Virus record (IMG/VR): IMGVR_UViG_3300017963_000229
Span: 24,601 to 88,600 of that record
Length of the DNA stretch: 64,000 bases
Source of the DNA: a virus
Strand: one strand, 5' to 3'
The notes below the pieces were generated by a model, which was given only the letters and a program-made list of their open reading frames with translations, searched no databases and had not been told where the DNA came from. Shown piece by piece: positions 1 through 64,000 of the stretch (position 1 is the first letter of the stretch; each line of letters begins with the position of its first letter). Position numbers and translations under genes: made by a program.

Positions 1-3000
1 TACAGTGCTGTCATGCCATCCAAACCGCAGTGTTATAGCAGCGTGAGTTTTGTAATATTGTGCCTTGAATGTGTAAGTACCAGCTGATAAGCCTGACAAA
101 TACCTCTCAATATGGATAGGCATCTCAGATCCGACATCTAAATCACCTATTTCCGCTCCAATATTACGAAAAATCACTGTTGAATCTTCTTCAACGTTGT
201 AAATCCTGAAGGCATAATATTGATTAGAACTGCCTGCTATAAGTTTTGTGTTAGCATCAAAACTACAGTATGCGCGTTCATTTTCACTAATAGTGACTTG
301 TACTTGAATTGGGTTACCACTATCTTCGTCGAGGACGTCATGCCATGTCCCCGCCGACCCTGATTCATTATAGGCAGCAATCCCTGTGTCTTCAGTTACT
401 ATTACTCCACCCGCTCCTGAACCCGTTATTGCTTGTAACTGCAAAACAGGACCTTGTGGGGCGTTAGCAGAACTCGGTCCTGCAATAAAAGCAGATGTCC
501 CATAAGCTTCTTTTGCATAAGCTTTTATTGTATGATTCCCTGCTGTAAGGTTAATATTTCCTTGAAATAAAGGATAACTATATTGATTACCGACATTTCT
601 TACTGTCCAATCATCATCATACCCAATAACCTGTTCATTAGATTCCCCTTCATCAAAAACTAACTTTATTTGAGTAGTTGTTGAGTCTGTACACCCTATC
701 GCAACAGTAAAACCAATTCTATATTCACCGTTTACTAAAGTAGTAAAAGATAAACTACCTGACTCAGGCCAAATTAATGTGTCGGTAGCATTTATATCAA
801 GGCTTGCCGATCTAGTTCCTTCTGAAACGGTTATCAGATCACCTGGAGCATTTGTACCTAAAGTTATATCAGCTATACCATTATTATTTTCTACTTTAGC
901 TCCAATAAAATTAAATGCTGCTGGTTTATCTGAAACTAATGTCCCCTCTTGTTTAACAGGAACAAGACCACCGCGATACTGAATAACAGACAACGTTGTT
1001 TCACTATGCCAAGTAAATCTTAAAGATATAGAACTATGCAATTTATAATACTGAGCCTTAATAGTATAGGTTCCAGCAGACAATCCAGAAAAGTATTTTT
1101 CCAATTCTATTTGAAATGCTCCGCCAATATCCACCCCTACAGTTTCAGTTCCAATAGACCGCCTAATCACTTCTAAAGTTTCTTCCACAACATAAATTCG
1201 AAACTTAAAATTCTGACCCGAATCTCCAGTCACACATCTGAAATTTCCACTAAATTTATAATTAACAATTTCATTTTCACTAACTGTTACTTGTACTTGA
1301 ATCGGGTTACCACCAGTATCATCCAGGATATCATGCCAGGAAAGCGCCGACTCTGACTCCGTATAAGAAGTAATCCCCACATCTTCAGTTACTATTACTC
1401 CACCAGCACCTGAACCCGTTATTGCTTGTAACTGCAAAACAGGACCTTGAATAGGTGTCGTGCTAGAGCCGGTTATTACAGCTCCTGTACCGACAGTTTC
1501 TTTTGCATATGCTTTTATAGTGTGAGCCCCAGCAGATAATGTAACAGATCCTTGAAAAAATGGATAATCATAACCATCAACTACTTTGATCTGCCAATCA
1601 TCATCATATCCAATTGTTTGTTCGTTGGATTCACCTTCATCAAATACAAGTTTTACCTGTACCGTTGTAGAACTGTTAAAATACATTCCTACAGTAAAAT
1701 TGATCTTGTATAAACCATCGATTAAAGCGGTAAACGGTAATGTCCCGGTTTGTGGCCAAATTTGAGTGTCGATAGCATTAACATTAAGATCGGAAGATCT
1801 TTGACCTTCTGAAACTGTTATTAAATCGCCATTCGCATGACTATACGATCCAACTTTTTGATATGATGTCGTTAACCAACCATCAATCCAGCTTAAAACT
1901 CCATAATTAATCCAGACTAAATCTAAAGAACCTTGTTCTCTTGCTCTTTTTCTCCATATGCTTTTACTAGAGGATACTGGCATATACCAAGTATTTGAAT
2001 CTCTTGCCGATACAGAAATGTCGCCAGCTGCAAAAAGAATATAAAATAGATTTGTGCCATCAACTGACCAGTTAATACGCCATTTGGCTTGTGGATTTTC
2101 AGGATCTATACTAATATAAAGAGACATTTGAACATATGTACATGTGTCAGGTACTTGATTAGCCAATGACACTTCAGCATAAGACGTTTCGTGTTCAATA
2201 TCTCCAGGACTGCCACTGGATAGAATTGATCCTCCTCCAGTAATGTAGAAAAACTCGTTCCCTTCTTGTCGAAATTGTTTTATATCGCTACTACCATCAT
2301 TCCTAACAGCTCCTAAATACTTCCAAGCTGAATAATCAGCTGGACCTGTATCAGGATCATTTACCGAAGCTATAACATCCAAAAATTCACTTGTCTCAGG
2401 TACAGCATAAATATAATACCATGTATCAGCTGCCTCCGGATCACTTGAAGCCTCTCGGCCTCCTAATCCTGTTGTAGCCATATCAACTGTTAGGGGTGAT
2501 GTTGCGCTATATACAAATCCATTATTTAAAATCATTCTTAGTGTAGTACTAGCCCCTGATAGAGCTTTTACATTCACAACACTAGCACTGCTATACTCAA
2601 GAAACGGAACATTTTCTGAATTTGCCGTTGTTGCCTCTCCAGATGGAGTATCAATCAAAGTTAAACCACCAGAACCATCTGTTTGAATTAATTTGTTAGC
2701 CGCAGCTACACCAGAACCTAAATTTTGGATTGTTATCTCATCTAATCCTCCATCTTCATGAGTTGATGCATGTGTACCACCTCCACCACCTACAATATTA
2801 ACCCAAACAGCTGCGCCATCTGTATTATCAACACAAATAAAAGGCTCGTCCGAAGCAGTATTAATCCATAAAGATCCTATAACATACCCTTCATCGATAT
2901 CGTTATCTGCATCAGGATCTACTGACGCTGAATAATTTCCTTTAGCTGCACTTCGCACCCAGACAGCCGCTCCGTCAGTGTTTTCTAAACATTCAAAAAC

Positions 3001-3294
3001 TTCTTTGTTGTTAATGTTTAGCCATTTTGATCCGGCTGTATAACCTTCGTCAACATCATTATCAACAGTAGGATTTGTTGAAGCAGTAAAATTATGCTTT
3101 AACCAATTTCCATCACCCCTAAACAGCTTGTCGGCTTCATTTGGTAGTTTAGGAAATAAACCATGTCTAGATATGGACGTATCTAGGTTAGTATTGTCGG
3201 TCGGCTCGCCTAATTCATCCAACTTAACAACATCTTTATTGTCTGTTGTTACAAATTCAGAAGTAACTTGATCAGCTTTGATATCTCGTGACAT
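1..3294 (-). CDS. Large modular tail fibre protein, C-terminus off the left edge
   Basis: The frame from the ATG at 3294 is open to position 1, giving at least 1098 residues. The N-terminus (MSRDIKADQVTSEFVTT) and the following KLDELG...DNTNLD...RHGLFPKL...FRGDGNW segment recur in the next two fibre genes, so this is probably a shared attachment or trimer-forming module. It is followed by two copies of a domain of the type DxDEGYxxGSxWxN...CxxNTDGAAVW and then by two tandem copies of a roughly 331-codon beta-rich block. The two blocks are nearly identical in DNA around 389-455 and 1382-1448. Family knowledge suggests a host-recognition fibre or fibre tip; the receptor cannot be read from the sequence. 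It is the last gene of the visible minus-strand operon. Confidence 0.8.
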   Translation of the reverse strand, partial: MSRDIKADQVTSEFVTTDNKDVVKLDELGEPTDNTNLDTSISRHGLFPKLPNEADKLFRGDGNWLKHNFTASTNPTVDNDVDEGYTAGSKWLNINNKEVFECLENTDGAAVWVRSAAKGNYSASVDPDADNDIDEGYVIGSLWINTASDEPFICVDNTDGAAVWVNIVGGGGGTHASTHEDGGLDEITIQNLGSGVAAANKLIQTDGSGGLTLIDTPSGEATTANSENVPFLEYSSASVVNVKALSGASTTLRMILNNGFVYSATSPLTVDMATTGLGGREASSDPEAADTWYYIYAVPETSEFLDVIASVNDPDTGPADYSAWKYLGAVRNDGSSDIKQFRQEGNEFFYITGGGSILSSGSPGDIEHETSYAEVSLANQVPDTCTYVQMSLYISIDPENPQAKWRINWSVDGTNLFYILFAAGDISVSARDSNTWYMPVSSSKSIWRKRAREQGSLDLVWINYGVLSWIDGWLTTSYQKVGSYSHANGDLITVSEGQRSSDLNVNAIDTQIWPQTGTLPFTALIDGLYKINFTVGMYFNSSTTVQVKLVFDEGESNEQTIGYDDDWQIKVVDGYDYPFFQGSVTLSAGAHTIKAYAKETVGTGAVITGSSTTPIQGPVLQLQAITGSGAGGVIVTEDVGITSYTESESALSWHDILDDTGGNPIQVQVTVSENEIVNYKFSGNFRCVTGDSGQNFKFRIYVVEETLEVIRRSIGTETVGVDIGGAFQIELEKYFSGLSAGTYTIKAQYYKLHSSISLRFTWHSETTLSVIQYRGGLVPVKQEGTLVSDKPAAFNFIGAKVENNNGIADITLGTNAPGDLITVSEGTRSASLDINATDTLIWPESGSLSFTTLVNGEYRIGFTVAIGCTDSTTTQIKLVFDEGESNEQVIGYDDDWTVRNVGNQYSYPLFQGNINLTAGNHTIKAYAKEAYGTSAFIAGPSSANAPQGPVLQLQAITGSGAGGVIVTEDTGIAAYNESGSAGTWHDVLDEDSGNPIQVQVTISENERAYCSFDANTKLIAGSSNQYYAFRIYNVEEDSTVIFRNIGAEIGDLDVGSEMPIHIERYLSGLSAGTYTFKAQYYKTHAAITLRFGWHDSTV

Positions 3295-3305
3295 TGTTTA
3301 TCTCC

Positions 3306-4139
3306 CTAAAATATCATTAATTTAAATTTTCTAAAAGTACATTGAAATCCAGGATATGCACTCCATTGAAAACCGCGCAATCTTAATGTAAGATATTCTG
3401 TCGGATAATTAAATGTTCCGCTCCTGGGAGTTACATACCATTGTCTTGAATGATCCCATTCTCTAAAATAGCTTTCAATATTAATTGTTGAAGCACCATT
3501 ATAATAATCCGTTCGAATTTCATCCCCGAACCTGCGAATTCTAATCCAAACCGGATCAAATCCCATTCCAGAAGAGGCAAAGCCCCCACTATCAGCTGCT
3601 AACAAATCATAACTTGTAGTATGTTGATTTCTGAATTCCATAAATTTTCCAACATTCTCTCCTAAGCCACTAATATATATTCCTCCTGCACAACCATTAC
3701 TTGCTGTATCGTAGGATAAAGTAACATGAACATGGACAATCCAATTTCTATAAGCCATATTTTCAGGCAATGTCATTTCAACAGATCCAGTATTATTCCC
3801 CCCGCTAGCTCCTGTTATAACAATACCATCTGATCCTTCAACGACAGTGCCCGAACCAGTTTCAGTTACAGTCCACCTATCATGAACATCACTATCATTG
3901 AAATCATCCTCAACCAAATATACAGGATCCGTGCCTCCTGAAACACTTCCCCAGCTTCCATCACCCCTAAACGCTTCATCCGCATTCCCCGACAATTTAG
4001 GCATTAAACCATGAGCCGAATCTGTTGCATCCAAATCAGTGTTATCAGTCGGAGCGCCCAATTCGTCCAACTTAACAACATCTTTGTTTTCTGTTGTTAC
4101 GAATTCAGATGATACTAAATGTGATTTTATTTTACCCAT
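3306..4139 (-). CDS. Short tail fibre protein with shared N- and C-terminal modules
   Basis: This 277-residue protein has two parts. Residues about 1-70 match the N-terminal module of the downstream partial fibre (SSEFVTTENKDVVKLDELG, then DNTDLD, HGLMPKL, FRGDGSW). Residues about 75-277 match the last 200 residues of the 956-residue fibre upstream: EDDFNDSDVHDRWTVTETG, FGDEIRTDYYNG, WYVTPRSGTFNYP and a closing FRKFKLMIF. The C-terminal part resembles a LamG/concanavalin-like carbohydrate-binding fold in its spacing and aromatic content, but that is inference. It looks like a minimal fibre formed by joining a common stalk to a common tip. It sits 11 bases after the 956-residue fibre, and the partial fibre starts 11 bases further on, so the three are co-transcribed. 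Confidence 0.75.
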   Translation of the reverse strand: MGKIKSHLVSSEFVTTENKDVVKLDELGAPTDNTDLDATDSAHGLMPKLSGNADEAFRGDGSWGSVSGGTDPVYLVEDDFNDSDVHDRWTVTETGSGTVVEGSDGIVITGASGGNNTGSVEMTLPENMAYRNWIVHVHVTLSYDTASNGCAGGIYISGLGENVGKFMEFRNQHTTSYDLLAADSGGFASSGMGFDPVWIRIRRFGDEIRTDYYNGASTINIESYFREWDHSRQWYVTPRSGTFNYPTEYLTLRLRGFQWSAYPGFQCTFRKFKLMIF

Positions 4140-4149
4140 GATTATTCCT

Positions 4150-7020
4150 TTAAAATATTTCTAATTTAAACTTTCTAAAAGTTGCTTGAACACCAGGGTA
4201 GTTAGACCAATTGGAAGCATATAATGATAACTGTTCAAGTTTTACTGGATAATTAAATGTTCCACTTTTTGGAAGAACATACCAAGTCTTTGAACTATCC
4301 CATTCTTGCCAATATGCATTACCATCAACATCTACTGTTGCCGCCCCATTATAAAAGTCAGTTCGGACTTCATCTCCAAATTTTCTTAATCTAATCCATA
4401 CCGCAGTCACTCCTGATTGACTGACAAATCCTGCATTGTCATCAATTTTAAGTTGATATACTGGCCCACTTTGACCTTGAATAAACATTCGCATGTATTT
4501 ATCTGCACCACCACCTTTTCCCGTTAATCTCAAAAAAGCGGCAGCTGCATCATCTGAAGATCCTGTAAATGCAAACGTAACATGTACTTGTGCAACCCAA
4601 TTTGCTTTGTTCATTTCATTAGGAAGTAACAAATCGATAGATGCTCCATGACCTGCGCTGCCAGGTAAAGTCATTACAATACCGTCTGATCCTTCCACAA
4701 CAGTACCCGAACCAGTTTCAGTTACTGTCCACCTTGGATGAATGCTATTATCATCGAAATCATCTTCGAATTTGTATTTGACCAAGTCTCCACTATAATC
4801 AATTGATGCAGTTCCAAAATCAAAAACATAATCATCAATATTTCCAGATGCGTAAACATCTACTTCATTGTTTGCCGAATCATAATAAAATTCATTAGTG
4901 GCTGTCGGAGCAGGTGATTTGTATTTCATTCTAACGCCATCAACAAACCCTTTTAAGTCATATCCGCTAGGCGTGTCGGCAACTCCTCCACCATTTGGAA
5001 CCTCAGGAAGTGCAAAAGACACTATATCGCCTGGGGTTTCCCCTCCGGTAGTTACGTACTCTTTAACATGAGGAGACACCGCAAAAGTATCAATAAACAC
5101 AATATCATAGTCATCCGCCGTTCCACCTGCGTAAATATCAATCTCGTTACTAACCGGATCATAGTAATACTCAAATACGCTTGTTGGCGGATTATTGTAA
5201 CCTAACCTGGTCGAATTCCTAAAAACACCAGAAATATTATATCCGCTTGGCGTACTAGCGGCACCATTACCACTAGGGGTCCCTGTTAACGCAAATGAAA
5301 CTATATCGCCTGGGGTTTCCCCCCCGGTTGTACTAAACGATTCCTCAACCAGGTTAGGAACACCTGAAGACAGATAAGTAACATCATTTCCACTAGATGT
5401 TACATTATATCTAAATTTATAATAACTTCCCGTGTCAGATATGAAGGTCACCGTTCTTGTTGAATTCTCATAATGAAACGTATCCATTACAGTAGGAGTA
5501 CCAGCAACATGTCTCGCCTCAAGACCGTTCATAAGAACCTGTAAACTATACCCACACGGCGTATCCGCAACCAACGGTTGATACGTCAGAACAAACGATG
5601 TTTCTCCAGTAGACAAAAACGTCTCAACATGCATTACAGGAAGCGGATCGTCACTAACAATATTTGATCCATCTCGTTTCAAATATTCGCCATCAGCAAT
5701 ATCCCCAATTGTTAACTCTGTAGGGCCACTAGTCTCTCTAATTCCCCGTACATCTGGATCTGGATACATTCCTCCTAATTGACCTCCAGCACTCCCAGAA
5801 GGAGGCCTGCTGGCTGTACTAAAATCCAGATCCCCACCGGAAATCTTTGCATTTAAATTAGCTAAACTATCTATCGTATGCTGAGATCCACCCAAAGCAT
5901 GGGCAATATCTGCTCCTATTTCCTGCCAAACTGCCGATCCAACAGTGGCGTCATTGCAAATAAAAGCCGTATCCGTATCAGTGTTTATCCAAAACGACCT
6001 TACAGAATAGCCATCATCGCTGTCATCACCAGTTGTCGGATTAGTAGTTGCAGTTAAATTATCCTTAATATTCGGCGTCCAATTCCCTTGGCCATCCAAC
6101 CTATCAAGTACGTTGCCTGATAATTTTTTTAATAATCCATGAGCCGAAATCGTAGCATTTAGATCAGTATTATCATCAGGCGCACCAAGATCGTCTAATT
6201 TTATTTCATCAACTCCCCCACTACCATGATCTGATGCATGACTTTGTGGAATCTGGGCATCTGTTAATACCCCCGCTAAACCTTCCACGTTTATTTCATC
6301 ACCGCCGCCGTCTTGATGGCTTGCTTTATGACTAAGTGGCGTCTGCGGATCAGCCAATAACCCCGATAAATCAGTTACATCTAACTCATCTCCACCGCCG
6401 TCTTGATGGCTTGCTTTATGACTTAATGGTGTTTGTGGATCAGCTAATAGTCCAGACAGGTCAGTTACATCTAACTCATCACCGCCGCCGTCTTGATGGC
6501 TTGCTTTATGACTAAGTGGTGTTTGTGAATCAGCTAATAACCCCGATAAACCATCCACACTAATCTCATCATCACCACCATTTTCATGTGTAGTACTATG
6601 AACTTCTTCTAAATTCCTAAGAGTTTTATCTAAATATTCACCACCATATCCATATTGACTATCGCCAGGAAAATAATTCTGTTTTCGTTGACTTCTAACA
6701 ACAATACACTGTTGGCCATTTCCTTTATCTTTAAACGGATTAGACGATTCAGGAATAGCATTGGTCGCAACACATTGGACAACATATGTTCCGTCAATGG
6801 CTCCATCGATTTCCAGTTGTGGATTTTGAATCACAGCAATACCGTCAGTAAAATCCCCTTTTACACCAACATTTGCCGTGCTTCCAGCTGGAACATCTAA
6901 AATTGTCCATTCCCAACTAGTTGGTGATTCTGTAGCTGTTGCACCTAATAATATTAATCTAGACGAAACATTATAAAGAACAATTTCATCTGCATTACAT
7001 GTTACTTCAGGCTTGGCCAT
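4150..7020 (-). CDS. Long tail fibre with Ig-like N-terminus and 30-residue repeats
   Basis: The product has 956 residues. Residues about 1-110 look like an Ig/PKD-type beta-sandwich (SRLILLGATATESPTSWEWT, then GTYVVQCVA). Residues about 150-265 carry three near-identical 30-residue repeats containing SHKASHQDGGGDE and LSGLLADPQTPL, a motif common in phage tail fibres. A KLDDLG...DNTDLN...HGLLKKL...GQGNW module and a DDGYSVRSFWINTDTDTAF module follow, both also found in the partial fibre at the left edge. The middle holds three VxxFSTTGGETPGDIVSFAL-type blocks with SGYxL/I. The last 200 residues match the neighbouring 277-residue protein. This is a probable receptor-binding fibre. It is the second of a set of shuffled fibre genes behind the baseplate genes. 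Confidence 0.8.
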   Translation of the reverse strand: MAKPEVTCNADEIVLYNVSSRLILLGATATESPTSWEWTILDVPAGSTANVGVKGDFTDGIAVIQNPQLEIDGAIDGTYVVQCVATNAIPESSNPFKDKGNGQQCIVVRSQRKQNYFPGDSQYGYGGEYLDKTLRNLEEVHSTTHENGGDDEISVDGLSGLLADSQTPLSHKASHQDGGGDELDVTDLSGLLADPQTPLSHKASHQDGGGDELDVTDLSGLLADPQTPLSHKASHQDGGGDEINVEGLAGVLTDAQIPQSHASDHGSGGVDEIKLDDLGAPDDNTDLNATISAHGLLKKLSGNVLDRLDGQGNWTPNIKDNLTATTNPTTGDDSDDGYSVRSFWINTDTDTAFICNDATVGSAVWQEIGADIAHALGGSQHTIDSLANLNAKISGGDLDFSTASRPPSGSAGGQLGGMYPDPDVRGIRETSGPTELTIGDIADGEYLKRDGSNIVSDDPLPVMHVETFLSTGETSFVLTYQPLVADTPCGYSLQVLMNGLEARHVAGTPTVMDTFHYENSTRTVTFISDTGSYYKFRYNVTSSGNDVTYLSSGVPNLVEESFSTTGGETPGDIVSFALTGTPSGNGAASTPSGYNISGVFRNSTRLGYNNPPTSVFEYYYDPVSNEIDIYAGGTADDYDIVFIDTFAVSPHVKEYVTTGGETPGDIVSFALPEVPNGGGVADTPSGYDLKGFVDGVRMKYKSPAPTATNEFYYDSANNEVDVYASGNIDDYVFDFGTASIDYSGDLVKYKFEDDFDDNSIHPRWTVTETGSGTVVEGSDGIVMTLPGSAGHGASIDLLLPNEMNKANWVAQVHVTFAFTGSSDDAAAAFLRLTGKGGGADKYMRMFIQGQSGPVYQLKIDDNAGFVSQSGVTAVWIRLRKFGDEVRTDFYNGAATVDVDGNAYWQEWDSSKTWYVLPKSGTFNYPVKLEQLSLYASNWSNYPGVQATFRKFKLEIF
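6296..6565 (-). repeat. Three 90-bp tandem repeats inside the 956-residue fibre gene
   Basis: The segment beginning tcttgatggcttgctttatg recurs at 6311, 6401 and 6491, an exact 90-bp (30-codon) period. The encoded unit has a SHKASHQDGGGDE core followed by LSGLLADPQTPL. More divergent half-units flank it (TTHENGGDDEISVDGLSGLL upstream in the protein and HASDHGSGGVDEI downstream). The period keeps the frame, so unit gain or loss would lengthen or shorten the fibre shaft without disrupting it. Confidence 0.9.
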
Positions 7021-7028
7021 TAACGCAC

Positions 7029-8126
7029 CTATTCCATATTATATAAATAACCGTCTATCATTCTTCTTAAATCACTTATAAGATTTTTTTCTTCTCTTAT
7101 ATGTTTAAAGTATGATTTAAGTCTTTCTAGTTGATCTCTTGTCAAATTTCTATTTAACACATACCATGCAAACACTTCTGCAAAATCTTCAATATCATGT
7201 CGTTTGCCATAATTACTAACAGGAACAGCTACTTGTCTAATAAACTCATCACGAAATCTGTTACGATCTGTATTGCTCATATATTTACTATAATATCTAT
7301 GACCTAACTCATGTATTATTGTCCACACAGTATCATCGCCAGGATCTTCAAAAACCATCACAGCATCTTTTTTAAAAAAATATTTAGCCTTAAGTTTACG
7401 TTCTTTTCTAGAGCCTATAAACATATTCCCATACCATAAAAAACCAAACCCCTTCTGATCTAAAAGCGCCTTAGCTTTTTTTATATATTTAATATATCCT
7501 CTTAAGTCTGGCCCTCTAAGGATCTCTCTGACACCGTAATCACGATAAAATTCCGGGTTTTTATATGTAGAAATTATTTTACCTTTTATGGTATGCAAAT
7601 CTCTACCTATACTTGGCCACCATGTTATTTTCATTTTTCCTATTGAAAAATCAGATATACCTGTTTTATACCTTTTTTGAATTTCAGAAATATTCTTCTT
7701 AAGAATATTAAATATGTCAAAAGATCTCAAGCCGGGACTTCCCATATATGGACCTATTTTTCGTACAACCTGTTCTAGTACTACTTCTTTCCAATCAACA
7801 TCATTTGTTCTTGGCGTATAATAAACATATTTTTGACCATTATTAACTATATCTTTAGCTTGTTTTAGCCGTTTTTGAACAATTGTTTCCTCTTTTTTTA
7901 TATCTGCTGTCCAAAATCCAAAATTTATCAAAACATCTTCCGTCAATCTATCTATATATGCTTCCATATTGTTAAGATATAATACAGCGTCATTATAACT
8001 TCTAATTGATTTATACTGAAATAATAGTTTTTCCCATCCTTTACGCATTTTGTCAATATGCTCTTCGTCTGGCATCTGATATTTACCGTCTGATTCGCTA
8101 ATTTTTTTCAAATCACTTATAAGCAT
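7029..8126 (-). CDS. Zinc metalloprotease with HExxH motif, probable virion effector
   Basis: This 365-residue protein carries WTIIHELGHRYYSKY at about residues 268-282, a classical HExxH zinc site with Glu as the catalytic base. About 45 residues later comes DIEDFAEVFAWYVLNR, whose Glu is the likely third zinc ligand, giving a gluzincin-like HExxH...E arrangement. The N-terminal 130 residues are helical and charged. The protein begins LISDLKKISE and ends with NLISDLRRMIDG; a very similar ISDLRQIC stretch starts the ART-like protein at 28882. There is no signal peptide or membrane segment. The gene lies between fibre and Ig-like structural genes in the same operon, which suggests a virion-associated enzyme that could be delivered to the host or used to process tail proteins. 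The protease fold is well supported; target and timing are unknown. Confidence 0.75.
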   Translation of the reverse strand: MLISDLKKISESDGKYQMPDEEHIDKMRKGWEKLLFQYKSIRSYNDAVLYLNNMEAYIDRLTEDVLINFGFWTADIKKEETIVQKRLKQAKDIVNNGQKYVYYTPRTNDVDWKEVVLEQVVRKIGPYMGSPGLRSFDIFNILKKNISEIQKRYKTGISDFSIGKMKITWWPSIGRDLHTIKGKIISTYKNPEFYRDYGVREILRGPDLRGYIKYIKKAKALLDQKGFGFLWYGNMFIGSRKERKLKAKYFFKKDAVMVFEDPGDDTVWTIIHELGHRYYSKYMSNTDRNRFRDEFIRQVAVPVSNYGKRHDIEDFAEVFAWYVLNRNLTRDQLERLKSYFKHIREEKNLISDLRRMIDGYLYNME

Positions 8127-8199
8127 TTTATAAATTCCACATATAAATTATACAGTTTTAAAATAAAAAAGACTTTATTATTTAAAATCCTAATATTCA

Positions 8200-9330
8200 T
8201 TAAGCTGTCTCTGCCGCATGTATAATTATATCAATATCTTCACCTACTTTGTACTCTTCCGTTCGATCAAGAATAACTTTTATTCCCTTTTCAATCGGCT
8301 CCCATATGCTTTCAACACCGTTATATAAAGTCGTAAATTTAGGATCCGCATCAAATTCAAACGCTAATTCATATCTTTCATCATCTCCAGGTTTGACCCA
8401 AATTTTCACTGATTCCTTTCTTAACGTTGAATCAGCAATCACTTTTACCGTAATTAAAGAATTGGAAGTCCCCGTCCCGTCCGGCGACGGATATTGATAG
8501 ATGGCATATGGCCCCCTTGCGCCAGTATTAAATGACCACTGAGTATCAGAAGAATTAGGAATAGGCCACAGATCCGACGCCTGAATTCTTACTGGTATTG
8601 CCGAATAAGATGGAAATGGCTCATTGCTATCTATGTCGAAATGATAACCATCAATTATTGTCGTTTTTGTTACTGTAAAACCATCCTGCTCTGTGTTGTT
8701 TTGCCAAGCAACATTATCGTTTATCCTAACCACAATACTGTCAGCATTTACACCGTTTTCATCTGTAATGTCAAACGAAACTCTATGTATTATATGAACC
8801 GTATCACCAGAATCGGGATCTTTATTGGATACAATCGGCCCTTCCGCATCAGGAGCAATTCCAGGAATATCAACCAGTTGTATCCCTGTCTGTAATCCAA
8901 AAAATCCATATAAATTATTAATCTCTGGAAAAGTTGGTACCAATCCTGTAAATGTCGCCGTATTATTACTACCTATTTTAACACCATAAATATCTTCTAT
9001 GTCTGATGATACTTCAGCAGTATACTGAAGATTTAATAAATTCTCACAAATAGCTTCAACTTCTGTATCACTTCTTTTATAAACACGAACTATATTAACA
9101 TTATTAGATGTTAACTGTTCTTTAACTATAAAATAGGCAGGATTTAAAATATCAACCAGATCTCCACCAATAAACCCACCAAAATTCATCTCTCTATTAA
9201 ATGTAAATCTTATTCTATCATAGTTAACAGCTTGAACTTGTTGTAAAAAAGGTGAAACTATCCCATCACCACTAGAAAGTGTCTTTTTCTCAATTCCTAT
9301 TTTAGATCCACTATAAAAAAATAAACTCAT
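8200..9330 (-). CDS. Structural protein with Ig-like (SbsA-type) domains
   Basis: The start is taken at the ATG at 9330 (MSLFFYSGSKIG), giving 376 residues; an in-frame TTG at 9345 is the alternative. Residues about 30-125 contain NYDRIRFTFNREMN and TAEVSSDIEDIYG, the pattern of bacterial Ig-like (SbsA/Big-5) domains. A second sandwich follows around IVSNKDPDSGDTVHIIHRV and SFDITDENGVNADSI, with a third C-terminal beta region (SLITVKVIADSTLRKESVKI). Such domains decorate phage tails and fibres and often bind carbohydrate weakly. It is placed between a WC-motif protein gene and the metalloprotease gene. A minor tail, baseplate-decoration or fibre-adaptor role is inferred from context only. Confidence 0.6.
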   Translation of the reverse strand: MSLFFYSGSKIGIEKKTLSSGDGIVSPFLQQVQAVNYDRIRFTFNREMNFGGFIGGDLVDILNPAYFIVKEQLTSNNVNIVRVYKRSDTEVEAICENLLNLQYTAEVSSDIEDIYGVKIGSNNTATFTGLVPTFPEINNLYGFFGLQTGIQLVDIPGIAPDAEGPIVSNKDPDSGDTVHIIHRVSFDITDENGVNADSIVVRINDNVAWQNNTEQDGFTVTKTTIIDGYHFDIDSNEPFPSYSAIPVRIQASDLWPIPNSSDTQWSFNTGARGPYAIYQYPSPDGTGTSNSLITVKVIADSTLRKESVKIWVKPGDDERYELAFEFDADPKFTTLYNGVESIWEPIEKGIKVILDRTEEYKVGEDIDIIIHAAETA

Positions 9331-9356
9331 AATAAATAATTTCAACTCATTCGTTA

Positions 9357-10559
9357 TTATTTTCTCGAGTTTCTTCCCCTAAAAGTATTTATCAATTCTT
9401 CAAAATCATCTGTGTCAAATATTACTCTAATATCACTAAGATTTAACTCTGACGATTCTTCATCTAGATCATCCTCTATTTCAGATATAATATCTTCAAA
9501 TTTTTCTATAACTTCTTCATTGTATTCTTTTGAATCATAAGTCCAAAACCGATCAACATCAAAGTTCCAATAAATAATAATTTTCTGATTTAGATCCTCA
9601 TCCAGATCAGTAATCATTGGAGATGTAACAACTCCTGAAATTCTAAAATAAAATTGTTCCAACAAATCTTGTATTTCCGAATCACCATTAGCCCATTCAA
9701 TAGCTTTATCTTTAATTATCTCGCCGTCCATAGATACTATATCACCATACCATATCTCATCTTCATAATATTTTTTAAGTTTTGGCTCCAACATAGACAT
9801 GTATGATTCTATTTTGCTTAAGATTCTACTAAAATTTTTATAATATTTACCAACTTCAGACTTAGAAACAATCTCATCTTCACTGTCCCAGTAATTCTCA
9901 ACTTTTCCCAAAACAAGATCATACTGAACAGCAATCTTTGCTAACTTATTTTTTCTAGAATTCCCATTTTTATCAATAATAAATGCAAAACCATATCCAT
10001 GATGATTAACATATTTATCCCACCATTCCCCATCATCTTCTGTTATACACCAATGCGTATTTCTTCCAAGAATAGTTGCAGCCTTATGATTTTTAATGCC
10101 ATAAACAAAAACATTATCGTCTTCATATAAACGAATAGATCCGCTAATTTTAACTTCCTTACGTGATTTTAAATCATATGAATCCATATTATTAATAAAT
10201 ATTTCAAATTCAGACATATTTTTCCTATGCCAATATTGAATATCTGTTTGCGCTTGATTAATTAAATTCATCTCAACAGCTTTTTTAAGCTTGCCCGATT
10301 TTGCAAAAACATCAAACCTTTTTGCATACTCTACCAGATTTAATGCAATGCTATCATAAGGTTTAAATCTCCAATGATTTTTTTTATTTTTTACTTGAAA
10401 AACAGCCCACTGTAAATATTTATTATCCAATCCTAATCTAATTAACTTATCAATAAAGATTTCTAATTCTGGATTTTGCTTTTTTAACTGTCTAACACTA
10501 ACTTCAGTTAAAATAAAATAAAGTTCTTTTAATTGCGTATTATAATTAATGATTTTCAT
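9357..10559 (-). CDS. WC-motif phage protein, copy 2 of a duplicated pair
   Basis: This 400-residue protein of unknown function is paralogous to the 405-residue product at 14967-13750. The shared features are an N-terminal helical region (TEVSVRQLKKQNPELEIFID here, IEVNVKQLKINNPEYVDFLD there), FQWA- or LQWA-type residues near 45-50, a conserved core with ILGRNTHWCITEDDGEWWDK and then FAFIIDKNG, and an acidic C-terminal third. The G-T-WC pattern followed by a strand with a lysine resembles the core seen in many phage proteins annotated as PcfJ-like. I am not certain of that assignment. The gene directly follows the large structural protein gene at 13718-10590, just as its paralogue follows 17475-15010, so the partner relationship is conserved and the two proteins may act together. 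Confidence 0.6.
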   Translation of the reverse strand: MKIINYNTQLKELYFILTEVSVRQLKKQNPELEIFIDKLIRLGLDNKYLQWAVFQVKNKKNHWRFKPYDSIALNLVEYAKRFDVFAKSGKLKKAVEMNLINQAQTDIQYWHRKNMSEFEIFINNMDSYDLKSRKEVKISGSIRLYEDDNVFVYGIKNHKAATILGRNTHWCITEDDGEWWDKYVNHHGYGFAFIIDKNGNSRKNKLAKIAVQYDLVLGKVENYWDSEDEIVSKSEVGKYYKNFSRILSKIESYMSMLEPKLKKYYEDEIWYGDIVSMDGEIIKDKAIEWANGDSEIQDLLEQFYFRISGVVTSPMITDLDEDLNQKIIIYWNFDVDRFWTYDSKEYNEEVIEKFEDIISEIEDDLDEESSELNLSDIRVIFDTDDFEELINTFRGRNSRK

Positions 10560-10589
10560 TAAAATTACCTTAATATGTTATTAATAGAT

Positions 10590-13500
10590 TCATCCCGATA
10601 CCATTACAACTGGTCTACCATATTCAATTGGACTTTTAGCAAATAATTCATTTGTTATTAAATTAACCGCCATTAGAACTCCAGAAGTTTGTTTTCTGTC
10701 CCCATGCTCAACACCTACTGCCAAATATGGAGTCACCCCATCCATCAACTTGTTTACTATTAACACTTTAGCGTATTCAGAATTTAAAATATCATGAGTT
10801 GCTACTGATCCTGGCTGACCATAGAATAAAACCATTCCACCATGAGGACCTCCGCTTGGCCATGATATTTTATATACACCATCATTGGAAGGAACATAAA
10901 ATGCCTCTGAATAATATACAGCATGCTTTTGTTGTTTATAATTTCTCGTTCCTAAAATCGTATAAGATTCATCATATGGAAAAGTTCCTCCACTATCAGA
11001 AATAGCGCCCTCCCATGTTGTTTTTGAAACATAATAAAAAGTATCTGTCCCAGCATTAGTAGCAATAAAAAATAAATCACCACTTAAATCGTCAAACCAA
11101 CACCAGGTCACATCATGACTCATATTCCAATGGCCATAATGAATACTAGTTATATTTTCAGCATTTACAGAATCCCCAAACAAATACCATCTCTTCCATT
11201 TTTGAACAGTCAATCCATCCTTTGTAGCTATTGCTTTATAAATATATCCACTACTCTCGTAAAATACAGCGTCTCTTCCCCTATACCCTTTAATCTGCCA
11301 ATTATTCCTATCACTATAATATCCTCCACCCTCATTTCTGGCCGCTATTAAACCATTAGATACCGTCGTCCCCAACGCCCCCGTGGCCGCCCAATACACG
11401 TCGCTCCAACCCCTCAAAGATCCTCCCGTAATCGCACTAGCCGTATCACGACATATCCGTATATCATCTATTGAAAAATCTACTACAATTAGTCCACCTT
11501 CCGTGCTTGCAGAATCATCAACGGCATAACTAATTAAAAGCATTCCATTTTTTATAAATGCCCTTCTCGGTTTGGGCAAATATCCACTAAAATTATGCAA
11601 TGCATTTGCATCGCTTGTCGATGTTCCTCCCCTAACAAATCTCATCCATAATAAATCATTATCCACATCAATAATTTCTACCGTTGACTCAGTGCATACC
11701 ACTAATGAATGAAGAGGAAACTCTGCATTTAAACCTCTATTAGTATTAAACCCTTCTCTCCACCATCCCGCTTTATTAGTATATATTCCACTATTAATTG
11801 TAAATCCAAACACATCAACAGTATAACTTGTCGGATCTTTTAATCCTGCATTGATCCAAGCAAATACCTCATTCGCTAAAACATCGTTAGAATAGCTTCT
11901 TAAAAACACCCAGCCTCCACCTGTATCATAATACGCACTTAAAGTGTTTCCAGATCTGGTTATCCTAAACTTTCCAGATGTAGCGCTAGATCCATGTTGA
12001 ACATAACTAACCCATGAATTATTTATGCGTACATTACTATCGATCCTACCCCCGCCTCCCGGAGTCCTTCTTATGTAAAAATAATTATTAGAATCAATTA
12101 TCACTCTAAACGAAATACCGCCATCACTTACACTAGCTGAAAAATTCTCCCAAGAAAATTCAACATCAAAATCGTCAGATAAACACCACCTACCATAAGA
12201 TACTATTTGTTTACTTTTCCAACCAGCAAAAGGAGAACTTAAAGAAATCCTTATCTTATCATCTGCAATTAATGACAAATTAATATCAGGATTATTACCC
12301 GACGACAACGGCTCTATGCCGTCAAAAGCCCACGCCGTATTGTTCAACCCGCTAGCTAATGTCCCAAATCCGCCAGGGCTACAATCATAACCATCATAAA
12401 CAAATGTCCCATCCCTTTTGGCCCCATAATATCCAGTACCTGTTAGTCCGCTATTCCATATATCATTAGAAGCATCATAATAAAAAAGATGCAAAATATT
12501 CCTTCCGCTTAAAAACTCGTTTCCATGGATATCATCTTTACCTTGCACATAATCAATATCTGATATTTCAAAAAAAGCTCTATCCTCCCATGCGCCACAC
12601 TCTCTGTTATTTGTTATGTCAGGATTATAAGTGGTAACCTGTCCAGGAATAAATGTTCCAGCTGGCTTTACAGTATTATAATGAATTGATCCATTGGTAA
12701 TATCCTCAAAGAAACCACTTCCAGAATCTTCAAATACAGCAGCTTCCTGCTTTGTCTCTCCTGGAAGCAATGGAGCATTCTTTTCATCTTGTCCTACATT
12801 TATATATTTTCTCTTATCTCCTGCAGGTAAAAATTGATAATCATCTTCTATTGCAGAAGTAATTCTTTCCCTTTGTCCATATGTAGAATTTTTATGTCCG
12901 GGAATAATTAACCCTTCCCGCTCCCCAATTGGACTCTTGTGTTTTGCCTTCCCCCCTATCGGCATAATGGTAAAATAATCTTCAAAAGCTACTGCATCTC
13001 TTTTGTATCTCTGTTGCTCATTACTTGCATTATAGCCGATAAAATAATCAAACTTTGCACTTACTGCAGGATATGGGGACCAATTTCTTGTATATAATCC
13101 AACGCTTAACTTATCAGTTGAAAATTGAAAAGTATAGGTACATCCGATATTCGTCCAAGAAAAACCATCATCATCGCTATAATAAAAAACAACAGTATTA
13201 GCATTTATTAAATCCCCAAAACCATCATAAGATACTGGATAGGAACTAGAATTCCACGCAATTCTGTATCTGTGCGCAGTAACTAAAGGACTAGTTACTG
13301 TTGTTGCACTGCTACAAATAGTAGAAAAAGAATCATTATAACCTTTTTGAGCATGAATTTTATCATCATCTTTAGAATAGCCAAGAAAAATCGCATTCTG
13401 ATTATCATTAAACAACACAAGTCCTGCCATGCATTCACTACTTGAGCTGGCAACATCCACTACCCTCGTCTCAATTATGTTAATTCTTCCAGAAATCCTA

Positions 13501-13718
13501 TTATTATCTTCATCGCCACCATATAGCGGCGCTACATCCCTAACAATTGCATGAGGAGCCTTTGCTGAACCACTCCACCACGAACAATCAATTCCATCCG
13601 AAATAGATATTAACAAATTACCATCACCAGACTGAGTAAGCCTACCATAATATGGTAAACTTTTCTCAATCTCTACAATGGTACCGGTAAAGTTATATTC
13701 AAATCGTTTAATTAACAT
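10590..13718 (-). CDS. Large tail structural protein with lectin- and propeller-like regions
   Basis: The product has 1042 residues. The N-terminal 230 residues look like a beta-sandwich that ends with VGLYTRNWSPYPAVSAKFDYF. A central segment has repeated short motifs with A-x-E-D (AVAFEDYF, SAIEDDYQF, AAVFEDSG, GAWEDRAFF) spaced by I/L-I/L-P-G turns. The C-terminal half has EFPLHSLVVCTESTVEIID and later strands that read like a beta-propeller (YYSDRNNWQIKGYRGRDAV, AFYVPSNDGVYKISW). A second sandwich (SWVSYVQHGSSATSGKFRI) sits in the middle. The A-x-E-D region and propeller are shared with the 821-residue product at 17475-15010. A role as large baseplate or fibre protein with carbohydrate binding is inferred from fold hints and operon position. 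Confidence 0.6.
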   Translation of the reverse strand: MLIKRFEYNFTGTIVEIEKSLPYYGRLTQSGDGNLLISISDGIDCSWWSGSAKAPHAIVRDVAPLYGGDEDNNRISGRINIIETRVVDVASSSSECMAGLVLFNDNQNAIFLGYSKDDDKIHAQKGYNDSFSTICSSATTVTSPLVTAHRYRIAWNSSSYPVSYDGFGDLINANTVVFYYSDDDGFSWTNIGCTYTFQFSTDKLSVGLYTRNWSPYPAVSAKFDYFIGYNASNEQQRYKRDAVAFEDYFTIMPIGGKAKHKSPIGEREGLIIPGHKNSTYGQRERITSAIEDDYQFLPAGDKRKYINVGQDEKNAPLLPGETKQEAAVFEDSGSGFFEDITNGSIHYNTVKPAGTFIPGQVTTYNPDITNNRECGAWEDRAFFEISDIDYVQGKDDIHGNEFLSGRNILHLFYYDASNDIWNSGLTGTGYYGAKRDGTFVYDGYDCSPGGFGTLASGLNNTAWAFDGIEPLSSGNNPDINLSLIADDKIRISLSSPFAGWKSKQIVSYGRWCLSDDFDVEFSWENFSASVSDGGISFRVIIDSNNYFYIRRTPGGGGRIDSNVRINNSWVSYVQHGSSATSGKFRITRSGNTLSAYYDTGGGWVFLRSYSNDVLANEVFAWINAGLKDPTSYTVDVFGFTINSGIYTNKAGWWREGFNTNRGLNAEFPLHSLVVCTESTVEIIDVDNDLLWMRFVRGGTSTSDANALHNFSGYLPKPRRAFIKNGMLLISYAVDDSASTEGGLIVVDFSIDDIRICRDTASAITGGSLRGWSDVYWAATGALGTTVSNGLIAARNEGGGYYSDRNNWQIKGYRGRDAVFYESSGYIYKAIATKDGLTVQKWKRWYLFGDSVNAENITSIHYGHWNMSHDVTWCWFDDLSGDLFFIATNAGTDTFYYVSKTTWEGAISDSGGTFPYDESYTILGTRNYKQQKHAVYYSEAFYVPSNDGVYKISWPSGGPHGGMVLFYGQPGSVATHDILNSEYAKVLIVNKLMDGVTPYLAVGVEHGDRKQTSGVLMAVNLITNELFAKSPIEYGRPVVMVSG

Positions 13719-13749
13719 TTACAACAATTCGCATTATATTAATTATACC

Positions 13750-14967
13750 TCAAAATTGAAAACCAATAGCATTATTAGGATCATTTTTTCTTGTTATAGA
13801 TAGATTTTTAGCCTCGATATCTTCTGTAACAAATTCACCATCAATGATATATTTTAAAGGCTCATCCAATATCATATGATACAAGTCAGTAACCTCTTTG
13901 TATTCTTTACTGTCTTTATTTAATCCATTAACTAAATTATTATAATAATCATCAAAATCAAGTTTTACTTTATTATCAGCTATCCAGGTTACTTCAATAT
14001 CATCTGAAAAAGATGCAACTAGCGGATCTGTAACCTCTCCTGATAATTTAGAAATAAATTCATGCATAAAATCTTTATATACAGACCAATCGTAATAAGT
14101 AAAATTGTAGCCCACAAAATAATCATCAATAAATTTTTGAGGATCGCCATCATATAACACCTCATCCCCATACCATATTTCATCTTCCTCTCTATCAATA
14201 CGTATGTCAGCAGTTATTCCATATCCGTTTATCTTACTGATTATCTTTTTCCATAATTGAGGCCCATAATACTTTAAATATTCCTTATCATCTCTAAGAT
14301 CGTTATCATAATCCCATAATTCATTAATTTTATCAATTTCTTTGCTAAATATAACAACAGAAAAAGCAAGAGAATTGTTATTTGGATTTATAAATTTATC
14401 AATAACATAAAAGAAAATCTCACCTTCAATAGATCTATCTCTATAATCACTTCTGTCCGGAACAGCTACGCACCATCTTGATTGGCCTATTTTACATGAC
14501 GAATCAAATTCTAATGGCCGCCATATAATAACTCGTTCATCTTCATACACTAAGTCAGCATCATTATAAACCCTACGTTCAAACTTCTTCGTTCTTAAAG
14601 AATTAAAATCAACATTATATGAATCTAATCTGTCAAGAAATTCCTTAAAATCTTTTACAGTCTTTTTGTTCCAATAGTCAATATTAACTTCTTTTTTATC
14701 AATTAGCCCAACTATTGAGGCTTTCATTAAGCCATCAGTACCATATTTTTCAAATCTAAATATTAACTCAACTACTTCTTTAATATCAATATTTTCTTTT
14801 TTCTTCTTAATTAATGCCCATTGAAAATACTTATTAGGTATAGCTATTGACCACTTTTGTAAATTATCTAAAAAATCCACATATTCCGGATTATTTATTT
14901 TTAATTGTTTTACGTTAACTTCAATAAGATAAGATTTAAATAATCTATTTGCCTGTAATATATTCAT
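13750..14967 (-). CDS. WC-motif phage protein, copy 1 of a duplicated pair
   Basis: This 405-residue protein is paralogous to the 400-residue product at 10559-9357. It begins MNILQANRLFKSYLIEVNVK and carries CKIGQSRWCVAVPDRSDYRD followed by EIFFYVIDKF, matching the THWCIT...FAFIIDK core of the other copy. The C-terminal half is acidic, with DEIWYGDEVLYDG matching DEIWYGDIVSMDG in the paralogue. The conserved WC residues and charged surroundings suggest an enzymatic or binding core, but no catalytic motif of a known class can be named with confidence. It is encoded 32 bases after the 1042-residue gene's upstream boundary and 43 bases after the 821-residue gene. Confidence 0.6.
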   Translation of the reverse strand: MNILQANRLFKSYLIEVNVKQLKINNPEYVDFLDNLQKWSIAIPNKYFQWALIKKKKENIDIKEVVELIFRFEKYGTDGLMKASIVGLIDKKEVNIDYWNKKTVKDFKEFLDRLDSYNVDFNSLRTKKFERRVYNDADLVYEDERVIIWRPLEFDSSCKIGQSRWCVAVPDRSDYRDRSIEGEIFFYVIDKFINPNNNSLAFSVVIFSKEIDKINELWDYDNDLRDDKEYLKYYGPQLWKKIISKINGYGITADIRIDREEDEIWYGDEVLYDGDPQKFIDDYFVGYNFTYYDWSVYKDFMHEFISKLSGEVTDPLVASFSDDIEVTWIADNKVKLDFDDYYNNLVNGLNKDSKEYKEVTDLYHMILDEPLKYIIDGEFVTEDIEAKNLSITRKNDPNNAIGFQF

Positions 14968-15009
14968 TCTTTTGCGCCTAATTTCTAAACAAAATTAATT
15001 AACCAACCA

Positions 15010-17475
15010 TCAATAAGGTAACCCCACAATCCAAAAACATCCATCCTCATCTAAGTTAGGATAAGTATAAGAATTAACCAAATTATCATCTAACATCCTT
15101 ACAATGTTAACATTTCCTCCATAACTTTCATATAACCATGAAGCGATAAAAAGATAATCAGTTACCGATGTTGATAACACCATTACATCTCTAAAGGATA
15201 AAGACTGTCCAATTAATATTTCTCCATCTGGAGGAGTATTATCATTGCCACCACCCCCTAAATCCGTCAACGAATAAGCCAACCAATAATCCATTGTTCC
15301 CCTGTTCAACATATAAACCCCACCCTCAGTAACTACAAAAATATAATCTCTCCCAGAAAAAAATCCCCTTACATTATAAGGAAATACAATCATCTTATCA
15401 ATGCTTTTACTCGATGAATTTTGTGTTAATCTACCATATTTATAATCAAAAACATTCCGCCAGATCTTATTTTCTCTAGAAAACCATAACCAGCCACTCT
15501 GATCAAAATGTAAATTCCTATATCCATCAGTCATAACATTGTGCTCGCCAACATCGTCACCAACTACCGAATTAGAAGTCTGACCAATATTATCTACATA
15601 CATAACCACCCCAGGACTAATATCTTCACCAACAAGCACAACCCACATTTGAGTAATATCCGTCTCGTCAAAAATAGCATCAACGGTTTTTACATATTCT
15701 GGACCTATTCTCAACGAAGGACTAACACCCGTTTGTGTATAAACCCCACCTGTATCATTTCTATTGGCTATTGTTTTTCCAGATATCGCTTGCCAATGAC
15801 CGTCACTTCTAACTAAACTAAAAACATTTTGACCTGTAGCTTTAAAATCAATCGTTATTACTCCACCATTTGCAATGACAGTTTCTGTTCCTACCACCAA
15901 CACCCCATTAACCATTTTTACAGATCTAACACTGGCCTCCCCGCGCCCAAGGGCTTTAAAATTACTATCATCATCGAACATAAATCTCATCCACATAGTT
16001 AGATTAGCAGCCGTCCCATCATAACTATCCAAATCAAAAATAATCAATTCTTTATTGGCAACAATAATAAGTGATTTACTCGGAAATTCCGAATCTGGAC
16101 CCCTATAATCCGAAGCCCCCTCCGTTCTCCATGGTGCCTCTACTGGCCCCGCGTCTTGAACACCACTTGTATATTTATATCCTTCAATTGAATAACCAGA
16201 AAAATTATTTTCAGTCGGCTTAGTCCACGGTTCATTAGTAGTATCATATATATACGCTGCAATTGGCCTATACGAAGAAAGAAAATGTGCATAACCATGA
16301 ATATCGTTAGTCGTTCTATTAATATCTGTAACATTACTAATAAGAGCAGTGCCTACGTCCTCAAATGCAGCACTATCCTTTCTCACATTATTATAAGTAC
16401 TACTAAATAAGGCCCCGCTTGTCTCGCGTGGATAATTATATCTTCTATTGCCTCCTGAATTTAAAAAATCTACTCTATCCTCTATCCCCCCTTTTAATTC
16501 CTGCCGATCTCCTTGTCTAGATTTTGTTCTTATACCACCAGGGATAATCTCCCCAGCCGCCCAATCAGAATGATGATAATGTTTTCTTATTCCACCCCCG
16601 CCTTTTTCAACCCTATCCTCCCAAGCCCCTTTTTTAACTTCCTGAGTAACTCCAATTCCAACACCTGGATAAGAAAATCCTTGATATTTAGGTTCCCCTC
16701 CGCTGCTAATAAACTCTTCATAATCCTCCCAAGCCGCATTATCACTCTTTTGTAATACTATCGACCCTTCCCCTAATAAATCTTCATAAGCATCATAAAT
16801 AGCACTATCACCAAAAGTTTCAGCAGTTAACCGTGCCGAAAAAAGCACAGTATCTGTCGTGTCAAACCTAAGCCTTTGAGTATTTCCACTTGTGGCTTTC
16901 TCTGCTTCCTGAGTTGTTATTGTATCAATCAAACTACCATTTAAATAAAGCCTCCTCGTCTGACCATCCGAACTAACCGTCATAGCTAGATAAATCATTT
17001 CATCAAATATCACATCAGAAGTAAACGTAATATCCGTATCTAGACCAGCCCCATATTCACTTTGTGTAAAATAACTACTACCAGAATGTTGACCTAATCC
17101 ATATAACACATTAGTCTCAAGAGATTCTCCAGAACTATAACACCTAATTATCGGTAAAGTATCATGTTTTATAAAAACTAATTCGACAGTTAACGATGCA
17201 TCACCTCCTCCACCACTATCTTTCGCAATGCGTAATGCCTCTTCACTAGGTGCAATTAAATTGCACCCGCTTAAATCAATCCCTACAAGCCCACTATATA
17301 TTTCCGTCTCATAACTCGCCGATCCAGATTCTACAGTTAAATCTCTCCCTTGTCCCGTTCTATCCAACAACGAAAACGCTGTACTATCAAACCAATAAAC
17401 AAATAATGGATTACTTGTTACCGTTGGAGGATTAGAGGTCGATAAATAATCGACTATAATTCTATCGTAACTCAT
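15010..17475 (-). CDS. LamG-like and propeller-like tail structural protein
   Basis: This 821-residue product starts with a LamG/concanavalin-A-like domain (residues about 20-230). The strands VYWFDSTAFSLLDRTGQGRD, SLTVELVFIKHDTLPIIRCY, MIYLAMTVSSDGQTRRLYLN and SLIDTITTQE are the typical order for this fold. The middle repeats A-x-E-D motifs (AAWEDYEEF, GAWEDRVEK, GGIEDRVDF, AAFEDVGTA). The C-terminal 400 residues look propeller-like (EFPSKSLIIVANKELIIFD, LTMWMRFMFDDDS, IWRNVFDYKYGRLTQNSSS). The A-x-E-D region and the C-terminal half are homologous to the 1042-residue product downstream. Family knowledge suggests sugar binding at the cell surface, so a fibre or baseplate-periphery role is likely. 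It follows the Dam-type methylase gene with a 2-base gap. Confidence 0.65.
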   Translation of the reverse strand: MSYDRIIVDYLSTSNPPTVTSNPLFVYWFDSTAFSLLDRTGQGRDLTVESGSASYETEIYSGLVGIDLSGCNLIAPSEEALRIAKDSGGGGDASLTVELVFIKHDTLPIIRCYSSGESLETNVLYGLGQHSGSSYFTQSEYGAGLDTDITFTSDVIFDEMIYLAMTVSSDGQTRRLYLNGSLIDTITTQEAEKATSGNTQRLRFDTTDTVLFSARLTAETFGDSAIYDAYEDLLGEGSIVLQKSDNAAWEDYEEFISSGGEPKYQGFSYPGVGIGVTQEVKKGAWEDRVEKGGGGIRKHYHHSDWAAGEIIPGGIRTKSRQGDRQELKGGIEDRVDFLNSGGNRRYNYPRETSGALFSSTYNNVRKDSAAFEDVGTALISNVTDINRTTNDIHGYAHFLSSYRPIAAYIYDTTNEPWTKPTENNFSGYSIEGYKYTSGVQDAGPVEAPWRTEGASDYRGPDSEFPSKSLIIVANKELIIFDLDSYDGTAANLTMWMRFMFDDDSNFKALGRGEASVRSVKMVNGVLVVGTETVIANGGVITIDFKATGQNVFSLVRSDGHWQAISGKTIANRNDTGGVYTQTGVSPSLRIGPEYVKTVDAIFDETDITQMWVVLVGEDISPGVVMYVDNIGQTSNSVVGDDVGEHNVMTDGYRNLHFDQSGWLWFSRENKIWRNVFDYKYGRLTQNSSSKSIDKMIVFPYNVRGFFSGRDYIFVVTEGGVYMLNRGTMDYWLAYSLTDLGGGGNDNTPPDGEILIGQSLSFRDVMVLSTSVTDYLFIASWLYESYGGNVNIVRMLDDNLVNSYTYPNLDEDGCFWIVGLPY

Positions 17476-17477
17476 AC

Positions 17478-18374
17478 TTAAACTAAATCAAATAATGTTT
17501 CTTCTTTATGATTATTATTTATCAATATAGTCTCAGTCCTTGACTGATTTTTTAACAGAACACCCTTTCCTAATAGACCTGTCTGCTTTGTTCTAGCTAC
17601 TACATAACAAGCTGTTTTTATATCATGTCTTACCCATTTATTATCTACTAACGGTTTATAAATATTACTATAATAACAGCTTAAAATAACTTTACCCTCT
17701 ACTTGTAATAACATGTCTATCAAATCTTTATGATCTTGATTGTCTAACTCATGCTTATAAGTTACAGCCTGTCTAGTATCTGCAACATAAGGAGGATCAC
17801 AATAAAATAGAGTATTCTCCGTGTCGTACTGCTTTATAACTTCTCTAAAATCTTTATGTTCAATTTGCACTACCCTCAACCTCTTATGTATTTCTGGTAA
17901 CATCTCTATACATGATAACCATGTTGAAACTGTGTCAGCCATATTTCTACATGAACTAGTTATTGCATTACCCCAACCCTTTTTATGAGTTTTACCATTT
18001 TCTAATATTCTTTGTACAACACCACCACCAAATGACTGTCTAGCCACCACAAACCACTTAACAGCTCTGCCAACTTCATCTTCGTCATCCTCCCACACAT
18101 CTCTGCAATAATTAAATTCCTCCCTAGAATAGGGTATCAGTTGAACTTGCCTATAAAACTCTTTAAATTTATCCCTGTCTCTTAAAACTCTAAAAAAATT
18201 AATTAACCCGCTATCTATATCATTGTAAACTTCTACCCTTGAAGGCGTTTTCGCAAGTAATAAACTTGCTCCACCTCCAAAAGGCTCTACATATGTTACA
18301 TGTTCTGTAAAAAATGGTAATATCTGCTTCTTTATGTTACCTTTGCCACCAAGCCATCTTATCGGTGAATTCAT
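17478..18374 (-). CDS. dam: DNA adenine methyltransferase, Dam (D12 class) type
   Basis: A protein of 298 residues, starting at the ATG at 18374; the longer frame would need a TTG at 18395 inside the previous gene. The N-terminus SPIRWLGGKGNIKKQILPFF and YVEPFGGGASLLL (AdoMet-binding motif I) and the catalytic DPPY in LFYCDPPYVADTR are the hallmarks of the D12-class N6-adenine methyltransferases that include Dam and DpnM. The target is probably GATC, by family analogy only. GATC sites are present across the window and not obviously avoided. The phage probably uses it to protect its DNA from a host restriction enzyme. It is odd to find it inside a run of tail genes; no matching restriction gene is visible. 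Confidence 0.85.
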   Translation of the reverse strand: MNSPIRWLGGKGNIKKQILPFFTEHVTYVEPFGGGASLLLAKTPSRVEVYNDIDSGLINFFRVLRDRDKFKEFYRQVQLIPYSREEFNYCRDVWEDDEDEVGRAVKWFVVARQSFGGGVVQRILENGKTHKKGWGNAITSSCRNMADTVSTWLSCIEMLPEIHKRLRVVQIEHKDFREVIKQYDTENTLFYCDPPYVADTRQAVTYKHELDNQDHKDLIDMLLQVEGKVILSCYYSNIYKPLVDNKWVRHDIKTACYVVARTKQTGLLGKGVLLKNQSRTETILINNNHKEETLFDLV

Positions 18375-18381
18375 AGATATC

Positions 18382-19071
18382 TCACATATTAACAATTTTC
18401 AATTCATACTGAACAAACAACATTTGATTATTAGTTTTATCAAATGTTATCGGTGACCCATTCTCCTTCAATCTTACCCTAGCACTCCTTTCCACATCCA
18501 TATAGTTAGGCCAAGGAGAAAATAAGGCATCTGCATCTGTAGCATTGCCAAAAACTCCAATACTCCTAATGTTACTTCCATTACATTGATCAGTTGTATA
18601 CATAAAAGCATTTCTAAATGAAATTTCTTCACGAATGTCTGACGATATAACTTCATAATCAAACATCTGATCTTCTATAAACCTTTTTGCAGCACCATTT
18701 GTATTATTAGTATTTACCGAATTGGCAACATCGTGAATGTATCCAGTATCAAACGGTAAACTCCCTGTCCACTCTACAGTATAACTTGCTGGTTCGGAAT
18801 CAATATTTAACATACAAATAAACCCCAATAACGCCATAGCACTATTACCATAGTGATCGGACCAAGGAAATTTAGATGTAGCTTTTACAAATAATTCCTG
18901 CAACAAGTAGGCCGCCGCCCCATCAAATATTCTATTTTGAATAGAAATCTCTTTTTCTATTTCAAAACTATCAATTAACTTTTTTAAATTTCCTTGCTTT
19001 TCAACTACAAGAAAATCCTCATCCGTTAAATTGCCAACATTTAATAATTTTATAATAAAAAAACCACTCAT
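18382..19071 (-). CDS. Tandem paralogue D of a four-member phage family
   Basis: This 229-residue protein is the last of four homologous genes at 21074-18382. It shows the family pattern: an N-terminal strand FFIIKLLNVGNLTDEDFLVV, an IQNRIFDGAAAYLLQELF helix, a LGFICMLNI strand, a VEWTG...HDVANSVNTNNTNG turn region with AAKRFIEDQ, then EEISFRNAFMYTTDQCNGS and the C-terminal ARVRLKENGSPITF / VQYELKIV strands. No known domain is recognised. Its stop lies just before the methylase start, and it overlaps the start of paralogue C by one base. Tandem copies among tail genes suggest a structural or decoration protein with variable surface; this is inference. Confidence 0.6.
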   Translation of the reverse strand: MSGFFIIKLLNVGNLTDEDFLVVEKQGNLKKLIDSFEIEKEISIQNRIFDGAAAYLLQELFVKATSKFPWSDHYGNSAMALLGFICMLNIDSEPASYTVEWTGSLPFDTGYIHDVANSVNTNNTNGAAKRFIEDQMFDYEVISSDIREEISFRNAFMYTTDQCNGSNIRSIGVFGNATDADALFSPWPNYMDVERSARVRLKENGSPITFDKTNNQMLFVQYELKIVNM

Positions 19072-19583
19072 TAGAATGTTACCAAGCTAAAAACGTAATC
19101 AACCAAAACCACTTGACCACTTATTTTTTCACTCGTTATAGGAATTCCACCGCCATCTTTGTTTTTTACTCTTCCTATTCGAGCTATATCATGTCCTCCT
19201 GTTGTAGCATCAGCATTAGCGCTAAAAAAAATACCAATACTCTCTATAGAACTAGAGATACACTCTTCTGAAGAATATAAAAACGAATCTTTAAAACTTA
19301 TTTCTTCCCTATCCCCATCAAACCAAATGTCATAATTTCCTAAGCTATCCTCTATAAACCTTTTAGCACCATAAGTATTATCCACCGAATCACTAACACT
19401 GTGAATGTTTGGACTAGCCGTCCCTGTCCAATTTTCCGTATAAAAAGACTCATCAACAGTACTTAATAAACAAATAAAACCTAACGCCGCAACTCCCCCT
19501 CCTGTATCATTATAAGGACTATCACATGCAGACAATCCAAATAAATTATCAAATATATATCCGGCCATATTGTCAAAAATCAT
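19071..19583 (-). CDS. Tandem paralogue C, lacking the N-terminal region
   Basis: The start is the ATG at 19583 (MIFDNMAGYIFDNLFGLSAC), giving 170 residues; a TTG at 19592 would add three. It matches the middle and C-terminal part of the neighbouring family members (FDNxAGYxxDxLFGL, LGFICLLSTVDE, GAKRFIEDS, EEISFKDSFLYSSEECISSS, RIGRVKNKDGG, FSLVTF) but lacks the first 45 or so residues present in paralogues A, B and D. The missing part is the strand-rich segment containing the DE(H/D)F motif. It may be a truncated but expressed variant, as it has intact translational coupling to both neighbours, or an early stage of gene decay. Confidence 0.55.
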   Translation of the reverse strand: MIFDNMAGYIFDNLFGLSACDSPYNDTGGGVAALGFICLLSTVDESFYTENWTGTASPNIHSVSDSVDNTYGAKRFIEDSLGNYDIWFDGDREEISFKDSFLYSSEECISSSIESIGIFFSANADATTGGHDIARIGRVKNKDGGGIPITSEKISGQVVLVDYVFSLVTF

Positions 19584-19588
19584 AATTT

Positions 19589-20263
19589 TCAAAAACTAAC
19601 TAATGTAAAAATATAGTCAAAAGTTATTATTTCTTCTGAATTCTTAGTTAAGGTTACATTATTACCATCATCGTCCTTAAATCTTACCCTGCCAATCCTG
19701 CCACGCTTATTATATGATGAAGCAGTATGATTATAAGAGTCAGTATCATTATGAAATAAAATACAAAATCCATTTATATTATCAGATATGCATTCTCTTG
19801 ATAAATATACAAAACTACTCCTAAAAATAATAGATTCCCTGCGAACATCTGACTTTATTGAAGTATTATATGCACCATCAGTCGCTTCTCTAATAAAAAA
19901 TTTAGAAGCAGAACTAGTACTAGCAGAACCTGCAACACCATTGTTGGTTGTATTCCAGTCTGAATACCAATCTTCAGTATAAGTCGTTGTATCAGTATCT
20001 AAAGTGGAAAGATTAATATAAGTCAACATCGAATGCGAAGAAGGAGCATCATAATATGGATATGCGCAATTGCCTAACCCAAACAAAAAATCCAACAAAT
20101 ACCCGGCAACATTATCAAAAATTCGATTTTTACAAACTATTTCCTGTTTAAGTTCAAGCCCTTTAAGCAACTGTCCAAATGTTCCATCCTTAATGGTTTT
20201 CTCGAAATGCTCATCAGAAAAACCACCGCTATCATATTTCTTAACTTCCACAACCCCGTTCAT
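19589..20263 (-). CDS. Tandem paralogue B of a four-member phage family
   Basis: A 224-residue member of the same family (VVEVKKYDSGGFSDEHFEKT, IVCKNRIFDNVAGYLLDFLF, GLGNCAYPYYDA, ESIIFRSSFVYLSRECISDN, RGRIGRVRFKDDDGN, IITFDYIFTLVSF). Its start shares one base with the stop of the 48-residue gene upstream (TAATG), and its end overlaps the start region of paralogue C, so the genes are translationally coupled. No enzyme motif is visible. The mix of conserved core strands and variable loops rich in Ser, Thr, Asn and Tyr fits a surface-exposed structural protein. Confidence 0.6.
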   Translation of the reverse strand: MNGVVEVKKYDSGGFSDEHFEKTIKDGTFGQLLKGLELKQEIVCKNRIFDNVAGYLLDFLFGLGNCAYPYYDAPSSHSMLTYINLSTLDTDTTTYTEDWYSDWNTTNNGVAGSASTSSASKFFIREATDGAYNTSIKSDVRRESIIFRSSFVYLSRECISDNINGFCILFHNDTDSYNHTASSYNKRGRIGRVRFKDDDGNNVTLTKNSEEIITFDYIFTLVSF

Positions 20264-20409
20264 TAATCTTCCCTCTCGTTCAAATCATCCAAAAAATTAT
20301 CCAATATTTTATTTATTTCACCAATTTTTTTAACAACTATCCTATTAACATCCTGCAATTGATAATATTCATCGATAAAATCATCAAAATATTTTTTAAA
20401 TTCTTCCAT
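20263..20409 (-). CDS. Small acidic helical protein, 48 residues
   Basis: An ATG at 20409 opens a 48-codon frame ending in a TAA whose last A is the first base of the paralogue B start. The product starts MEEFKKYFDDFIDEYYQLQD and continues with a heptad-like helix rich in I, L, D and K (INKILDNFLDDLNERED at the end). It fits the gap between paralogues A and B exactly, with TAATG coupling, which supports it being real. It could be a small coiled-coil partner or chaperone of its neighbours. No family is recognised. Confidence 0.6.
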   Translation of the reverse strand: MEEFKKYFDDFIDEYYQLQDVNRIVVKKIGEINKILDNFLDDLNERED

Positions 20410-20411
20410 TT

Positions 20412-21074
20412 TTAAATACTTACTAATGTAAAAGTATACTCGAATAATAGGGCTTCCCCATCATTCTTTACAATTTGAGTCAAATTACCATCTTCATCCT
20501 TTATTCTGGCCCTCCCAATTCTTTTATTCCATGTCCACCCCAATGTGGCGTATACTCCACGAAAGTAGATACTAATATTTCTAATACTTCCTGAATTGCT
20601 CTGCGAAGGCACATATAAAAACTTATCCTTAAAAACTATCCTATCTGAATCAATATCCGCATACAGTCTATAATCTTCGATCACATTTGACATAAAATAC
20701 TTGCTACCATTACTAGTATTTACACTACTTTCTACCGAATGAATACTTGTGTTTTTAGCCTGATGATAAGTTTCAGTATAAGATGTTGTATCAGAAGTAT
20801 GAGAGCTTAAATTAATAAAACACATTCCAGCAACATGAGAACTGTGCTCAGTAATTTGTTGATCCCAATTATTCCCTAAATCACCTAAACCAAACATATG
20901 TTTTAATAATAAAGCAGGAACCATATGAAAAATCCGATTCCTACATGCATAATATTGTTTTAATTTAAAATTTTTACATAAAGCATCTGCGCCAAATTTA
21001 CTAACATAGTTAACAACTTCAACATCGCTCATACCGTTTACATCGATAAGTTTTATATCAAAAAAACCATTCAT
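20412..21074 (-). CDS. Tandem paralogue A of a four-member phage family
   Basis: This 220-residue protein has the full family pattern: FFDIKLIDVNGMSDVEVVNY, YACRNRIFHMVPALLLKHMF, GLGDLGNNWDQ, MCFINLSSHTSDTTSYTETY, SKYFMSNV, DRIVFKDKFLYVPSQSNSGS, KRIGRARIKDEDGN and a closing FEYTFTLVSI. It is the first in transcription order. The family core is conserved, whereas the loop after FGLG and the segment before SxKxF differ in each copy. The function is unknown; position between a discoidin-like protein and lectin-like fibre proteins suggests a virion surface role. Confidence 0.6.
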   Translation of the reverse strand: MNGFFDIKLIDVNGMSDVEVVNYVSKFGADALCKNFKLKQYYACRNRIFHMVPALLLKHMFGLGDLGNNWDQQITEHSSHVAGMCFINLSSHTSDTTSYTETYHQAKNTSIHSVESSVNTSNGSKYFMSNVIEDYRLYADIDSDRIVFKDKFLYVPSQSNSGSIRNISIYFRGVYATLGWTWNKRIGRARIKDEDGNLTQIVKNDGEALLFEYTFTLVSI

Positions 21075-21080
21075 TAATAT

Positions 21081-21143
21081 CTATACCCAAATCAATATTG
21101 CCAATAATATAATAAACAAAAATCCTAAAAAATAAGCCAACAT
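21081..21143 (-). CDS. Possible 20-residue single-pass membrane peptide
   Basis: The ATG at 21143 follows the stop of the 856-residue gene by one base (TAATATG), and the frame ends at a TAG seven bases before paralogue A. The product, MLAYFLGFLFIILLAILIWV, is entirely a membrane segment. It fills the gap exactly, which is suggestive. However, 20 codons can occur by chance, and only a weak GGTGG ribosome site lies upstream. It could also be plain spacer sequence. Confidence 0.3.
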   Translation of the reverse strand: MLAYFLGFLFIILLAILIWV

Positions 21144-21144
21144 A

Positions 21145-23715
21145 TTAAACCCATCCACCTGGAACGTTGCCAGTTAAATCTATTCTATATATTATTACTA
21201 ACGCTTCATGAGGTGACTTCCTTATTTCTTGTGTTACTCCCCTTTTTGAGTCGTTGGTTAGCCCAAGTTTTGTATTAATCCCCGCACCATTATCAAGATC
21301 TATAAAACTTCTTTTGCCGGCCACCGTAGCCCTAAACCATAAATACCCCATAGTTGATCTGTAGGCTTCTACTCCGTACGCCCTTACTGCCTGATTAATT
21401 GCATCAACAATATCATTCACATCAGTAGTAGCAACCATATTGGGTAAATCATAGTCATAATAAGTTGGGACACCATCAGTAGCAAACCTTAAAGTATCAC
21501 CAGAAAAAGAAACACTACTCATTTGTTCAAAAGCCATCAATGCCGAAACTTTTATCCCCCTGGAAGGATCATTAGCTGTCACTGCCGACAGCCTCACTCC
21601 ATAACAAGCAATTTGTGAAAACGTATATTCGTACCCGTATGCCCCACCATTGTAAATATTGCTAGATTGAGACGATGCACTGTAATCCGCTACTTCTGTC
21701 CAATCGCTATCATCGCCCGGTTTCGTCCCTGTCAAAACATCAATCTTAAACAGATCCGGACAGAAAATTTTATTTTGACCCGACGGAAAAACTACCCTAA
21801 TTCCCGTTAAATTCTTTTGAGCACTCCAAACCCTGCCACACATATGAGGACCCGCCCCATCTGTTGAAGCAAAATATTCACCCAACACAACATCCCCAGG
21901 CTCGTCTGCATCGTTAATATTGTATCCTCCACCATAAAGCTCTGACACTGCATAATTATTTCGATATTGTAAAGTAGTACCACTTGGTACTGCCTCTATT
22001 AAAAATGTCCCATTATTCCCAGATGATATAGTCCCATCATCATTATCATCTTTAGTAAATCCAGTTATTGTAATAAAACTTCCTATTATGCTGGAGGTCC
22101 AACTGGCGCCCCCAATCGTTAATGTAACTAAATTGCCAGCTACCGAAAAATTATCCGTTGTTCCATTACCAAATCCGGCGTCCACCCCTTTTGTCCTTCC
22201 CTCATTTTCTACCCTCCCATCAAACATTTTCGAAGCATTATATACTGTATAAACTCCATCCCCAGCAGCCATAAAATTTTCAGTTACTGTGGAATTAGGG
22301 GTTTCAAAAACCTTTACCATCCACTCGCTCAAGATTGCTTCAATTGTATAATCTCTATTATTGTTTGGATCAGTTGAATTACTAATCCTTAAAGTTTTTC
22401 TAAGATGGGCATCTTTGTTAAAACCATAAGTAGTTGTTAATGCCGCTATAACGTTACTACGCTTAAATGTAATTATTCTAGTTGTAGCATTAATATTGTC
22501 ATTGGCATCGCCAGAAATATCTGAATCAACCTGTACCTCTGCTAATTTACTATTCGAAACATATCCATCATTAGTAATAGTTGTAACCAAATCAGGATAC
22601 GTATATTCATCTAAATCAACCCCTTGAGCCTGAGCCTCATGTTGATAAACTCTATCCGAAATTCCTTGAAAAGTTCCTGCCAACCCAACAATAGACCGAA
22701 CACCTGTCTGATTGTCCGCCTCCCCATTCCCGCAATTTACGCCATAAGCTAATCCAACACCAGTAATAGGAAAATTATCTATATATTTATTATTTCCTGC
22801 CTCGTTTGCCACCCCAGCACTCATTCCACTAACTGTAAAACCAACGTTAGCAACATTCTCAGTTATAGTCCTTTGATGAACTGTGCCTGGTATATCATGC
22901 GTAAGGTTTACTACCCCTACCCCGCCATCAGACGCAGTTATATATAACTCGCTTCCATTGATTTCAGCTATTATAGAATCCTTAACATCATCAACCGTGT
23001 CAGCCCCAGTGTAAGATACTGGCCTTTTACGTTCAGTCCATGATCCATCACTGTCAAATTCAAAATCTAATGAATTATGAAAACCATCATCAATTGTAAA
23101 ATAATCCGTATCTAATAATGATGCCCCATCTACAACATTAATGGTTCCTGTAGACGATGCATAAGTAGTTGTTGGCTGAGCATAAAATATGAACTCGGCC
23201 TCTCCATATGGATTAGTACTACGATACTCTTTTGAAATAGTTTTTAACTCACCAGTTGCGTCGCTTAATAGTACCGCCCGCCTCCCCTCACCTGGAGTCG
23301 TATTATCCGATGAGATTCGATCGTTATATTGATTGTCACTTTCATTAAAAAGGACCTTTTTATCACCAAGCTTTCCATCCGTTGTAGGACTATCCGCCGC
23401 AACAAAAAATGCTTGAAAAGGATTCCTCGTTTGTCCATAAGTAATATCAGAAGGCACATAAGGACCGCCTGGATGACCTTTTAATAACTCATGAAGCATT
23501 CTGGATAATCCACGCTTCGTGAATTTATTCTTAAACCTTTTATCCGCTACAACCCGATTCGAATCTTTAGGAATATAATTTCCCCTCTTATCCTTCTCCA
23601 TCAAATCATGCAATTCAATTGCACCATTTTTCCCAGTTCCCTTTATCCCTCGAGCATCCAAGTTGACAACTCTAAAAGCTCCTGAAACTCCTAAAATACC
23701 TTTGCCTTTATACAT
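21145..23715 (-). CDS. Large virion protein with discoidin-like C-terminal domain
   Basis: An 856-residue product. The N-terminus (MYKGKGILGVSGAFRVVNLD) is followed by a helical basic segment (FKNKFTKRGLSRMLHELLKG). Beta-rich repeats follow, including two DV-x-D(A/S)I-x-x-x-I motifs that resemble the short inserts seen in sheath and flagellin-like proteins (VDDVKDSIIAEINGSELYI and VNDIVDAINQAVRAYGVEAY). Residues about 590-760 read like an F5/8 type C (discoidin) domain: MCGRVWSAQKNLTGIRVVFP, then QIACYGVRLSAVTAN and GIKVSALMAFEQ. Discoidin domains bind sugars, so a role in host-surface contact is plausible. It follows the BRO-N gene and precedes the four-member family. The exact virion location is not known. 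Confidence 0.55.
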   Translation of the reverse strand: MYKGKGILGVSGAFRVVNLDARGIKGTGKNGAIELHDLMEKDKRGNYIPKDSNRVVADKRFKNKFTKRGLSRMLHELLKGHPGGPYVPSDITYGQTRNPFQAFFVAADSPTTDGKLGDKKVLFNESDNQYNDRISSDNTTPGEGRRAVLLSDATGELKTISKEYRSTNPYGEAEFIFYAQPTTTYASSTGTINVVDGASLLDTDYFTIDDGFHNSLDFEFDSDGSWTERKRPVSYTGADTVDDVKDSIIAEINGSELYITASDGGVGVVNLTHDIPGTVHQRTITENVANVGFTVSGMSAGVANEAGNNKYIDNFPITGVGLAYGVNCGNGEADNQTGVRSIVGLAGTFQGISDRVYQHEAQAQGVDLDEYTYPDLVTTITNDGYVSNSKLAEVQVDSDISGDANDNINATTRIITFKRSNVIAALTTTYGFNKDAHLRKTLRISNSTDPNNNRDYTIEAILSEWMVKVFETPNSTVTENFMAAGDGVYTVYNASKMFDGRVENEGRTKGVDAGFGNGTTDNFSVAGNLVTLTIGGASWTSSIIGSFITITGFTKDDNDDGTISSGNNGTFLIEAVPSGTTLQYRNNYAVSELYGGGYNINDADEPGDVVLGEYFASTDGAGPHMCGRVWSAQKNLTGIRVVFPSGQNKIFCPDLFKIDVLTGTKPGDDSDWTEVADYSASSQSSNIYNGGAYGYEYTFSQIACYGVRLSAVTANDPSRGIKVSALMAFEQMSSVSFSGDTLRFATDGVPTYYDYDLPNMVATTDVNDIVDAINQAVRAYGVEAYRSTMGYLWFRATVAGKRSFIDLDNGAGINTKLGLTNDSKRGVTQEIRKSPHEALVIIYRIDLTGNVPGGWV

Positions 23716-23734
23716 ACTGTTCCCTGTCCTTACC

Positions 23735-24076
23735 TTAACTCTTTTTCATTCCATAATACTCAAAATCTTCGCCTTGCTCTGAAAGGAGAAGCAAACTATT
23801 TACTCTAGTAAAATCAGTATCTTGACGAGTGCCGGAATTCGGTACTCGTAAAAATTCTTTAAATTGCTTTAGTTTTTCACCTTCAAGTTTACAAATCATA
23901 TCATCATCGAATTCATCCTTCCACTCGTCAAAAATATTTTTCAAGAGCCTTTTCCCATCCTCTGAATATTCCAGAATTCGACCTATCTCGCGAGCTATAA
24001 ACCAGGGTTGTCCATCAATCTCAATCACAGTTAAACTATTGTTTTCAAAATTAAAATGCTTAATCAAATCTTTCAT
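23735..24076 (-). CDS. BRO-N domain protein
   Basis: This 113-residue protein carries the N-terminal BRO/antirepressor fold: FNFENNSLTVIEIDGQPWFI then AREIGRILEYSEDGKRLLKN. Family knowledge places Bro-N domains in phage antirepressors and DNA-binding regulators, usually with a second C-terminal domain such as KilA-C or Ant. Here there is almost nothing after the BRO-N core; the protein ends YYGMKKS. It is odd to find it between a gpI-like baseplate gene and a structural gene, and it may be an accessory insertion. A regulatory role is likely, but the target is not visible. Confidence 0.65.
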   Translation of the reverse strand: MKDLIKHFNFENNSLTVIEIDGQPWFIAREIGRILEYSEDGKRLLKNIFDEWKDEFDDDMICKLEGEKLKQFKEFLRVPNSGTRQDTDFTRVNSLLLLSEQGEDFEYYGMKKS

Positions 24077-24125
24077 TTTTCATCCTCCGCCAACACGATA
24101 CTATGAAAAAAACTGACTAATCAAC

Positions 24126-24611
24126 TTACCCAATAGTTCCGACATATTCATTTAGAATCCACGGTTCTTCTGACGTGTAATCTGTCCCATCCCACCAAAG
24201 TTCTGTCACTTCAACATCGAATCCATAAATTGCCGCTAATGTTTCAAACGATTTAACTGTTCCTTTGATAATATTAAATCTTGTTGCTATTTTTATAGCC
24301 ATCCTTTGATAATCATCAGGATTATAATCATCTATCTCCACCCCAAAATTATCAGCTAAGTGCTTTATTAAATCAGTCCTGATCTCATCAGGATTAGATA
24401 ATGTTGTATATCTTTGAATTAACGCTTGCATCTCATTAAAGGACTGAGATATGGCTGTGATAAACTTCTGATACAAGTAATCATTGTTAGCATCTTCCTC
24501 TATATAATGCTCAGGAAGAGACTCATACAACACCATATAAGCCCAATCATCGTGACCAAAAGGACGATCACCAAATGGTTGGTGTCCAAATCCATGCGAT
24601 GTTAAAGTCAT
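24126..24611 (-). CDS. Baseplate protein, P2 gpI-like
   Basis: A 161-residue protein with the features of the phage P2 gpI family: an N-terminal loop (MTLTSHGFGHQPFGDRPFGH), a helix with YESLPEHYIEEDANNDYLYQ, a long helix FITAISQSFNEMQALIQRYT, then LADNFGVEIDDYNPDDYQRM and IIKGTVKSFETLAAIYGF. In P2-type tails gpI sits at the outer baseplate and links J to the fibres. Here it follows the J gene after one small gene, the expected order. A tail-wedge role is therefore well supported by both sequence and synteny. Confidence 0.75.
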   Translation of the reverse strand: MTLTSHGFGHQPFGDRPFGHDDWAYMVLYESLPEHYIEEDANNDYLYQKFITAISQSFNEMQALIQRYTTLSNPDEIRTDLIKHLADNFGVEIDDYNPDDYQRMAIKIATRFNIIKGTVKSFETLAAIYGFDVEVTELWWDGTDYTSEEPWILNEYVGTIG

Positions 24612-24612
24612 G

Positions 24613-25041
24613 TTATGTACCAGTTATTTTTGTACCATCTTTAAGATATAAGTCATCGTTTACCCGAACACCTAAAAACAGCTTATCATGATCTGTTCCT
24701 ACTCCAGACGCTGCTTGCAATGTTAATGTCCCCGTCCCTGTTATCGGCCTACTAATAACGGCATAAACAGATTGTCCTTCCGTTACTACTAAACTGTCAG
24801 TCGTAATCGTTCTACTTGCTCCATTTAATGAACTAACAACAATTAAATCAGCACTCCAAGAAAACGTATTAGTAGCAAGCGTTAAAGCTAATGTCCCACC
24901 ACCCAACAATGTAATATGTGCATCTTCCCTTAACGCGTAAACAGAAGAATCAATCGAATTCATTAATCCTGTAAAAATATCATTATACGGCTCTTGATGC
25001 TCCGAAGGATATTGAAAACTCATTTTGCTTGTAAAAGGCAT
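24613..25041 (-). CDS. Small structural protein between J and gpI
   Basis: A 142-residue protein, rich in Ser, Thr, Gly and Leu, with an N-terminal helical part (YNDIFTGLMNSIDSSVYALR) and a beta-rich remainder (ITLLGGGTLALTLATNTFSW, LFLGVRVNDDLYLKDG). The pattern fits a small baseplate or fibre-connector protein, and it lies between the J and gpI genes. It is not a recognised family to me. The stop is one base from the gpI start, so the genes are co-translated. Confidence 0.55.
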   Translation of the reverse strand: MPFTSKMSFQYPSEHQEPYNDIFTGLMNSIDSSVYALREDAHITLLGGGTLALTLATNTFSWSADLIVVSSLNGASRTITTDSLVVTEGQSVYAVISRPITGTGTLTLQAASGVGTDHDKLFLGVRVNDDLYLKDGTKITGT

Positions 25042-25059
25042 ATTTTATTTTTCCCCTTT

Positions 25060-27807
25060 TTAATCTACAACTAAGGTTACCGAAGTTCCAGACCCTTTTG
25101 TAACTATTTGTTCTTCTAATATCTCCAAATCTCCATCACTATTAACACTTGGCGGTGTATCTGTCACATATGAATCTGCAAATTCAACATTGGCAATGCT
25201 AACATTTACATATTCATATTTAGTCTCTCCAGCCAACGTAACAACATTGTCTCTTATTGCTTGATTAAATTCGTCCAACCTAAGTGCATCTCCAAAATCT
25301 CTACCCTTTAAAACATTATCTACCTGAGTACTCACCTCGTTTAAAACAGTCGCTGCTGTAAAAGCTTCCTTTACTTTTACCTTGACAGCAACGTCAACAT
25401 TAAGTAAACTGCTTATTCCGCTTACCACTGAAACCGTAACTGTCGCTGTTGCTCTTGTATCTAAATGATCCTTTAATGCAGATATTAATCCGTTTGAAGG
25501 TGCAGTATAAAAACCTGAAACATCGACAGCCAAAATAAGAATTTTTATTATGTTAACTTTGCATTGATCACTAATAACTTCATCTAAGTAATCTTCCAGG
25601 CTAGTTACTGCTGTTGCAACATTGGTCGGAATAACTAAAGCATAAGTAACATAAGTATCACTCGTATTACTAGCTGTTGTTATTCCTGTACAGTTAGTAT
25701 CTATATCATCCATATTTATATCTATATTGTCCAACTCAGTACTAATACTCCCACTGTCAGTTACAACCTGATCCGCGTCTGTTTCAGCTTCATCTAAATC
25801 CAACTCTGCATCTGCCATTGCAGTAATTATTGACTGATTTATATATTGATAATTAATATAAATATTCTCCCCATAGGCAGAGCTGATTCCTTCCGGAGCT
25901 ATATTAAAAGTAATTGCCAACGCCGCCGTTGTATAATTAATCGATCCCGTACTTACTCCTGGACCAGTTATAGCCCCCGCCCCATTGTCAGCTCCATAAA
26001 CCGCGTCACCGTATATCTCAATAATTAAATCATCTCCAAAAATACGAGTTCCTGAATATCTAATTGTATTTTCGTCAATATATTCTACTATCTTACGCTT
26101 TACTCCACCAATTTTTACAGCATTGCTCACATGGCCAGATGTAAAAAATCCAGCTGTAGCCACTATTAAATAACCTGCCGACGTGTCGCAATCGCCAATA
26201 TTGGATGTTTTTATCACAGACGGATTAACCGTAATAAAAAGTGATTTAGCAACCGGAGCAAAGGTTAACGTTTTTGAAAATGCTACTGTCGTCCCATCCC
26301 CCTGGCCTAATATCTCCTGAAACGGAATTGCATTAGCTACAATCTCAGCCTCATCAAGATCTAATTTAGCATCTGCTAAATGATTTTTAATATTTGTAAC
26401 ATCTGCAGAGATGGTAGTTAAAAGAGTCCTTATTGCAGCAGTTTTAATCTTTGAATCAGCCGTTTCGGTATTAATAGCACTCGAATAACTTCTTATATTT
26501 GTATTTTGGGTATTAATAATGCTTAAAAAATTGCTTAAATTCGCCGTCGCCTGATTAATTGCTGCTAACCCCGACTGAATGCCTGCCTCGTTTTCAACCC
26601 CTAAAAGCCTCGTTGCGTTGGCCTTCTCAATCGCACCATAAACTCCATGGCTATATTTTTCTGATAACGTAATATAATCGCTTCTTGATACCGCCCTGTC
26701 CGCTGTTGCGAAATATTTAGGAGCATTAGCCTTAATCGATGCCAACGATTCTTCCGCCGATGCCCCCGATGAGGCTAAAGGATTATTGGTCGTTAAACCA
26801 ATCGTCTGAAGATTAACTGTTATCGAATTCTTAAACGATGTTATTGTCTCCGCTGCAACACTTCCGTTAATTCCACTCCCAGCAATATAGGTTACCTTTA
26901 TTTCAGCACCGTCCGACGGTATATTACCTATGGCCCCATTTCCAAAAACAATAGTTTGAGGATCCGCGGCATAATCCACCATATATTGATCTGTTTGATC
27001 AAATTCTAAAAAATCATTTTCCGTCCACTCCGCACCGTCAACCGTTACCGTTACAGACTCCATCGCTATATATTTGTCGTCCGGCACTGTCGTTAATTTA
27101 AATATCTGGTTGGCTGTTCCATCAGAAGTAAAAAACTCTGTCTTTGTCTCGCCCTCGTACGCCGATATATTTTGACCCAATAAAAAAGTTGTTTTTGTAT
27201 ACGGATAAGAAGCCCCAGCCTGCTCTGCCGCAGTAAATGTTACATCTTGATTTAATTCGTAAATTAACCCATTAGGTGCATTTAATTTTTCACCGGCCGG
27301 AATGGTAATATCAAAACCATAATTCTTGTCTAAAATAATTTCCAAATCAACCGACGCATTAACCATCGGTCCAGGCTTGTATCCTAACAATTTTGCAAAT
27401 CGATTTACGCTAGATCTTAGACGGGCCGTCGTAATAAAATTTTCTTCAACTTGCTTATCTAAATACCAAGACAGTGTGTCCAACCCAAATGACACATACT
27501 GCACTATCATAATTGCCAATTGAGAAATGGCAAAATCATTAAAACTATCCCCATACTGCTCTTTGATAAAAGCTAAAATCTCATCTTGAAATGTTCCATA
27601 ATCTCTTCCAGCATACTTAACACGAGCCAATGTATGCCCAATACGCGTTGCCTCCCTTATTGATGCCCCCGTGTCAATTTCCTCCCACGTTGCAGGATCA
27701 ACGGCATTAGTTCGTATGTAAATTTTATCATCTGAAGTGTTGTAATAAATATAATACTGATCAACACTGGATGGATGAGCGGTTAATTCAGGAATGCCTA
27801 AAATCAT
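25060..27807 (-). CDS. Baseplate wedge protein J
   Basis: At 915 residues this is much longer than P2 gpJ (about 300) and nearer the long J-like proteins of larger myoviruses. The gpJ-like features are the N-terminal half with RLRSSVNRFAKLLGYKPGPM, VTYIAGSGINGSVAAETITS and SLASIKANAPKYFATADRAV followed by SRSDYITLSEKYSHGVYGAI. These match the BaseJ motif of an A/RA-S-x-D-Y segment after a translocated beta domain. The C-terminal part has the expected TATVTVSVVSGISSLLNVDV region and a final beta segment. An insert of about 300 residues in the middle contains alanine/aspartate-rich helices (LADAKLDLDEAEIVANAIPF and a second similar stretch), probably coiled coil. Together with gp25 it forms the baseplate wedge. 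Confidence 0.85.
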   Translation of the reverse strand: MILGIPELTAHPSSVDQYYIYYNTSDDKIYIRTNAVDPATWEEIDTGASIREATRIGHTLARVKYAGRDYGTFQDEILAFIKEQYGDSFNDFAISQLAIMIVQYVSFGLDTLSWYLDKQVEENFITTARLRSSVNRFAKLLGYKPGPMVNASVDLEIILDKNYGFDITIPAGEKLNAPNGLIYELNQDVTFTAAEQAGASYPYTKTTFLLGQNISAYEGETKTEFFTSDGTANQIFKLTTVPDDKYIAMESVTVTVDGAEWTENDFLEFDQTDQYMVDYAADPQTIVFGNGAIGNIPSDGAEIKVTYIAGSGINGSVAAETITSFKNSITVNLQTIGLTTNNPLASSGASAEESLASIKANAPKYFATADRAVSRSDYITLSEKYSHGVYGAIEKANATRLLGVENEAGIQSGLAAINQATANLSNFLSIINTQNTNIRSYSSAINTETADSKIKTAAIRTLLTTISADVTNIKNHLADAKLDLDEAEIVANAIPFQEILGQGDGTTVAFSKTLTFAPVAKSLFITVNPSVIKTSNIGDCDTSAGYLIVATAGFFTSGHVSNAVKIGGVKRKIVEYIDENTIRYSGTRIFGDDLIIEIYGDAVYGADNGAGAITGPGVSTGSINYTTAALAITFNIAPEGISSAYGENIYINYQYINQSIITAMADAELDLDEAETDADQVVTDSGSISTELDNIDINMDDIDTNCTGITTASNTSDTYVTYALVIPTNVATAVTSLEDYLDEVISDQCKVNIIKILILAVDVSGFYTAPSNGLISALKDHLDTRATATVTVSVVSGISSLLNVDVAVKVKVKEAFTAATVLNEVSTQVDNVLKGRDFGDALRLDEFNQAIRDNVVTLAGETKYEYVNVSIANVEFADSYVTDTPPSVNSDGDLEILEEQIVTKGSGTSVTLVVD

Positions 27808-27816
27808 CTTATTTCC

Positions 27817-28182
27817 CTAAACAACAATTTTATCTATCTCAATTTTTACGTCATCAGCTTCGTTTAAATACTCATAAAACACATCAATAGTAATAGTTGA
27901 TTCGTCAATGACAACATCTATCTTTAAAATATCCACCCTCTTTTCCCATGCACTAATAGCCCTGTACACTTCCTCTTTTATTTTTACTATTGTCAGCTCG
28001 TTATTATTATCAAATAATAGTCTATAAATCAAACTTCCGTAAGTTGGCTCCCTTATCCTCTCGCCCATCCTAGTCTTGATTATCTGAATTATAGAACCTT
28101 TGACTACGTTTCGATCATAATCTGCCGAGGGTATACCATCATCCCCTTTGCGCCATGGAAAAGAAATCCCATATAAACCCAT
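27817..28182 (-). CDS. Baseplate wedge protein gp25/W-like
   Basis: A 121-residue protein of the gp25/W family: YGISFPWRKGDDGIPSADYD at the N-terminus, a VVKGSIIQIIKTRMGERIRE helix with the R-x-R-E/P core that in family members reads RxxEP, then PTYGSLIYRLLFD, where G-S-x-L-x-x-L-L-F is typical. Members form the inner baseplate ring and are believed to seed sheath contraction. The gene lies just upstream (in transcription order) of the J gene, the canonical pair order. Confidence 0.88.
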   Translation of the reverse strand: MGLYGISFPWRKGDDGIPSADYDRNVVKGSIIQIIKTRMGERIREPTYGSLIYRLLFDNNNELTIVKIKEEVYRAISAWEKRVDILKIDVVIDESTITIDVFYEYLNEADDVKIEIDKIVV

Positions 28183-28234
28183 TGAGAAACCCTTAAAATA
28201 TTTAGATTTTTACACACATTCTAATAGACGATAG

Positions 28235-28283
28235 CATAAAATGATAAGAAAATCAACTAGATTGCTTGGATATTTGTTTTTAG
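28235..28283. repeat. 48-bp direct repeat, copy 1, beside the ART-like gene
   Basis: The sequence starting cataaaatgataagaaaatc and running through aactagattgcttggatatt also occurs at 28912-28961, with one substitution and one extra T. The two copies flank the ART-like gene at 28882-28295. No hairpin is evident. They could be insertion-associated duplications or a shared regulatory element. Confidence 0.9.
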
Positions 28284-28294
28284 AAAAAAAAGAT

Positions 28295-28882
28295 CTATCT
28301 TAATGATTTTATTTTAATATTAATTCCCAAATCATCTAACCAGCTCTTAACCATATCAATTTTTGTCCTATCAGGCACCAGAATAACGTAAATATCATCA
28401 TAATCAAAGCTAACCGGCTGCATCTCTTGCCTTGTTATCCATTCCTTTTCGCTACTCTTATCTAAAAAAGCCTGCATCTCAGCCTGTGCATAAACTTCAT
28501 TTTCTACATCTGAATCAACTTCCCCTGTCTCAATATCAATATCATCTGAATCAATCCAATCATCTATATCAAATTGGGCTAACCAACCTTCACCAGCAAT
28601 ATAAGCCGCTTGATCTGTATATTGTTCATACCATTTCTTTGTATATTCAACTTTGATTAATTGATTTCTTAATTTATTTCGATTAAACACCAAAACTATA
28701 TCATTACCACTTATATCACCCAGATATGGAACTTCAGAAAAAGATATAAACGAATTATTAATATTTCTAGATTTAAGCTTTTTATCTTTTAATATACCCA
28801 ATAAACCCTCAAATGAAGTAGTATGAAATAATTCACTACTTTTTACTTCACAAATCTGTCTCAAATCAGATATAAAACTCAT
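28295..28882 (-). CDS. ADP-ribosyltransferase-like fold protein, candidate virion effector
   Basis: This 195-residue protein opens with MSFISDLRQICEVKSSELFH followed by TTSFEGLLGILKDKKLKSRN, the H-x-T-S...ILxxxxL pattern found at the start of many ADP-ribosyltransferase-fold domains (RNA 2'-phosphotransferase, DarT-like and phage ART proteins). A strand with ISFSEVPYLGDISGNDIVLV follows, in the position where ART proteins have FS/FT-x-x-x...A/S. Near the C-terminus EKEWITRQEMQPVSFDYDDI places a Glu where the family often has its catalytic or substrate-contacting acidic residue. The middle is acidic (DSDDIDIETGEVDSD). Family knowledge suggests NAD-dependent modification of a host target, but which residues are catalytic is inference. 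It is flanked by 48-bp repeats, so it may have been inserted into the operon. Confidence 0.5.
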   Translation of the reverse strand: MSFISDLRQICEVKSSELFHTTSFEGLLGILKDKKLKSRNINNSFISFSEVPYLGDISGNDIVLVFNRNKLRNQLIKVEYTKKWYEQYTDQAAYIAGEGWLAQFDIDDWIDSDDIDIETGEVDSDVENEVYAQAEMQAFLDKSSEKEWITRQEMQPVSFDYDDIYVILVPDRTKIDMVKSWLDDLGINIKIKSLR

Positions 28883-28911
28883 TTTTTCTCCCTCTTCTTA
28901 ATAAGGAATAA

Positions 28912-28961
28912 CATAAAATAATAAGAAAATCAACTAGATTGCTTGGATATTTGTTTTTTAG
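28912..28961. repeat. 48-bp direct repeat, copy 2, upstream of the ART-like gene
   Basis: Second copy of the repeat described at 28235-28283. It lies immediately upstream of the ART-like gene's ribosome site region. Between this copy and the next gene there is only a truncated gene fragment. A perfectly conserved core of about 40 bases argues for a recent duplication. Confidence 0.9.
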
Positions 28962-28992
28962 AGAAAGAAAAAACTAAAGAAATGACAATTTG

Positions 28993-29136
28993 TTATTCAT
29001 CCCCAATAGACCCGTCGGGATAAATTATTTTATATGATGTTTTTATTTTTTTCGCATATCGAATTGTTGACCATGTACCCGATCTTAACTCTTCTTCATA
29101 ACCACCAGGAACAGCAATTATAATATTAGAGCAATC
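28993..29136 (-). pseudogene. C-terminal fragment of a SLOG/Rossmann-like protein
   Basis: On the minus strand a 47-codon frame without a start codon encodes SNIIIAVPGGYEEELRSGTW followed by STIRYAKKIKTSYKIIYPDG and a stop. The pattern of an I-I-x-A-x-x-G-G strand, then R-S-G-T-x-x-T-I-R-Y-A-K-K-x-x-x-x-x-x-I-I-x-P-D-G, is typical of the C-terminal half of the phage SLOG (YspA/cpYpsA, DprA-related) nucleotide-binding domain. The frame is closed by a stop upstream, and the N-terminal half is missing. It is therefore a decayed remnant, sitting next to one copy of the 48-bp repeat. Confidence 0.6.
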
Positions 29137-29205
29137 TTAATAAAGTTTGCGGACTAATCATTGCTGTCATAAACTCCTTAATTTGACAATATATTTTCAA
29201 AAAAA

Positions 29206-29709
29206 TTAAACAATTGGCATAGGCGGTGGAGGCGGAGGTATAGGCGGTGGAGGAAAAAACGTAACAATTACCGTTTTAGTCGCTACGTCAATCAATGTTG
29301 CCATCTGTTGAGCAGCTGATTCAATAGTGTTCATCGGATTAGACAATACCGACGTTAAAGAAGCACCTAGCGTAAGTACCCCCGGCGCCACAGTTACCAT
29401 TCCAGGATGAGTGCCAATAAAATTTACAGGAGGCGCAAGCCAATAACTCAATATTGCATTCTGTAATGCCATCGCAAAGGTGGCCGCCGCACCCATCGGA
29501 GTTAAAACCGCCGCCAACGTCCCCGTCATAATTGCCTCCTCAGCCCCCGTAAAAATTGGAGTTGCAACCCCAGCCATCGCCGTTGACGCATAACTATTAT
29601 ATGCCCCGGCCAATCCTTTGGCTGCATCTAAGGATGTCTTCTGATTTTGAGAAACATCCTCAAAAACAGACTTAATTGAGTTAAACAGATCAACAACTAC
29701 TAACGGCAT
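29206..29709 (-). CDS. Small hydrophobic baseplate-region protein with Pro-rich tail
   Basis: A 167-residue protein that is Ala-, Thr- and Val-rich, with hydrophobic stretches (AYNSYASTAMAGVATPIFTG, TLAAVLTPMGAAATFAMALQ, AILSYWLAPPVNF). It ends in VTFFPPPPIPPPPPPMPIV. It is encoded near the wedge and spike genes. Similar alanine-rich proteins with a YWxAPP motif are found in other large-phage tail clusters, in my recollection without known function. It could be a spike-tip accessory or a membrane-interacting protein. The proline tail is unusual and may be an extended linker or docking sequence. Confidence 0.5.
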   Translation of the reverse strand: MPLVVVDLFNSIKSVFEDVSQNQKTSLDAAKGLAGAYNSYASTAMAGVATPIFTGAEEAIMTGTLAAVLTPMGAAATFAMALQNAILSYWLAPPVNFIGTHPGMVTVAPGVLTLGASLTSVLSNPMNTIESAAQQMATLIDVATKTVIVTFFPPPPIPPPPPPMPIV

Positions 29710-29829
29710 TTTGACAGTTCCATCTTTTTAATTTACATTAATTAATAGTTTTTATCATCCTACACCATATGGAAGATTAGATTTATTCTAAAAAAAATCC
29801 ATAAAATAATATAGCATCAGTACTTACAC

Positions 29830-30222
29830 TCATTTTTGCCTCCTGTCTCCCCCATAATTAATTCCTATCTCTTCCACACTTCTTGGCGAAATGGAAACCC
29901 AACCCTCCCCTCCTTCAAATTCCGACAAATCCAACTTGGAATGCACCCTAAACTTTTTTACAAATCCATGTTCTTTTAAAAAAGACCATAATTTATCCAC
30001 GCTCTGAACCGAAATCCACGCAAACCGCCTACGAATCACCCTTCCATTATTATCACTTCCATACAAATTTAAATTACCACTAGTTCCGTCAGGCTCAACA
30101 AATACTTCACCATTTCGATTAATATTACTCAAAATATCATCATAAATAAATATCCCTTTATTATGCTCTCGTTGCTCCACGATTCTATTGTATAAATCTT
30201 TAATAACCTTTGTTTGACTCAT
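29830..30222 (-). CDS. Hypothetical protein, 130 residues
   Basis: Starts MSQTKVIKDLYNRIVEQREH and contains a helical N-terminal part and RRRFAWISVQSVDKLWSFLK, HGFVKKFRVHSKLDLSEFEG in the C-terminal half, ending with a basic tail. I do not recognise the family. It lies at the end of the run of small tandem proteins (30241-32358). Its basic-aromatic motif (WISVQ, VSISPRS) suggests a nucleic-acid or protein-binding fold, but I would not assign one. Confidence 0.5.
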   Translation of the reverse strand: MSQTKVIKDLYNRIVEQREHNKGIFIYDDILSNINRNGEVFVEPDGTSGNLNLYGSDNNGRVIRRRFAWISVQSVDKLWSFLKEHGFVKKFRVHSKLDLSEFEGGEGWVSISPRSVEEIGINYGGDRRQK

Positions 30223-30240
30223 TTTTTAGTTCCCGTTAAG

Positions 30241-30639
30241 TTAAGAATTATTAATTTTTACTACAGGTTGCATGGGAATAAAATAACACAATTTTCCAAC
30301 ATTTTCAATGCCTTTAACCCTTACCGCATTGAATTCTTCATCATTGCTATTACTATGTTTATCAATCTTAACAAATATTGAATGTTCACTATACCCCAAA
30401 CTATCTGGTGCTAACTTAAACTGACTACCTGTCTTCAAATTGTAAAATACATTTCCAACTTCAAGTAAATCTATTTGAACATTCTCTATAAGATCACCAT
30501 GAACCCTAATGCCTCCTCCAGATATTTCTCCCTTAATTATTCTAACCACTTCATCGTTATTGTTTACATAATTATCAGGCACATCCAATACACTCTTTAT
30601 TTTTAAAACACATCTACATTCAAGAAAAACTTTTTTCAT
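30241..30639 (-). CDS. Member 4 of a tandem small-protein family
   Basis: 132 residues. It begins MKKVFLECRCVLKIKSVLDV and carries the family block VFYNLKTGSQFKLAPD...SIFVKI, followed by AVRVKGIENVGKLCYFIPMQ. It is homologous to the products at 31095-30640, 31715-31275 and 32358-31906, but lacks most of the middle helical segment seen in those. The F-x-N-L-K-x-G-x-x-F-K core followed by SxFxK and a V-G strand resembles a small beta-barrel domain that recurs in many phages as a stand-alone protein. The role is unknown. Confidence 0.6.
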   Translation of the reverse strand: MKKVFLECRCVLKIKSVLDVPDNYVNNNDEVVRIIKGEISGGGIRVHGDLIENVQIDLLEVGNVFYNLKTGSQFKLAPDSLGYSEHSIFVKIDKHSNSNDEEFNAVRVKGIENVGKLCYFIPMQPVVKINNS

Positions 30640-31095
30640 TTATTTCACCTTTTCCACATTCCGATTGAAATCAAAACAATATAAACATCCGACATTTCTT
30701 CCTTCAACTGCCACTGCATTTATTGTTACCCGCCCATACTTATCACATTTCTCTTCAGTCTTGACAAAAACCGATTTTCCATTATCTGGTAAGAGTTTAA
30801 ATCGTTCACCTTGTTTTAAATCATCAAAAATATACATCACCCCTAATGACTCTATTGAGATATCCTCGACAGACTGCTTACCCACGCCAATTTGACTAAT
30901 CGATAATTCTCCTTTACAACTTTGCTCGTTAATCATTTCAGATAACAAGTTATAATTACTTGTGAAAAAATCCTTCAGATGTCCATATTCTGCCAATATC
31001 TCATCAAATTCATCCTTTGACCATTCTAATACAGTTTCTATATTGGCAGCTATTTTACATTTACCTTTAAAAAAAATCTTCCTTACCTCACCCAT
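30640..31095 (-). CDS. Member 3 of a tandem small-protein family
   Basis: 151 residues. The structure is an N-terminal strand-rich part (KIFFKGKCKIAANIETVLEW), a helical segment (LLSEMINEQSCKGELSISQI), the conserved FDDLKQGERFKLLPDNGKSV core and AVAVEGRNVGCLYCFD. It is directly coupled to member 4 (its stop and the next start are adjacent). The start lies inside the C-terminus of the 57-residue gene upstream, an 8-base overlap. The family pattern is clear; no enzymatic motif is visible. Confidence 0.6.
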   Translation of the reverse strand: MGEVRKIFFKGKCKIAANIETVLEWSKDEFDEILAEYGHLKDFFTSNYNLLSEMINEQSCKGELSISQIGVGKQSVEDISIESLGVMYIFDDLKQGERFKLLPDNGKSVFVKTEEKCDKYGRVTINAVAVEGRNVGCLYCFDFNRNVEKVK

Positions 31096-31261
31096 TCTCC
31101 CCTTCTCCCTTCTTTTTTATAAAATCAATCACTCTCTCTAAATCGCAAATTTGCTTCTGAAGATCTAACACTGCCTGTTTAAGGCTCTTTCCGTTAAAAT
31201 CCTCATCAGATCTTTCATATTCTCTAAGGTAACCATGATCCCATTTAATATCTCTTGACAT
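31088..31261 (-). CDS. Small helical protein, 57 residues
   Basis: An ATG at 31261 preceded by an AGGA ribosome site with six-base spacing opens a 57-codon frame (MSRDIKWDHGYLREYERSDE... and a coiled-coil like segment LKQAVLDLQKQICDLERVID). It ends inside the start of the next gene. It fits the gap between two members of the tandem family. The predicted helix with heptad spacing suggests a small dimeric or regulatory protein. No family is recognised. Confidence 0.6.
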   Translation of the reverse strand: MSRDIKWDHGYLREYERSDEDFNGKSLKQAVLDLQKQICDLERVIDFIKKKGEGENG

Positions 31262-31274
31262 TGTTTATCCTCTC

Positions 31275-31715
31275 TTAGTCGATCCTTATTACGAGACAAT
31301 CATCCCCTAAAGAAATAATATTTCCAACACCCTCACCACCCTCAATCTTTACTGCCCTCAATGTTACCTTACCAGTAGTGCCACAATACTCGTTAATGGT
31401 TCTCATAAATATTGATTCATCAATAACACCTAATTGTGAAAATTGCCTAAACCGTTCACCTATTTTTAAATTGATAAATACATCCACCTCCTCTAATAAA
31501 TCTATTGAAACAATTTCCATAACTCTATCGTCTGACGCTAGTTCCCACCTCTTTTCATTAATCAATGAAAGCAATTCATCACGCCTTTCATTGAAATAAT
31601 CCTGTAAACCACCATGTTTAAATGTTGCCCTCTGAAAATCAGGATCGGAGATCTCTAACAAGGTCTCCATATTGATAATTACTCTGCCTTTGCCTTTGAA
31701 AAAAATCTTCTTCAT
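31275..31715 (-). CDS. Member 2 of a tandem small-protein family
   Basis: 146 residues, beginning MKKIFFKGKGRVIINMETLL. It contains the helical middle (YFNERRDELLSLINEKRWEL), VDVFINLKIGERFRQFSQLG, SIFMRTINEYCG and VKIEGGEGVGNIISL. It shows the same layout as members 1 and 3. Divergence is spread over the whole length, so the copies are old and not a recent amplification. Confidence 0.6.
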   Translation of the reverse strand: MKKIFFKGKGRVIINMETLLEISDPDFQRATFKHGGLQDYFNERRDELLSLINEKRWELASDDRVMEIVSIDLLEEVDVFINLKIGERFRQFSQLGVIDESIFMRTINEYCGTTGKVTLRAVKIEGGEGVGNIISLGDDCLVIRID

Positions 31716-31746
31716 TTTTCTTCCTTTAATCTTAGTCTTAAAACGT

Positions 31747-31881
31747 CTACCGCCCTGTTCCGAACATCTCGATTTGCATCATTACTGGACCATCATGTTT
31801 ATATCGTTCTCCTACCTTAAACTGAAAATCACCGTACTTTGCTTTGTAATCTTTTAAAAAAAACTTATATCCTTCTATCAT
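31747..31881 (-). pseudogene. Truncated DUF7666-like gene head
   Basis: The minus strand from an ATG at 31881 reads MIEGYKFFLKDYKAKYGDFQ FKVGERYKHDGPV and then diverges (MMQIEMFGTGR) to a stop after 44 codons. The first 33 residues match the N-termini of the two large plus-strand DUF7666/LRV genes at 50395 and 62975. The DNA is nearly identical over about 100 bases, so this is a recent, orphaned copy of the 5' end. It lies between members 1 and 2 of the tandem small-protein family. It may be a remnant or a small protein made by fusion of the DUF7666 start to unrelated sequence. Confidence 0.7.
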
Positions 31882-31905
31882 TGTTTTTCTTCCTTGATTT
31901 TTTTA

Positions 31906-32358
31906 TTATTCTCTAATCCTTATCACGACTATATTGGGATTAAAATAACGAAATTTTCCAACATCTTCACCTTTAACTACTGTCGTATTTATGTTTCCAC
32001 AAACATCAATTTTCATAAACACTGAATTGTGATCTGCAATATAATCATATCCTGCCTGATCTGGCAACAACTTAAACCATTCACCCACTTTTAAGTTTTT
32101 AAACTCATCCTCTGATTCTATTAATTCTATTTTTTGAACTCTGCCAACTTTGTTAAGAGATAGACCCCCATTATGTACTTTTTCATTAATCATTTTAACC
32201 AAATCACTATGGTTACTGTCGTAACTATTCCGAAACATGCTCTCGTAATAATTTTGTAAACAAGCATACTTCATCATTATTCTATTATAATAAGTATCAT
32301 CAAAATCTAATGTAGTCTCTATGTTAACAACACACTCGGCTTTAAAAAAAACTTTCAT
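31906..32358 (-). CDS. Member 1 of a tandem small-protein family
   Basis: 150 residues, starting MKVFFKAECVVNIETTLDFD. It has the helical middle (LVKMINEKVHNGGLSLNKVG), the FKNLKVGEWFKLLPD core, SVFMKIDV and VKGEDVGKFRYFNP. It is the first family member after the terminator at 32389-32431, so transcription of the family probably restarts nearby or depends on read-through. The function is unknown. Confidence 0.6.
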   Translation of the reverse strand: MKVFFKAECVVNIETTLDFDDTYYNRIMMKYACLQNYYESMFRNSYDSNHSDLVKMINEKVHNGGLSLNKVGRVQKIELIESEDEFKNLKVGEWFKLLPDQAGYDYIADHNSVFMKIDVCGNINTTVVKGEDVGKFRYFNPNIVVIRIRE

Positions 32359-32388
32359 TTAACACAATATCCTTTTCTGATACATGAT

Positions 32389-32431
32389 AAAAACATAAGG
32401 CTAGATAATTACTACCTAGCCTTATGTTTTT
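32389..32431. terminator. Bidirectional rho-independent terminator
   Basis: The 16-bp inverted repeat AAAAACATAAGGCTAG (32389-32404) and CTAGCCTTATGTTTTT (32416-32431) is perfect, with an 11-base loop and an A/T tract on both ends. On the minus strand it ends in a run of U. It lies 19 bases after the HAD-like gene and before the tandem family, so it divides the operon here. Confidence 0.9.
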
Positions 32432-32449
32432 AAAAAATACTTTTCACTC

Positions 32450-32818
32450 TTACTTATTCCAAGGTTTAAAATTTTGAATAAATTCTACAGAAGGAAAAGA
32501 TGAAGGTCCTTTAAAAAGATAAGCACGATCATCTATTATAAGATGAGCAGGAGGCTTTTGTGTTGGAAACTCTAACTTATTAAGAACTTCAGATGAAAAT
32601 CCATGCTTTATAAACCATTTTTTCATAAAATAAATACCACCTTCAAATTTAGAACGACTAGAATAAATATACACCTTAAAATGTTTTACCATTTCCTCTA
32701 ACCAATCAAAAGCACCTTCAACTGGTCGATCTGGAATATCACCAATATGACTCAACCAAGTCCAACCACTAGTATACAAATTAATAACGCCATCAAAATC
32801 AACACATAAAGTCTTCAC
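32450..32818 (-). CDS. HAD-superfamily phosphatase-like protein
   Basis: This 122-residue protein begins MKTLCVDFDGVINLY, the HAD motif I with nucleophile and acid/base aspartates (D-F-D-G-V). A motif II-like position (YIYSSRS, Ser) follows, and then the C-terminal PPAHLIIDDRAYLFKG, motif IV with two acidic residues. The length is that of the small cap-less HADs. The family includes nucleotidases and polynucleotide phosphatases, some of which act in RNA or DNA end repair. The substrate cannot be told from sequence. It is followed by a strong terminator. Confidence 0.8.
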   Translation of the reverse strand: MKTLCVDFDGVINLYTSGWTWLSHIGDIPDRPVEGAFDWLEEMVKHFKVYIYSSRSKFEGGIYFMKKWFIKHGFSSEVLNKLEFPTQKPPAHLIIDDRAYLFKGPSSFPSVEFIQNFKPWNK

Positions 32819-32819
32819 A

Positions 32820-34409
32820 TTACCATCCTACCGCCAATGTTGCGTAGGCCAACCCAGGGTCTTCAATCGTTGAAGAACCATATCTGTCAAATTGCGCATC
32901 ATCACCTCCTAAGATAACCTCATAACTACCATGTTGAAATACAGTATGATTTGAACATCCAGTGAAAAATTTATTATTGCTAAGTGTAATTTGACTACAT
33001 CCTGCGTTAACCCAAACCGCCCCATAAGAATAGGCAAACACAGAATTCCTTAGCTCAACACTATTCATCCCGGCTTCCCCCTCGCCCGCTTCATTATACC
33101 CAAATGTTGAATGATAAGAAGGTGGATCGTAAACATTTGGCGCCGATCTGCCATGATAGATACAGACAGAATTATCAATAAATAAATTACCACCTCTAAC
33201 TACTATTTGCCCATCAGCTCCCGTCCTCATTATATGAGAATCAATAATATCCCCCCCATTCCATAGCTTCACACCATTTCGAAGGATATCATGTATATTA
33301 CATTTATAAACTACAACATTAGTACCTTTTAAATCAATTCCATCTGCCGTTGCATTGGCCATTTCATTATTTACCAATAATACATTGTGACAATCTTCCG
33401 TCGCCAACGCATCAGCACCTGACCCCTCCCCTCCACCAATTCCAATAAATCGGCAATTCTCAATTCGCCAATTTACACCTTTTCCAACTCCTGAGTGCAA
33501 TCCAATTTCACCAAAATTTGTTACGCTACAAGCATACATTAACAATCCGGTAACAACCGCCCCACAACCTCGTTCACCCCAAAGAGTTACCCCTTCCCTC
33601 ATATTATCCATTTTCATATTAACCATTTTTAAATTATGAATATCATGGCCCATGATCACGCAAAATTCTTCGTAATTCCTCATATCCAAATTAATTAAAC
33701 TAATATCATTAGCTGTAACTCCTATTCCCCTCCCTTGTCCACTTGGCACTAATACAGCCTCCTCCCCTGGATATCCTATTAGCGTAAGAGGTTTATTAAT
33801 TGATAAATTGCTTATTTGATGCACTCCACCTCTTAAAACTAACTTACTAAACAATGGAGCATTGTTCACAGCCCGTTGAATATCACCACCCGCATCTATA
33901 AATATTGTATTCCCAGACAGATCCGTTGGTGGCATCGTTGGAAAACTTTCAAAATCCAATGATGTTTTTGTTCTAGATTTAATAATTTCATTATTTAACA
34001 ATGAAAACATAGGTTCAATAGGCTCAATTGAAGGTCCAGGTTCAGTAGGTTCGATAGGTTCGGTAGGTTCAGTAGGTTCGGTAGGTTCAGTAGGTTCAGT
34101 AGGTTCGGTAGGTTCAGTAGGTTCGGTAGGTTCAGTAGGTTCAGTAGGTTCAGTAGGTTCGGTAGGTTCAGTAGGTTCAGTAGGTTCAGTAGGTTCAGTA
34201 GGTTCAGTAAACAACTCTTCTGTTACCTTTTTTAATACCATTAACAACATCCCATTGGTTAACTCTTGAACATATACTTGCATTTGTGCTTGCGTCTGTT
34301 GCAATTCATCATTATCACAATGGTTTGCAATAAAATTCTTAATATCTTTTAAACCTTCCAATGATTCCCATGATTTTAATAAAAAATCAGCCATATTATC
34401 TAAACTCAT
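32820..34409 (-). CDS. Beta-helix protein with TEP-repeat linker, depolymerase candidate
   Basis: 529 residues. The N-terminal 65 residues are helical (QTQAQMQVYVQELTNGMLLM). A linker of about 19 Thr/Ile-Glu-Pro tripeptides follows, then a right-handed parallel beta-helix of about 370 residues. The helix is shown by the repeated turns GVTLWGERGCGAVVTGLLMY, VNWRIENCRFIGIG, VLLVNNEMANATADGIDL, VVVYKCNIHDILRNGVKLWN and SVELRNSVFAYSYGAVWV, as in NosD/pectate-lyase-like proteins. This is the common fold of phage tailspikes that cut or bind capsular polysaccharide, but catalytic residues cannot be named. An extended proline-rich linker is unusual for such a spike and could space it from the baseplate. 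Confidence 0.75.
   Translation of the reverse strand: MSLDNMADFLLKSWESLEGLKDIKNFIANHCDNDELQQTQAQMQVYVQELTNGMLLMVLKKVTEELFTEPTEPTEPTEPTEPTEPTEPTEPTEPTEPTEPTEPTEPTEPTEPTEPTEPIEPTEPGPSIEPIEPMFSLLNNEIIKSRTKTSLDFESFPTMPPTDLSGNTIFIDAGGDIQRAVNNAPLFSKLVLRGGVHQISNLSINKPLTLIGYPGEEAVLVPSGQGRGIGVTANDISLINLDMRNYEEFCVIMGHDIHNLKMVNMKMDNMREGVTLWGERGCGAVVTGLLMYACSVTNFGEIGLHSGVGKGVNWRIENCRFIGIGGGEGSGADALATEDCHNVLLVNNEMANATADGIDLKGTNVVVYKCNIHDILRNGVKLWNGGDIIDSHIMRTGADGQIVVRGGNLFIDNSVCIYHGRSAPNVYDPPSYHSTFGYNEAGEGEAGMNSVELRNSVFAYSYGAVWVNAGCSQITLSNNKFFTGCSNHTVFQHGSYEVILGGDDAQFDRYGSSTIEDPGLAYATLAVGW
34039..34209. repeat. 19 tandem 9-bp repeats encoding Thr-Glu-Pro
   Basis: The unit ggttcagta or its variant ggttcggta occurs 19 times without interruption (one copy is ggttcgata). 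The A/G difference is the third codon base of Thr, so it is synonymous. This suggests selection on the protein, with free unit-number change by slippage. Because the unit is 9 bp the reading frame is always kept, so the linker length can vary. Confidence 0.95.
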
Positions 34410-34412
34410 ATT

Positions 34413-34901
34413 TTACTCCTTCTTTTTATCAATTTGTCTATTAACCCGTTCCCAAATATCCTGCTTTTCATCAATTTGTTTATTAACCCACTCCCAAATA
34501 TCCTCGCCATATACGGCTTCTAATACAGTCTCATATATTATATGTTCATGATCTCTGTCTTTATCCTCATGGTAATTATCACTAATTATCCACTGAAGAT
34601 AATTCTCACATGTGTCTGTTATTGCCTCCAGATCAACCTGTTCTAATTGTTTTGGAATATCATCTGGCTTATCTAATATTTTAACAACCTTCTCCACTTC
34701 TTTAATATAATCCTTTAACCCCTTCACAATCTTAGTGTAATTCTCTCTCGATATTATATAACCACACCCCGGACATTTAATATCCTCCCCTTTTAAACCA
34801 TCTATATGCCATCCATCTTTGCATTGAGGACAAATAAAATCAGCAGAATTACCCGCCTGGTTAATTACTTGTTCCATCCATTTAATAAGCTCACTAGACA
34901 T
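34413..34901 (-). CDS. Zinc-ribbon protein
   Basis: About 162 residues if read from the ATG at 34901 (MSSELIKWMEQ), which has an AAGGA ribosome site with five-base spacing; a start at 34916 would overlap the upstream gene boundary without a proper site. FICPQCKDGWHIDGLKGEDI KCPGCGYII is a C-x2-C...C-x2-C zinc ribbon (Cys near residues 25, 28, 43 and 46). The rest is helical and acidic, and the end is repetitive: EDIWEWVNKQIDEKQ then DIWERVNRQIDKKKE. Zinc ribbons bind nucleic acid or proteins; no specific function is assigned. It lies in a run of small accessory genes. Confidence 0.65.
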   Translation of the reverse strand: MSSELIKWMEQVINQAGNSADFICPQCKDGWHIDGLKGEDIKCPGCGYIISRENYTKIVKGLKDYIKEVEKVVKILDKPDDIPKQLEQVDLEAITDTCENYLQWIISDNYHEDKDRDHEHIIYETVLEAVYGEDIWEWVNKQIDEKQDIWERVNRQIDKKKE

Positions 34902-34918
34902 TCTAATCCTTAACATCC

Positions 34919-35182
34919 CTATTCGTCCCAGTTATCCCCATAATCAAGAAGATCCTCTAATATTTCCTCTGCATCAACCTCTTCCACAGAAAAATCGCCC
35001 GGTTTTGACTCCATAAAGGCTTCTACAAACCTTTTTACCTTGCCCTTTTTTGTTTTTTCAGAAAATTTATGTTTAATCGCCTCCCTAAGTTCATTTAGGC
35101 AATCCCCGCAAATATATCTACCAAATATTGACACATCATACATGATACTATCACAACCATTTCTACCACATCCCATTCCCAT
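34919..35182 (-). CDS. Small zinc-binding phage protein
   Basis: 87 residues with MGMGCGRNGCDSIMYDVSIF and YICGDCLNELREAI, four cysteines in a C-x4-C...C-x2-C layout, then a lysine-rich helix and an acidic C-terminus (FSVEEVDAEEILEDLLDYGD). Small proteins with this layout are widespread in phage genomes; function unknown. It overlaps the stop of the preceding gene by one base. Confidence 0.6.
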   Translation of the reverse strand: MGMGCGRNGCDSIMYDVSIFGRYICGDCLNELREAIKHKFSEKTKKGKVKRFVEAFMESKPGDFSVEEVDAEEILEDLLDYGDNWDE

Positions 35183-35514
35183 TATTTTTTATCCTCCTCT
35201 TGATCGAATCCGTCAAAACAATCTCCATAAGTTAACAAATCAAAATCAAGATTTCTCAACTGCTTTAATATATCTTTTTCTGTTTCTTCCTCAATAATTG
35301 CTCTTCGTTCACGAACCATTCTTCCAGTTAAGATATTTTTTAACCCCAAATAAGCTAAATCTTTATCTTTTATATCTTTTACTTTCTCTAAATCTTCTTT
35401 AGTAATCTCTATATTTATCACCTTGTCCGATCTCATTAACTTTTCAAATACATCACGATCAGATTTTGACTTAATCTTAATTTTGCCTTTTTTAATTATT
35501 TCACCTTTGTCCAT
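35182..35514 (-). CDS. Hypothetical charged protein, 110 residues
   Basis: The ATG at 35514 (MDKGEIIKKGKIKIKSKSDR) is preceded by AGAGGA with six-base spacing; the longer frame begins with TTG and overlaps the small gene upstream, so the shorter start is preferred. The protein is rich in Lys, Asp and Glu (IEITKEDLEKVKDIKDKDLA, MVRERRAIIEEETEKDILKQ). No family is recognised. The shared base with the following zinc-protein gene indicates coupling. Confidence 0.5.
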   Translation of the reverse strand: MDKGEIIKKGKIKIKSKSDRDVFEKLMRSDKVINIEITKEDLEKVKDIKDKDLAYLGLKNILTGRMVRERRAIIEEETEKDILKQLRNLDFDLLTYGDCFDGFDQEEDKK

Positions 35515-35536
35515 TATCAATCCTCTGATATACTCA

Positions 35537-35647
35537 TCAAATGCCAAAGGTAATCAATCGATGACCCAATCTTTTTAGACTTCTTATATCCCTTTTTCTT
35601 CTTATGATTAGTTTTTCTCTATCACATCTTGGTTTAATCTTATCCAT
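35537..35647 (-). CDS. Very small basic protein, 36 residues
   Basis: An ATG at 35647 opens MDKIKPRCDREKLIIRRKRD and ends RLGHRLITFGI, highly basic. A GGAAGAG purine-rich stretch lies seven bases upstream. It fills part of the gap between the spike gene and the next gene. It is possible but not certain to be translated; a chance ORF is a fair alternative. Confidence 0.35.
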   Translation of the reverse strand: MDKIKPRCDREKLIIRRKRDIRSLKRLGHRLITFGI

Positions 35648-35664
35648 TATCCTTCTCTTCCTTT

Positions 35665-36663
35665 TTACCCCTTTACAAAAACCCTACTAGAATAAACCGA
35701 CGGCGTTGGAGGCTGTGCTGGCACCAATGGCGGCGTGGTAGGACCTACAGGGCAATTATGAGTATGCACGTTATACCCACTATTAATAAATTGTTGAGAA
35801 AAATATGTGTTCCATGAATCCCCTAAAATCGCCTTTTCTGAAGCCCCTTCTCCTAATTCTATCCTGTCCGCATTTACAGTCGCGTTAGAACATGTCACGT
35901 CAATGTTAGAATTGCAAGTAATATTAATGTTATCATTACTTTCTATTGTAATGTTGCCACCTTCCATTCTAACAGTACTCCCACCAGTGTGAGATATCTC
36001 AATTGAATCACCCTTCATCGTTATTGTGTTTACATTATCCGCATTATTTGTAATGACAATTTCCTTATTTGGAGTATCTAAAAATATCTTATTCTCATTA
36101 TTATCCTTTATCTCTACAGATCCATCTTGATCCATCTTAAGTTCTGACAACTCAGGATGAACCAACCTAATAGATTCCTCCCCAGATTTTTTATTAAATA
36201 AAAGTAAAAACGATTTATCTTTAGCAATATTTAATACTTTTATCCCCCTCACCATAGGAGGGTCGCTTGACCAATCAGTGGCCGGAGGTTCAGTAGCTTT
36301 AAATTCCTCAGGCAACTCCGACGTGTTCTGATCTTGACTCGTAACATCAGAATTAGACCAGAATCCACCAATATACCACGGAAACCTAGGATCTCCGTTT
36401 TCAAACCATACTAAAACGGTCTCACCCTCCTCAGGAGGAAAATATACACCATGATCATTGCCGGCATATATGGCTGTTGGCATAGCTGGGGTACCAATAG
36501 GATCCTTTCCCATCACAGCTGGCACTTGAACTATAATTCTACCTTGACCACCAGGATCAGCCGTCTTAATCACCTTCCCTAAATAAATCCCATAAAATCT
36601 ACCAAAATATTCCAAGCCATAATCTATTAAAATATCTAAAAACCTACTTATTGAGTTAAACAT
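35665..36663 (-). CDS. Baseplate spike protein, gpV/gp5-like
   Basis: 332 residues. Residues about 15-110 form the gpV/gp5 OB-fold domain: YLGKVIKTADPGGQGRIIVQ then MPTAIYAGNDHGVYFPPEEG and VLVWFENGDPRFPWYIGGFW. These are the canonical phage baseplate assembly protein V signatures. The C-terminal half is a triple-stranded beta-helix type spike (IEISHTGGSTVRMEGGNITI, then NINITCNSNIDVTC). It ends with a HTHNCPVGPTTPPLV motif as in many gpV proteins. It pairs with the hub protein encoded four bases upstream. A membrane-puncturing spike role is well supported. Confidence 0.88.
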   Translation of the reverse strand: MFNSISRFLDILIDYGLEYFGRFYGIYLGKVIKTADPGGQGRIIVQVPAVMGKDPIGTPAMPTAIYAGNDHGVYFPPEEGETVLVWFENGDPRFPWYIGGFWSNSDVTSQDQNTSELPEEFKATEPPATDWSSDPPMVRGIKVLNIAKDKSFLLLFNKKSGEESIRLVHPELSELKMDQDGSVEIKDNNENKIFLDTPNKEIVITNNADNVNTITMKGDSIEISHTGGSTVRMEGGNITIESNDNINITCNSNIDVTCSNATVNADRIELGEGASEKAILGDSWNTYFSQQFINSGYNVHTHNCPVGPTTPPLVPAQPPTPSVYSSRVFVKG

Positions 36664-36666
36664 TTA

Positions 36667-38049
36667 CTAACCTTTGTTGATAGGACTTTTTTGGTTTTTT
36701 GTAGTATCTTTTTTCTCCTCCACCTTAGATTCCACCTGTTTTTTTAAATTATCAGCCAATAAAACAGCTCTTATCCCATACGCCTTTGCTCTTATATGCA
36801 TCTTGTATCCGCTAGAATCTATTCGATGATCGCTACTTATAATTGTATAATTTCCACTTAACCACGTCTTTCCAACTTCAACCTGAATTACCGCCTTTGG
36901 CCTAGCAAGTAAAGGTATTCCAACACTGTCAAATTCTATCATCGTCCCCGAATCTTTCATAAGCTCATTTTGCGCCCTGTCTTTTGCACGATTCGGATCA
37001 GCTCTCGGCGGATTAGGAATATCACCACTTGTTTGTCCCTCCCCGGCCTTTGCCTGTGAATTTTTGTCATAATCATTCGACTCTGCATTAGCCACAACCG
37101 CATCATCTACTGTAAATGTTCTCTTTTCAAGATGAGAATATTCTTCATCTACTGCCTCTTTTAAAAGATTAATCATATGCATTCCCCATGACCCTCTCCG
37201 CGACATAAACATAGCCATATTAGGAGCAGATATGTCACCTAAAATAGGAAATACGTTATCACCATAAACATCAGACCCATAAACAAACTTAGCAACAGGT
37301 ACCTCGCTGACCGACAAAGTCTTTATAACTATATCTCTTGTCTCATTTGGTAAAAATATAACATCAGCCCCGTATTCCCGGCATATCCACTTTAAAAAAT
37401 CTTCATGGTTCATTCCAGCACGTTGATGCAAATCCATCCTTTTGTCCGTCTCCATAGCAGACAATTCGCCAGGAACAGAAGTAGATTGAGTATCAGTAAA
37501 ATATGGACCACTATAATTCTGTTTTCTACAAATCTTTTTAACCGCATCCAACGGAGTAATTGGTTGATGTAATCCACTTTCACTAGCCTCTCCAATATAT
37601 CCAGGATAGTAAGTCCTCCTTGCTAACCATACACTGGGAGATTCGGCAGGAATTGTAATTGAAATAGTTGTCCCAATAGTAATATCAGGTTTTAAAATAA
37701 ATCCGGGCAACCAATCAGACATATGCTCTGAATCTGATAAATACCCAAATCTAACCAATAAAATATTACCATATCTTACATACTTACCTAGATCTTTATA
37801 TTCCTGTATAGCACCCTCGATATTTTCATCTATCCTCGGATCCCCTAACAACGCAAAACCAATCTCTCTAGTATGAGGCTTTAAACTAACCGACATTTTT
37901 ACTTCAGTCTGCGTAGTTATTACCTCAAGACTTTCTGCAATCGGCAAATTAGGCTGTTTACCATTAGGATTTAAAGTTAATACAGATCCGTCTTCTGCTC
38001 TAATCTTTGCTTCAAAAAAAGGCCCCAAAAAATCATAAGGTGTTGCCAT
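36667..38049 (-). CDS. Baseplate hub protein, gpD/gp27-like
   Basis: 460 residues. The gpD/gp27 (late control D) family features are the N-terminal barrel (FFEAKIRAEDGSVLTLNPNG), ISITIPAESPSVWLARRTYY, DAVKKICRKQNYSGPYF followed by HQRAGMNHEDFLKWICREYG and DVIFLPNETRDIVIKTL, and a C-terminal barrel. It is encoded between the LysM-like gene and the spike gene, the usual order tape measure, LysM/gp53, hub, spike. The C-terminal lysine-rich tail may be disordered. Confidence 0.85.
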   Translation of the reverse strand: MATPYDFLGPFFEAKIRAEDGSVLTLNPNGKQPNLPIAESLEVITTQTEVKMSVSLKPHTREIGFALLGDPRIDENIEGAIQEYKDLGKYVRYGNILLVRFGYLSDSEHMSDWLPGFILKPDITIGTTISITIPAESPSVWLARRTYYPGYIGEASESGLHQPITPLDAVKKICRKQNYSGPYFTDTQSTSVPGELSAMETDKRMDLHQRAGMNHEDFLKWICREYGADVIFLPNETRDIVIKTLSVSEVPVAKFVYGSDVYGDNVFPILGDISAPNMAMFMSRRGSWGMHMINLLKEAVDEEYSHLEKRTFTVDDAVVANAESNDYDKNSQAKAGEGQTSGDIPNPPRADPNRAKDRAQNELMKDSGTMIEFDSVGIPLLARPKAVIQVEVGKTWLSGNYTIISSDHRIDSSGYKMHIRAKAYGIRAVLLADNLKKQVESKVEEKKDTTKNQKSPINKG

Positions 38050-38070
38050 TTATTTTTTCCATACTTATTA

Positions 38071-38394
38071 TTATATAACAACCGATGTTTTAGCCTCTAA
38101 CGTTTTTCCAACTACCCTATCTCTATGTGGCAATCTGATCTGTTTTCCAACATACACACCGTACGGATAACAGAAAATATCATTAGCCTGTAAAATAACC
38201 CACATAAGCTCAGCATCGCCATAATACTGATATGCTAATAAGTCCAACCTCATACCATCCTCAACAGTAACCAAAATATCATCATCTTGTTCTTCAAAAT
38301 CAGGAGCAATAGCATGTTCAAAAAATTCAGTACTATCTACTATTATTAAATCATAAAAATTTAATCTACTATTTGTTCTAACACTTACTGCCAT
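38071..38394 (-). CDS. LysM-like/gp53-like tail protein
   Basis: 107 residues. The core VEDGMRLDLLAYQYYGDAEL followed by MWVILQANDIFCYPYG and VGKQIRLPHRD is the gp53/LysM pattern (a short domain that binds the hub, in which Y-G-D-A-E-x-W and P-x-G-x-x-L are typical). Such proteins cap the tape measure and join the hub. It starts just after the tape measure gene. No peptidoglycan hydrolase motif is present. Confidence 0.75.
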   Translation of the reverse strand: MAVSVRTNSRLNFYDLIIVDSTEFFEHAIAPDFEEQDDDILVTVEDGMRLDLLAYQYYGDAELMWVILQANDIFCYPYGVYVGKQIRLPHRDRVVGKTLEAKTSVVI

Positions 38395-38399
38395 TTTTA

Positions 38400-41300
38400 T
38401 TACCCTGCCCCAATTCTATGATCACCGGAAGCGTCCGACAATCTCCCAAGTACTTTTTTAACTTCCAACCCCATTGTTCTTGCATTTCCAGTAACAACAA
38501 CCTTAGGAGGACCTTGTTGCACTAGCTTCTCCACCTTGTCAGTCAATTGAGAAACTTTACTAGCTAATACCAGGGTAGCATTGGTCGCCTCTTGCTGTTT
38601 AACTATCATACCTTCTTTTATTTGTCGATCTTTTTCTGCCCGTTCACCAATGTTAGCAGTTGCAACCTGTTTTTCACCAAGAATATCACCAATACTCTTT
38701 ACTCCTTTAGGTAAAGGTCCCATCTCAGGGCCCGCTTTTATGCCTGATACCATTCTATTGAATTCTTCTATCCCTTGTTGTCTTTTTAAAATATCTTCCG
38801 CCTTCCACCGTTCAGTAATCCCTTCATCTAAACGCCCTCCAGCCTTCATAAGATCATCATATCTCTTGCGAGTTAATTCAGGACCAAGGCCCAATTCCAT
38901 TCGTTCCCTTAAAAACTCATATTCAGATTGCTTTTTCTGTGCCCGTCCAGCCGCCGTTTCGCCTTTTACCTGTCTCATAAGTTCCTTATGTCTCTCTTCT
39001 GCAATCTTATATTCTTGCTTTTTTCTCTCTGACTCTGAACGTGCTCCACCTCCACCAACTCCTCTCCTCTTCTTTTTCTTGGTCTCCATCCCCATTTTCT
39101 TTCTGAGAGCATTAGTCTTTTTGTCTATTTTTTCCTCTTCCTTTCTGGCTTCCTGTTCAAGTCTTGCTAACTTCCTTTCCTCTTTTTTAACCTGCTTTGC
39201 ACTAACTGCATTAAGTACCGCTTGTTTTTGCGCTCTTATCCTCTCTTGCCACTTTTCTTTTTGTCGTTCAACATCTGCTCTAATAACATTATCAATGTTA
39301 GCTCCAACTTTAGCCGCTAACTCACCTGAATGCTTTCGCCATAGTTTAATCCGCGGAGCTATCTTGCTTAATAATTGTCTACCTTTTTCAACAGTTATTT
39401 CACCTCTTTTAACTGCACCAGTAACACTTCCAATAAAAGTAGTCACCAAATCATTATATTTTAATTCAAAATCAATCTGTAACCCCTTTATTCTAGGAAG
39501 ACCAACCAACTCTTCAAAAGTTTTCCCTCTAAACTCGTCGGCACGAAATGTCTTAGCCAGCTCTGCAATACCTTTTTTTCTTCGTACTTCCTTCGTCTCT
39601 TTGCCTTTTTCTTTTAAAAACTTTTCACTTTGTGAATATAAATTAGCTGTGCCTGCAGCTTGTTCTCCAGCTTTAACTGTCTTATCACTTGTTTTACTAA
39701 TTGCACTACCCAAACTGGCCATTATCTTGGTAGCATCTCCACCACTTTTTATATAACCTTTTATTGTATTCGCACTATCACCAAACATATCAAAAACATT
39801 TTTAACTGTATCCTTCCTTTGAGCTACCATCTTTAAGAAATCATTAAATTCCATCCCTGCTGCAATTTTGCCCTGTTTTTTAAAAAATTCAAAACGTGCT
39901 TTTGCAACCCTTCTAAATAAAGCAGTATCTATCTTCTCTCCCTTCTCTCCTTCCACTCTTCCATATTCTAAAATTCCACCCTCCTTAACAAGCTTCGCTT
40001 TTTGCAACCTCCTGGTTCTTTCTATAAGCTCTCCAACATCTGTAACCTTACTAATCGCTTTAACTTCCTCTTTTACCGCCTTAAAAGATTCTTGCCTTTC
40101 TTTTTTATCTTTTGCCCATCCTGCCCTTATTTTAATCATAGTCAATCTTGCATCATGTAATTCATCTATAAACTTCTTTATTCCATACGCAATCAATGCA
40201 ACACCTGCAATTATCCCAGCTGTAGCACCAGCAAATGCTAACCCTATACCCTTTATAGATTTTACTATCTTAGGAATAGCCATAATTATTGTAGGAGCCA
40301 TCGTAGTTGCAATCATTCCCCCCGTCGATACAAGTATTCTTGTAACCTCATCCAAATTTTTATAAGACTCCATTAGTCCCCCGGCTTTGTCCTTCACCCA
40401 GCCTAAAATCCCCCCCGTCCTCTGCGCCTCCTCTCTGAATGCTTTTATCTTCTCCATAGGTACAGTTTCCGCAATCATGGTAAAAGCCCCAAACGCCATT
40501 GCAGCCCCGCTAGCAATTTTCCCCGCATGTGTCTTAACTGCATTAGCCATCCCTACCCCAGCACTCTTTACTGAAAGTAACGCCTTTTGCGCACCAACCT
40601 TCATCCTATTTAATGCATTAATTGAAACCTGTGATGCTTTTTTAAAAGCAAACCCAACCTTAGTTAAACTTGCACCTGCCTTAACTTTAAATCTGCTAAA
40701 AACACTGCCCGCTTTAGCTTTAAACTTATTAAAAAAACTATCCGATCTCTTTTCAACTACATTAAATTGTTGAGATGTCTCTGCAGCATTAATAATTGAC
40801 TTAATCTTTACTATCCTCTCTCTAAACTTCTGACGCATCCTGGCTATAAAACCATCTGACTGTCTCTCAACATTGTTTAACTGATTAGCCATGTCTGCAG
40901 TACTAATTAAATCAGGTGTTTTATAACGAATCTTCTTAACCCACTCCCCCACTCTACTAAATCGATCCCTTGTTCTAGCTAAAAACCCCTTGTGCTTTTC
41001 CTCAGATTTTTCAAAGGCTATATTCATGTCTCCAATTTTGCCTTTTATATTAATCAGTCCAGTCTCAAGACAGGAAGGATCAAGGCAAAATGTAGGAATA
41101 GGTTGTTTGAAAAAACCTTTTACACGATTAATAACCTTCTTAATAGCAAAAATACCAATCGCCCCAGTAATAAAAGTCGCAGTTAATTTTTCAAACCAAC
41201 TAGATGATTCATCATGCCAAATATTTACAAAAATGTCCCCAATACCAACTATAAACCCTTTAACTATCTCCTTAACAGAATGACCCAAAGATTTAAAAAC

Positions 41301-44300
41301 ATCATTAAACCCAGCTTTTAAAGGTTCTTCACTGTCCGCAACAGATTTTTCTCCACCTGAAATTAATCCCACTATCAATGAAGTAAAAACACTTCCAATA
41401 AATCCAACTACAGACCTTACTATATCAAACCATGGAAACGCTCTAATCGCATTGGCTATCCCTCTGAAAAAATCGCCCCCAATTTTTTTAATATCTGACC
41501 AAGTTTTACCTAAATCAACTTTTCTAATCTTATCCCCAATTTGACCAAAAATTTTCTTAAAATCTAGTTCAGAAAATTTTCTAAATATAGGCTTTAAAAA
41601 AGCAATACCCTTTAAAGCAATATTCCAAACAGATCCAAAAATATCTCTCATACTAACTATTATCGGATTCTTGGATTTCTTTAATCCATCTATAAAACCC
41701 GTCAAAGAGAAATTAGACACCTTCTCTCTGAACGCCTTAGGATCAATTGATTTGATAAAATCTTCAACAAACCCCAATCCAAATTGAGTTAGTCTAACAC
41801 TTTTAGTAAATGCCTCCTTCATAAAATATAAAAATACACGACCCAACCTTTCCCATGGAGTCTTATCTTCTGCACCCTTAGCAATCTCATCTATTATATT
41901 TGCTGTAGACTCCGGCATTATTTTCTTAGCTACCTCTAATAACGCCGTAGGCAATCTGTTTTTTATAGCATCAGTAAAAGTCTCAATAGAATTAATACTT
42001 AACTTCTCAAACCCTTTCCTAATTAAAGCTAAAGATCCAATAGCTAACCCGATGGGTCCTAAAATTTTAAAAACCTTCCCTAAAAACCCGACCCGAAAAC
42101 TATTTAAAAAACTCGTCGCCAGAGTAAACCCTACCTGTCTCATCTTGGTAGATAACACCATTCCTAATGCTAAATACCCACCAACCACCTTCCCGGTTTC
42201 AATTATTTTATCGGCGTTACTCTTTGTACTATCTTTCCAGTAATCAATAAATCTTCCCCATACTGCAGTAACACTAGTTTTAACTGCTTTACCAATAGCA
42301 ACAAAAAATCTTCCAATAGCACTAGCTACTGGTACCTCTTGCTTTTGAATACTCTTAATTAAATTCCCTGAAAATAATTCCGCAAAAAATAACCCCACTG
42401 CATCAACAACATCTATCATTGACTTTGTTAAAAACTCAGCAATACGGACTGATACTCTACCCCATGGAGCTTTTTCTATCTTCTCCGTAAAAAAATCAAA
42501 CATATTATTAATGGTCTGCTTACCAAATTCATAGTGCTCGACTGCCCATTCCCACGCTTTAGTAAGTCCTATGCTTAAAACAACACTAATCCGCTTCCAC
42601 GGCTTCATATCTTTTAAATGTCCTTCAATCCATGGAACAAATGATAAATATCTCTTTGAAATATTAAATAACTCATTAGCTAACTTCTCATGCCATGAAT
42701 AAACATCTACCGTCGACTTTTGTAACTTCTTCGCTAAAATACCAATACCCGTCGTGGCAAGACCTATAGGACCTAACACGGCTAATAATATTTTAGGCAT
42801 TCCAAAAAACATTTTATTAAGTGCCGATAACGGAGCCAAAGGCACTTTAGCATATTTTCCAATATCTGAAAATTGTAATCCTAGCGACCCAGCAGCCGTA
42901 ATAGCAGGTAACGCCGCCTCTGTCATTTCTGCCAACTCACCACCAATAGGACCCAATGCAGTATGCACTCCTGCCTGTTTCCATTGTAAGAAAAACTTTG
43001 TCATCTTACTTAAAGGTCCGTCACCAGTGGTCAACGTTTCTGTAATGTCCAAAATTCTATTATATCTTTTTCGATGTATATCTAAGATCTTGCTCTTTTT
43101 TAGCCCCGACAATTGCCGCATCTGCATTTCATACGAATCCTCCATGCGGCCCATAATATCTTCAAATGTTCGCGACGATGAATGCATGTCTTTGGCAAGT
43201 TTAGACATCGCTCCAGCTATATTTTTGGTAGCTTTTTGCGTACCTTCATTTATCTTCTTTGTCGCCTTTGCCCATGCCTCCGGAGGTTGATCCATTAACC
43301 TAACTACTTTCTCACCAAGAGTATCTCTGAATCGTTTAAATAAATCTGTACTCATGGCACCGCCAGACTTGCGTATCTCATGCACAAATTCAACGAATTT
43401 ATCCGGAGTCTGAACAAATGTTTTTAAAGCTTCATCAAAATTGTTACCTATTCCAGGTAAAATTTTATTTAATATTTCTAAATTTCCACCCTCCGTAACA
43501 AGAGCCTGCATCTCGTCTCGCGACTTAATCATAACATCAACAAGCGATTTTGCGGTATCAATAGGTGTTTCGTCGCCCATCATTTTTAATCGTGTAATTA
43601 ATTTTGGCATACCAAGAACTATGTTATTCTGTTGTTCATTGGTTAAACCAAATTGCTTACTTAACACACCAGCCGACGCCGAAACAGTATTAATAATTTG
43701 TGGAAACGCCTTCATCATTACCATAGCGTCTCCAGTAGCTTGTCCATAAGCCGCATAAAAATCTGCAAAACCACGAAACTTCGATTTTGCCTTATCTGCG
43801 CTAACTCCAACCCTCCCTTGCGCATCAATAAACGATTCTAAAATACTCTTTGTCTCGCTTGCCTGCCAATCAAATGCCTTCATTATTCGAACCGTGTCTT
43901 TAAAGGCATCCTTACCCGTGCTAAAAGCATTCAACATGCTCTTGCCAACTTTATTAAACTCCTTAGCTGTCTCGATGCCAACATCCGCCGAAACATTCAA
44001 CGCAGTAACCGTCGCATAAATTTCTTTCCGTGCTTGTCTCGATTGCTCTGCAGTCATCCCCATGCTTGCCGCAACAGGCTTAAACGCTTTTTCCAACTCA
44101 AACATCTCTTGTTCAATACCCGTCGTCATTTGCAAAGATCCCATTTCACCAGCGATATTTGCAACCTTGTCGGATATCTCATCTAGCCTGGATAACGACC
44201 AAGACGATATCACATCGTTAAAACGAGACTGAGCTGCCGTTTCTTCAAGATTTTCAAACGTTGAATTTAAAGCAGCCATAGATTTTTCAGTCTTTTCAGC

Positions 44301-44360
44301 TACTTTCGAAGCACCCTCGTCCTTGGCGCCGAATACAAATCCTAAGCCGGCAAAATTCAT
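38400..44360 (-). CDS. Tail tape measure protein, 1986 residues
   Basis: The length places it among the longest phage tape measures, and by analogy with known relations implies a tail of the order of 300 nm. The N-terminus is typical (FAGLGFVFGAKDEGASKVAE and helical KTEKSMAALNSTFENLEETA). Several hydrophobic stretches lie around residues 530-560 (MFFGMPKILLAVLGPIGLAT), 760-790 and 1390-1430 (IAGVALIAYGIKKFIDELHD). The last 400 residues are a charged, Lys/Arg/Glu-rich coiled coil (RKLARLEQEARKEEEKIDKK). There is no obvious peptidase or lysozyme domain. The protein sets tail length and is normally ejected at infection. The start has an AGGAA-type site. Confidence 0.9.
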   Translation of the reverse strand: MNFAGLGFVFGAKDEGASKVAEKTEKSMAALNSTFENLEETAAQSRFNDVISSWSLSRLDEISDKVANIAGEMGSLQMTTGIEQEMFELEKAFKPVAASMGMTAEQSRQARKEIYATVTALNVSADVGIETAKEFNKVGKSMLNAFSTGKDAFKDTVRIMKAFDWQASETKSILESFIDAQGRVGVSADKAKSKFRGFADFYAAYGQATGDAMVMMKAFPQIINTVSASAGVLSKQFGLTNEQQNNIVLGMPKLITRLKMMGDETPIDTAKSLVDVMIKSRDEMQALVTEGGNLEILNKILPGIGNNFDEALKTFVQTPDKFVEFVHEIRKSGGAMSTDLFKRFRDTLGEKVVRLMDQPPEAWAKATKKINEGTQKATKNIAGAMSKLAKDMHSSSRTFEDIMGRMEDSYEMQMRQLSGLKKSKILDIHRKRYNRILDITETLTTGDGPLSKMTKFFLQWKQAGVHTALGPIGGELAEMTEAALPAITAAGSLGLQFSDIGKYAKVPLAPLSALNKMFFGMPKILLAVLGPIGLATTGIGILAKKLQKSTVDVYSWHEKLANELFNISKRYLSFVPWIEGHLKDMKPWKRISVVLSIGLTKAWEWAVEHYEFGKQTINNMFDFFTEKIEKAPWGRVSVRIAEFLTKSMIDVVDAVGLFFAELFSGNLIKSIQKQEVPVASAIGRFFVAIGKAVKTSVTAVWGRFIDYWKDSTKSNADKIIETGKVVGGYLALGMVLSTKMRQVGFTLATSFLNSFRVGFLGKVFKILGPIGLAIGSLALIRKGFEKLSINSIETFTDAIKNRLPTALLEVAKKIMPESTANIIDEIAKGAEDKTPWERLGRVFLYFMKEAFTKSVRLTQFGLGFVEDFIKSIDPKAFREKVSNFSLTGFIDGLKKSKNPIIVSMRDIFGSVWNIALKGIAFLKPIFRKFSELDFKKIFGQIGDKIRKVDLGKTWSDIKKIGGDFFRGIANAIRAFPWFDIVRSVVGFIGSVFTSLIVGLISGGEKSVADSEEPLKAGFNDVFKSLGHSVKEIVKGFIVGIGDIFVNIWHDESSSWFEKLTATFITGAIGIFAIKKVINRVKGFFKQPIPTFCLDPSCLETGLINIKGKIGDMNIAFEKSEEKHKGFLARTRDRFSRVGEWVKKIRYKTPDLISTADMANQLNNVERQSDGFIARMRQKFRERIVKIKSIINAAETSQQFNVVEKRSDSFFNKFKAKAGSVFSRFKVKAGASLTKVGFAFKKASQVSINALNRMKVGAQKALLSVKSAGVGMANAVKTHAGKIASGAAMAFGAFTMIAETVPMEKIKAFREEAQRTGGILGWVKDKAGGLMESYKNLDEVTRILVSTGGMIATTMAPTIIMAIPKIVKSIKGIGLAFAGATAGIIAGVALIAYGIKKFIDELHDARLTMIKIRAGWAKDKKERQESFKAVKEEVKAISKVTDVGELIERTRRLQKAKLVKEGGILEYGRVEGEKGEKIDTALFRRVAKARFEFFKKQGKIAAGMEFNDFLKMVAQRKDTVKNVFDMFGDSANTIKGYIKSGGDATKIMASLGSAISKTSDKTVKAGEQAAGTANLYSQSEKFLKEKGKETKEVRRKKGIAELAKTFRADEFRGKTFEELVGLPRIKGLQIDFELKYNDLVTTFIGSVTGAVKRGEITVEKGRQLLSKIAPRIKLWRKHSGELAAKVGANIDNVIRADVERQKEKWQERIRAQKQAVLNAVSAKQVKKEERKLARLEQEARKEEEKIDKKTNALRKKMGMETKKKKRRGVGGGGARSESERKKQEYKIAEERHKELMRQVKGETAAGRAQKKQSEYEFLRERMELGLGPELTRKRYDDLMKAGGRLDEGITERWKAEDILKRQQGIEEFNRMVSGIKAGPEMGPLPKGVKSIGDILGEKQVATANIGERAEKDRQIKEGMIVKQQEATNATLVLASKVSQLTDKVEKLVQQGPPKVVVTGNARTMGLEVKKVLGRLSDASGDHRIGAG

Positions 44361-44830
44361 GAATCTTTCCTATCGGTTAAGTTAAAACACGGCACATATT
44401 ATTACAATAATCCCATGTTTTCTCAACAAAATCAAGTATTTCATTCAGAAACTAACTTCCAGGTCCTCAGCCATCCTGAAATCCACTATGGCAGAACTGA
44501 GAAGATGGCCCGTCAATACCTCTCAGCCTGCCCAGAATCGACGCAACCCCCTTTTCTGGTACAAAACTATGTTTTCACCCTCTCAAAGCCTAAAAAACCC
44601 AATTAAACACTTCTGATTACTGCTATATATTTTTTGTAATCTAACATACAATTTTGCGAGAGTGTTTTTTCCGGATCTCTATCCCCAGGCTATCATATCC
44701 TATATATTACCTACATGTAGGTTCTTCTCTTCCTTCCCTTGTCTAGAGTTGCGATTCCCCTCAAATTCAAATCAACGGTCAAGAATAGGGTTTTCGCGAA
44801 CGAAGTGAGCGAAACACAATAAATTAAAAA
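44361..44830. other. Non-coding stretch of higher G+C beside the tape measure gene
   Basis: The 44461-44580 part is about half G+C, compared with about a third elsewhere and almost pure A/T in the next kilobase. The only sizeable frame (44415-44606, plus strand) has no ribosome site or recognised family. The stretch ends with a hairpin-like ttttcgcgaacgaagtgagc followed by gaaaca. It could carry the promoter for the tape-measure part of the operon, or be a piece of foreign DNA; I see no clear -35/-10 pair reading left. Confidence 0.4.
44709..44722. repeat. 14-bp perfect palindrome ACCTACATGTAGGT
   Basis: A perfect self-complementary 14-mer stands alone in non-coding DNA about 350 bases upstream of the tape measure start. 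It has the size and symmetry of a dimeric repressor operator. No second copy was seen in the window. Confidence 0.6.
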
Positions 44831-44845
44831 TACTATAATAAATTA

Positions 44846-44890
44846 AAAAAAAAAAAAAATAATATTAATATATATTAATATATAAAAATA
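44846..44890. other. A14 tract and nearly pure A/T segment
   Basis: A run of 14 A is followed by alternating ata/tta words (taatattaatatatattaat). Such DNA melts easily and bends, and together with the following repeats fits an origin or a promoter-rich switch region. It is also prone to assembly errors. Confidence 0.6.
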
Positions 44891-44983
44891 ATTATAAGAG
44901 CAAGTTTTGTGCCAATTTTATAACTAATTAAAATTATTTATATACTTACACATACTTACATGGGAATAAATTAGTAAATACAA

Positions 44984-45099
44984 TTGACAAAAAGTCGAAA
45001 AAACTTATTGAATAATTATATACACTTAACAATGTTTTTTAAAACAACAAATGTTAAATATATAAAATCATTAAATAAGTTTTTTCGACTTTTGGTCAA
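44984..45099. repeat. Large imperfect palindrome with 26-bp arms
   Basis: Left arm 44984-45009 (TTGACAAAAAGTCGAAAAAA and on) and right arm 45074-45099 (ending TCGACTTTTGGTCAA) are complementary at 25 of 26 positions. Inner parts (TTAACA against TGTTAA) extend the pairing towards a short loop. The left arm with following sequence is repeated at 45171. The arms contain AGTCGAAAAAACTTATT, which reads as a protein-binding element. It may be a hairpin origin, an operator pair or paired promoters facing one another. Confidence 0.85.
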
Positions 45100-45170
45100 C
45101 TATCTTTACTGATTAAGTAAAATATATTCAACAATTTCACATATTTATAAAATTGTCACAATTATGTCAT

Positions 45171-45275
45171 TTGACAAAAAGTCGAAAAAACTTATTGAAT
45201 AATTATATACACTTAACAATGTTTTTTTAAAAAACAATGATTAAATATATGAAATCATTAAATACTGTTTTTAAT
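45171..45275. repeat. Direct repeat of the palindrome's left half
   Basis: The first 57 bases are identical to 44984-45040, and the following 40 bases are similar, but the right arm is degenerate (it ends tactgtttttaa where the first copy has the TCGACTTTT arm). Only one copy therefore keeps the long palindrome. Confidence 0.85.
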
Positions 45276-45324
45276 AAAAATAGTTTACTATCCAGAAATA
45301 TAGAATATAATTTATCTTTTATAG

Positions 45325-45389
45325 GTGGACTAAGTGGTGGACCAAACTTTATTTAAACTATTTTATGTAAGATATGCTACAAAATATTT
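45325..45389. repeat. 65-bp direct repeat, copy 1
   Basis: Starts gtggactaagtggtggacca and contains ctattttatgtaagatatgc. The same segment occurs at 45481-45545 with a handful of substitutions. Each copy begins with two gtggac words, so it also has internal iteration. These look like iterons; nearby, tatgatattatt-like words occur three times between 45459 and 45680. Confidence 0.85.
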
Positions 45390-45480
45390 ATATAAAATAG
45401 CTATTTGCATTCTTATTATGGATAAATCACCTAATCGGTGATAAAAATGAAAAACTTTATGATATTATTTATTTTTTATA

Positions 45481-45545
45481 GTGGACTAAGTAAGTGGACT
45501 AAACTTTATTTGAACTATTTTATGTAAGATACGCTACAAATATTT
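45481..45545. repeat. 65-bp direct repeat, copy 2
   Basis: Second copy of the unit at 45325-45389 (gtggactaagtaagtggact and ctattttatgtaagatacgc). The 156-bp spacing between copies and the adjacent hairpin copies make 44984-45545 the most repeat-dense part of the window. Confidence 0.85.
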
Positions 45546-45840
45546 GAACCAAATATCTACCTATGCCCTTAATTGTCTAAAATCACTGTTTGGTTATTTG
45601 TTTTATTGATCCATATGTTGTAAAGGTATGATATTATTTGTTTTCCCACTCAACCAATTATAAAAATATGATATTGTTCACTTTTTTACTATATGATTTT
45701 TACTCTTTTTGCATAATTTACAATTATTAATATCTTTAGAATATTAACAACCATCTTTCAGTTGATACTTGCCATATAAAAGATATTAAAAAATATTATA
45801 CAAAAACACTAATACAGTTATATTTCTATATAAAATACTT
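45546..45840. other. A+T-rich non-coding stretch, nothing recognised
   Basis: Apart from the tatgatattatt-like words and an aatatctttagaatatt near-palindrome, no gene, terminator or promoter could be supported here. Confidence 0.5.
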
Positions 45841-45846
45841 TAAATA

Positions 45847-45898
45847 TATCTTAAAGATAGAACTATTATTTGACATGTAAGAAAAGGTGTATCATAGT
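45847..45898 (+). promoter_or_regulatory. Promoter and palindromic operator of plus-strand block 1
   Basis: TTGACA (45870-45875) is a perfect -35 box; 17 bases later CATAGT (45893-45898) fits the -10 box at four of six positions. Upstream, TATCTTAAAGATA (45847-45859) is a 13-bp palindrome. A nearly identical arrangement precedes block 2 at 48180-48232, including the gap between palindrome and -35. Transcription would begin near 45905, directly before the structured leader. The palindrome is a good candidate site for one of the ribbon-helix-helix proteins encoded nearby. Confidence 0.7.
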
Positions 45899-45924
45899 TT
45901 AATCAGCAGATTGGTTAACAAAAA

Positions 45925-46046
45925 AAGCACTGTTAGAGCTGGGTGCAGTGCTTACCTTGGTACTTTTTTTACACTCTCCACCAAGGAATTTTTTCTCCGG
46001 TGGTCCTTAAACGGTTTGGGACCTAGCTAACCCAGCTACAAACCGT
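45925..46046 (+). ncRNA. Structured leader RNA with complementary hairpin loops
   Basis: Three stems are visible. H1 is AAGCACTG (45925-45932) with CAGTGCTT (45946-45953). H2 is CCTTGGT (45955-45961) with ACCAAGG (45980-45986). H3 is ACGGTTTG (46011-46018) with CAAACCGT (46039-46046). The H1 loop contains AGCTGGGT (45937-45944) and the H3 loop contains ACCCAGCT (46030-46037), perfect 8-base complements, so a kissing-loop or pseudoknot fold is likely. CCACC (45978-45982) can alternatively pair with GGTGG (45999-46003), and GGTCC (46002-46006) with GGACC (46019-46023), giving possible alternative states. It lies between a good promoter and the AAAGGAG site of the 46079 gene. It matches no riboswitch or ribozyme class I recognise. 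Confidence 0.65.
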
Positions 46047-46078
46047 ATTTTTCCCATAACAAATAAAGGAGTTTTACT

Positions 46079-46342
46079 ATGAAAGAAACATTTATTTGTA
46101 ATCGTCAATATTTTATTTGCACTAATGAATACGATTTTGTTGGTAATCTTATAGCCGTTCAGAACCATTCATTGATAATTTCACAAGCTGTATTAATTCT
46201 CGACTCTGGAAATATTACTAAAACCTTACTTAATGGAGAATTTATAGAAATTAATCCCTTTGCTCCATTGCAAAAAATAATTATTAATCGACGACATATA
46301 ATTTTTATTGCTGAATATACTGGTCCTTTTCCACTGATTTAA
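46079..46342 (+). CDS. Hypothetical protein behind a structured leader
   Basis: 87 residues, starting MKETFICNRQYFICTNEYDF with an AAAGGAG ribosome site nine bases ahead. It is a beta-rich small protein (IAVQNHSLIISQAVLILDSG, then QKIIINRRHIIFIAEYTGPF) with no recognised domain. It is the first gene of the block, and the leader RNA ends about 30 bases before it, so its expression is the most likely target of any leader regulation. What it does is unknown. Confidence 0.6.
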   Translation: MKETFICNRQYFICTNEYDFVGNLIAVQNHSLIISQAVLILDSGNITKTLLNGEFIEINPFAPLQKIIINRRHIIFIAEYTGPFPLI

Positions 46343-46350
46343 ACAAAGAC

Positions 46351-46521
46351 ATGAATTCAAAGACCAATATGGAAATATAATTAAAGTCCAAGAATCTTCA
46401 GCAACTGATGAATATTGTTGTTGGATTTTTACTAAAAAAAAGAGAAGAAAGTATTCATTTAACTATTAAGCAAGCAGAAAAACTTAGAAATGCTTTAGAT
46501 GAATTTATCAAATCAAATTAA
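46351..46521 (+). pseudogene. Phage gene broken by two frame shifts
   Basis: Two overlapping frames together read like one small phage protein. From 46353 comes EFKDQYGNIIKVQESSATDE and YCCWIFT, then across the A8 run (46434-46441) the frame must shift by one base to continue EESIHLTIKQAEKLRNALDE and FIKSN to a stop at 46521. The ATG at 46351 is also one base out of phase with the first part. The combined sequence has the layout of a known kind of small phage protein whose end is LTxxQAxxLxxALxxF. It may be decayed, or the assembly may have two indel errors; a third option is programmed shifting at the A-run. Confidence 0.55.
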
Positions 46522-46549
46522 TACTATTAAATAAAAGGAGTAAATTAAA

Positions 46550-46774
46550 ATGACTAAACGTCGTTTTACTATAGATTTAACACCTAACGAACATGCCCAA
46601 TTGGAAAGAATAAAAAAAGACATAAATGCTGAATCAAAAACAGAAGTATTTAGAAAGGCAGTAAATTTATTAAATTTTATTGTAGATTATCAAAAAGAAA
46701 ATTATACTCTTGTCATGCGAAACGATAATTCAAAAAAAGAAAAAGAAATTATCTTTTTTTTGACAAAATATTAA
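46550..46774 (+). CDS. Ribbon-helix-helix (CopG/MetJ-like) regulator
   Basis: 74 residues. The N-terminus MTKRRFTIDLTPNEHAQLER is the ribbon strand with hydrophilic and hydrophobic alternation, followed by IKKDINAESKTEVFRKAVNL LNFIVDYQK, the two helices with the conserved S/T-K-T-E-V-x-R-x-A-x-x-L pattern. It has an AAAAGGAG site. Family members bind palindromic operators as dimers and often repress their own promoter, and the 13-bp palindrome at 45847 is a candidate operator. A C-terminal extension (MRNDNSKKEKEIIFFLTKY) is not part of the core fold. Confidence 0.75.
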   Translation: MTKRRFTIDLTPNEHAQLERIKKDINAESKTEVFRKAVNLLNFIVDYQKENYTLVMRNDNSKKEKEIIFFLTKY

Positions 46775-46865
46775 AAAACTGTCAGAATATACACCCTCTC
46801 TTACACAGTCTTACTGGCTGAAGTGTCCATCTTTTTTTTGGAATATTTCTAAATATATTCATTTT

Positions 46866-47788
46866 TTATTTCCTTTTTAGTTGCTCTTGTCGTTCTCTCT
46901 CTAGTTTGTCTTTTTTTTCAATAAATCGTACCCGTCTCGAGCTTGGCATTTTCATTACTTCAGAATAAGGCATTTTCATCATTTCCATTAAATAAAATAC
47001 CTGATCCTCTAAAACTCCTGGGTCTCCGAAGGGAAGAAAAAATCAATACCCTGTGGCTCTATACTAACAGTAAATCTATGATCACAAGCGTTACAAACAA
47101 CATCTATATCAGTCTCAATTTTGCCCTCTTTTATCTGATACGAATTTCTTATTTTATTCCGGTCCTTTAATGGTAATTTTTTTAAATCTGCTTGAGTAGG
47201 TGGTTTTCCATCTATTTCAATCACTCTCGTCATTAAAGCAGTTGTCATAAGACTTTGATCACCAGCATTAAGCAATTGCCGTGCCTTTTTTTGATCTTTA
47301 GCTTGCATTACCTTCATTTTAACCGTACTACCCGATCCGGGTAGATCAACATCCCAAATGATGTTTTCAGGCTCAATAGGCTTGATTATCGGTACATTGT
47401 CCAAATCATATGTTTGAAAAAAACTTTTTTTACATTCATTCTCAGGACAAGTTACTTTGAAAGAATACTGATTGCCAATACTAACCTTTCGCGCACCCAA
47501 AATGCTATAACTCAAATCCACTATCATCATATCTTTAACTAATTTAAGTATTTGACTTTTGTCCGTTACCGAAATCTGATCTCCATCGTCAATGCTAGTA
47601 ATACAATTAGCAATTAAAAAAATCATTCGATCTTCATAGCTAATTTTCCTATTCATTAAAAGATCCTCTTCTTCCCCCGTCATTTCTCTCATATATACAT
47701 TTTTTAGAGGAAAAGTAGAGCCGTTTTGCTCATACAAAACGCCTCCCGGCAATTCAAAATATCCTTTAGAACTTTTTGGATCATCCAT
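46866..47788 (-). CDS. Tail assembly chaperone, -1 frameshift product
   Basis: If the ribosome shifts back one base at T-TTT-TTC (47042-47036), it continues LPFGDPGVLEDQVFYLMEMM then KMPYSEVMKMPSSRRVRFIE KK to a stop at 46866. This adds 56 residues to the first 251, giving about 307. The added part has the tail-chaperone signature: a helix, then Y-S-x-V-x-x-M-P-x-x-x-R-x-x-F-I-E-K. This is the arrangement of many tail chaperone pairs, in which a shorter product and a longer fusion both bind the tape measure during assembly. The gene lies just upstream of the tape measure gene, with only a plus-strand block in between. The shift itself is inferred from sequence. Confidence 0.75.
47009..47788 (-). 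CDS. Tail assembly chaperone, unshifted product (gp26-like)
   Basis: 259 residues. The N-terminal half contains YFELPGGVLYEQNGSTFPLK, VYMREMTGEEEDLLMNRKIS and YEDRMIFLIANCITSIDDGD, features of T4 gp26-like baseplate-hub/tail-assembly proteins. Two Cys pairs (TCPENECKKSFF and VVCNACDHRF) probably bind zinc. It starts with an AGGTGA site. It ends QGIDFFFPSETQEF, and the slippery heptamer lies in the FFF codons, shortly before its stop at 47009. It probably acts in the cytoplasm as an assembly chaperone for the tape measure or hub. Confidence 0.75.
   Translation of the reverse strand: MDDPKSSKGYFELPGGVLYEQNGSTFPLKNVYMREMTGEEEDLLMNRKISYEDRMIFLIANCITSIDDGDQISVTDKSQILKLVKDMMIVDLSYSILGARKVSIGNQYSFKVTCPENECKKSFFQTYDLDNVPIIKPIEPENIIWDVDLPGSGSTVKMKVMQAKDQKKARQLLNAGDQSLMTTALMTRVIEIDGKPPTQADLKKLPLKDRNKIRNSYQIKEGKIETDIDVVCNACDHRFTVSIEPQGIDFFFPSETQEF
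47036..47042 (-). promoter_or_regulatory. Programmed -1 frameshift site T-TTT-TTC
   Basis: On the minus strand the heptamer TTTTTTC fits X-XXY-YYZ with the zero frame reading TTT TTC, a canonical slippery sequence for -1 shifting. It lies nine codons before the zero-frame stop, and the -1 frame is then open for 56 codons of clear tail-chaperone sequence. Downstream RNA structure was not firmly identified. Confidence 0.8.
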
Positions 47789-47802
47789 CTAATCACCTTC
47801 TT

Positions 47803-48066
47803 TTAATCTTCTATAGTGTCTACAAGTAACAATTTATCAATTAATTCCCTAACAATATCACTAACTGTTTTATCTTCATAATGTGCTAATTCTTTAAGTT
47901 CAACATATCGAGATCTTTCCATCCATACGTTAAGACGCACCTTTCGTTTGCCCGCAAAATTTTCATAACCTTTTCTGTTCCTGCCTATATTTATACCTAA
48001 TTTTTTTTCGTACTTAACGCAATTCAAAATCTCTCCATCGTCTAATCTAGTTAATATAAAAATCAA
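47803..48066 (-). CDS. Ribbon-helix-helix-type DNA-binding protein
   Basis: 87 residues if started at the TTG at 48066, or 74 if at the TTG at 48027, which has GGAGAG just upstream. The core RKVRLNVWMERSRYVELKEL AHYEDKTVSDIVRELIDKLL has the ribbon strand (VRLNVWM) and two helices of the RHH fold, with S-x-x-V-R-E-L-I as the second helix. It is located between the chaperone and the divergent block-2 promoter and probably regulates that intergenic region, where two copies of TATCTT-containing palindromes lie. There is no ATG near the N-terminus. Confidence 0.6.
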   Translation of the reverse strand: MIFILTRLDDGEILNCVKYEKKLGINIGRNRKGYENFAGKRKVRLNVWMERSRYVELKELAHYEDKTVSDIVRELIDKLLLVDTIED

Positions 48067-48179
48067 TCACTTATAAACTAAGAGTAAAACATTTTGTTAG
48101 AACAATTACATGAAAAATATAAAAAGTCAAGGCTTTAAGATTAAAAAAATAAAATTACTATTTTCAGAATATCAATAAA

Positions 48180-48232
48180 TATCTTTAAGATAGCACTTTT
48201 TAATTGACATATCTTAAGAGGTGTTTCATTGT
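48180..48232 (+). promoter_or_regulatory. Promoter and palindromic operator of plus-strand block 2
   Basis: TTGACA (48204-48209) and CATTGT (48227-48232) are 17 bases apart. The palindrome TATCTTTAAGATA lies at 48180-48192. A further TATCTTAAGA lies inside the spacer, so a bound repressor would block the promoter. The layout copies the block-1 promoter at 45847-45898 with conserved spacing, including the AGGTGT-type spacer end, which suggests common regulation. Confidence 0.75.
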
Positions 48233-48270
48233 TCATTGTTGATGACTAGTTAAAAAAACGAGAACAAAAA

Positions 48271-50343
48271 ATGAGTTTTAAAAATTTTGCAAATAAAGTA
48301 AGAAAACAATTTTATTCAATGGCGGAAGAAGGTCCATTATTCATAGTAGATATTAATAAAGATGAACTTTTTCAGTCTTATCAAGAAGCATTTCCGCCAG
48401 GCACTAATAAAATCTTTCGCGAAAGACAAAAATATGATTGTGATAATTGCAATAAATTCATTTTTAGAATAGGACGTGTTGTTAAAATCGTAAACAATGA
48501 ATTGATAACTGTTTGGAATATCGATCATTTAGAGGGACCTCTAGACATAAAGTATCAAATTGTTGCTAAAAAGATGGATACTCTGATCAAGAAATGTAAA
48601 ATTGATCAAATTTTTCTAATAGATCCTGAAGATGCTTACATAAGTGTAGAATCTAATATTGAAGATCTGACTGTGCTTAGATCGGGCCATGATCATTCTA
48701 AAGATCCACCAAATATTGATCATATTACATGGCATCATTTTAATTGTATAGTTCCTGACAGATTTTTATCCTCAAATAAAGGAACCTTAATTGGAGATGC
48801 CTCATCTGCGCAAGGAGTATTTGAACGCGGACTTGAAGAAATTAACATAGTTGCTATTGAATTGGTTTTAGATCTTATTGATAGTAATTCCATTTATCGT
48901 GGAGAAGAATTTCGATCAATGATTGAAGAGTTTCGCTCACATAAAGAAATATATTCAAATCTCAAAAATGAAAAAAAAGAATATTATACTTGGCTTAACT
49001 ATAAAAGTTGGGCTGCTAAAATTCGAGGAACCGCAATTGGTACATTGCTTTTAGATTTATCAAATGGTATAGAGCTAAATAACGCCGTTAACTCCTACGA
49101 AAAGAAGGTTGCTCCTGAAAATTACAAAAGAACCTCGGCTCCTATTACGAAACATATGATAGAGAAAGCTATCTTAAAAATTGATGAACTAGGCTTACGA
49201 GATTCGTTAGAACGTCGTTATGCTCAACTAGAGGATGTTAGTATAAATAATGTTATTTTTGCTGATAGATCTGCGTCTGAATTAATGCAAGATAATTTAG
49301 TGAAAATATTAAGCAATGAAGTTAAAGAAAATCCTAAACAGTTTGACGGTATAGAAGAAGTTTCTATTGAGGAATTTATTAGTAAAATAGTACCAAAATG
49401 TAACAGTATTAAAATACAATTTACCAACAATCATGAAAACAATCTAGTATCGCTAATTGCTCCTGTACACATTGATGCCCCCTTACTCTTTAAATGGAAT
49501 AATAACTTCAGCTGGACTTATAATGGAAATATTACTGACTCTTTAATGAAGAGAAGAGTTAAATCAGCAGGTGGAAATATTGACGCTTATCTAAGATTTT
49601 CTATTCAGTGGAATGAGGATGGCGATAATCATAATGATTTTGACGCCCATGTGTTCGAACCGAATAGTAATCATATTTATTATCCTAACAAAGGTTTAAA
49701 GCATCCGTCATCTGGACATTTAGATGTTGATATTGTTGAACCTATCAAAAATGTTGCAGTAGAAAATATAACATATACAAATCCTGCTAAAATGCCAGAA
49801 GGTAAATATAGATTTTTTGTACATAACTATACACATCGGGGTGGAAGATCTGGCTTTCGAGCAGAAATAGAATTCGATGGAATAATTTATAAATTTTCTT
49901 TTGATAAAAATCTAGCAGACGGCCATGAAGTAACAGTCGCAAATATTTTATATTCACGAGAAAATGGATTAAAAATTATAGAATCATTGCCTCATGATAA
50001 AACCTCCAAAGAAATTTGGGGCATAAAAACAGAAAAATTTCACAAGGTCAATGCTATCATGTATTCACCTAATCATTGGAATAATATAGGTGTCGGTAAT
50101 CGACACTACTTTTTCATGATAGATGGTTGTAAAAATGAAGATAAGGCTCGTGGATTCTATAATGAATTTATCAAAAATGAACTAAATATACATAGGAAAG
50201 TATTCGAAGTACTAGGCGAAAAGATGAAATGCGAAAAAAATACAAACCAAATAAGTGGATTAGGCTTTTCATCTACCAAACGTAATTCAGTTATTGTTAA
50301 AATATCTGAAGATATAAATAGAACTTTAAAGATTATATTTTAA
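48271..50343 (+). CDS. Conserved large phage protein of unknown function
   Basis: 690 residues. The N-terminal 400 residues match, in my recollection, a large hypothetical protein found in many phages: MSFKNFANKVRKQFYSMAEE GPLFIVDINKDELFQSY, YDCDNCNKFIFRIGRVV with a C-x-x-C motif, HITWHHFNCIVPDRFL, GVFERGLEEINIVAIELVLD and AAKIRGTAIGTLLLDLSNG. The C-terminal part includes a sandwich like DUF2135 (LRFSIQWNEDGDNHNDFDAH, then GHLDVDIVEP and KYRFFVHNYTHRGGRSGF). Its exact biochemical role is unknown. It leads the block containing the nucleotidyltransferase, and such a trio appears in other phages, so it may act with RNA-modifying partners. The start has only a weak ribosome site. Confidence 0.6.
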   Translation: MSFKNFANKVRKQFYSMAEEGPLFIVDINKDELFQSYQEAFPPGTNKIFRERQKYDCDNCNKFIFRIGRVVKIVNNELITVWNIDHLEGPLDIKYQIVAKKMDTLIKKCKIDQIFLIDPEDAYISVESNIEDLTVLRSGHDHSKDPPNIDHITWHHFNCIVPDRFLSSNKGTLIGDASSAQGVFERGLEEINIVAIELVLDLIDSNSIYRGEEFRSMIEEFRSHKEIYSNLKNEKKEYYTWLNYKSWAAKIRGTAIGTLLLDLSNGIELNNAVNSYEKKVAPENYKRTSAPITKHMIEKAILKIDELGLRDSLERRYAQLEDVSINNVIFADRSASELMQDNLVKILSNEVKENPKQFDGIEEVSIEEFISKIVPKCNSIKIQFTNNHENNLVSLIAPVHIDAPLLFKWNNNFSWTYNGNITDSLMKRRVKSAGGNIDAYLRFSIQWNEDGDNHNDFDAHVFEPNSNHIYYPNKGLKHPSSGHLDVDIVEPIKNVAVENITYTNPAKMPEGKYRFFVHNYTHRGGRSGFRAEIEFDGIIYKFSFDKNLADGHEVTVANILYSRENGLKIIESLPHDKTSKEIWGIKTEKFHKVNAIMYSPNHWNNIGVGNRHYFFMIDGCKNEDKARGFYNEFIKNELNIHRKVFEVLGEKMKCEKNTNQISGLGFSSTKRNSVIVKISEDINRTLKIIF

Positions 50344-50394
50344 AAAATAAAATTTAATTATACTGTAATATTAAAAAATCAAGGAAGAAAAGCA

Positions 50395-51663
50395 ATGATA
50401 GAAGGATATAAGTTTTTTTTAAAAGATTACAAAGCAAAGTACGGTGATTTTCAATTCAAGGTAGGAGAACAATATAAACATGATGGTCCAGTAATACTTT
50501 GTCAATCAGGTTTTCATTTTTCTAAAAAATTAAGTGATGCATTTGAATATTATAAAGAGGAGGCACATCATTGTTGCAAGGTGAAGGGAGATGGAAAAAT
50601 AAAAGAGGGGAAAGACAAGATTGTCTGCTCAGAAATACACATCAAAGAAGAATTAAATATTGCTGAAGTATTAGAAAAATTAAGTGAAGATAGTAATAAT
50701 GATGTTAGGAGAGCAGTAGCAGCAAATCCTAACTGTTCAATCAATACATTAAAAAAATTAAGTGAAGATAATAATATTAAAGAGATAGTAGTAAGAAATC
50801 CTAACTGTCCAGTTGAAATATTAGACAAATTATGCAAGGATGATAATTGGTATACTAAATGGGCAATAGTAAATAATTCTAACTGTCCAATAAATGTGTT
50901 AAAAAAATTAAGCGAAGATAGTAATTATAATATTAAAGAAGCGGTAGCAAAGAATCCTAACTGTTCAGTGGATATATTAAAAGAACTAAGTAAAGATAAT
51001 AATTGGAATGTTAAAAAAGCAGTAGCAAAAAATTCCAATTGTCCAACAGAAACCCTGGAAAAGCTAAGCAAAGACGATAGTTGGAATGTTAGATGGGCAG
51101 TAGCAAAAAATCCTAATTGCTTAGTAAATATATTGGACAAATTAAGTAATGATAATGATTGGGATGTTAGGAGGGAAGTAGTATTAAATTCTAATTGTTC
51201 AGTTGAAATATTAAAAAAATTAAGTATGGATGATTATTGGAGTGTCAGAAGAGCAGTAGTAAGCAATCCCAATTGTCCAACAGAAACCCTGGAAAAGTTA
51301 AGCAAGGATGATGATAGTGATGTTAGATGTGAAGTAATAAATAATCTCAACTGTCCAACAGAAACCCTAGAAAAATTAAGTAAGTATGACAATTGGGGTA
51401 TTAGAAAAGCAGTAGCAGAAAGTCCTAACTGTCCAATAGAGACACTAAAAGAATTAAGTAAAGAAAATCATAATGATATTAAATGGGCAGTAGCAAAAAA
51501 TCCTAACTGTCCAATAGAGACACTAAAAGAATTAAGTAAAAACAATTGCTGGTATATTAAACTAGCGGTAGCAGAAAATCCCAATTGTCCAACAGAAACC
51601 CTAGAAAAATTAAGTGAGGATGACGATGATATTAGAAAAGCAATAATAAACAATATTACTTAG
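50395..51663 (+). CDS. DUF7666-like protein with 13 LRV-type repeats
   Basis: 422 residues. Residues about 1-85 (MIEGYKFFLKDYKAKYGDFQ, then FKVGEQYKHDGPVILCQSGF HFSKKLSDAFEYY) are a DUF7666-like domain. From about residue 88 follow 13 repeats of nearly 26 residues with the pattern x-x-x-L-x-x-L-S-x-D-x-x-W-x-V-R-x-A-V-A-x-N-P-N-C-P. This is the layout of leucine-rich repeat variant (LRV) proteins, which form a right-handed alpha/3-10 superhelix. An NxNC cysteine recurs in 12 of the 13 repeats, giving a ladder of cysteines. It has a full-length relative starting at 62975 and a truncated copy on the minus strand at 31881. A protein-binding scaffold is the most likely role; the partner is unknown. 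Confidence 0.7.
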   Translation: MIEGYKFFLKDYKAKYGDFQFKVGEQYKHDGPVILCQSGFHFSKKLSDAFEYYKEEAHHCCKVKGDGKIKEGKDKIVCSEIHIKEELNIAEVLEKLSEDSNNDVRRAVAANPNCSINTLKKLSEDNNIKEIVVRNPNCPVEILDKLCKDDNWYTKWAIVNNSNCPINVLKKLSEDSNYNIKEAVAKNPNCSVDILKELSKDNNWNVKKAVAKNSNCPTETLEKLSKDDSWNVRWAVAKNPNCLVNILDKLSNDNDWDVRREVVLNSNCSVEILKKLSMDDYWSVRRAVVSNPNCPTETLEKLSKDDDSDVRCEVINNLNCPTETLEKLSKYDNWGIRKAVAESPNCPIETLKELSKENHNDIKWAVAKNPNCPIETLKELSKNNCWYIKLAVAENPNCPTETLEKLSEDDDDIRKAIINNIT

Positions 51664-51723
51664 TAAGGTATATTAAAAAACCAAACATCAACAAGTAAAA
51701 TTAGCAAAAAAGGAGTTATTAAA

Positions 51724-52119
51724 ATGAATTTATTTGAAAAAGCGGCGCGCATTAAATTAAGATTTAATACGCCTGTTGGAATGGCAAGCGTTGAAGACTT
51801 GTGGGATTTGCCATTAACCAGTAACACTAGACCTAATCTAGATATGATTGCTATAACAATAAATGCACAATTAAAAGAATGCGCAACCGAATCTTTTGTG
51901 CATAAAGTTAATCCTGAAACAGCAATATTACAACTCAAGTTGGATATAGTTAAACATGTTATAGATGTTAAACTAAAAGAAATTAAAGAAAATGAGAATG
52001 AAATGGCGCGCAAATCTCGTCGAGAAGAACTATTGGCGTTAAAAGACGAAAAAAGACGTGAAAAAGATCGTGAAATGTCACTGGAAGAACTTGATCGAAA
52101 AATTGCCGAATTAACTTAA
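51724..52119 (+). CDS. Conserved small phage protein with coiled-coil C-terminus
   Basis: 131 residues (MNLFEKAARIKLRFNTPVGM ASVEDLWDLPLTSNTRPNLD). It begins as a helical domain with EDLWDLPL and continues into ILQLKLDIVKHVIDVKLKEI followed by a charged helix (REELLALKDEKRREKDREMS). It has a strong AAAAAGGAG site. I recall this protein as widespread in phages next to nucleotidyltransferase-type genes. The function is unknown; the layout fits a small partner protein. Confidence 0.6.
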   Translation: MNLFEKAARIKLRFNTPVGMASVEDLWDLPLTSNTRPNLDMIAITINAQLKECATESFVHKVNPETAILQLKLDIVKHVIDVKLKEIKENENEMARKSRREELLALKDEKRREKDREMSLEELDRKIAELT

Positions 52120-52136
52120 AAAATAGTATTTTTATA

Positions 52137-53030
52137 ATGTTTCTTTTAAAAAACCTTGTTAGAGATCGACTAATCAATCCACCCCCTTGGTTACCTCAAT
52201 CAACGCAATATCTTTGCCTAATGGGATCAGTTGCTTATGGTGTTGCCGCCGATGATAGCGATGCAGACATCTATGGATTTTGTATTCCTAAAAAAGATAT
52301 GATTTTTCCTCATTTGAGAGGAGAAATTTTAGGCTTTGGAAAGCAAATTAATCGTTTTGAACAATGGCAACAACATCATGTAAAAGATGAAAAAAAAGGT
52401 AAAGAATATGATTTTCAAATATATAGTATCGTAAAGTTCTTTCAACTATGCATGGAAAATAACCCCAACATGGTAGATGCTCTTTTTGTTCCTCAACGTT
52501 GCGTAATTTATTGTTCCCCTGTCGGCCAACTTGTTAGAGAAAATAGAAAAATATTTTTACACAGAGGTTGTTGGCATAAATTCAAAGGTTACGCTTATAG
52601 TCAACTTCATAAAATTAAAACAAAAAGACCTCAACAGGACTCAAAAAGATATAAAGACATTCAACAATATGGATTTGATTGTAAATTTGCTTATCATGTC
52701 GTTAGACTTATTAATGAGGTTGAACAAATCTTAACAGAAAAAAATTTAAATCTTGAACGTGACAGAGAGATTTTAAAAGCCATTAGAAGGGGAGAATGGA
52801 CAGAGGAAAAAATTACTCGATATTTTGAACAAAAAGAAGAACAACTTAAGAATGTGTATCATAAATCAGATTTGCCATATGGTCCACAAGAAGATAAAAT
52901 AAAAAAATTATTAATTGAATGTCTAGAATGTTACTTTGGAAATCTTGATGAAGTAATTCATATGGAAAAAATAGAAAGAACTGCTATTGAAGAAATATCT
53001 AAAATCTGTAATAAAATTTTGACACAGTAA
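52137..53030 (+). CDS. Nucleotidyltransferase, YcgL/RlaP-like (Pol beta superfamily)
   Basis: 297 residues. LCLMGSVAYGVAADDSDADI YGF (about residues 28-50) is the G-S-x-A-Y-G-...-S-D-x-D motif of Pol-beta-type nucleotidyltransferases of the YcgL/RlaP group, with two metal-binding Asp residues. IFPHLRGEILGFGKQ and FEQWQQHH follow as in phage members, then HRGCWHKFKGYAYSQLHKIK and a helical C-terminus. RlaP proteins have been proposed, by gene neighbourhood, to act with RNA ligases in RNA repair. An RNA ligase gene lies in block 3 (61551). The reaction (adding a nucleotide to an RNA end or modifying a target) is inferred, not shown. Confidence 0.75.
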   Translation: MFLLKNLVRDRLINPPPWLPQSTQYLCLMGSVAYGVAADDSDADIYGFCIPKKDMIFPHLRGEILGFGKQINRFEQWQQHHVKDEKKGKEYDFQIYSIVKFFQLCMENNPNMVDALFVPQRCVIYCSPVGQLVRENRKIFLHRGCWHKFKGYAYSQLHKIKTKRPQQDSKRYKDIQQYGFDCKFAYHVVRLINEVEQILTEKNLNLERDREILKAIRRGEWTEEKITRYFEQKEEQLKNVYHKSDLPYGPQEDKIKKLLIECLECYFGNLDEVIHMEKIERTAIEEISKICNKILTQ

Positions 53031-53064
53031 AGCATGATTATTATTTTAATGCAATCAAATTGCA

Positions 53065-53970
53065 CTAATCACAATTACAACCATCTAATAAATCTTCAAT
53101 ATCAATAAATTCAGCAGTATGATGATATTTTTTTCTTTTCTTAACTTTATCTATTTTTTCCTTAGTAATTTCCAATGGCTCTAAGATTGGCATTCGCTTA
53201 ATAGTTACCATTGGAGCAATTACTCCCGGCACATTTGCCGTTGTAATTGTTTCAGCTATTTTTTTTAATTCGTCAATTAATGCCATCTCTTTTCCTATTG
53301 TAAATATTTCACCCACGTTGCGTTTCCATTTTTCACCAACACCCGTTAAGTCTATTGAATGATATATTTTATGATAAATCTCTTTTGCATATTTGAATAA
53401 CTTTTTAGCATAACCTTTTCTTCTATGTTTAGGTTTAGTATATACTCTATCTATTGTTGCACTTTTTCTAGCAATTATAATTTTAAGCATTAATCCAGAT
53501 GCAGCCTCACCATCTACATAGTAAACAAATCTATGAGTATTAGATGATTCATAATGAGCAATACCGTTATAAACTTCTTCGCCTTTTTCATTATTATCAG
53601 GAGGTAATAATACCTCTGGATAATATCCTTCCTCTGGTAACTCGAATTTCTGCTGAGTACGAATTTTTGCTATAAATTTAGCTTTTTCTTCTGGGGTACG
53701 TATTTTTTTATATTCATTTTTGTTTGGTGGTTTTATTTTCTTAGAAAGTTTTTTTAAAAATTGAGTAGCCTTCTTAAAAGAATCATCTATATTTTTAGCA
53801 CTGCCCATATCATCTTTTATATATTCACCATCTTCATCAAATTCAATAACATACCAATTTTTATTACTTATTCCAAATTTATAACGTAAATATTTCTTGA
53901 TCCCTGAAGAAAATAATTCATAATACTTCCATTCAATGTTGCCATTTTGTAATTCAAATCCTTCCCACAT
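53065..53970 (-). CDS. GNAT-fold acetyltransferase-like protein, possible effector
   Basis: 301 residues. The central part AHYESSNTHRFVYYVDGEAA SGLMLKI, IDRVYTKPKHRRKGYAKKLF KYAKEIYHK has the GNAT fold: a central strand pair and R-R-K-G-Y-A-K-K-L, the acetyl-CoA binding R/Q-x-x-G-x-G/A loop. The N-terminal 70 residues are a small domain with KKYLRYKFG. The C-terminus (ALIDELKKIAETITTANVPG and a C-x-C end) contains the L-I-x-D/E-L-K-K motif found at the start of two other accessory proteins here. The substrate is unknown. It lies on the minus strand between the second tube gene and block 2. Confidence 0.6.
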   Translation of the reverse strand: MWEGFELQNGNIEWKYYELFSSGIKKYLRYKFGISNKNWYVIEFDEDGEYIKDDMGSAKNIDDSFKKATQFLKKLSKKIKPPNKNEYKKIRTPEEKAKFIAKIRTQQKFELPEEGYYPEVLLPPDNNEKGEEVYNGIAHYESSNTHRFVYYVDGEAASGLMLKIIIARKSATIDRVYTKPKHRRKGYAKKLFKYAKEIYHKIYHSIDLTGVGEKWKRNVGEIFTIGKEMALIDELKKIAETITTANVPGVIAPMVTIKRMPILEPLEITKEKIDKVKKRKKYHHTAEFIDIEDLLDGCNCD

Positions 53971-54012
53971 TTTTTTAACCTTTTGAAATTAGAACGAAAA
54001 TCTAGAGAATTA

Positions 54013-54675
54013 TTATCCTAATACTCCACCGGCCAAACTGCCTAATGTTGTTGTAAGGGAATACTCTTCAACTAATTCTGGCTCAATATCTAGCTCAGCA
54101 ATAGATACCGCTGTGTCATTAGCGCTAAAATCTGTCCCTGACTTCCATCTTGACGGTAAACAATTCCAAAGCATCCACGCCTTGGCCGGCACTCTCCACA
54201 TACCACCTGCTAACGTTACCGCCCCAGCCGCAATTCCTAAGGCAGCAATACCGCCGGCTCCGCCGGCTACTCCACCAAGAAAAGCCGTAGCTCCAGCCGA
54301 TATGGCTATTCCTGCTGTTGTGCTTGCACCAATATGCATAAATTGTAAAAGCATTAGGTTTCTTCTAACACGGTGAGAAAGTAAAGACGGCTCAGGACCT
54401 AATATAGCATTACTAAACCATCTCCAAAAATCGCTGTCAAAGAATGTAACACCCCTAGACAACGTCATTGTTGACATGGAAGCGCCAGTAATCACCTTTC
54501 GTTTGACTATTGCATTGCCTTCTTTTATTTCTTCTATATCTGCAGTTATTTCTGGAGCTGTAATCTCACTAAACCCTGCTTGTGGAAGAAATACAGGAAA
54601 TGCAATCGTTGTTGCTACGTCAACAAGATGAAATCTGAACGCTGGTAAAATATCAAGTGCAGAATGTCTTGCCAT
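54013..54675 (-). CDS. Tail-tube-like protein with a hydrophobic insert
   Basis: 220 residues. Start and end are tube-like: FRFHLVDVATTIAFPVFLPQ, AGFSEITAPEITADIEEIKE, VKRKVITGASMSTMTLSRGV and SIAELDIEPELVEEY, matching the first tube protein. The middle is unusual: a Gly/Ala-rich stretch of about 45 residues (IAISAGATAFLGGVAGGAGG, then IAALGIAAGAVTLAGG) that would form one or two membrane helices. Such an insert is not expected in a normal tube subunit. It may be a specialised tip or initiator subunit, or a protein that interacts with a membrane. The gene's 5' end is duplicated at 55394-55447. Confidence 0.65.
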   Translation of the reverse strand: MARHSALDILPAFRFHLVDVATTIAFPVFLPQAGFSEITAPEITADIEEIKEGNAIVKRKVITGASMSTMTLSRGVTFFDSDFWRWFSNAILGPEPSLLSHRVRRNLMLLQFMHIGASTTAGIAISAGATAFLGGVAGGAGGIAALGIAAGAVTLAGGMWRVPAKAWMLWNCLPSRWKSGTDFSANDTAVSIAELDIEPELVEEYSLTTTLGSLAGGVLG

Positions 54676-54698
54676 TAATCACATGTTATAAAATATAG

Positions 54699-55355
54699 TT
54701 AATATTTCCACTTTCTTGTATACATTTCAATATATTTATCTATATTTTGATTATACTCCTTGTTGGATAAACTGTCTAGCCATTCAAATTCTAGTTCGCT
54801 TATTTGTAATGCATTTATCATGGATTTTTTTATCTTTCTTTTTTTTAACAGATAATTGAGCGCATCCTTTTTAGACATATCCTTTTCAAATGCAAAATAT
54901 TCTTTAGATTGTTTTATTGGTGGTAATTTTACTAAACTTATTGAATCTTCATCGTTCCATCCAACATAAAGTGCTCTAGTATGAAGAGTAGGAATTGTAG
55001 AAGGTAAGGTTCTTATTCCTTTTAAGGCTTTTTGTGCTCTAATACCTATTTTTTTTGCTTGTTCCTCAGAAGATACTGGCGCTCTAAATGCCCAAACAGC
55101 GTCTACAATAGTAGCCTCTTTCTTTTTTTCATAATATTTTATATAATTAATGCCGCTAATTTTCTTTTTTATAACTTGAGAAGGATCAATCGAGCGAGGT
55201 AATCCATATTTTTTAACCAAATCATCATCCCATGATTTAACCAGTTCATCGTCAATATCAAATCCGAATCCTTGAAATTCAGGAGGTAATGCACTATCTT
55301 CGTTTAATAAGTTGATTTTTTTTAATAACCAATAATTTATTTTTCTAATATTCAT
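54699..55355 (-). CDS. Accessory protein inserted between two tube genes
   Basis: 218 residues (NIRKINYWLLKKINLLNEDS at the N-terminus, then IDPSQVIKKKISGINYIKYY, ATIVDAVWAFRAPVSSEEQA and ALYVGWNDEDSISLVKLPP). I do not recognise the family. The gene is flanked upstream by a duplicated fragment of the second tube gene's 5' end (55394-55447), as expected if the gene entered between the two tube genes with a duplication. It may be a virion accessory protein, as many of its neighbours seem to be. Confidence 0.5.
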   Translation of the reverse strand: MNIRKINYWLLKKINLLNEDSALPPEFQGFGFDIDDELVKSWDDDLVKKYGLPRSIDPSQVIKKKISGINYIKYYEKKKEATIVDAVWAFRAPVSSEEQAKKIGIRAQKALKGIRTLPSTIPTLHTRALYVGWNDEDSISLVKLPPIKQSKEYFAFEKDMSKKDALNYLLKKRKIKKSMINALQISELEFEWLDSLSNKEYNQNIDKYIEMYTRKWKY

Positions 55356-55374
55356 TAATTAAATCCTACTCGCG

Positions 55375-55447
55375 GAAGAAATATAGGAAATGATTACTGT
55401 ATCAACCTGAACGCTGGTAAAATATCAAGTGCGGAATGTCTTGCCAT
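55375..55447 (-). pseudogene. Duplicated 5' fragment of the second tube-like gene
   Basis: Reading left from the ATG at 55447 gives MARHSALDILPAFR, identical to the start of the intact tube-like gene at 54675, then LIQ and a stop at 55394. The DNA match (aacgctggtaaaatatcaag) continues beyond the stop as gaagaaata and aggaaatg, with a short internal deletion. It is a remnant left by duplication when the 218-residue gene was inserted. Confidence 0.85.
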
Positions 55448-55454
55448 TAATTAA

Positions 55455-55964
55455 TTATGGAGCAAATTTGTAATCAGCTGCTGAAGTATTTTCTATATCA
55501 AACCATTCGCAAGCAATATCCATTTCTCGAATACTAATATCAGATGTAGATGCATCTAGATCGCCTCCTGGTTTTACTCGAATAGGAATAGCATTTTTAA
55601 TTTCATACTTTACAGTTCCAAAAGGTGTTTCTTCTGCAAAATCATCTCTGTGTAAATGATGAATTGTAAAATCGTATCTATATTCGTTACCACTTATAAA
55701 ATCAAGCATCCATTTACAAAAATCTGATTCACCCTTTACCACACCCTTCGAAAGGGTAACGTCTGAAACTGCCGGAATACCGCCTTGTTTGATTGTAAAT
55801 TTAGTTAATCCTTCCCTGTATTCTGCAACTTCAGCCGTCATTTCAGGAATAGTGACTGCGCTAAATCCTGCTGAAGTTATCGGAAAAGTATTACCATTAG
55901 TAGGAACACCAACAATATGATACTTCATAGACTGTAAATAGTCTTTTGCCATTTCTCGTGCCAT
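55455..55964 (-). CDS. Tail tube protein
   Basis: 169 residues: MKYHIVGVPTNGNTFPITSA, AGFSAVTIPEMTAEVAEYRE, FTIKQGGIPAVSDVTLSKGV, ESDFCKWMLDFI and ISIREMDIACEWFDI. These match the T4 gp19-like/P2 FII-like tube pattern (a beta-sandwich with K-G-V-x-x-x-x-D-F/W) and the gene lies after the sheath gene, as expected. It would polymerise inside the sheath. Confidence 0.85.
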   Translation of the reverse strand: MAREMAKDYLQSMKYHIVGVPTNGNTFPITSAGFSAVTIPEMTAEVAEYREGLTKFTIKQGGIPAVSDVTLSKGVVKGESDFCKWMLDFISGNEYRYDFTIHHLHRDDFAEETPFGTVKYEIKNAIPIRVKPGGDLDASTSDISIREMDIACEWFDIENTSAADYKFAP

Positions 55965-56029
55965 TTAATGTCCTCCTCCATTTAAAATGGAAAACTTATA
56001 TAATAATAACATAATTTTAGAAGAAATCA

Positions 56030-56070
56030 AAATATGAGCCCTGCAATATTTTATTGCAAGACCCATATTT
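56030..56070 (-). terminator. Strand-specific terminator between sheath and tube
   Basis: Read on the minus strand, AAATATGGGTCTTGCAATA pairs with TATTGCAGGGCTCATATTT in all 19 positions when G-U pairs are counted, around a 3-base AAA loop. On the plus strand the three wobble positions would be A-C mismatches. A short U-rich tail (ATATTTTGATTTC) follows. It would reduce transcription from the sheath gene into the tube gene, or act as an RNA-stability hairpin. Confidence 0.7.
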
Positions 56071-56083
56071 TACTATTTTTTAA

Positions 56084-58630
56084 TTAAACTGCATTTGCTG
56101 TTTTTTGGCTAAATCTAAATCTTACAAATTCCCCTGGCTTATTAGGTGCAATTCCAACATCTACTGTTACAAGACCTGCATCAATTTGAGCCTGAGTATT
56201 ATTGCTTGAATCAACAATTACTTCAAAAGCCTCTGATGGAGTTGCTCCTTTAAAATAACCGTCATTATATAAATTACTTAAGAAACCTGTAAGTTGTAAT
56301 TTAATACGAGACCAAAGTAATTCATCATTATTTTCAAATACTGCCCAATGAGTATCATTAAAAGTTGATTTCTTGCAGAAAATAAATAATCGTCGAGCCT
56401 GAATATATCTCCATTCAGAATCTAATGATACCGTCCGGGCGCCCCATACAGCTCGTCCCGTATAAGGAGAATCTACCAATGGATTAACGCGGGCTTGATA
56501 TAATACATCTCGTTCACCTTTGCTGAACCGTGACTCGAGACCAATACAATAATTTAAAGCTCCATCAGTAATACCCGCTGGGGCTTTTCCAACGTTGACA
56601 TTATTATCTGTCCTAGCATAAACCCCTGCTACGTGACCACAGCTAGGCATTAACTTAGCTCGACCTTCATTTAAAGGATCAGCAATTTTAATCCACGGAC
56701 TATAAATAGCAAGATAACTAGTGTTTTTATTTAAAGTTTGTCGATTCCATTTTGCCGCATTAGTGGCTGAATTATTTTCTGGGACCGATCCGATTACAAA
56801 TACATCTTCTCGGCCTTCTGCATAACTAATTTGATCGTCCAACGATGTTGGATCGTAGCAAAAATCCGGAATGGCTAACTGAAAAGAGTCTTCAACATCG
56901 TTTAAGGCATACATTCCAGACTTGGTAGCCTCTAACGCAGGTGCAGTCGTGGTAGTTCTTGTAATAAGACTAGTTGTTCCATCTGAACCACTTGCCAAAT
57001 CACAATAAACCGTCCCATTTGGAGTTAGAATATATGTGATTTGAACATTTGCGTCAGCTGCTGGTTCGCTGCCACCGTCAAAAGTTACTGTAACAGCCCC
57101 AGTTGTATAATTTATAGTGGAAGCTGTATTATCAATAGTGCCTCCATCAATAGTTCCAGTTCCGTCACCAGCGTCAGTGTCAGCACCTAATGATGCCCCT
57201 CCGTCAATATGGACAGTTAGTGATCCTGGTAAAACTTCATAACCAGTAGGAACTGACAATGTAGCAGTAAAAGCTGCTAACGCACCTGTACCATAACCAA
57301 TACTAAACAAACTTTTACTTATAGGAGCTAAAGCTTCCATAATGGCCGGACCGTCAGTGTCGACAGTTAATTCTATTAATGACGATTCATCATTTACTAC
57401 ACTTGGCAAATACCTTGCGTCAGTATTATCAGAGATAGATACTGATTCATACCTTTCCTCTTCCACATAAGTACCACTTGAGTCCTTTTCATAAACAATA
57501 TAATCAAACTTGGTATAAGCTCCAGTTGTAGCATCAAAATAATTCTCGTTAGGTTCGATTTCAGCACGAAGACCATCACCCCATACGCCTTTGCTGCTTG
57601 CGACAACGTCCCAATATTCTTTTAAGTCCGTACCTTTGTAAGTATGAGGATAGGATGCTTCGTCAAGTCCAAGTAAAAGTTCAGTACAATCATTAACTGT
57701 CGGTGCAGAAAATTCAACCTCTGAAGTTAATCCCGTGGTTGGTGATGTAAAAACTAATCTTCCTTGAAAAGAAACATCAGTATCTATAGAACAAATAGTG
57801 TCTGTATTGCTTGCATAACTGTGAGGATAAGCTCCTTCGTCAAGCCCAGTAAGCAAATTAGTACAATCATTTGCGGATGGAGCAGCAAAAACAATACTGG
57901 TTCCAGCTTTAAAGAGAAGTTTAGTTCCTGTTACATAACAAACAGTCGATCCAACTGCAGTGTTAATATTTCCTGCAATTGCCGATAAGGCATAAGTGCC
58001 GGCTACACCATTATCGCCAGTAACATCAATATCGGCGGCTCCACCGCCGTCAATGTCCAGATTGATATTATAATGGGTTCCATCAAGGGTAAGAATAGGA
58101 TCTGTTACAGCAGCGCCAAGAAATTGTGCCTTATTCCATTCTGTATTAATAGTAGATACTAAATCAGAAAGAGTATAAGGACTAGAGGCGCCTAAATCTC
58201 CAGTAACATCTATTTCTTTAGGATCACTATTATCAATTGATACAGCAATATTATAATTGCTAGCACCCAGATTAGTTATTCCATCAGTAGCAGTAGAATG
58301 TAACCTGCATGTTTCCTCTGCGGCTGTTGCAGAGGTATTATGTCCGCAACTAGACGCAACTGCGTCGCTGGGGGTTACCCTAACAATGTATGCGCTAGTT
58401 CCACCGTTTTTAAAAAATGCTGTTACTCCGAAACTAATTAAGGATTCATTCCAATGGTTACCGAAAACCCGGAAATATTCTTCTAAACTAGTAACTAATG
58501 TAGCCTCATTTTCTGGCCCACGTGGGGTAAATCCAACCGTGGCCATATTTGCTGTAGAAACAGGACCAATTGCGCCTGGCCCTGCACTTTTTTCTTCTAC
58601 ATAAATTCCAGCACTTGAATAAGAAGCCAT
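56084..58630 (-). CDS. Tail sheath protein
   Basis: 848 residues. The N-terminal part (YSSAGIYVEEKSAGPGAIGP, VSTANMATVGFTPRGPENEA, SLISFGVTAFFKNGGTSAYI) and the C-terminal part (AKWNRQTLNKNTSYLAIYSP, GRAVWGARTVSLDSEWRYIQ ARRLFIF, LWSRIKLQLTGFLSNLYNDG) are strong sheath signatures. The central part holds inserted beta domains, including duplicated SIDNSDPKEIDVTGDLGASS and NLDIDGGGAADIDVTGDNG blocks with ATINTE-like helices and two LLxGLDExxYPHxY blocks. These insertions probably decorate the outer surface. At this length it is larger than T4 gp18 (about 660). Confidence 0.9.
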   Translation of the reverse strand: MASYSSAGIYVEEKSAGPGAIGPVSTANMATVGFTPRGPENEATLVTSLEEYFRVFGNHWNESLISFGVTAFFKNGGTSAYIVRVTPSDAVASSCGHNTSATAAEETCRLHSTATDGITNLGASNYNIAVSIDNSDPKEIDVTGDLGASSPYTLSDLVSTINTEWNKAQFLGAAVTDPILTLDGTHYNINLDIDGGGAADIDVTGDNGVAGTYALSAIAGNINTAVGSTVCYVTGTKLLFKAGTSIVFAAPSANDCTNLLTGLDEGAYPHSYASNTDTICSIDTDVSFQGRLVFTSPTTGLTSEVEFSAPTVNDCTELLLGLDEASYPHTYKGTDLKEYWDVVASSKGVWGDGLRAEIEPNENYFDATTGAYTKFDYIVYEKDSSGTYVEEERYESVSISDNTDARYLPSVVNDESSLIELTVDTDGPAIMEALAPISKSLFSIGYGTGALAAFTATLSVPTGYEVLPGSLTVHIDGGASLGADTDAGDGTGTIDGGTIDNTASTINYTTGAVTVTFDGGSEPAADANVQITYILTPNGTVYCDLASGSDGTTSLITRTTTTAPALEATKSGMYALNDVEDSFQLAIPDFCYDPTSLDDQISYAEGREDVFVIGSVPENNSATNAAKWNRQTLNKNTSYLAIYSPWIKIADPLNEGRAKLMPSCGHVAGVYARTDNNVNVGKAPAGITDGALNYCIGLESRFSKGERDVLYQARVNPLVDSPYTGRAVWGARTVSLDSEWRYIQARRLFIFCKKSTFNDTHWAVFENNDELLWSRIKLQLTGFLSNLYNDGYFKGATPSEAFEVIVDSSNNTQAQIDAGLVTVDVGIAPNKPGEFVRFRFSQKTANAV

Positions 58631-58642
58631 TTTATTCCTCCA

Positions 58643-59179
58643 TTAAGTTTTATCTTCGTTTAATTTATATTTTCTCTTTTTTCTTTTAGATTTTTTCTTT
58701 TCCGGTTCTTTAAATGTTTCCTCTAAAACAATATTTTCATCACAGTTCGGAAAAGATGTTTCTATCAAAACCTCATTTTCATTAGAATTGAAACTGTCAG
58801 GTATCTTATCTTGCTCGTCTATACCTAGGATAATTTCTTCGTCTATTTCTCGAATAGGATGTATTATTATTGTATCAACCTTGACAGACTCTTCTTCTAT
58901 TTTTTCCTCATGTTTAATAGGTTGTTCTTTCACCTTATCTTGAGGCTGTTTATTTTCTTTTTTAGGTTTTATTTCTAATTTTTTTCGTTCAGGTAATTTT
59001 TCAATAATTTTTTGTGGAATTTCCTTAATCCATCCATTATTAATCATTCTAACCACATTAGGATGGTTAAGATATTTTTCATCCAATTCAAATTTAGAAT
59101 GAGCACGAATATGAGATATAGATATATCTGGAAGTAAAATAGATATTGAAAAATTTCTTGTATTAGCAAATACCTTCAT
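58643..59179 (-). CDS. Low-complexity charged protein upstream of the sheath
   Basis: 178 residues. An N-terminal folded part (MKVFANTRNFSISILLPDIS ISHIRAH, LNHPNVVRMINNGWIKEIPQ) is followed by about 100 residues rich in Lys and Glu (IKPKKENKQPQDKVKEQPIK, KKKSKRKKRKYKLNEDKT). It is directly before the sheath gene (12 bases). No family is recognised. The disordered C-terminal half is probably a scaffold, linker or RNA/DNA-binding tail. Confidence 0.5.
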   Translation of the reverse strand: MKVFANTRNFSISILLPDISISHIRAHSKFELDEKYLNHPNVVRMINNGWIKEIPQKIIEKLPERKKLEIKPKKENKQPQDKVKEQPIKHEEKIEEESVKVDTIIIHPIREIDEEIILGIDEQDKIPDSFNSNENEVLIETSFPNCDENIVLEETFKEPEKKKSKRKKRKYKLNEDKT

Positions 59180-59193
59180 TTTAAAAAATCCTA

Positions 59194-59922
59194 TTATTTT
59201 TGAATAAAATTAATTTCTGGTAATTGAAATACCGCTTTATGCTCAACTGGATCATTCATATCAATTTCTGCTTCTACACGTAAGGTAAGAGACCAGGAAA
59301 TTATTCTATCGTCAATTGCTAATATTTCACTAGTATCAACAAACCCTTCATTGTAAGCACTATAAGTTCTAGTTTCAGACAAAGAATCTATAACATTAAT
59401 TAAACTATAAGGTTGATAAATCCTTACAATTTTAGAAAGTATTTCTTGTGCAACCCTTCTATATTTAGCCTTAATATTTATCGTATAAATAACATCGTAT
59501 GGCCAAGCACTTTGTTGTGTCTCATATTTATCATAACCGTCTACTACGGTCCCTGATGGCAATGTAACCTGTTTTGCTACTGCTCCTGTAGCTGGTGCCC
59601 TATAAGCTAATGTGCAAGGTGTCCATCTGTTTAATGCAACACTAAATTCGTCATTGCGAGATACTTCTATTGAAGGTAAAACATGATCCTCATAAATCCC
59701 TGATGGATTATTAAATGTTATTGGCACACCTGGGGCACTTATTCCATTAAGGTCAACTGGCATATCAGCACTAGTTAAATTGCTAAAATTGGCCAATGGA
59801 ATTATATAATTAGACTGATCATTACCATCTAATGACCAATCTAAAATTTGTCCGCCCATCGTTACAATGACGCCGCGATCAAAATCTTCGATCCACACTT
59901 GCCCTGTAGGAGTGTCGTTCAT
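59194..59922 (-). CDS. Probable neck or tail-completion protein
   Basis: 242 residues. A beta-rich protein (GQVWIEDFDRGVIVTMGGQI, SVALNRWTPCTLAYRAPATG, YDVIYTINIKAKYRRVAQEI, IISWSLTLRVEAEIDMND). In myovirus operons the genes just before the sheath encode the neck and tail-terminator proteins, and the long beta-strand and helix (ILSKIVRIYQPYSLINVIDS) pattern fits this class. The assignment rests mainly on synteny, so it is tentative. Confidence 0.5.
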   Translation of the reverse strand: MNDTPTGQVWIEDFDRGVIVTMGGQILDWSLDGNDQSNYIIPLANFSNLTSADMPVDLNGISAPGVPITFNNPSGIYEDHVLPSIEVSRNDEFSVALNRWTPCTLAYRAPATGAVAKQVTLPSGTVVDGYDKYETQQSAWPYDVIYTINIKAKYRRVAQEILSKIVRIYQPYSLINVIDSLSETRTYSAYNEGFVDTSEILAIDDRIISWSLTLRVEAEIDMNDPVEHKAVFQLPEINFIQK

Positions 59923-59975
59923 AATATAATTATAGAATATTATTTATAAAAACGTCGGTGGGGTACTTCTATTTT

Positions 59976-60380
59976 TTATACAACTTGAAACAAATTGTTG
60001 CTTTCTGGTTTGATTTTTTGTACAGATTTAACAATATCTGTAATTAAAGCACTATAATTACCTATCTCTCTTGATGTAGCAAATGAATCTAAAACTTTTC
60101 CACTTTGTAAAATATCAATAAAAAGATCTTCTGCAGTTACTTTTATTTTTACATTTACGCTATCTTTAATAACGCTAGAATCACTTTTCATTTCCTCAAA
60201 ACCAAAAATACCGATAGCCCCGCCTTCAATTCCTTCAATATTATAAACCGGATTACATAATTCATGTGCTATGTCATTTAAAACAGCTTTAGCAACTGTA
60301 ACATTATCACTATTATTACTTTCAATAATAATCTTGATAAGTTGTTTTTGTAGTGAATTATTAATACTATTAATATTCAT
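59976..60380 (-). CDS. Hypothetical protein in the neck gene cluster
   Basis: 134 residues (SLQKQLIKIIIESNNSDNVT, GAIGIFGFEEMKSDSSVIKD SVNVKIKVTAEDLFID). An alpha/beta small protein without recognised motifs. It overlaps the upstream 280-residue gene by four bases (ATGA) and is therefore translated with it. It is likely a connector, chaperone or tail-completion component, which cannot be decided from sequence. Confidence 0.5.
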   Translation of the reverse strand: MNINSINNSLQKQLIKIIIESNNSDNVTVAKAVLNDIAHELCNPVYNIEGIEGGAIGIFGFEEMKSDSSVIKDSVNVKIKVTAEDLFIDILQSGKVLDSFATSREIGNYSALITDIVKSVQKIKPESNNLFQVV

Positions 60381-61219
60381 TTCACCTTGTCCTGAAAGTT
60401 AGTTAATAACAATAAATCGTTTATTGTTATATTATCTCGTGAAACACTTCCTTTTTTCCATTCTTGACTTTTTGGATTAGTAAGTGCTTTGTTAATTTTT
60501 TTATCTTTAACAATTATTTTTTTATCATTCCTTGCCTTAATAACCATCGGCCGCCAGTGTGGCTTTGCTTCTGTCCCTAGCCCAAATTCCATCCTAAGCG
60601 CATTAAATGCAAAATCAGGTATAACTTTTCGTTCATTTTCTTTCATATCCAAATTTTTACCTTTAAAAGTTCTATTTGGAGTAATACCACACAATTTAAG
60701 CATATTATTAATATAAGGCAATTGATCTATTTTTGTTTTTTTAATTAATCCTATCTCTCTCTCTGTCACTCTTCTGTAAATAATTAATGCATCTTTTTCG
60801 TCTGGAAAAAACGGTATAGTATCTAACGTCCACGGACTAAGAGACTCCAACATGTCTAAGCATCTATCCCTTTCAAGATTCTTACCTTTAATCTGTATAT
60901 AGATGATATCTTCATGCTGGTGAATATCTCGGACTGTTTTTTGCTCTAATATAGAAGTGTCTGCCATGATTGTAACAGCAGATTCTTCCTTATTAGCTAA
61001 GTCAACCTTTTTTACTGTTAAGCTATCACGATAATCATCATTTTCTTTAATATTTGGTATTCTGCCTAACAAATAATTATGTCCATTATCAGCAACAATA
61101 TCTAATGAACGATCCATTGCATATTTAAGTCGTTTAGAAAACTCTCTTAAAATTTTAGCACTTTGACTATTTTTTTTTGACTTAGAAACTTTGATCACTA
61201 TTCTATTAGTATAGGACAA
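60377..61219 (-). CDS. Hypothetical neck-region protein
   Basis: 280 residues, read from a TTG at 61219; a GTG at 61198 in the same frame is an alternative. No ATG or clear ribosome site lies upstream. The N-terminus is basic (MSYTNRIVIKVSKSKKNSQS AKILREFSKRLKYAMDRSLD IVADNGHNYLLGRIPNI). The middle holds AVTIMADTSILEQKTVRDIH and the C-terminus a basic region (KARNDKKIIVKDKKINKALT). It is the first minus-strand tail gene in the window; more upstream genes must lie beyond it or be interrupted by block 3. A head-tail joining or tail-completion role is possible. Confidence 0.45.
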   Translation of the reverse strand: MSYTNRIVIKVSKSKKNSQSAKILREFSKRLKYAMDRSLDIVADNGHNYLLGRIPNIKENDDYRDSLTVKKVDLANKEESAVTIMADTSILEQKTVRDIHQHEDIIYIQIKGKNLERDRCLDMLESLSPWTLDTIPFFPDEKDALIIYRRVTEREIGLIKKTKIDQLPYINNMLKLCGITPNRTFKGKNLDMKENERKVIPDFAFNALRMEFGLGTEAKPHWRPMVIKARNDKKIIVKDKKINKALTNPKSQEWKKGSVSRDNITINDLLLLTNFQDKVK

Positions 61220-61258
61220 TTGTTAAATAGCTGTTTTAATATTACTTCTAAAAAAAAA

Positions 61259-61286
61259 TTGACTTTTAAATTTTACATGTGATATT
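61259..61286 (+). promoter_or_regulatory. Candidate promoter of plus-strand block 3
   Basis: TTGACT (61259-61264) and GATATT (61281-61286), 16 bases apart, read right towards the first gene of block 3. It lacks the TATCTTWAAGATA palindrome seen at the other two blocks, so this block may be regulated differently. Confidence 0.5.
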
Positions 61287-61310
61287 AAAAAAACTTTGAA
61301 AGGAAAAACA

Positions 61311-61547
61311 TTGAAACTTGTAAAATTGCCAATCGCTATTGAAGGACCAAAAAGACAATACTTACCTTATGAAATTCATAAAACGTGTGAGAAATGTAAA
61401 GCTAAATTAATTAAAAACTTTAACGATGAATATCTTATGTATCCTGTATCGGGAAAAATATATAAAACGGGTATTTATTGCGAAAATTGTGACAAAGAAT
61501 ATCCGGTAAAGTTAAGGTTTGACTTTCTGTTAGAAATAGTGGAGTAA
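61311..61547 (+). CDS. Zinc-finger-like small protein
   Basis: The start is taken at the TTG at 61311, which has GAAAGGAAA six bases upstream; the earlier TTG at 61296 has no site. The 78-residue product has IHKTCEKCKAKLIKNF and GIYCENCDKEYPVKLRF, two C-x-x-C pairs that probably bind zinc. It is followed at a 3-base distance by the RNA ligase gene. Such small zinc proteins often act as RNA-binding partners; no specific role can be given. Confidence 0.55.
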   Translation: MKLVKLPIAIEGPKRQYLPYEIHKTCEKCKAKLIKNFNDEYLMYPVSGKIYKTGIYCENCDKEYPVKLRFDFLLEIVE

Positions 61548-61550
61548 TAT

Positions 61551-62609
61551 ATGCAGCTAGTAAAATGGATAAGTATAGAACAATTTCACAATCTAAGAAG
61601 AAGTATTAAAAAACGAAAAAAATATATTGAACAGGAATTAGGGCAAAAATACGATTATCCTACCATTAAATACCGTCCTAAAGTCAAACTGGATGGAACG
61701 TGTGGTATTGTTCAGATTGATTCAGAGGGTAATGTTACCGCCCAATCACGAGAACGAATTCTATCTATCGGCAAGGACAATTATGAATTTTGTGCTTGGG
61801 TTACAAAAAATAAATCATATTTTTCCATATTAAATCGTCCACCTGGTTACAAGTTGGTAATTTTCGGGGAATGGTGTGGCCAAGGAATTCAACGAAGAAC
61901 AGCTATATCTAAAATAGGTAAAAAAATTTTCGCCATCTTTGCTATCCAATTAGGTAAGGAAGATGACAATAATTTTAACGAAAACTCCATCCTTTATACA
62001 GATCCTGAAGATATTAATAGTAAATGGTTAAATTATGAAAATATTGATATTAATTTTAATGATATCTTTGTAATTCCATGGTTAACAACCGATTCAATAG
62101 CTCTCAGCTTTGGTAATGAGGATGATTTAAGAAAAAAAGTAGACCTTATTAATGAATTAGTAAATACTGTAGAAGAAAAAGATCCGTGGGTTTTTGAACA
62201 ATTTGGCGTTGAAGGAATTGGAGAAGGAATAGTAATGTATCCTCAAATTTGTCACAGATCTGTCCCACGTGATGAAATTGCCGAACTGATATTTAAAGCA
62301 AAAGGAAAAAAGCATCAAGTTGTTAAACAGGAAAAACCCGCACAAATGGATCCTCAAATTATAAAAAATGCACAAATATTTGCTGAAAAATTTGTTACCG
62401 AAGCACGGTGCGAGCAAGGATTATCGATAGTGTGTCAAGATGGAATTGATATAAAAATGATGGGTCCTTTTTTGAAATGGATTAATAATGATATTTTAAA
62501 AGAATCGACCGATGAGCTTACTACAAACGATCTACCATGGAAACAGGTAAGTAAACAAGTTTCAATAATCGCTCGGAACTGGTACCTGAACAAAGTTAAA
62601 ACAATTTAA
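61551..62609 (+). CDS. RNA ligase, Rnl2-like
   Basis: 352 residues with the nucleotidyltransferase motif set of ATP-dependent RNA ligases: motif I KVKLDGTCG (the K that forms the adenylate), motif III-like KLVIFGEWCGQ, motif IV GEGIVMY and motif V FKAKGKK. This is the T4 Rnl2/RNA_ligase (PF09414) arrangement, without an evident C-terminal OB domain. The C-terminal 100 residues are helical (FAEKFVTEARCEQGLSIVCQ) as in some phage members. It seals nicks in RNA or RNA/DNA duplexes, for example after host anticodon nuclease attack. A GTGGAG ribosome site precedes it. The nucleotidyltransferase at 52137 is a plausible partner. Confidence 0.85.
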   Translation: MQLVKWISIEQFHNLRRSIKKRKKYIEQELGQKYDYPTIKYRPKVKLDGTCGIVQIDSEGNVTAQSRERILSIGKDNYEFCAWVTKNKSYFSILNRPPGYKLVIFGEWCGQGIQRRTAISKIGKKIFAIFAIQLGKEDDNNFNENSILYTDPEDINSKWLNYENIDINFNDIFVIPWLTTDSIALSFGNEDDLRKKVDLINELVNTVEEKDPWVFEQFGVEGIGEGIVMYPQICHRSVPRDEIAELIFKAKGKKHQVVKQEKPAQMDPQIIKNAQIFAEKFVTEARCEQGLSIVCQDGIDIKMMGPFLKWINNDILKESTDELTTNDLPWKQVSKQVSIIARNWYLNKVKTI

Positions 62610-62633
62610 ACGCACATTTAAATATGGTAACCT

Positions 62634-62954
62634 ATGAATTATGTCAAAAATCTTGCAATATATATTGATCGTTTAAAAAATATATTAAATCTAGAAAGAG
62701 ATATAGGTTTAAAAATCCTTAACGATGTTGCAAAAATAGAACAAAAAGTAGACAGACTTGATAAAATAGAACAAAAAGTAGACAGACTTGATGAAATAGA
62801 ACAAAAAGTAGACAGACTTGGAGCAAACATCCAAAACTTAGAAATTAATATAAAAATTGTTTTACCTACTCTTATAAAAAGTTTTGGAATCATATTAATT
62901 ATTATAACAGTTTGCATCAGTATAATACTTCTCATGATTCTAATACTAATTTAA
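62634..62954 (+). CDS. Coiled-coil membrane protein with tandem KIEQKVDRLD repeats
   Basis: 106 residues. Residues about 34-63 repeat a ten-residue unit (KIEQKVDRLD) three times, a perfect heptad-like coiled coil. The C-terminus (LPTLIKSFGIILIIITVCIS and IILLMILILI) is one long hydrophobic membrane helix or helix pair. It resembles small phage membrane or holin-like proteins but with no lysis partner nearby. Topology would be cytoplasmic coiled coil with a C-terminal anchor. Function unknown. Confidence 0.6.
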   Translation: MNYVKNLAIYIDRLKNILNLERDIGLKILNDVAKIEQKVDRLDKIEQKVDRLDEIEQKVDRLGANIQNLEINIKIVLPTLIKSFGIILIIITVCISIILLMILILI

Positions 62955-62974
62955 AAATACAAAAGGATCAAACC

Positions 62975-64000
62975 ATGATAATAGAAGGATACAAATTTTT
63001 CTTAAAAGATTACAAAGCAAAGTACGGTGATTTTCAGTTTAAGGTAGGAGAGAGATATAAGCATGATGGTCCGGTAATTTTATGTAATTCGGGCTTTCAT
63101 TTTTCAAGAGATTTAGAAGATGCATTTCAATATTATAAAGAGGAGGCATATCATTGTTGCAAGGTAGAAGGGGGAGGAGAGATGAAAGAAAGAGATGAAA
63201 ATGAAGGAGAAATAAAAAAGAAAAATGATAAAGTTGTCTGTTCAGAAATATATATCAAAGAGGAATTAGATATTATTAATGTATTAGAAGAGCTAAGCCT
63301 GAACAATGATTGGATTGTTAGGAAGGCAGTAGCAAGGAATCCTAATTGTTCAGCAAAGACACTAGAAAAATTAAGCAAAGATAGTCATTGGGAGATTAGG
63401 AGAGCGGTAGCAGGTAATCCTAATTGTCTGGTAGAGACATTAAAAAAATTAAACGAAGACAGCGACTATGATGTTAGGTTAGCTATAGCAAGGAATCCTA
63501 GCTGTCCGGTGGATATATTAAAAAAGTTAAGTGAAGATAATAATAATGAATTTAAAATGGCAATAGCAAATAATCCTAATTGCCCAACGAATATATTAAA
63601 AAAGTTAAGTGAAGATAATAATAATGATGATATTAGATGGATAGTAGCAAAAAATTCTAATTGCTCAACGAATATATTAAAAAAGTTAAGTAAAGACGAT
63701 AGTTGGAATGTTAGATGGGCAGTAGCAAAAAATCCCAATTGTCCGGTAGGAATCTTAGAAAAGTTAAGTGAAGATAATGATAGTGATGTCAGGAGGGCAG
63801 TAGCAGAAAATCTCAGCTGTTCAACAGAGACTCTAGAAAAATTGAGCAAGAATGGCAGTTGGAATATTAGGAAGGCGGTAGCAGAAAATTCCAATTGTCC
63901 GGTAGGAATCTTAGAAAAGTTAAGCGAAGATGATTATTGTGATGTCAGGAAGGCAGTAGCAGAAAATCCCAATTGTCCAATAGGAACCTTAGAAAAGTTA
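62975..64000 (+). CDS. Second DUF7666/LRV-repeat protein, 3' end off the window
   Basis: The frame from the ATG at 62975 is open to the window end: at least 342 codons. The N-terminus (MIIEGYKFFLKDYKAKYGDF and FKVGERYKHDGPVILCNSGF) matches the 50395 protein almost exactly. From about residue 95 at least nine complete repeats follow with the same NPNCP and LxKLSxD pattern. A repeat unit near 63689-63740 is almost identical in DNA to one near 51072-51115 of the other copy, so units are exchanged or recently copied between the two genes. The same per-repeat cysteine pattern is present. Confidence 0.7.
   Translation, partial: MIIEGYKFFLKDYKAKYGDFQFKVGERYKHDGPVILCNSGFHFSRDLEDAFQYYKEEAYHCCKVEGGGEMKERDENEGEIKKKNDKVVCSEIYIKEELDIINVLEELSLNNDWIVRKAVARNPNCSAKTLEKLSKDSHWEIRRAVAGNPNCLVETLKKLNEDSDYDVRLAIARNPSCPVDILKKLSEDNNNEFKMAIANNPNCPTNILKKLSEDNNNDDIRWIVAKNSNCSTNILKKLSKDDSWNVRWAVAKNPNCPVGILEKLSEDNDSDVRRAVAENLSCSTETLEKLSKNGSWNIRKAVAENSNCPVGILEKLSEDDYCDVRKAVAENPNCPIGTLEKL

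Follow-up and report, generated by a model that had tools for sequence, protein, structure and literature searches.

What function is served by the folded stretch that precedes the first plus-strand gene of a phage tail-gene region? The window, that is, the whole 64-kb stretch analysed (24601-88600 of an 88.6-kb IMG/VR virus record), encodes a tail sheath, a tail tube, a gp15-like protein, a baseplate hub and an RNA ligase, and its tail genes together with the ligase indicate a large contractile-tailed phage. The folded element lies in AT-rich DNA flanked by two minus-strand genes, those for the tail tape-measure protein and the hub, and has a few small plus-strand ORFs 3′ of it. The first of these encodes 87 aa without a family match (46079..46342, plus strand) and has the Shine-Dalgarno (SD) sequence AAAGGAG at 46065..46071 (plus strand). 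A consensus scan places a sigma70-like promoter candidate, TTGACA-17-CATAGT, at 45870..45898 on the same strand; this promoter, also named in an earlier note, is a 10/12 match, and such matches are common in the surrounding region.

The hub/tape-measure junction itself (window 44361-47008) is an insertion hot spot. Its insert measures about 2.6 kb in the window and, with another set of ORFs, about 2.8 kb in a related phage designated G024 (L173 3279-6046), while in most other relatives the gap is 0.2-0.6 kb. Two 105-bp direct repeats, 90% alike, and long inverted repeats occupy the AT-rich gap 5′ of the element (window 44981-45272). On the 3′ side of the 87-aa ORF (window 46345-46523, plus strand), the gene for a small 'YGN..QESS' protein is split over two frames at an A-run, representing either a degraded gene or an assembly error; relatives of this protein are found in Geobacillus virus E3 (gp152) and in Gordonia/Streptomyces phages. 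A plus-strand cargo block, with the tube on one side and the hub on the other, occupies window 48271-53030. It encodes a 690-aa protein of phrog_1735 (499 phage records), a 422-aa leucine-rich-repeat-variant protein with DUF7666 and a nucleotidyltransferase, and is absent from the fetched G024 sequence.

Three plus-strand hairpins described in the earlier note, together with the 8-base complementarity between two of their loops and two further pairings, were all recovered. H1 (45925-45932/45946-45953) has 8 pairs and a 13-nt loop containing AGCTGGGT (45937-45944), which is perfectly complementary over 8 bases to ACCCAGCT (46030-46037) in the loop of H3. H2 (CCTTGGT/ACCAAGG, 45955-45961/45980-45986) has 7 pairs and an 18-nt loop, and is followed by AATTTTTT. 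H3 is built on a stem of 8 pairs, termed P1 (46011-46018/46039-46046), closing a 20-nt loop that consists of a 5-nt bulge, GGACC (46019-46023), and an inner 5-bp hairpin, P2 (TAGCT-AACCC-AGCTA, 46024-46028/46034-46038), with the loop AACCC. The earlier note overlooked the U-tract 3′ of H3 (46048..46052, plus strand), which has the form of an intrinsic-terminator tail; it is short in the window (T5, read as AUUUUU) and gives way to a much longer T-run in G024. In our best reading, this terminator-like H3 is the conserved functional core.

The two further pairings had both been proposed to compete with the hairpins. CCACC (45978-45982) is complementary to GGTGG (45999-46003) and does exclude H2; extended by an inner GGA/TCC pairing, it forms an alternative hairpin, H2′ (45978..46003, plus strand), which is favoured in the partition function with a mean pair probability of about 0.7. 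It is the only one of the two to show true exclusion. GGTCC (46002-46006) is complementary to the GGACC bulge (46019-46023) and is no rival of H3: on geometric grounds the helix, termed S1, can coexist with the H3 stem as a classical H-type pseudoknot without a gap at the helix junction, since it adjoins P1 and P2 with zero spare bases. Its 5′ strand is held in GTGGTC plus C (46000..46006, plus strand), which reads GTGGTC[C/T] in both phages. P2, within the H3 loop, rivals the loop-loop helix for the same bases.

Relatives were collected by alignment of the sheath C-terminal domain, which yielded 80 related contigs. The closest relative found is IMGVR_UViG_3300042731_011014 (177,890 bp; sheath domain 71% identical), the G024 mentioned above, and H3 has a match there at 55,620-55,654 on the minus strand. 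The G024 motif reads GTGGTCTT GGCGGCTG GGACC TAGCT AATCC AGCTA CAGCCGTT, followed by a long T-run, ACAAGGAG, AAAATA and ATG, and the window motif reads GTGGTCCTTAA ACGGTTTG GGACC TAGCT AACCC AGCTA CAAACCGT ATTTTT, then AAAGGAG and ATG. The order of elements is therefore identical in both: GGUCY, P1, GGACC, P2, U-tract, SD, ATG. In a gapless alignment of P1, five of the eight pairs vary, four of them by double changes, and all eight still pair. The stem differs at 9 of its 16 bases and the 20-nt loop at only one (19/20 identical; Fisher p = 0.0017), which argues that the loop sequence is constrained beyond a terminator role. P2 is invariant between the two phages; it is conserved, with no covariation by which its pairing could be judged. 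In S1, GGUCC becomes GGUCU in G024 and pairing with GGACC is kept through a G-U pair; conservation of the upstream GTGGTC is moderately significant (a run of 6 occurs in 582 of 20,000 shuffles). The G-U pairs of G024, two in P1 and one in S1, point to an RNA of the small-gene strand rather than its complement.

The settings of the two copies differ, with the motif standing among tail genes in the window and in a different gene block in G024, whose neighbours, read by eye from translations, we take to be a UvrD-like helicase, a uracil-DNA-glycosylase-like protein and a thymidylate-synthase-like protein. There the motif occupies the 78-nt gap between a 196-aa gene and an 81-aa gene, about 10 nt after the stop codon of the former, so that transcripts from upstream can enter the 81-aa gene and later genes only by passing a strong terminator. 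H1 and H2 are absent upstream of the G024 motif, since the end of the 196-aa gene leaves no room for them, and a search of about 750 nt on the upstream side and 340 nt on the downstream side revealed no partner for its loop. Hence, H1, H2 and the helix between the H1 and H3 loops, which is not conserved in this homologue, fall outside the conserved unit. The suggestion of a switching leader or compact tertiary RNA consequently stands insofar as a structured plus-strand leader precedes the first plus-strand gene and its H3 stem covaries, but the homologue lacks the other two hairpins. The 87-aa and 81-aa downstream ORFs show no detectable similarity to each other, neither belongs to a Pfam family, and their AlphaFold models, being of low confidence, were set aside. 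Elsewhere in G024, a promoter-like block is common to two upstream gene gaps (L158 about 2602-2556 and 2207-2161, minus strand; ACCCTTGAT(T/C)TTTT...TGTCAC(G/C)ATTTAATTGTAGGG), and a DnaB-like helicase (L169 2018-4561, minus strand) seems, from its translation read by eye, to bear an intein running from CNRLDNTYMIDPLTG... to ...LVAHNT.

Searches for further copies covered RNA families, genome collections and related records. Rfam yielded zero families above the gathering threshold in the window, in agreement with the earlier note, which recognised no class. Permissive searches gave chance-level matches only; the best of them (E 0.25), to part of a group II intron on the minus strand, was dismissed as chance. 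BLASTN found no match for the leader among phages or for the motif among plasmids, and the G024 motif retrieved from phages just a 20-nt stretch in the query's AT-rich end (E 0.7). DNA-pattern matches in viral contigs, for the H1 loop or for both loops, were chance or coding-like only. Single-protein searches of viral contigs with the downstream ORF and the baseplate hub found no relatives, and relatives of the VQESS-type ORF carry no comparable hairpin pair upstream. Motif patterns run against viral and bacterial/archaeal genome collections matched G024 alone. A 42-column covariance model identified two loci only, in the window phage (G000) and G024, among 50 related records; when 1.16 Mb of their fetched sequence was included, its other matches were all simple post-capsid terminators or coding sequence. 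A sequence-free descriptor (S1-P1-bulge-P2-U-tract) recovered both known loci plus one chance match in 2.86 Mb, counting both strands, and a looser version found G024 again and nothing else in 1.36 Mb of fetched sequence. A hairpin with ACCCAGCT at G024:40988 was rejected because it resembles coding sequence.

The loop complementarity is well beyond chance. When the whole 64 kb was scanned for hairpins with at least 7 pairs whose loops share at least 6 complementary bases, H1/H3 was the sole pair to pass, and no hairpin pair with at least 6 complementary loop bases appeared in 20 shuffled windows. Shuffling the element 20,000 times never gave 8 complementary loop bases; at least 6 arose once, and three such hairpins arose three times. 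The plain folding energy is unexceptional (z = -1.2). The alternative folds proposed in the earlier note are supported in that two mutually exclusive folds of near-equal energy exist: at most about 1.5 kcal/mol separates the terminator fold from the H1-loop/H3-loop fold (-37.8 versus -37.5 kcal/mol for 45904-46052, and -40.3 versus -40.7 kcal/mol for 45904-46078). With the H1 loop scrambled in silico, the mean probability of P1 is about 0.77 rather than 0.21. Nevertheless, suppression of P1 as strong as that of the native sequence occurs in 17% of shuffled upstream sequences (68/400), so the predicted bistability does not exceed chance. H1 may serve as an antiterminator in the window phage only.

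In both gene contexts, a predicted intrinsic terminator, with a GC-containing stem and a U-tract, lies in sense orientation between the candidate promoter or upstream gene and the ORF. This succession of hairpin, U-tract and SD argues for a terminator used as an attenuator, and the conserved H3 loop argues for recognition by something. The H3 unit is probably a brake on gene expression, and we give roughly even weight to the element being a cis-acting transcription attenuator with a structured intrinsic terminator. Its functional core, located with similarly balanced confidence, would be the 3′ part at about 46000-46052, comprising P1 with the U-tract, the conserved bulge and inner hairpin (GGACC-UAGCU-AAYCC-AGCUA) and the upstream GGUCY strand. 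From the computed homology, P1 covariation, conserved loop, terminator anatomy and alternative fold, we infer attenuation, the existence of a signal and a role for H1. In the proposed mechanism, the GGUCY strand would pair with the GGACC bulge as a pseudoknot, and most transcripts would end at the U-tract, just 5′ of the small gene's SD. A signal, which could be a protein of phage or host, a small molecule or a second RNA, would read the conserved bulge and loop and refold the RNA, allowing polymerase to enter the gene. In the window phage, the H1 loop strand could pair with the H3 loop and the 3′ strand of P2, displacing P1 and causing antitermination. Counting against the attenuator, the downstream ORFs lack detectable similarity and so point to no shared regulated function; conservation, namely P1 covariation and the loop, comes from two sequences only; the antiterminator fold, present in silico, is matched by 17% of the upstream shuffles and has no counterpart in G024, which is without H1 and H2; and the window U-tract is short. 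A separate promoter between terminator and gene, or within the 196-aa ORF, is also possible.

Related phages also carry simple hairpin-U-tract-SD units 3′ of the capsid gene, which indicates that this clade habitually places terminators against the ribosome site of the following gene. H3 stands out from these units by its conserved loop. In L216 (6301-6341), L201 (3488-3526), L186 and L227, the hairpin 3′ of the probable capsid gene has a CCGGGTCGG/ACCGGCTCGG core and T7-8, directly before the next SD and ATG. With its conserved stem, this post-capsid hairpin is possibly a graded terminator.

The main rival of the attenuator is a small phage RNA ending at H3, in keeping with the stand-alone small RNA that the earlier note gave as its alternative. 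The motif would then form the 3′ end of a window RNA of about 148 nt (promoter at 45870, terminator at 46052) and of a 3′-UTR-derived RNA in G024, with bulge and loop pairing with target RNAs or binding a protein. Terminator-like hairpins less than 150 nt 3′ of a promoter candidate, and a strongly conserved terminator loop ahead of unlike downstream genes, would suit such an RNA; H1 and H2, two thirds of its putative length, are however not conserved, and the motif is tight against the next gene's SD in both phages. We regard it as a possible but minority explanation. The element could also be a cluster of plain terminators belonging to an inserted cargo block, in which H3 and H2 would stop plus-strand transcripts and the minus-strand reading of H1 would end the tail operon. 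In line with this, H1 has a terminator-like form on the minus strand, where its reverse complement gives a stem-loop and then T7, and the loop CACCCAGCTCTAA is close to AACCCAGCTA of H3; the two have ACCCAGCT in common, so that the loop complementarity would be a by-product of opposed terminators with the same loop letters. The AATTTTTT that follows H2 and the block's position between minus-strand tail genes, at a junction that likewise carries an insertion in G024 and spans 0.2-0.6 kb in most other relatives, fit as well. Yet a plain terminator needs no 20-nt loop that stays 95% identical while the stem changes 9/16 bases, and we consider such a cluster rather improbable. Finally, complementarity this far beyond chance might reflect a compact tertiary RNA with the H1 and H3 loops kissing over 8 bp. 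This appears very improbable: the loop-loop helix is missing in G024, where the C to U change in the loop has no partner, and the conserved P2 would need opening.

Among known systems, the element resembles attenuating leaders and riboswitches with an intrinsic terminator in its predicted alternative folds and in having structure, terminator hairpin and U-tract directly before the SD and ORF. It differs from them in lacking an Rfam family, a known ligand or a common downstream gene, and in carrying its aptamer-like sequence inside the terminator hairpin. The T-box leader antiterminator bulge is UGGNACC, and both phages have UGGGACC on the 5′ side between two stacked helices, the first two bases being P1-paired. 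Unlike in a T-box, the bulge lies in the terminator, there is no Rfam T-box match and no aminoacylation gene lies downstream; a T-box Stem I with specifier loop is absent, the space after the stop codon in G024 being only those 10 or so nt. The phi29 packaging RNA is likewise about 120 nt long and has two hairpin loops complementary to each other, but the element lacks paired ends, loop conservation and an Rfam match, and the phage type is unrelated. Like the proposed attenuator, the glnA RNA of phage Melnitz is phage-borne and cis-regulatory; the element has no match to the Rfam models searched. The Melnitz RNA is a glutamine riboswitch, and riboswitches have been called rare in phages (PMC9004378).

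We tentatively raise, as unlikely though conceivable, a new, small class of regulatory RNA, limited so far to a single clade of large uncultured myophages. Its sensor (GGACC bulge, AAYCC hairpin and GGUCY pseudoknot strand), placed inside a terminator hairpin, would bind a metabolite, a tRNA 3′ end, as the likeness of UGGGACC to the T-box bulge suggests, or a phage protein. Regulatory RNA leaders are seldom described in phages, and at 55 nt the motif is a well-defined object for experiments. Should it prove only a terminator, the case illustrates how striking loop complementarity can mislead when homologues are lacking. If a covarying, loop-conserved terminator does act before unrelated small genes, then a shared RNA signal would time or limit expression in these phages.
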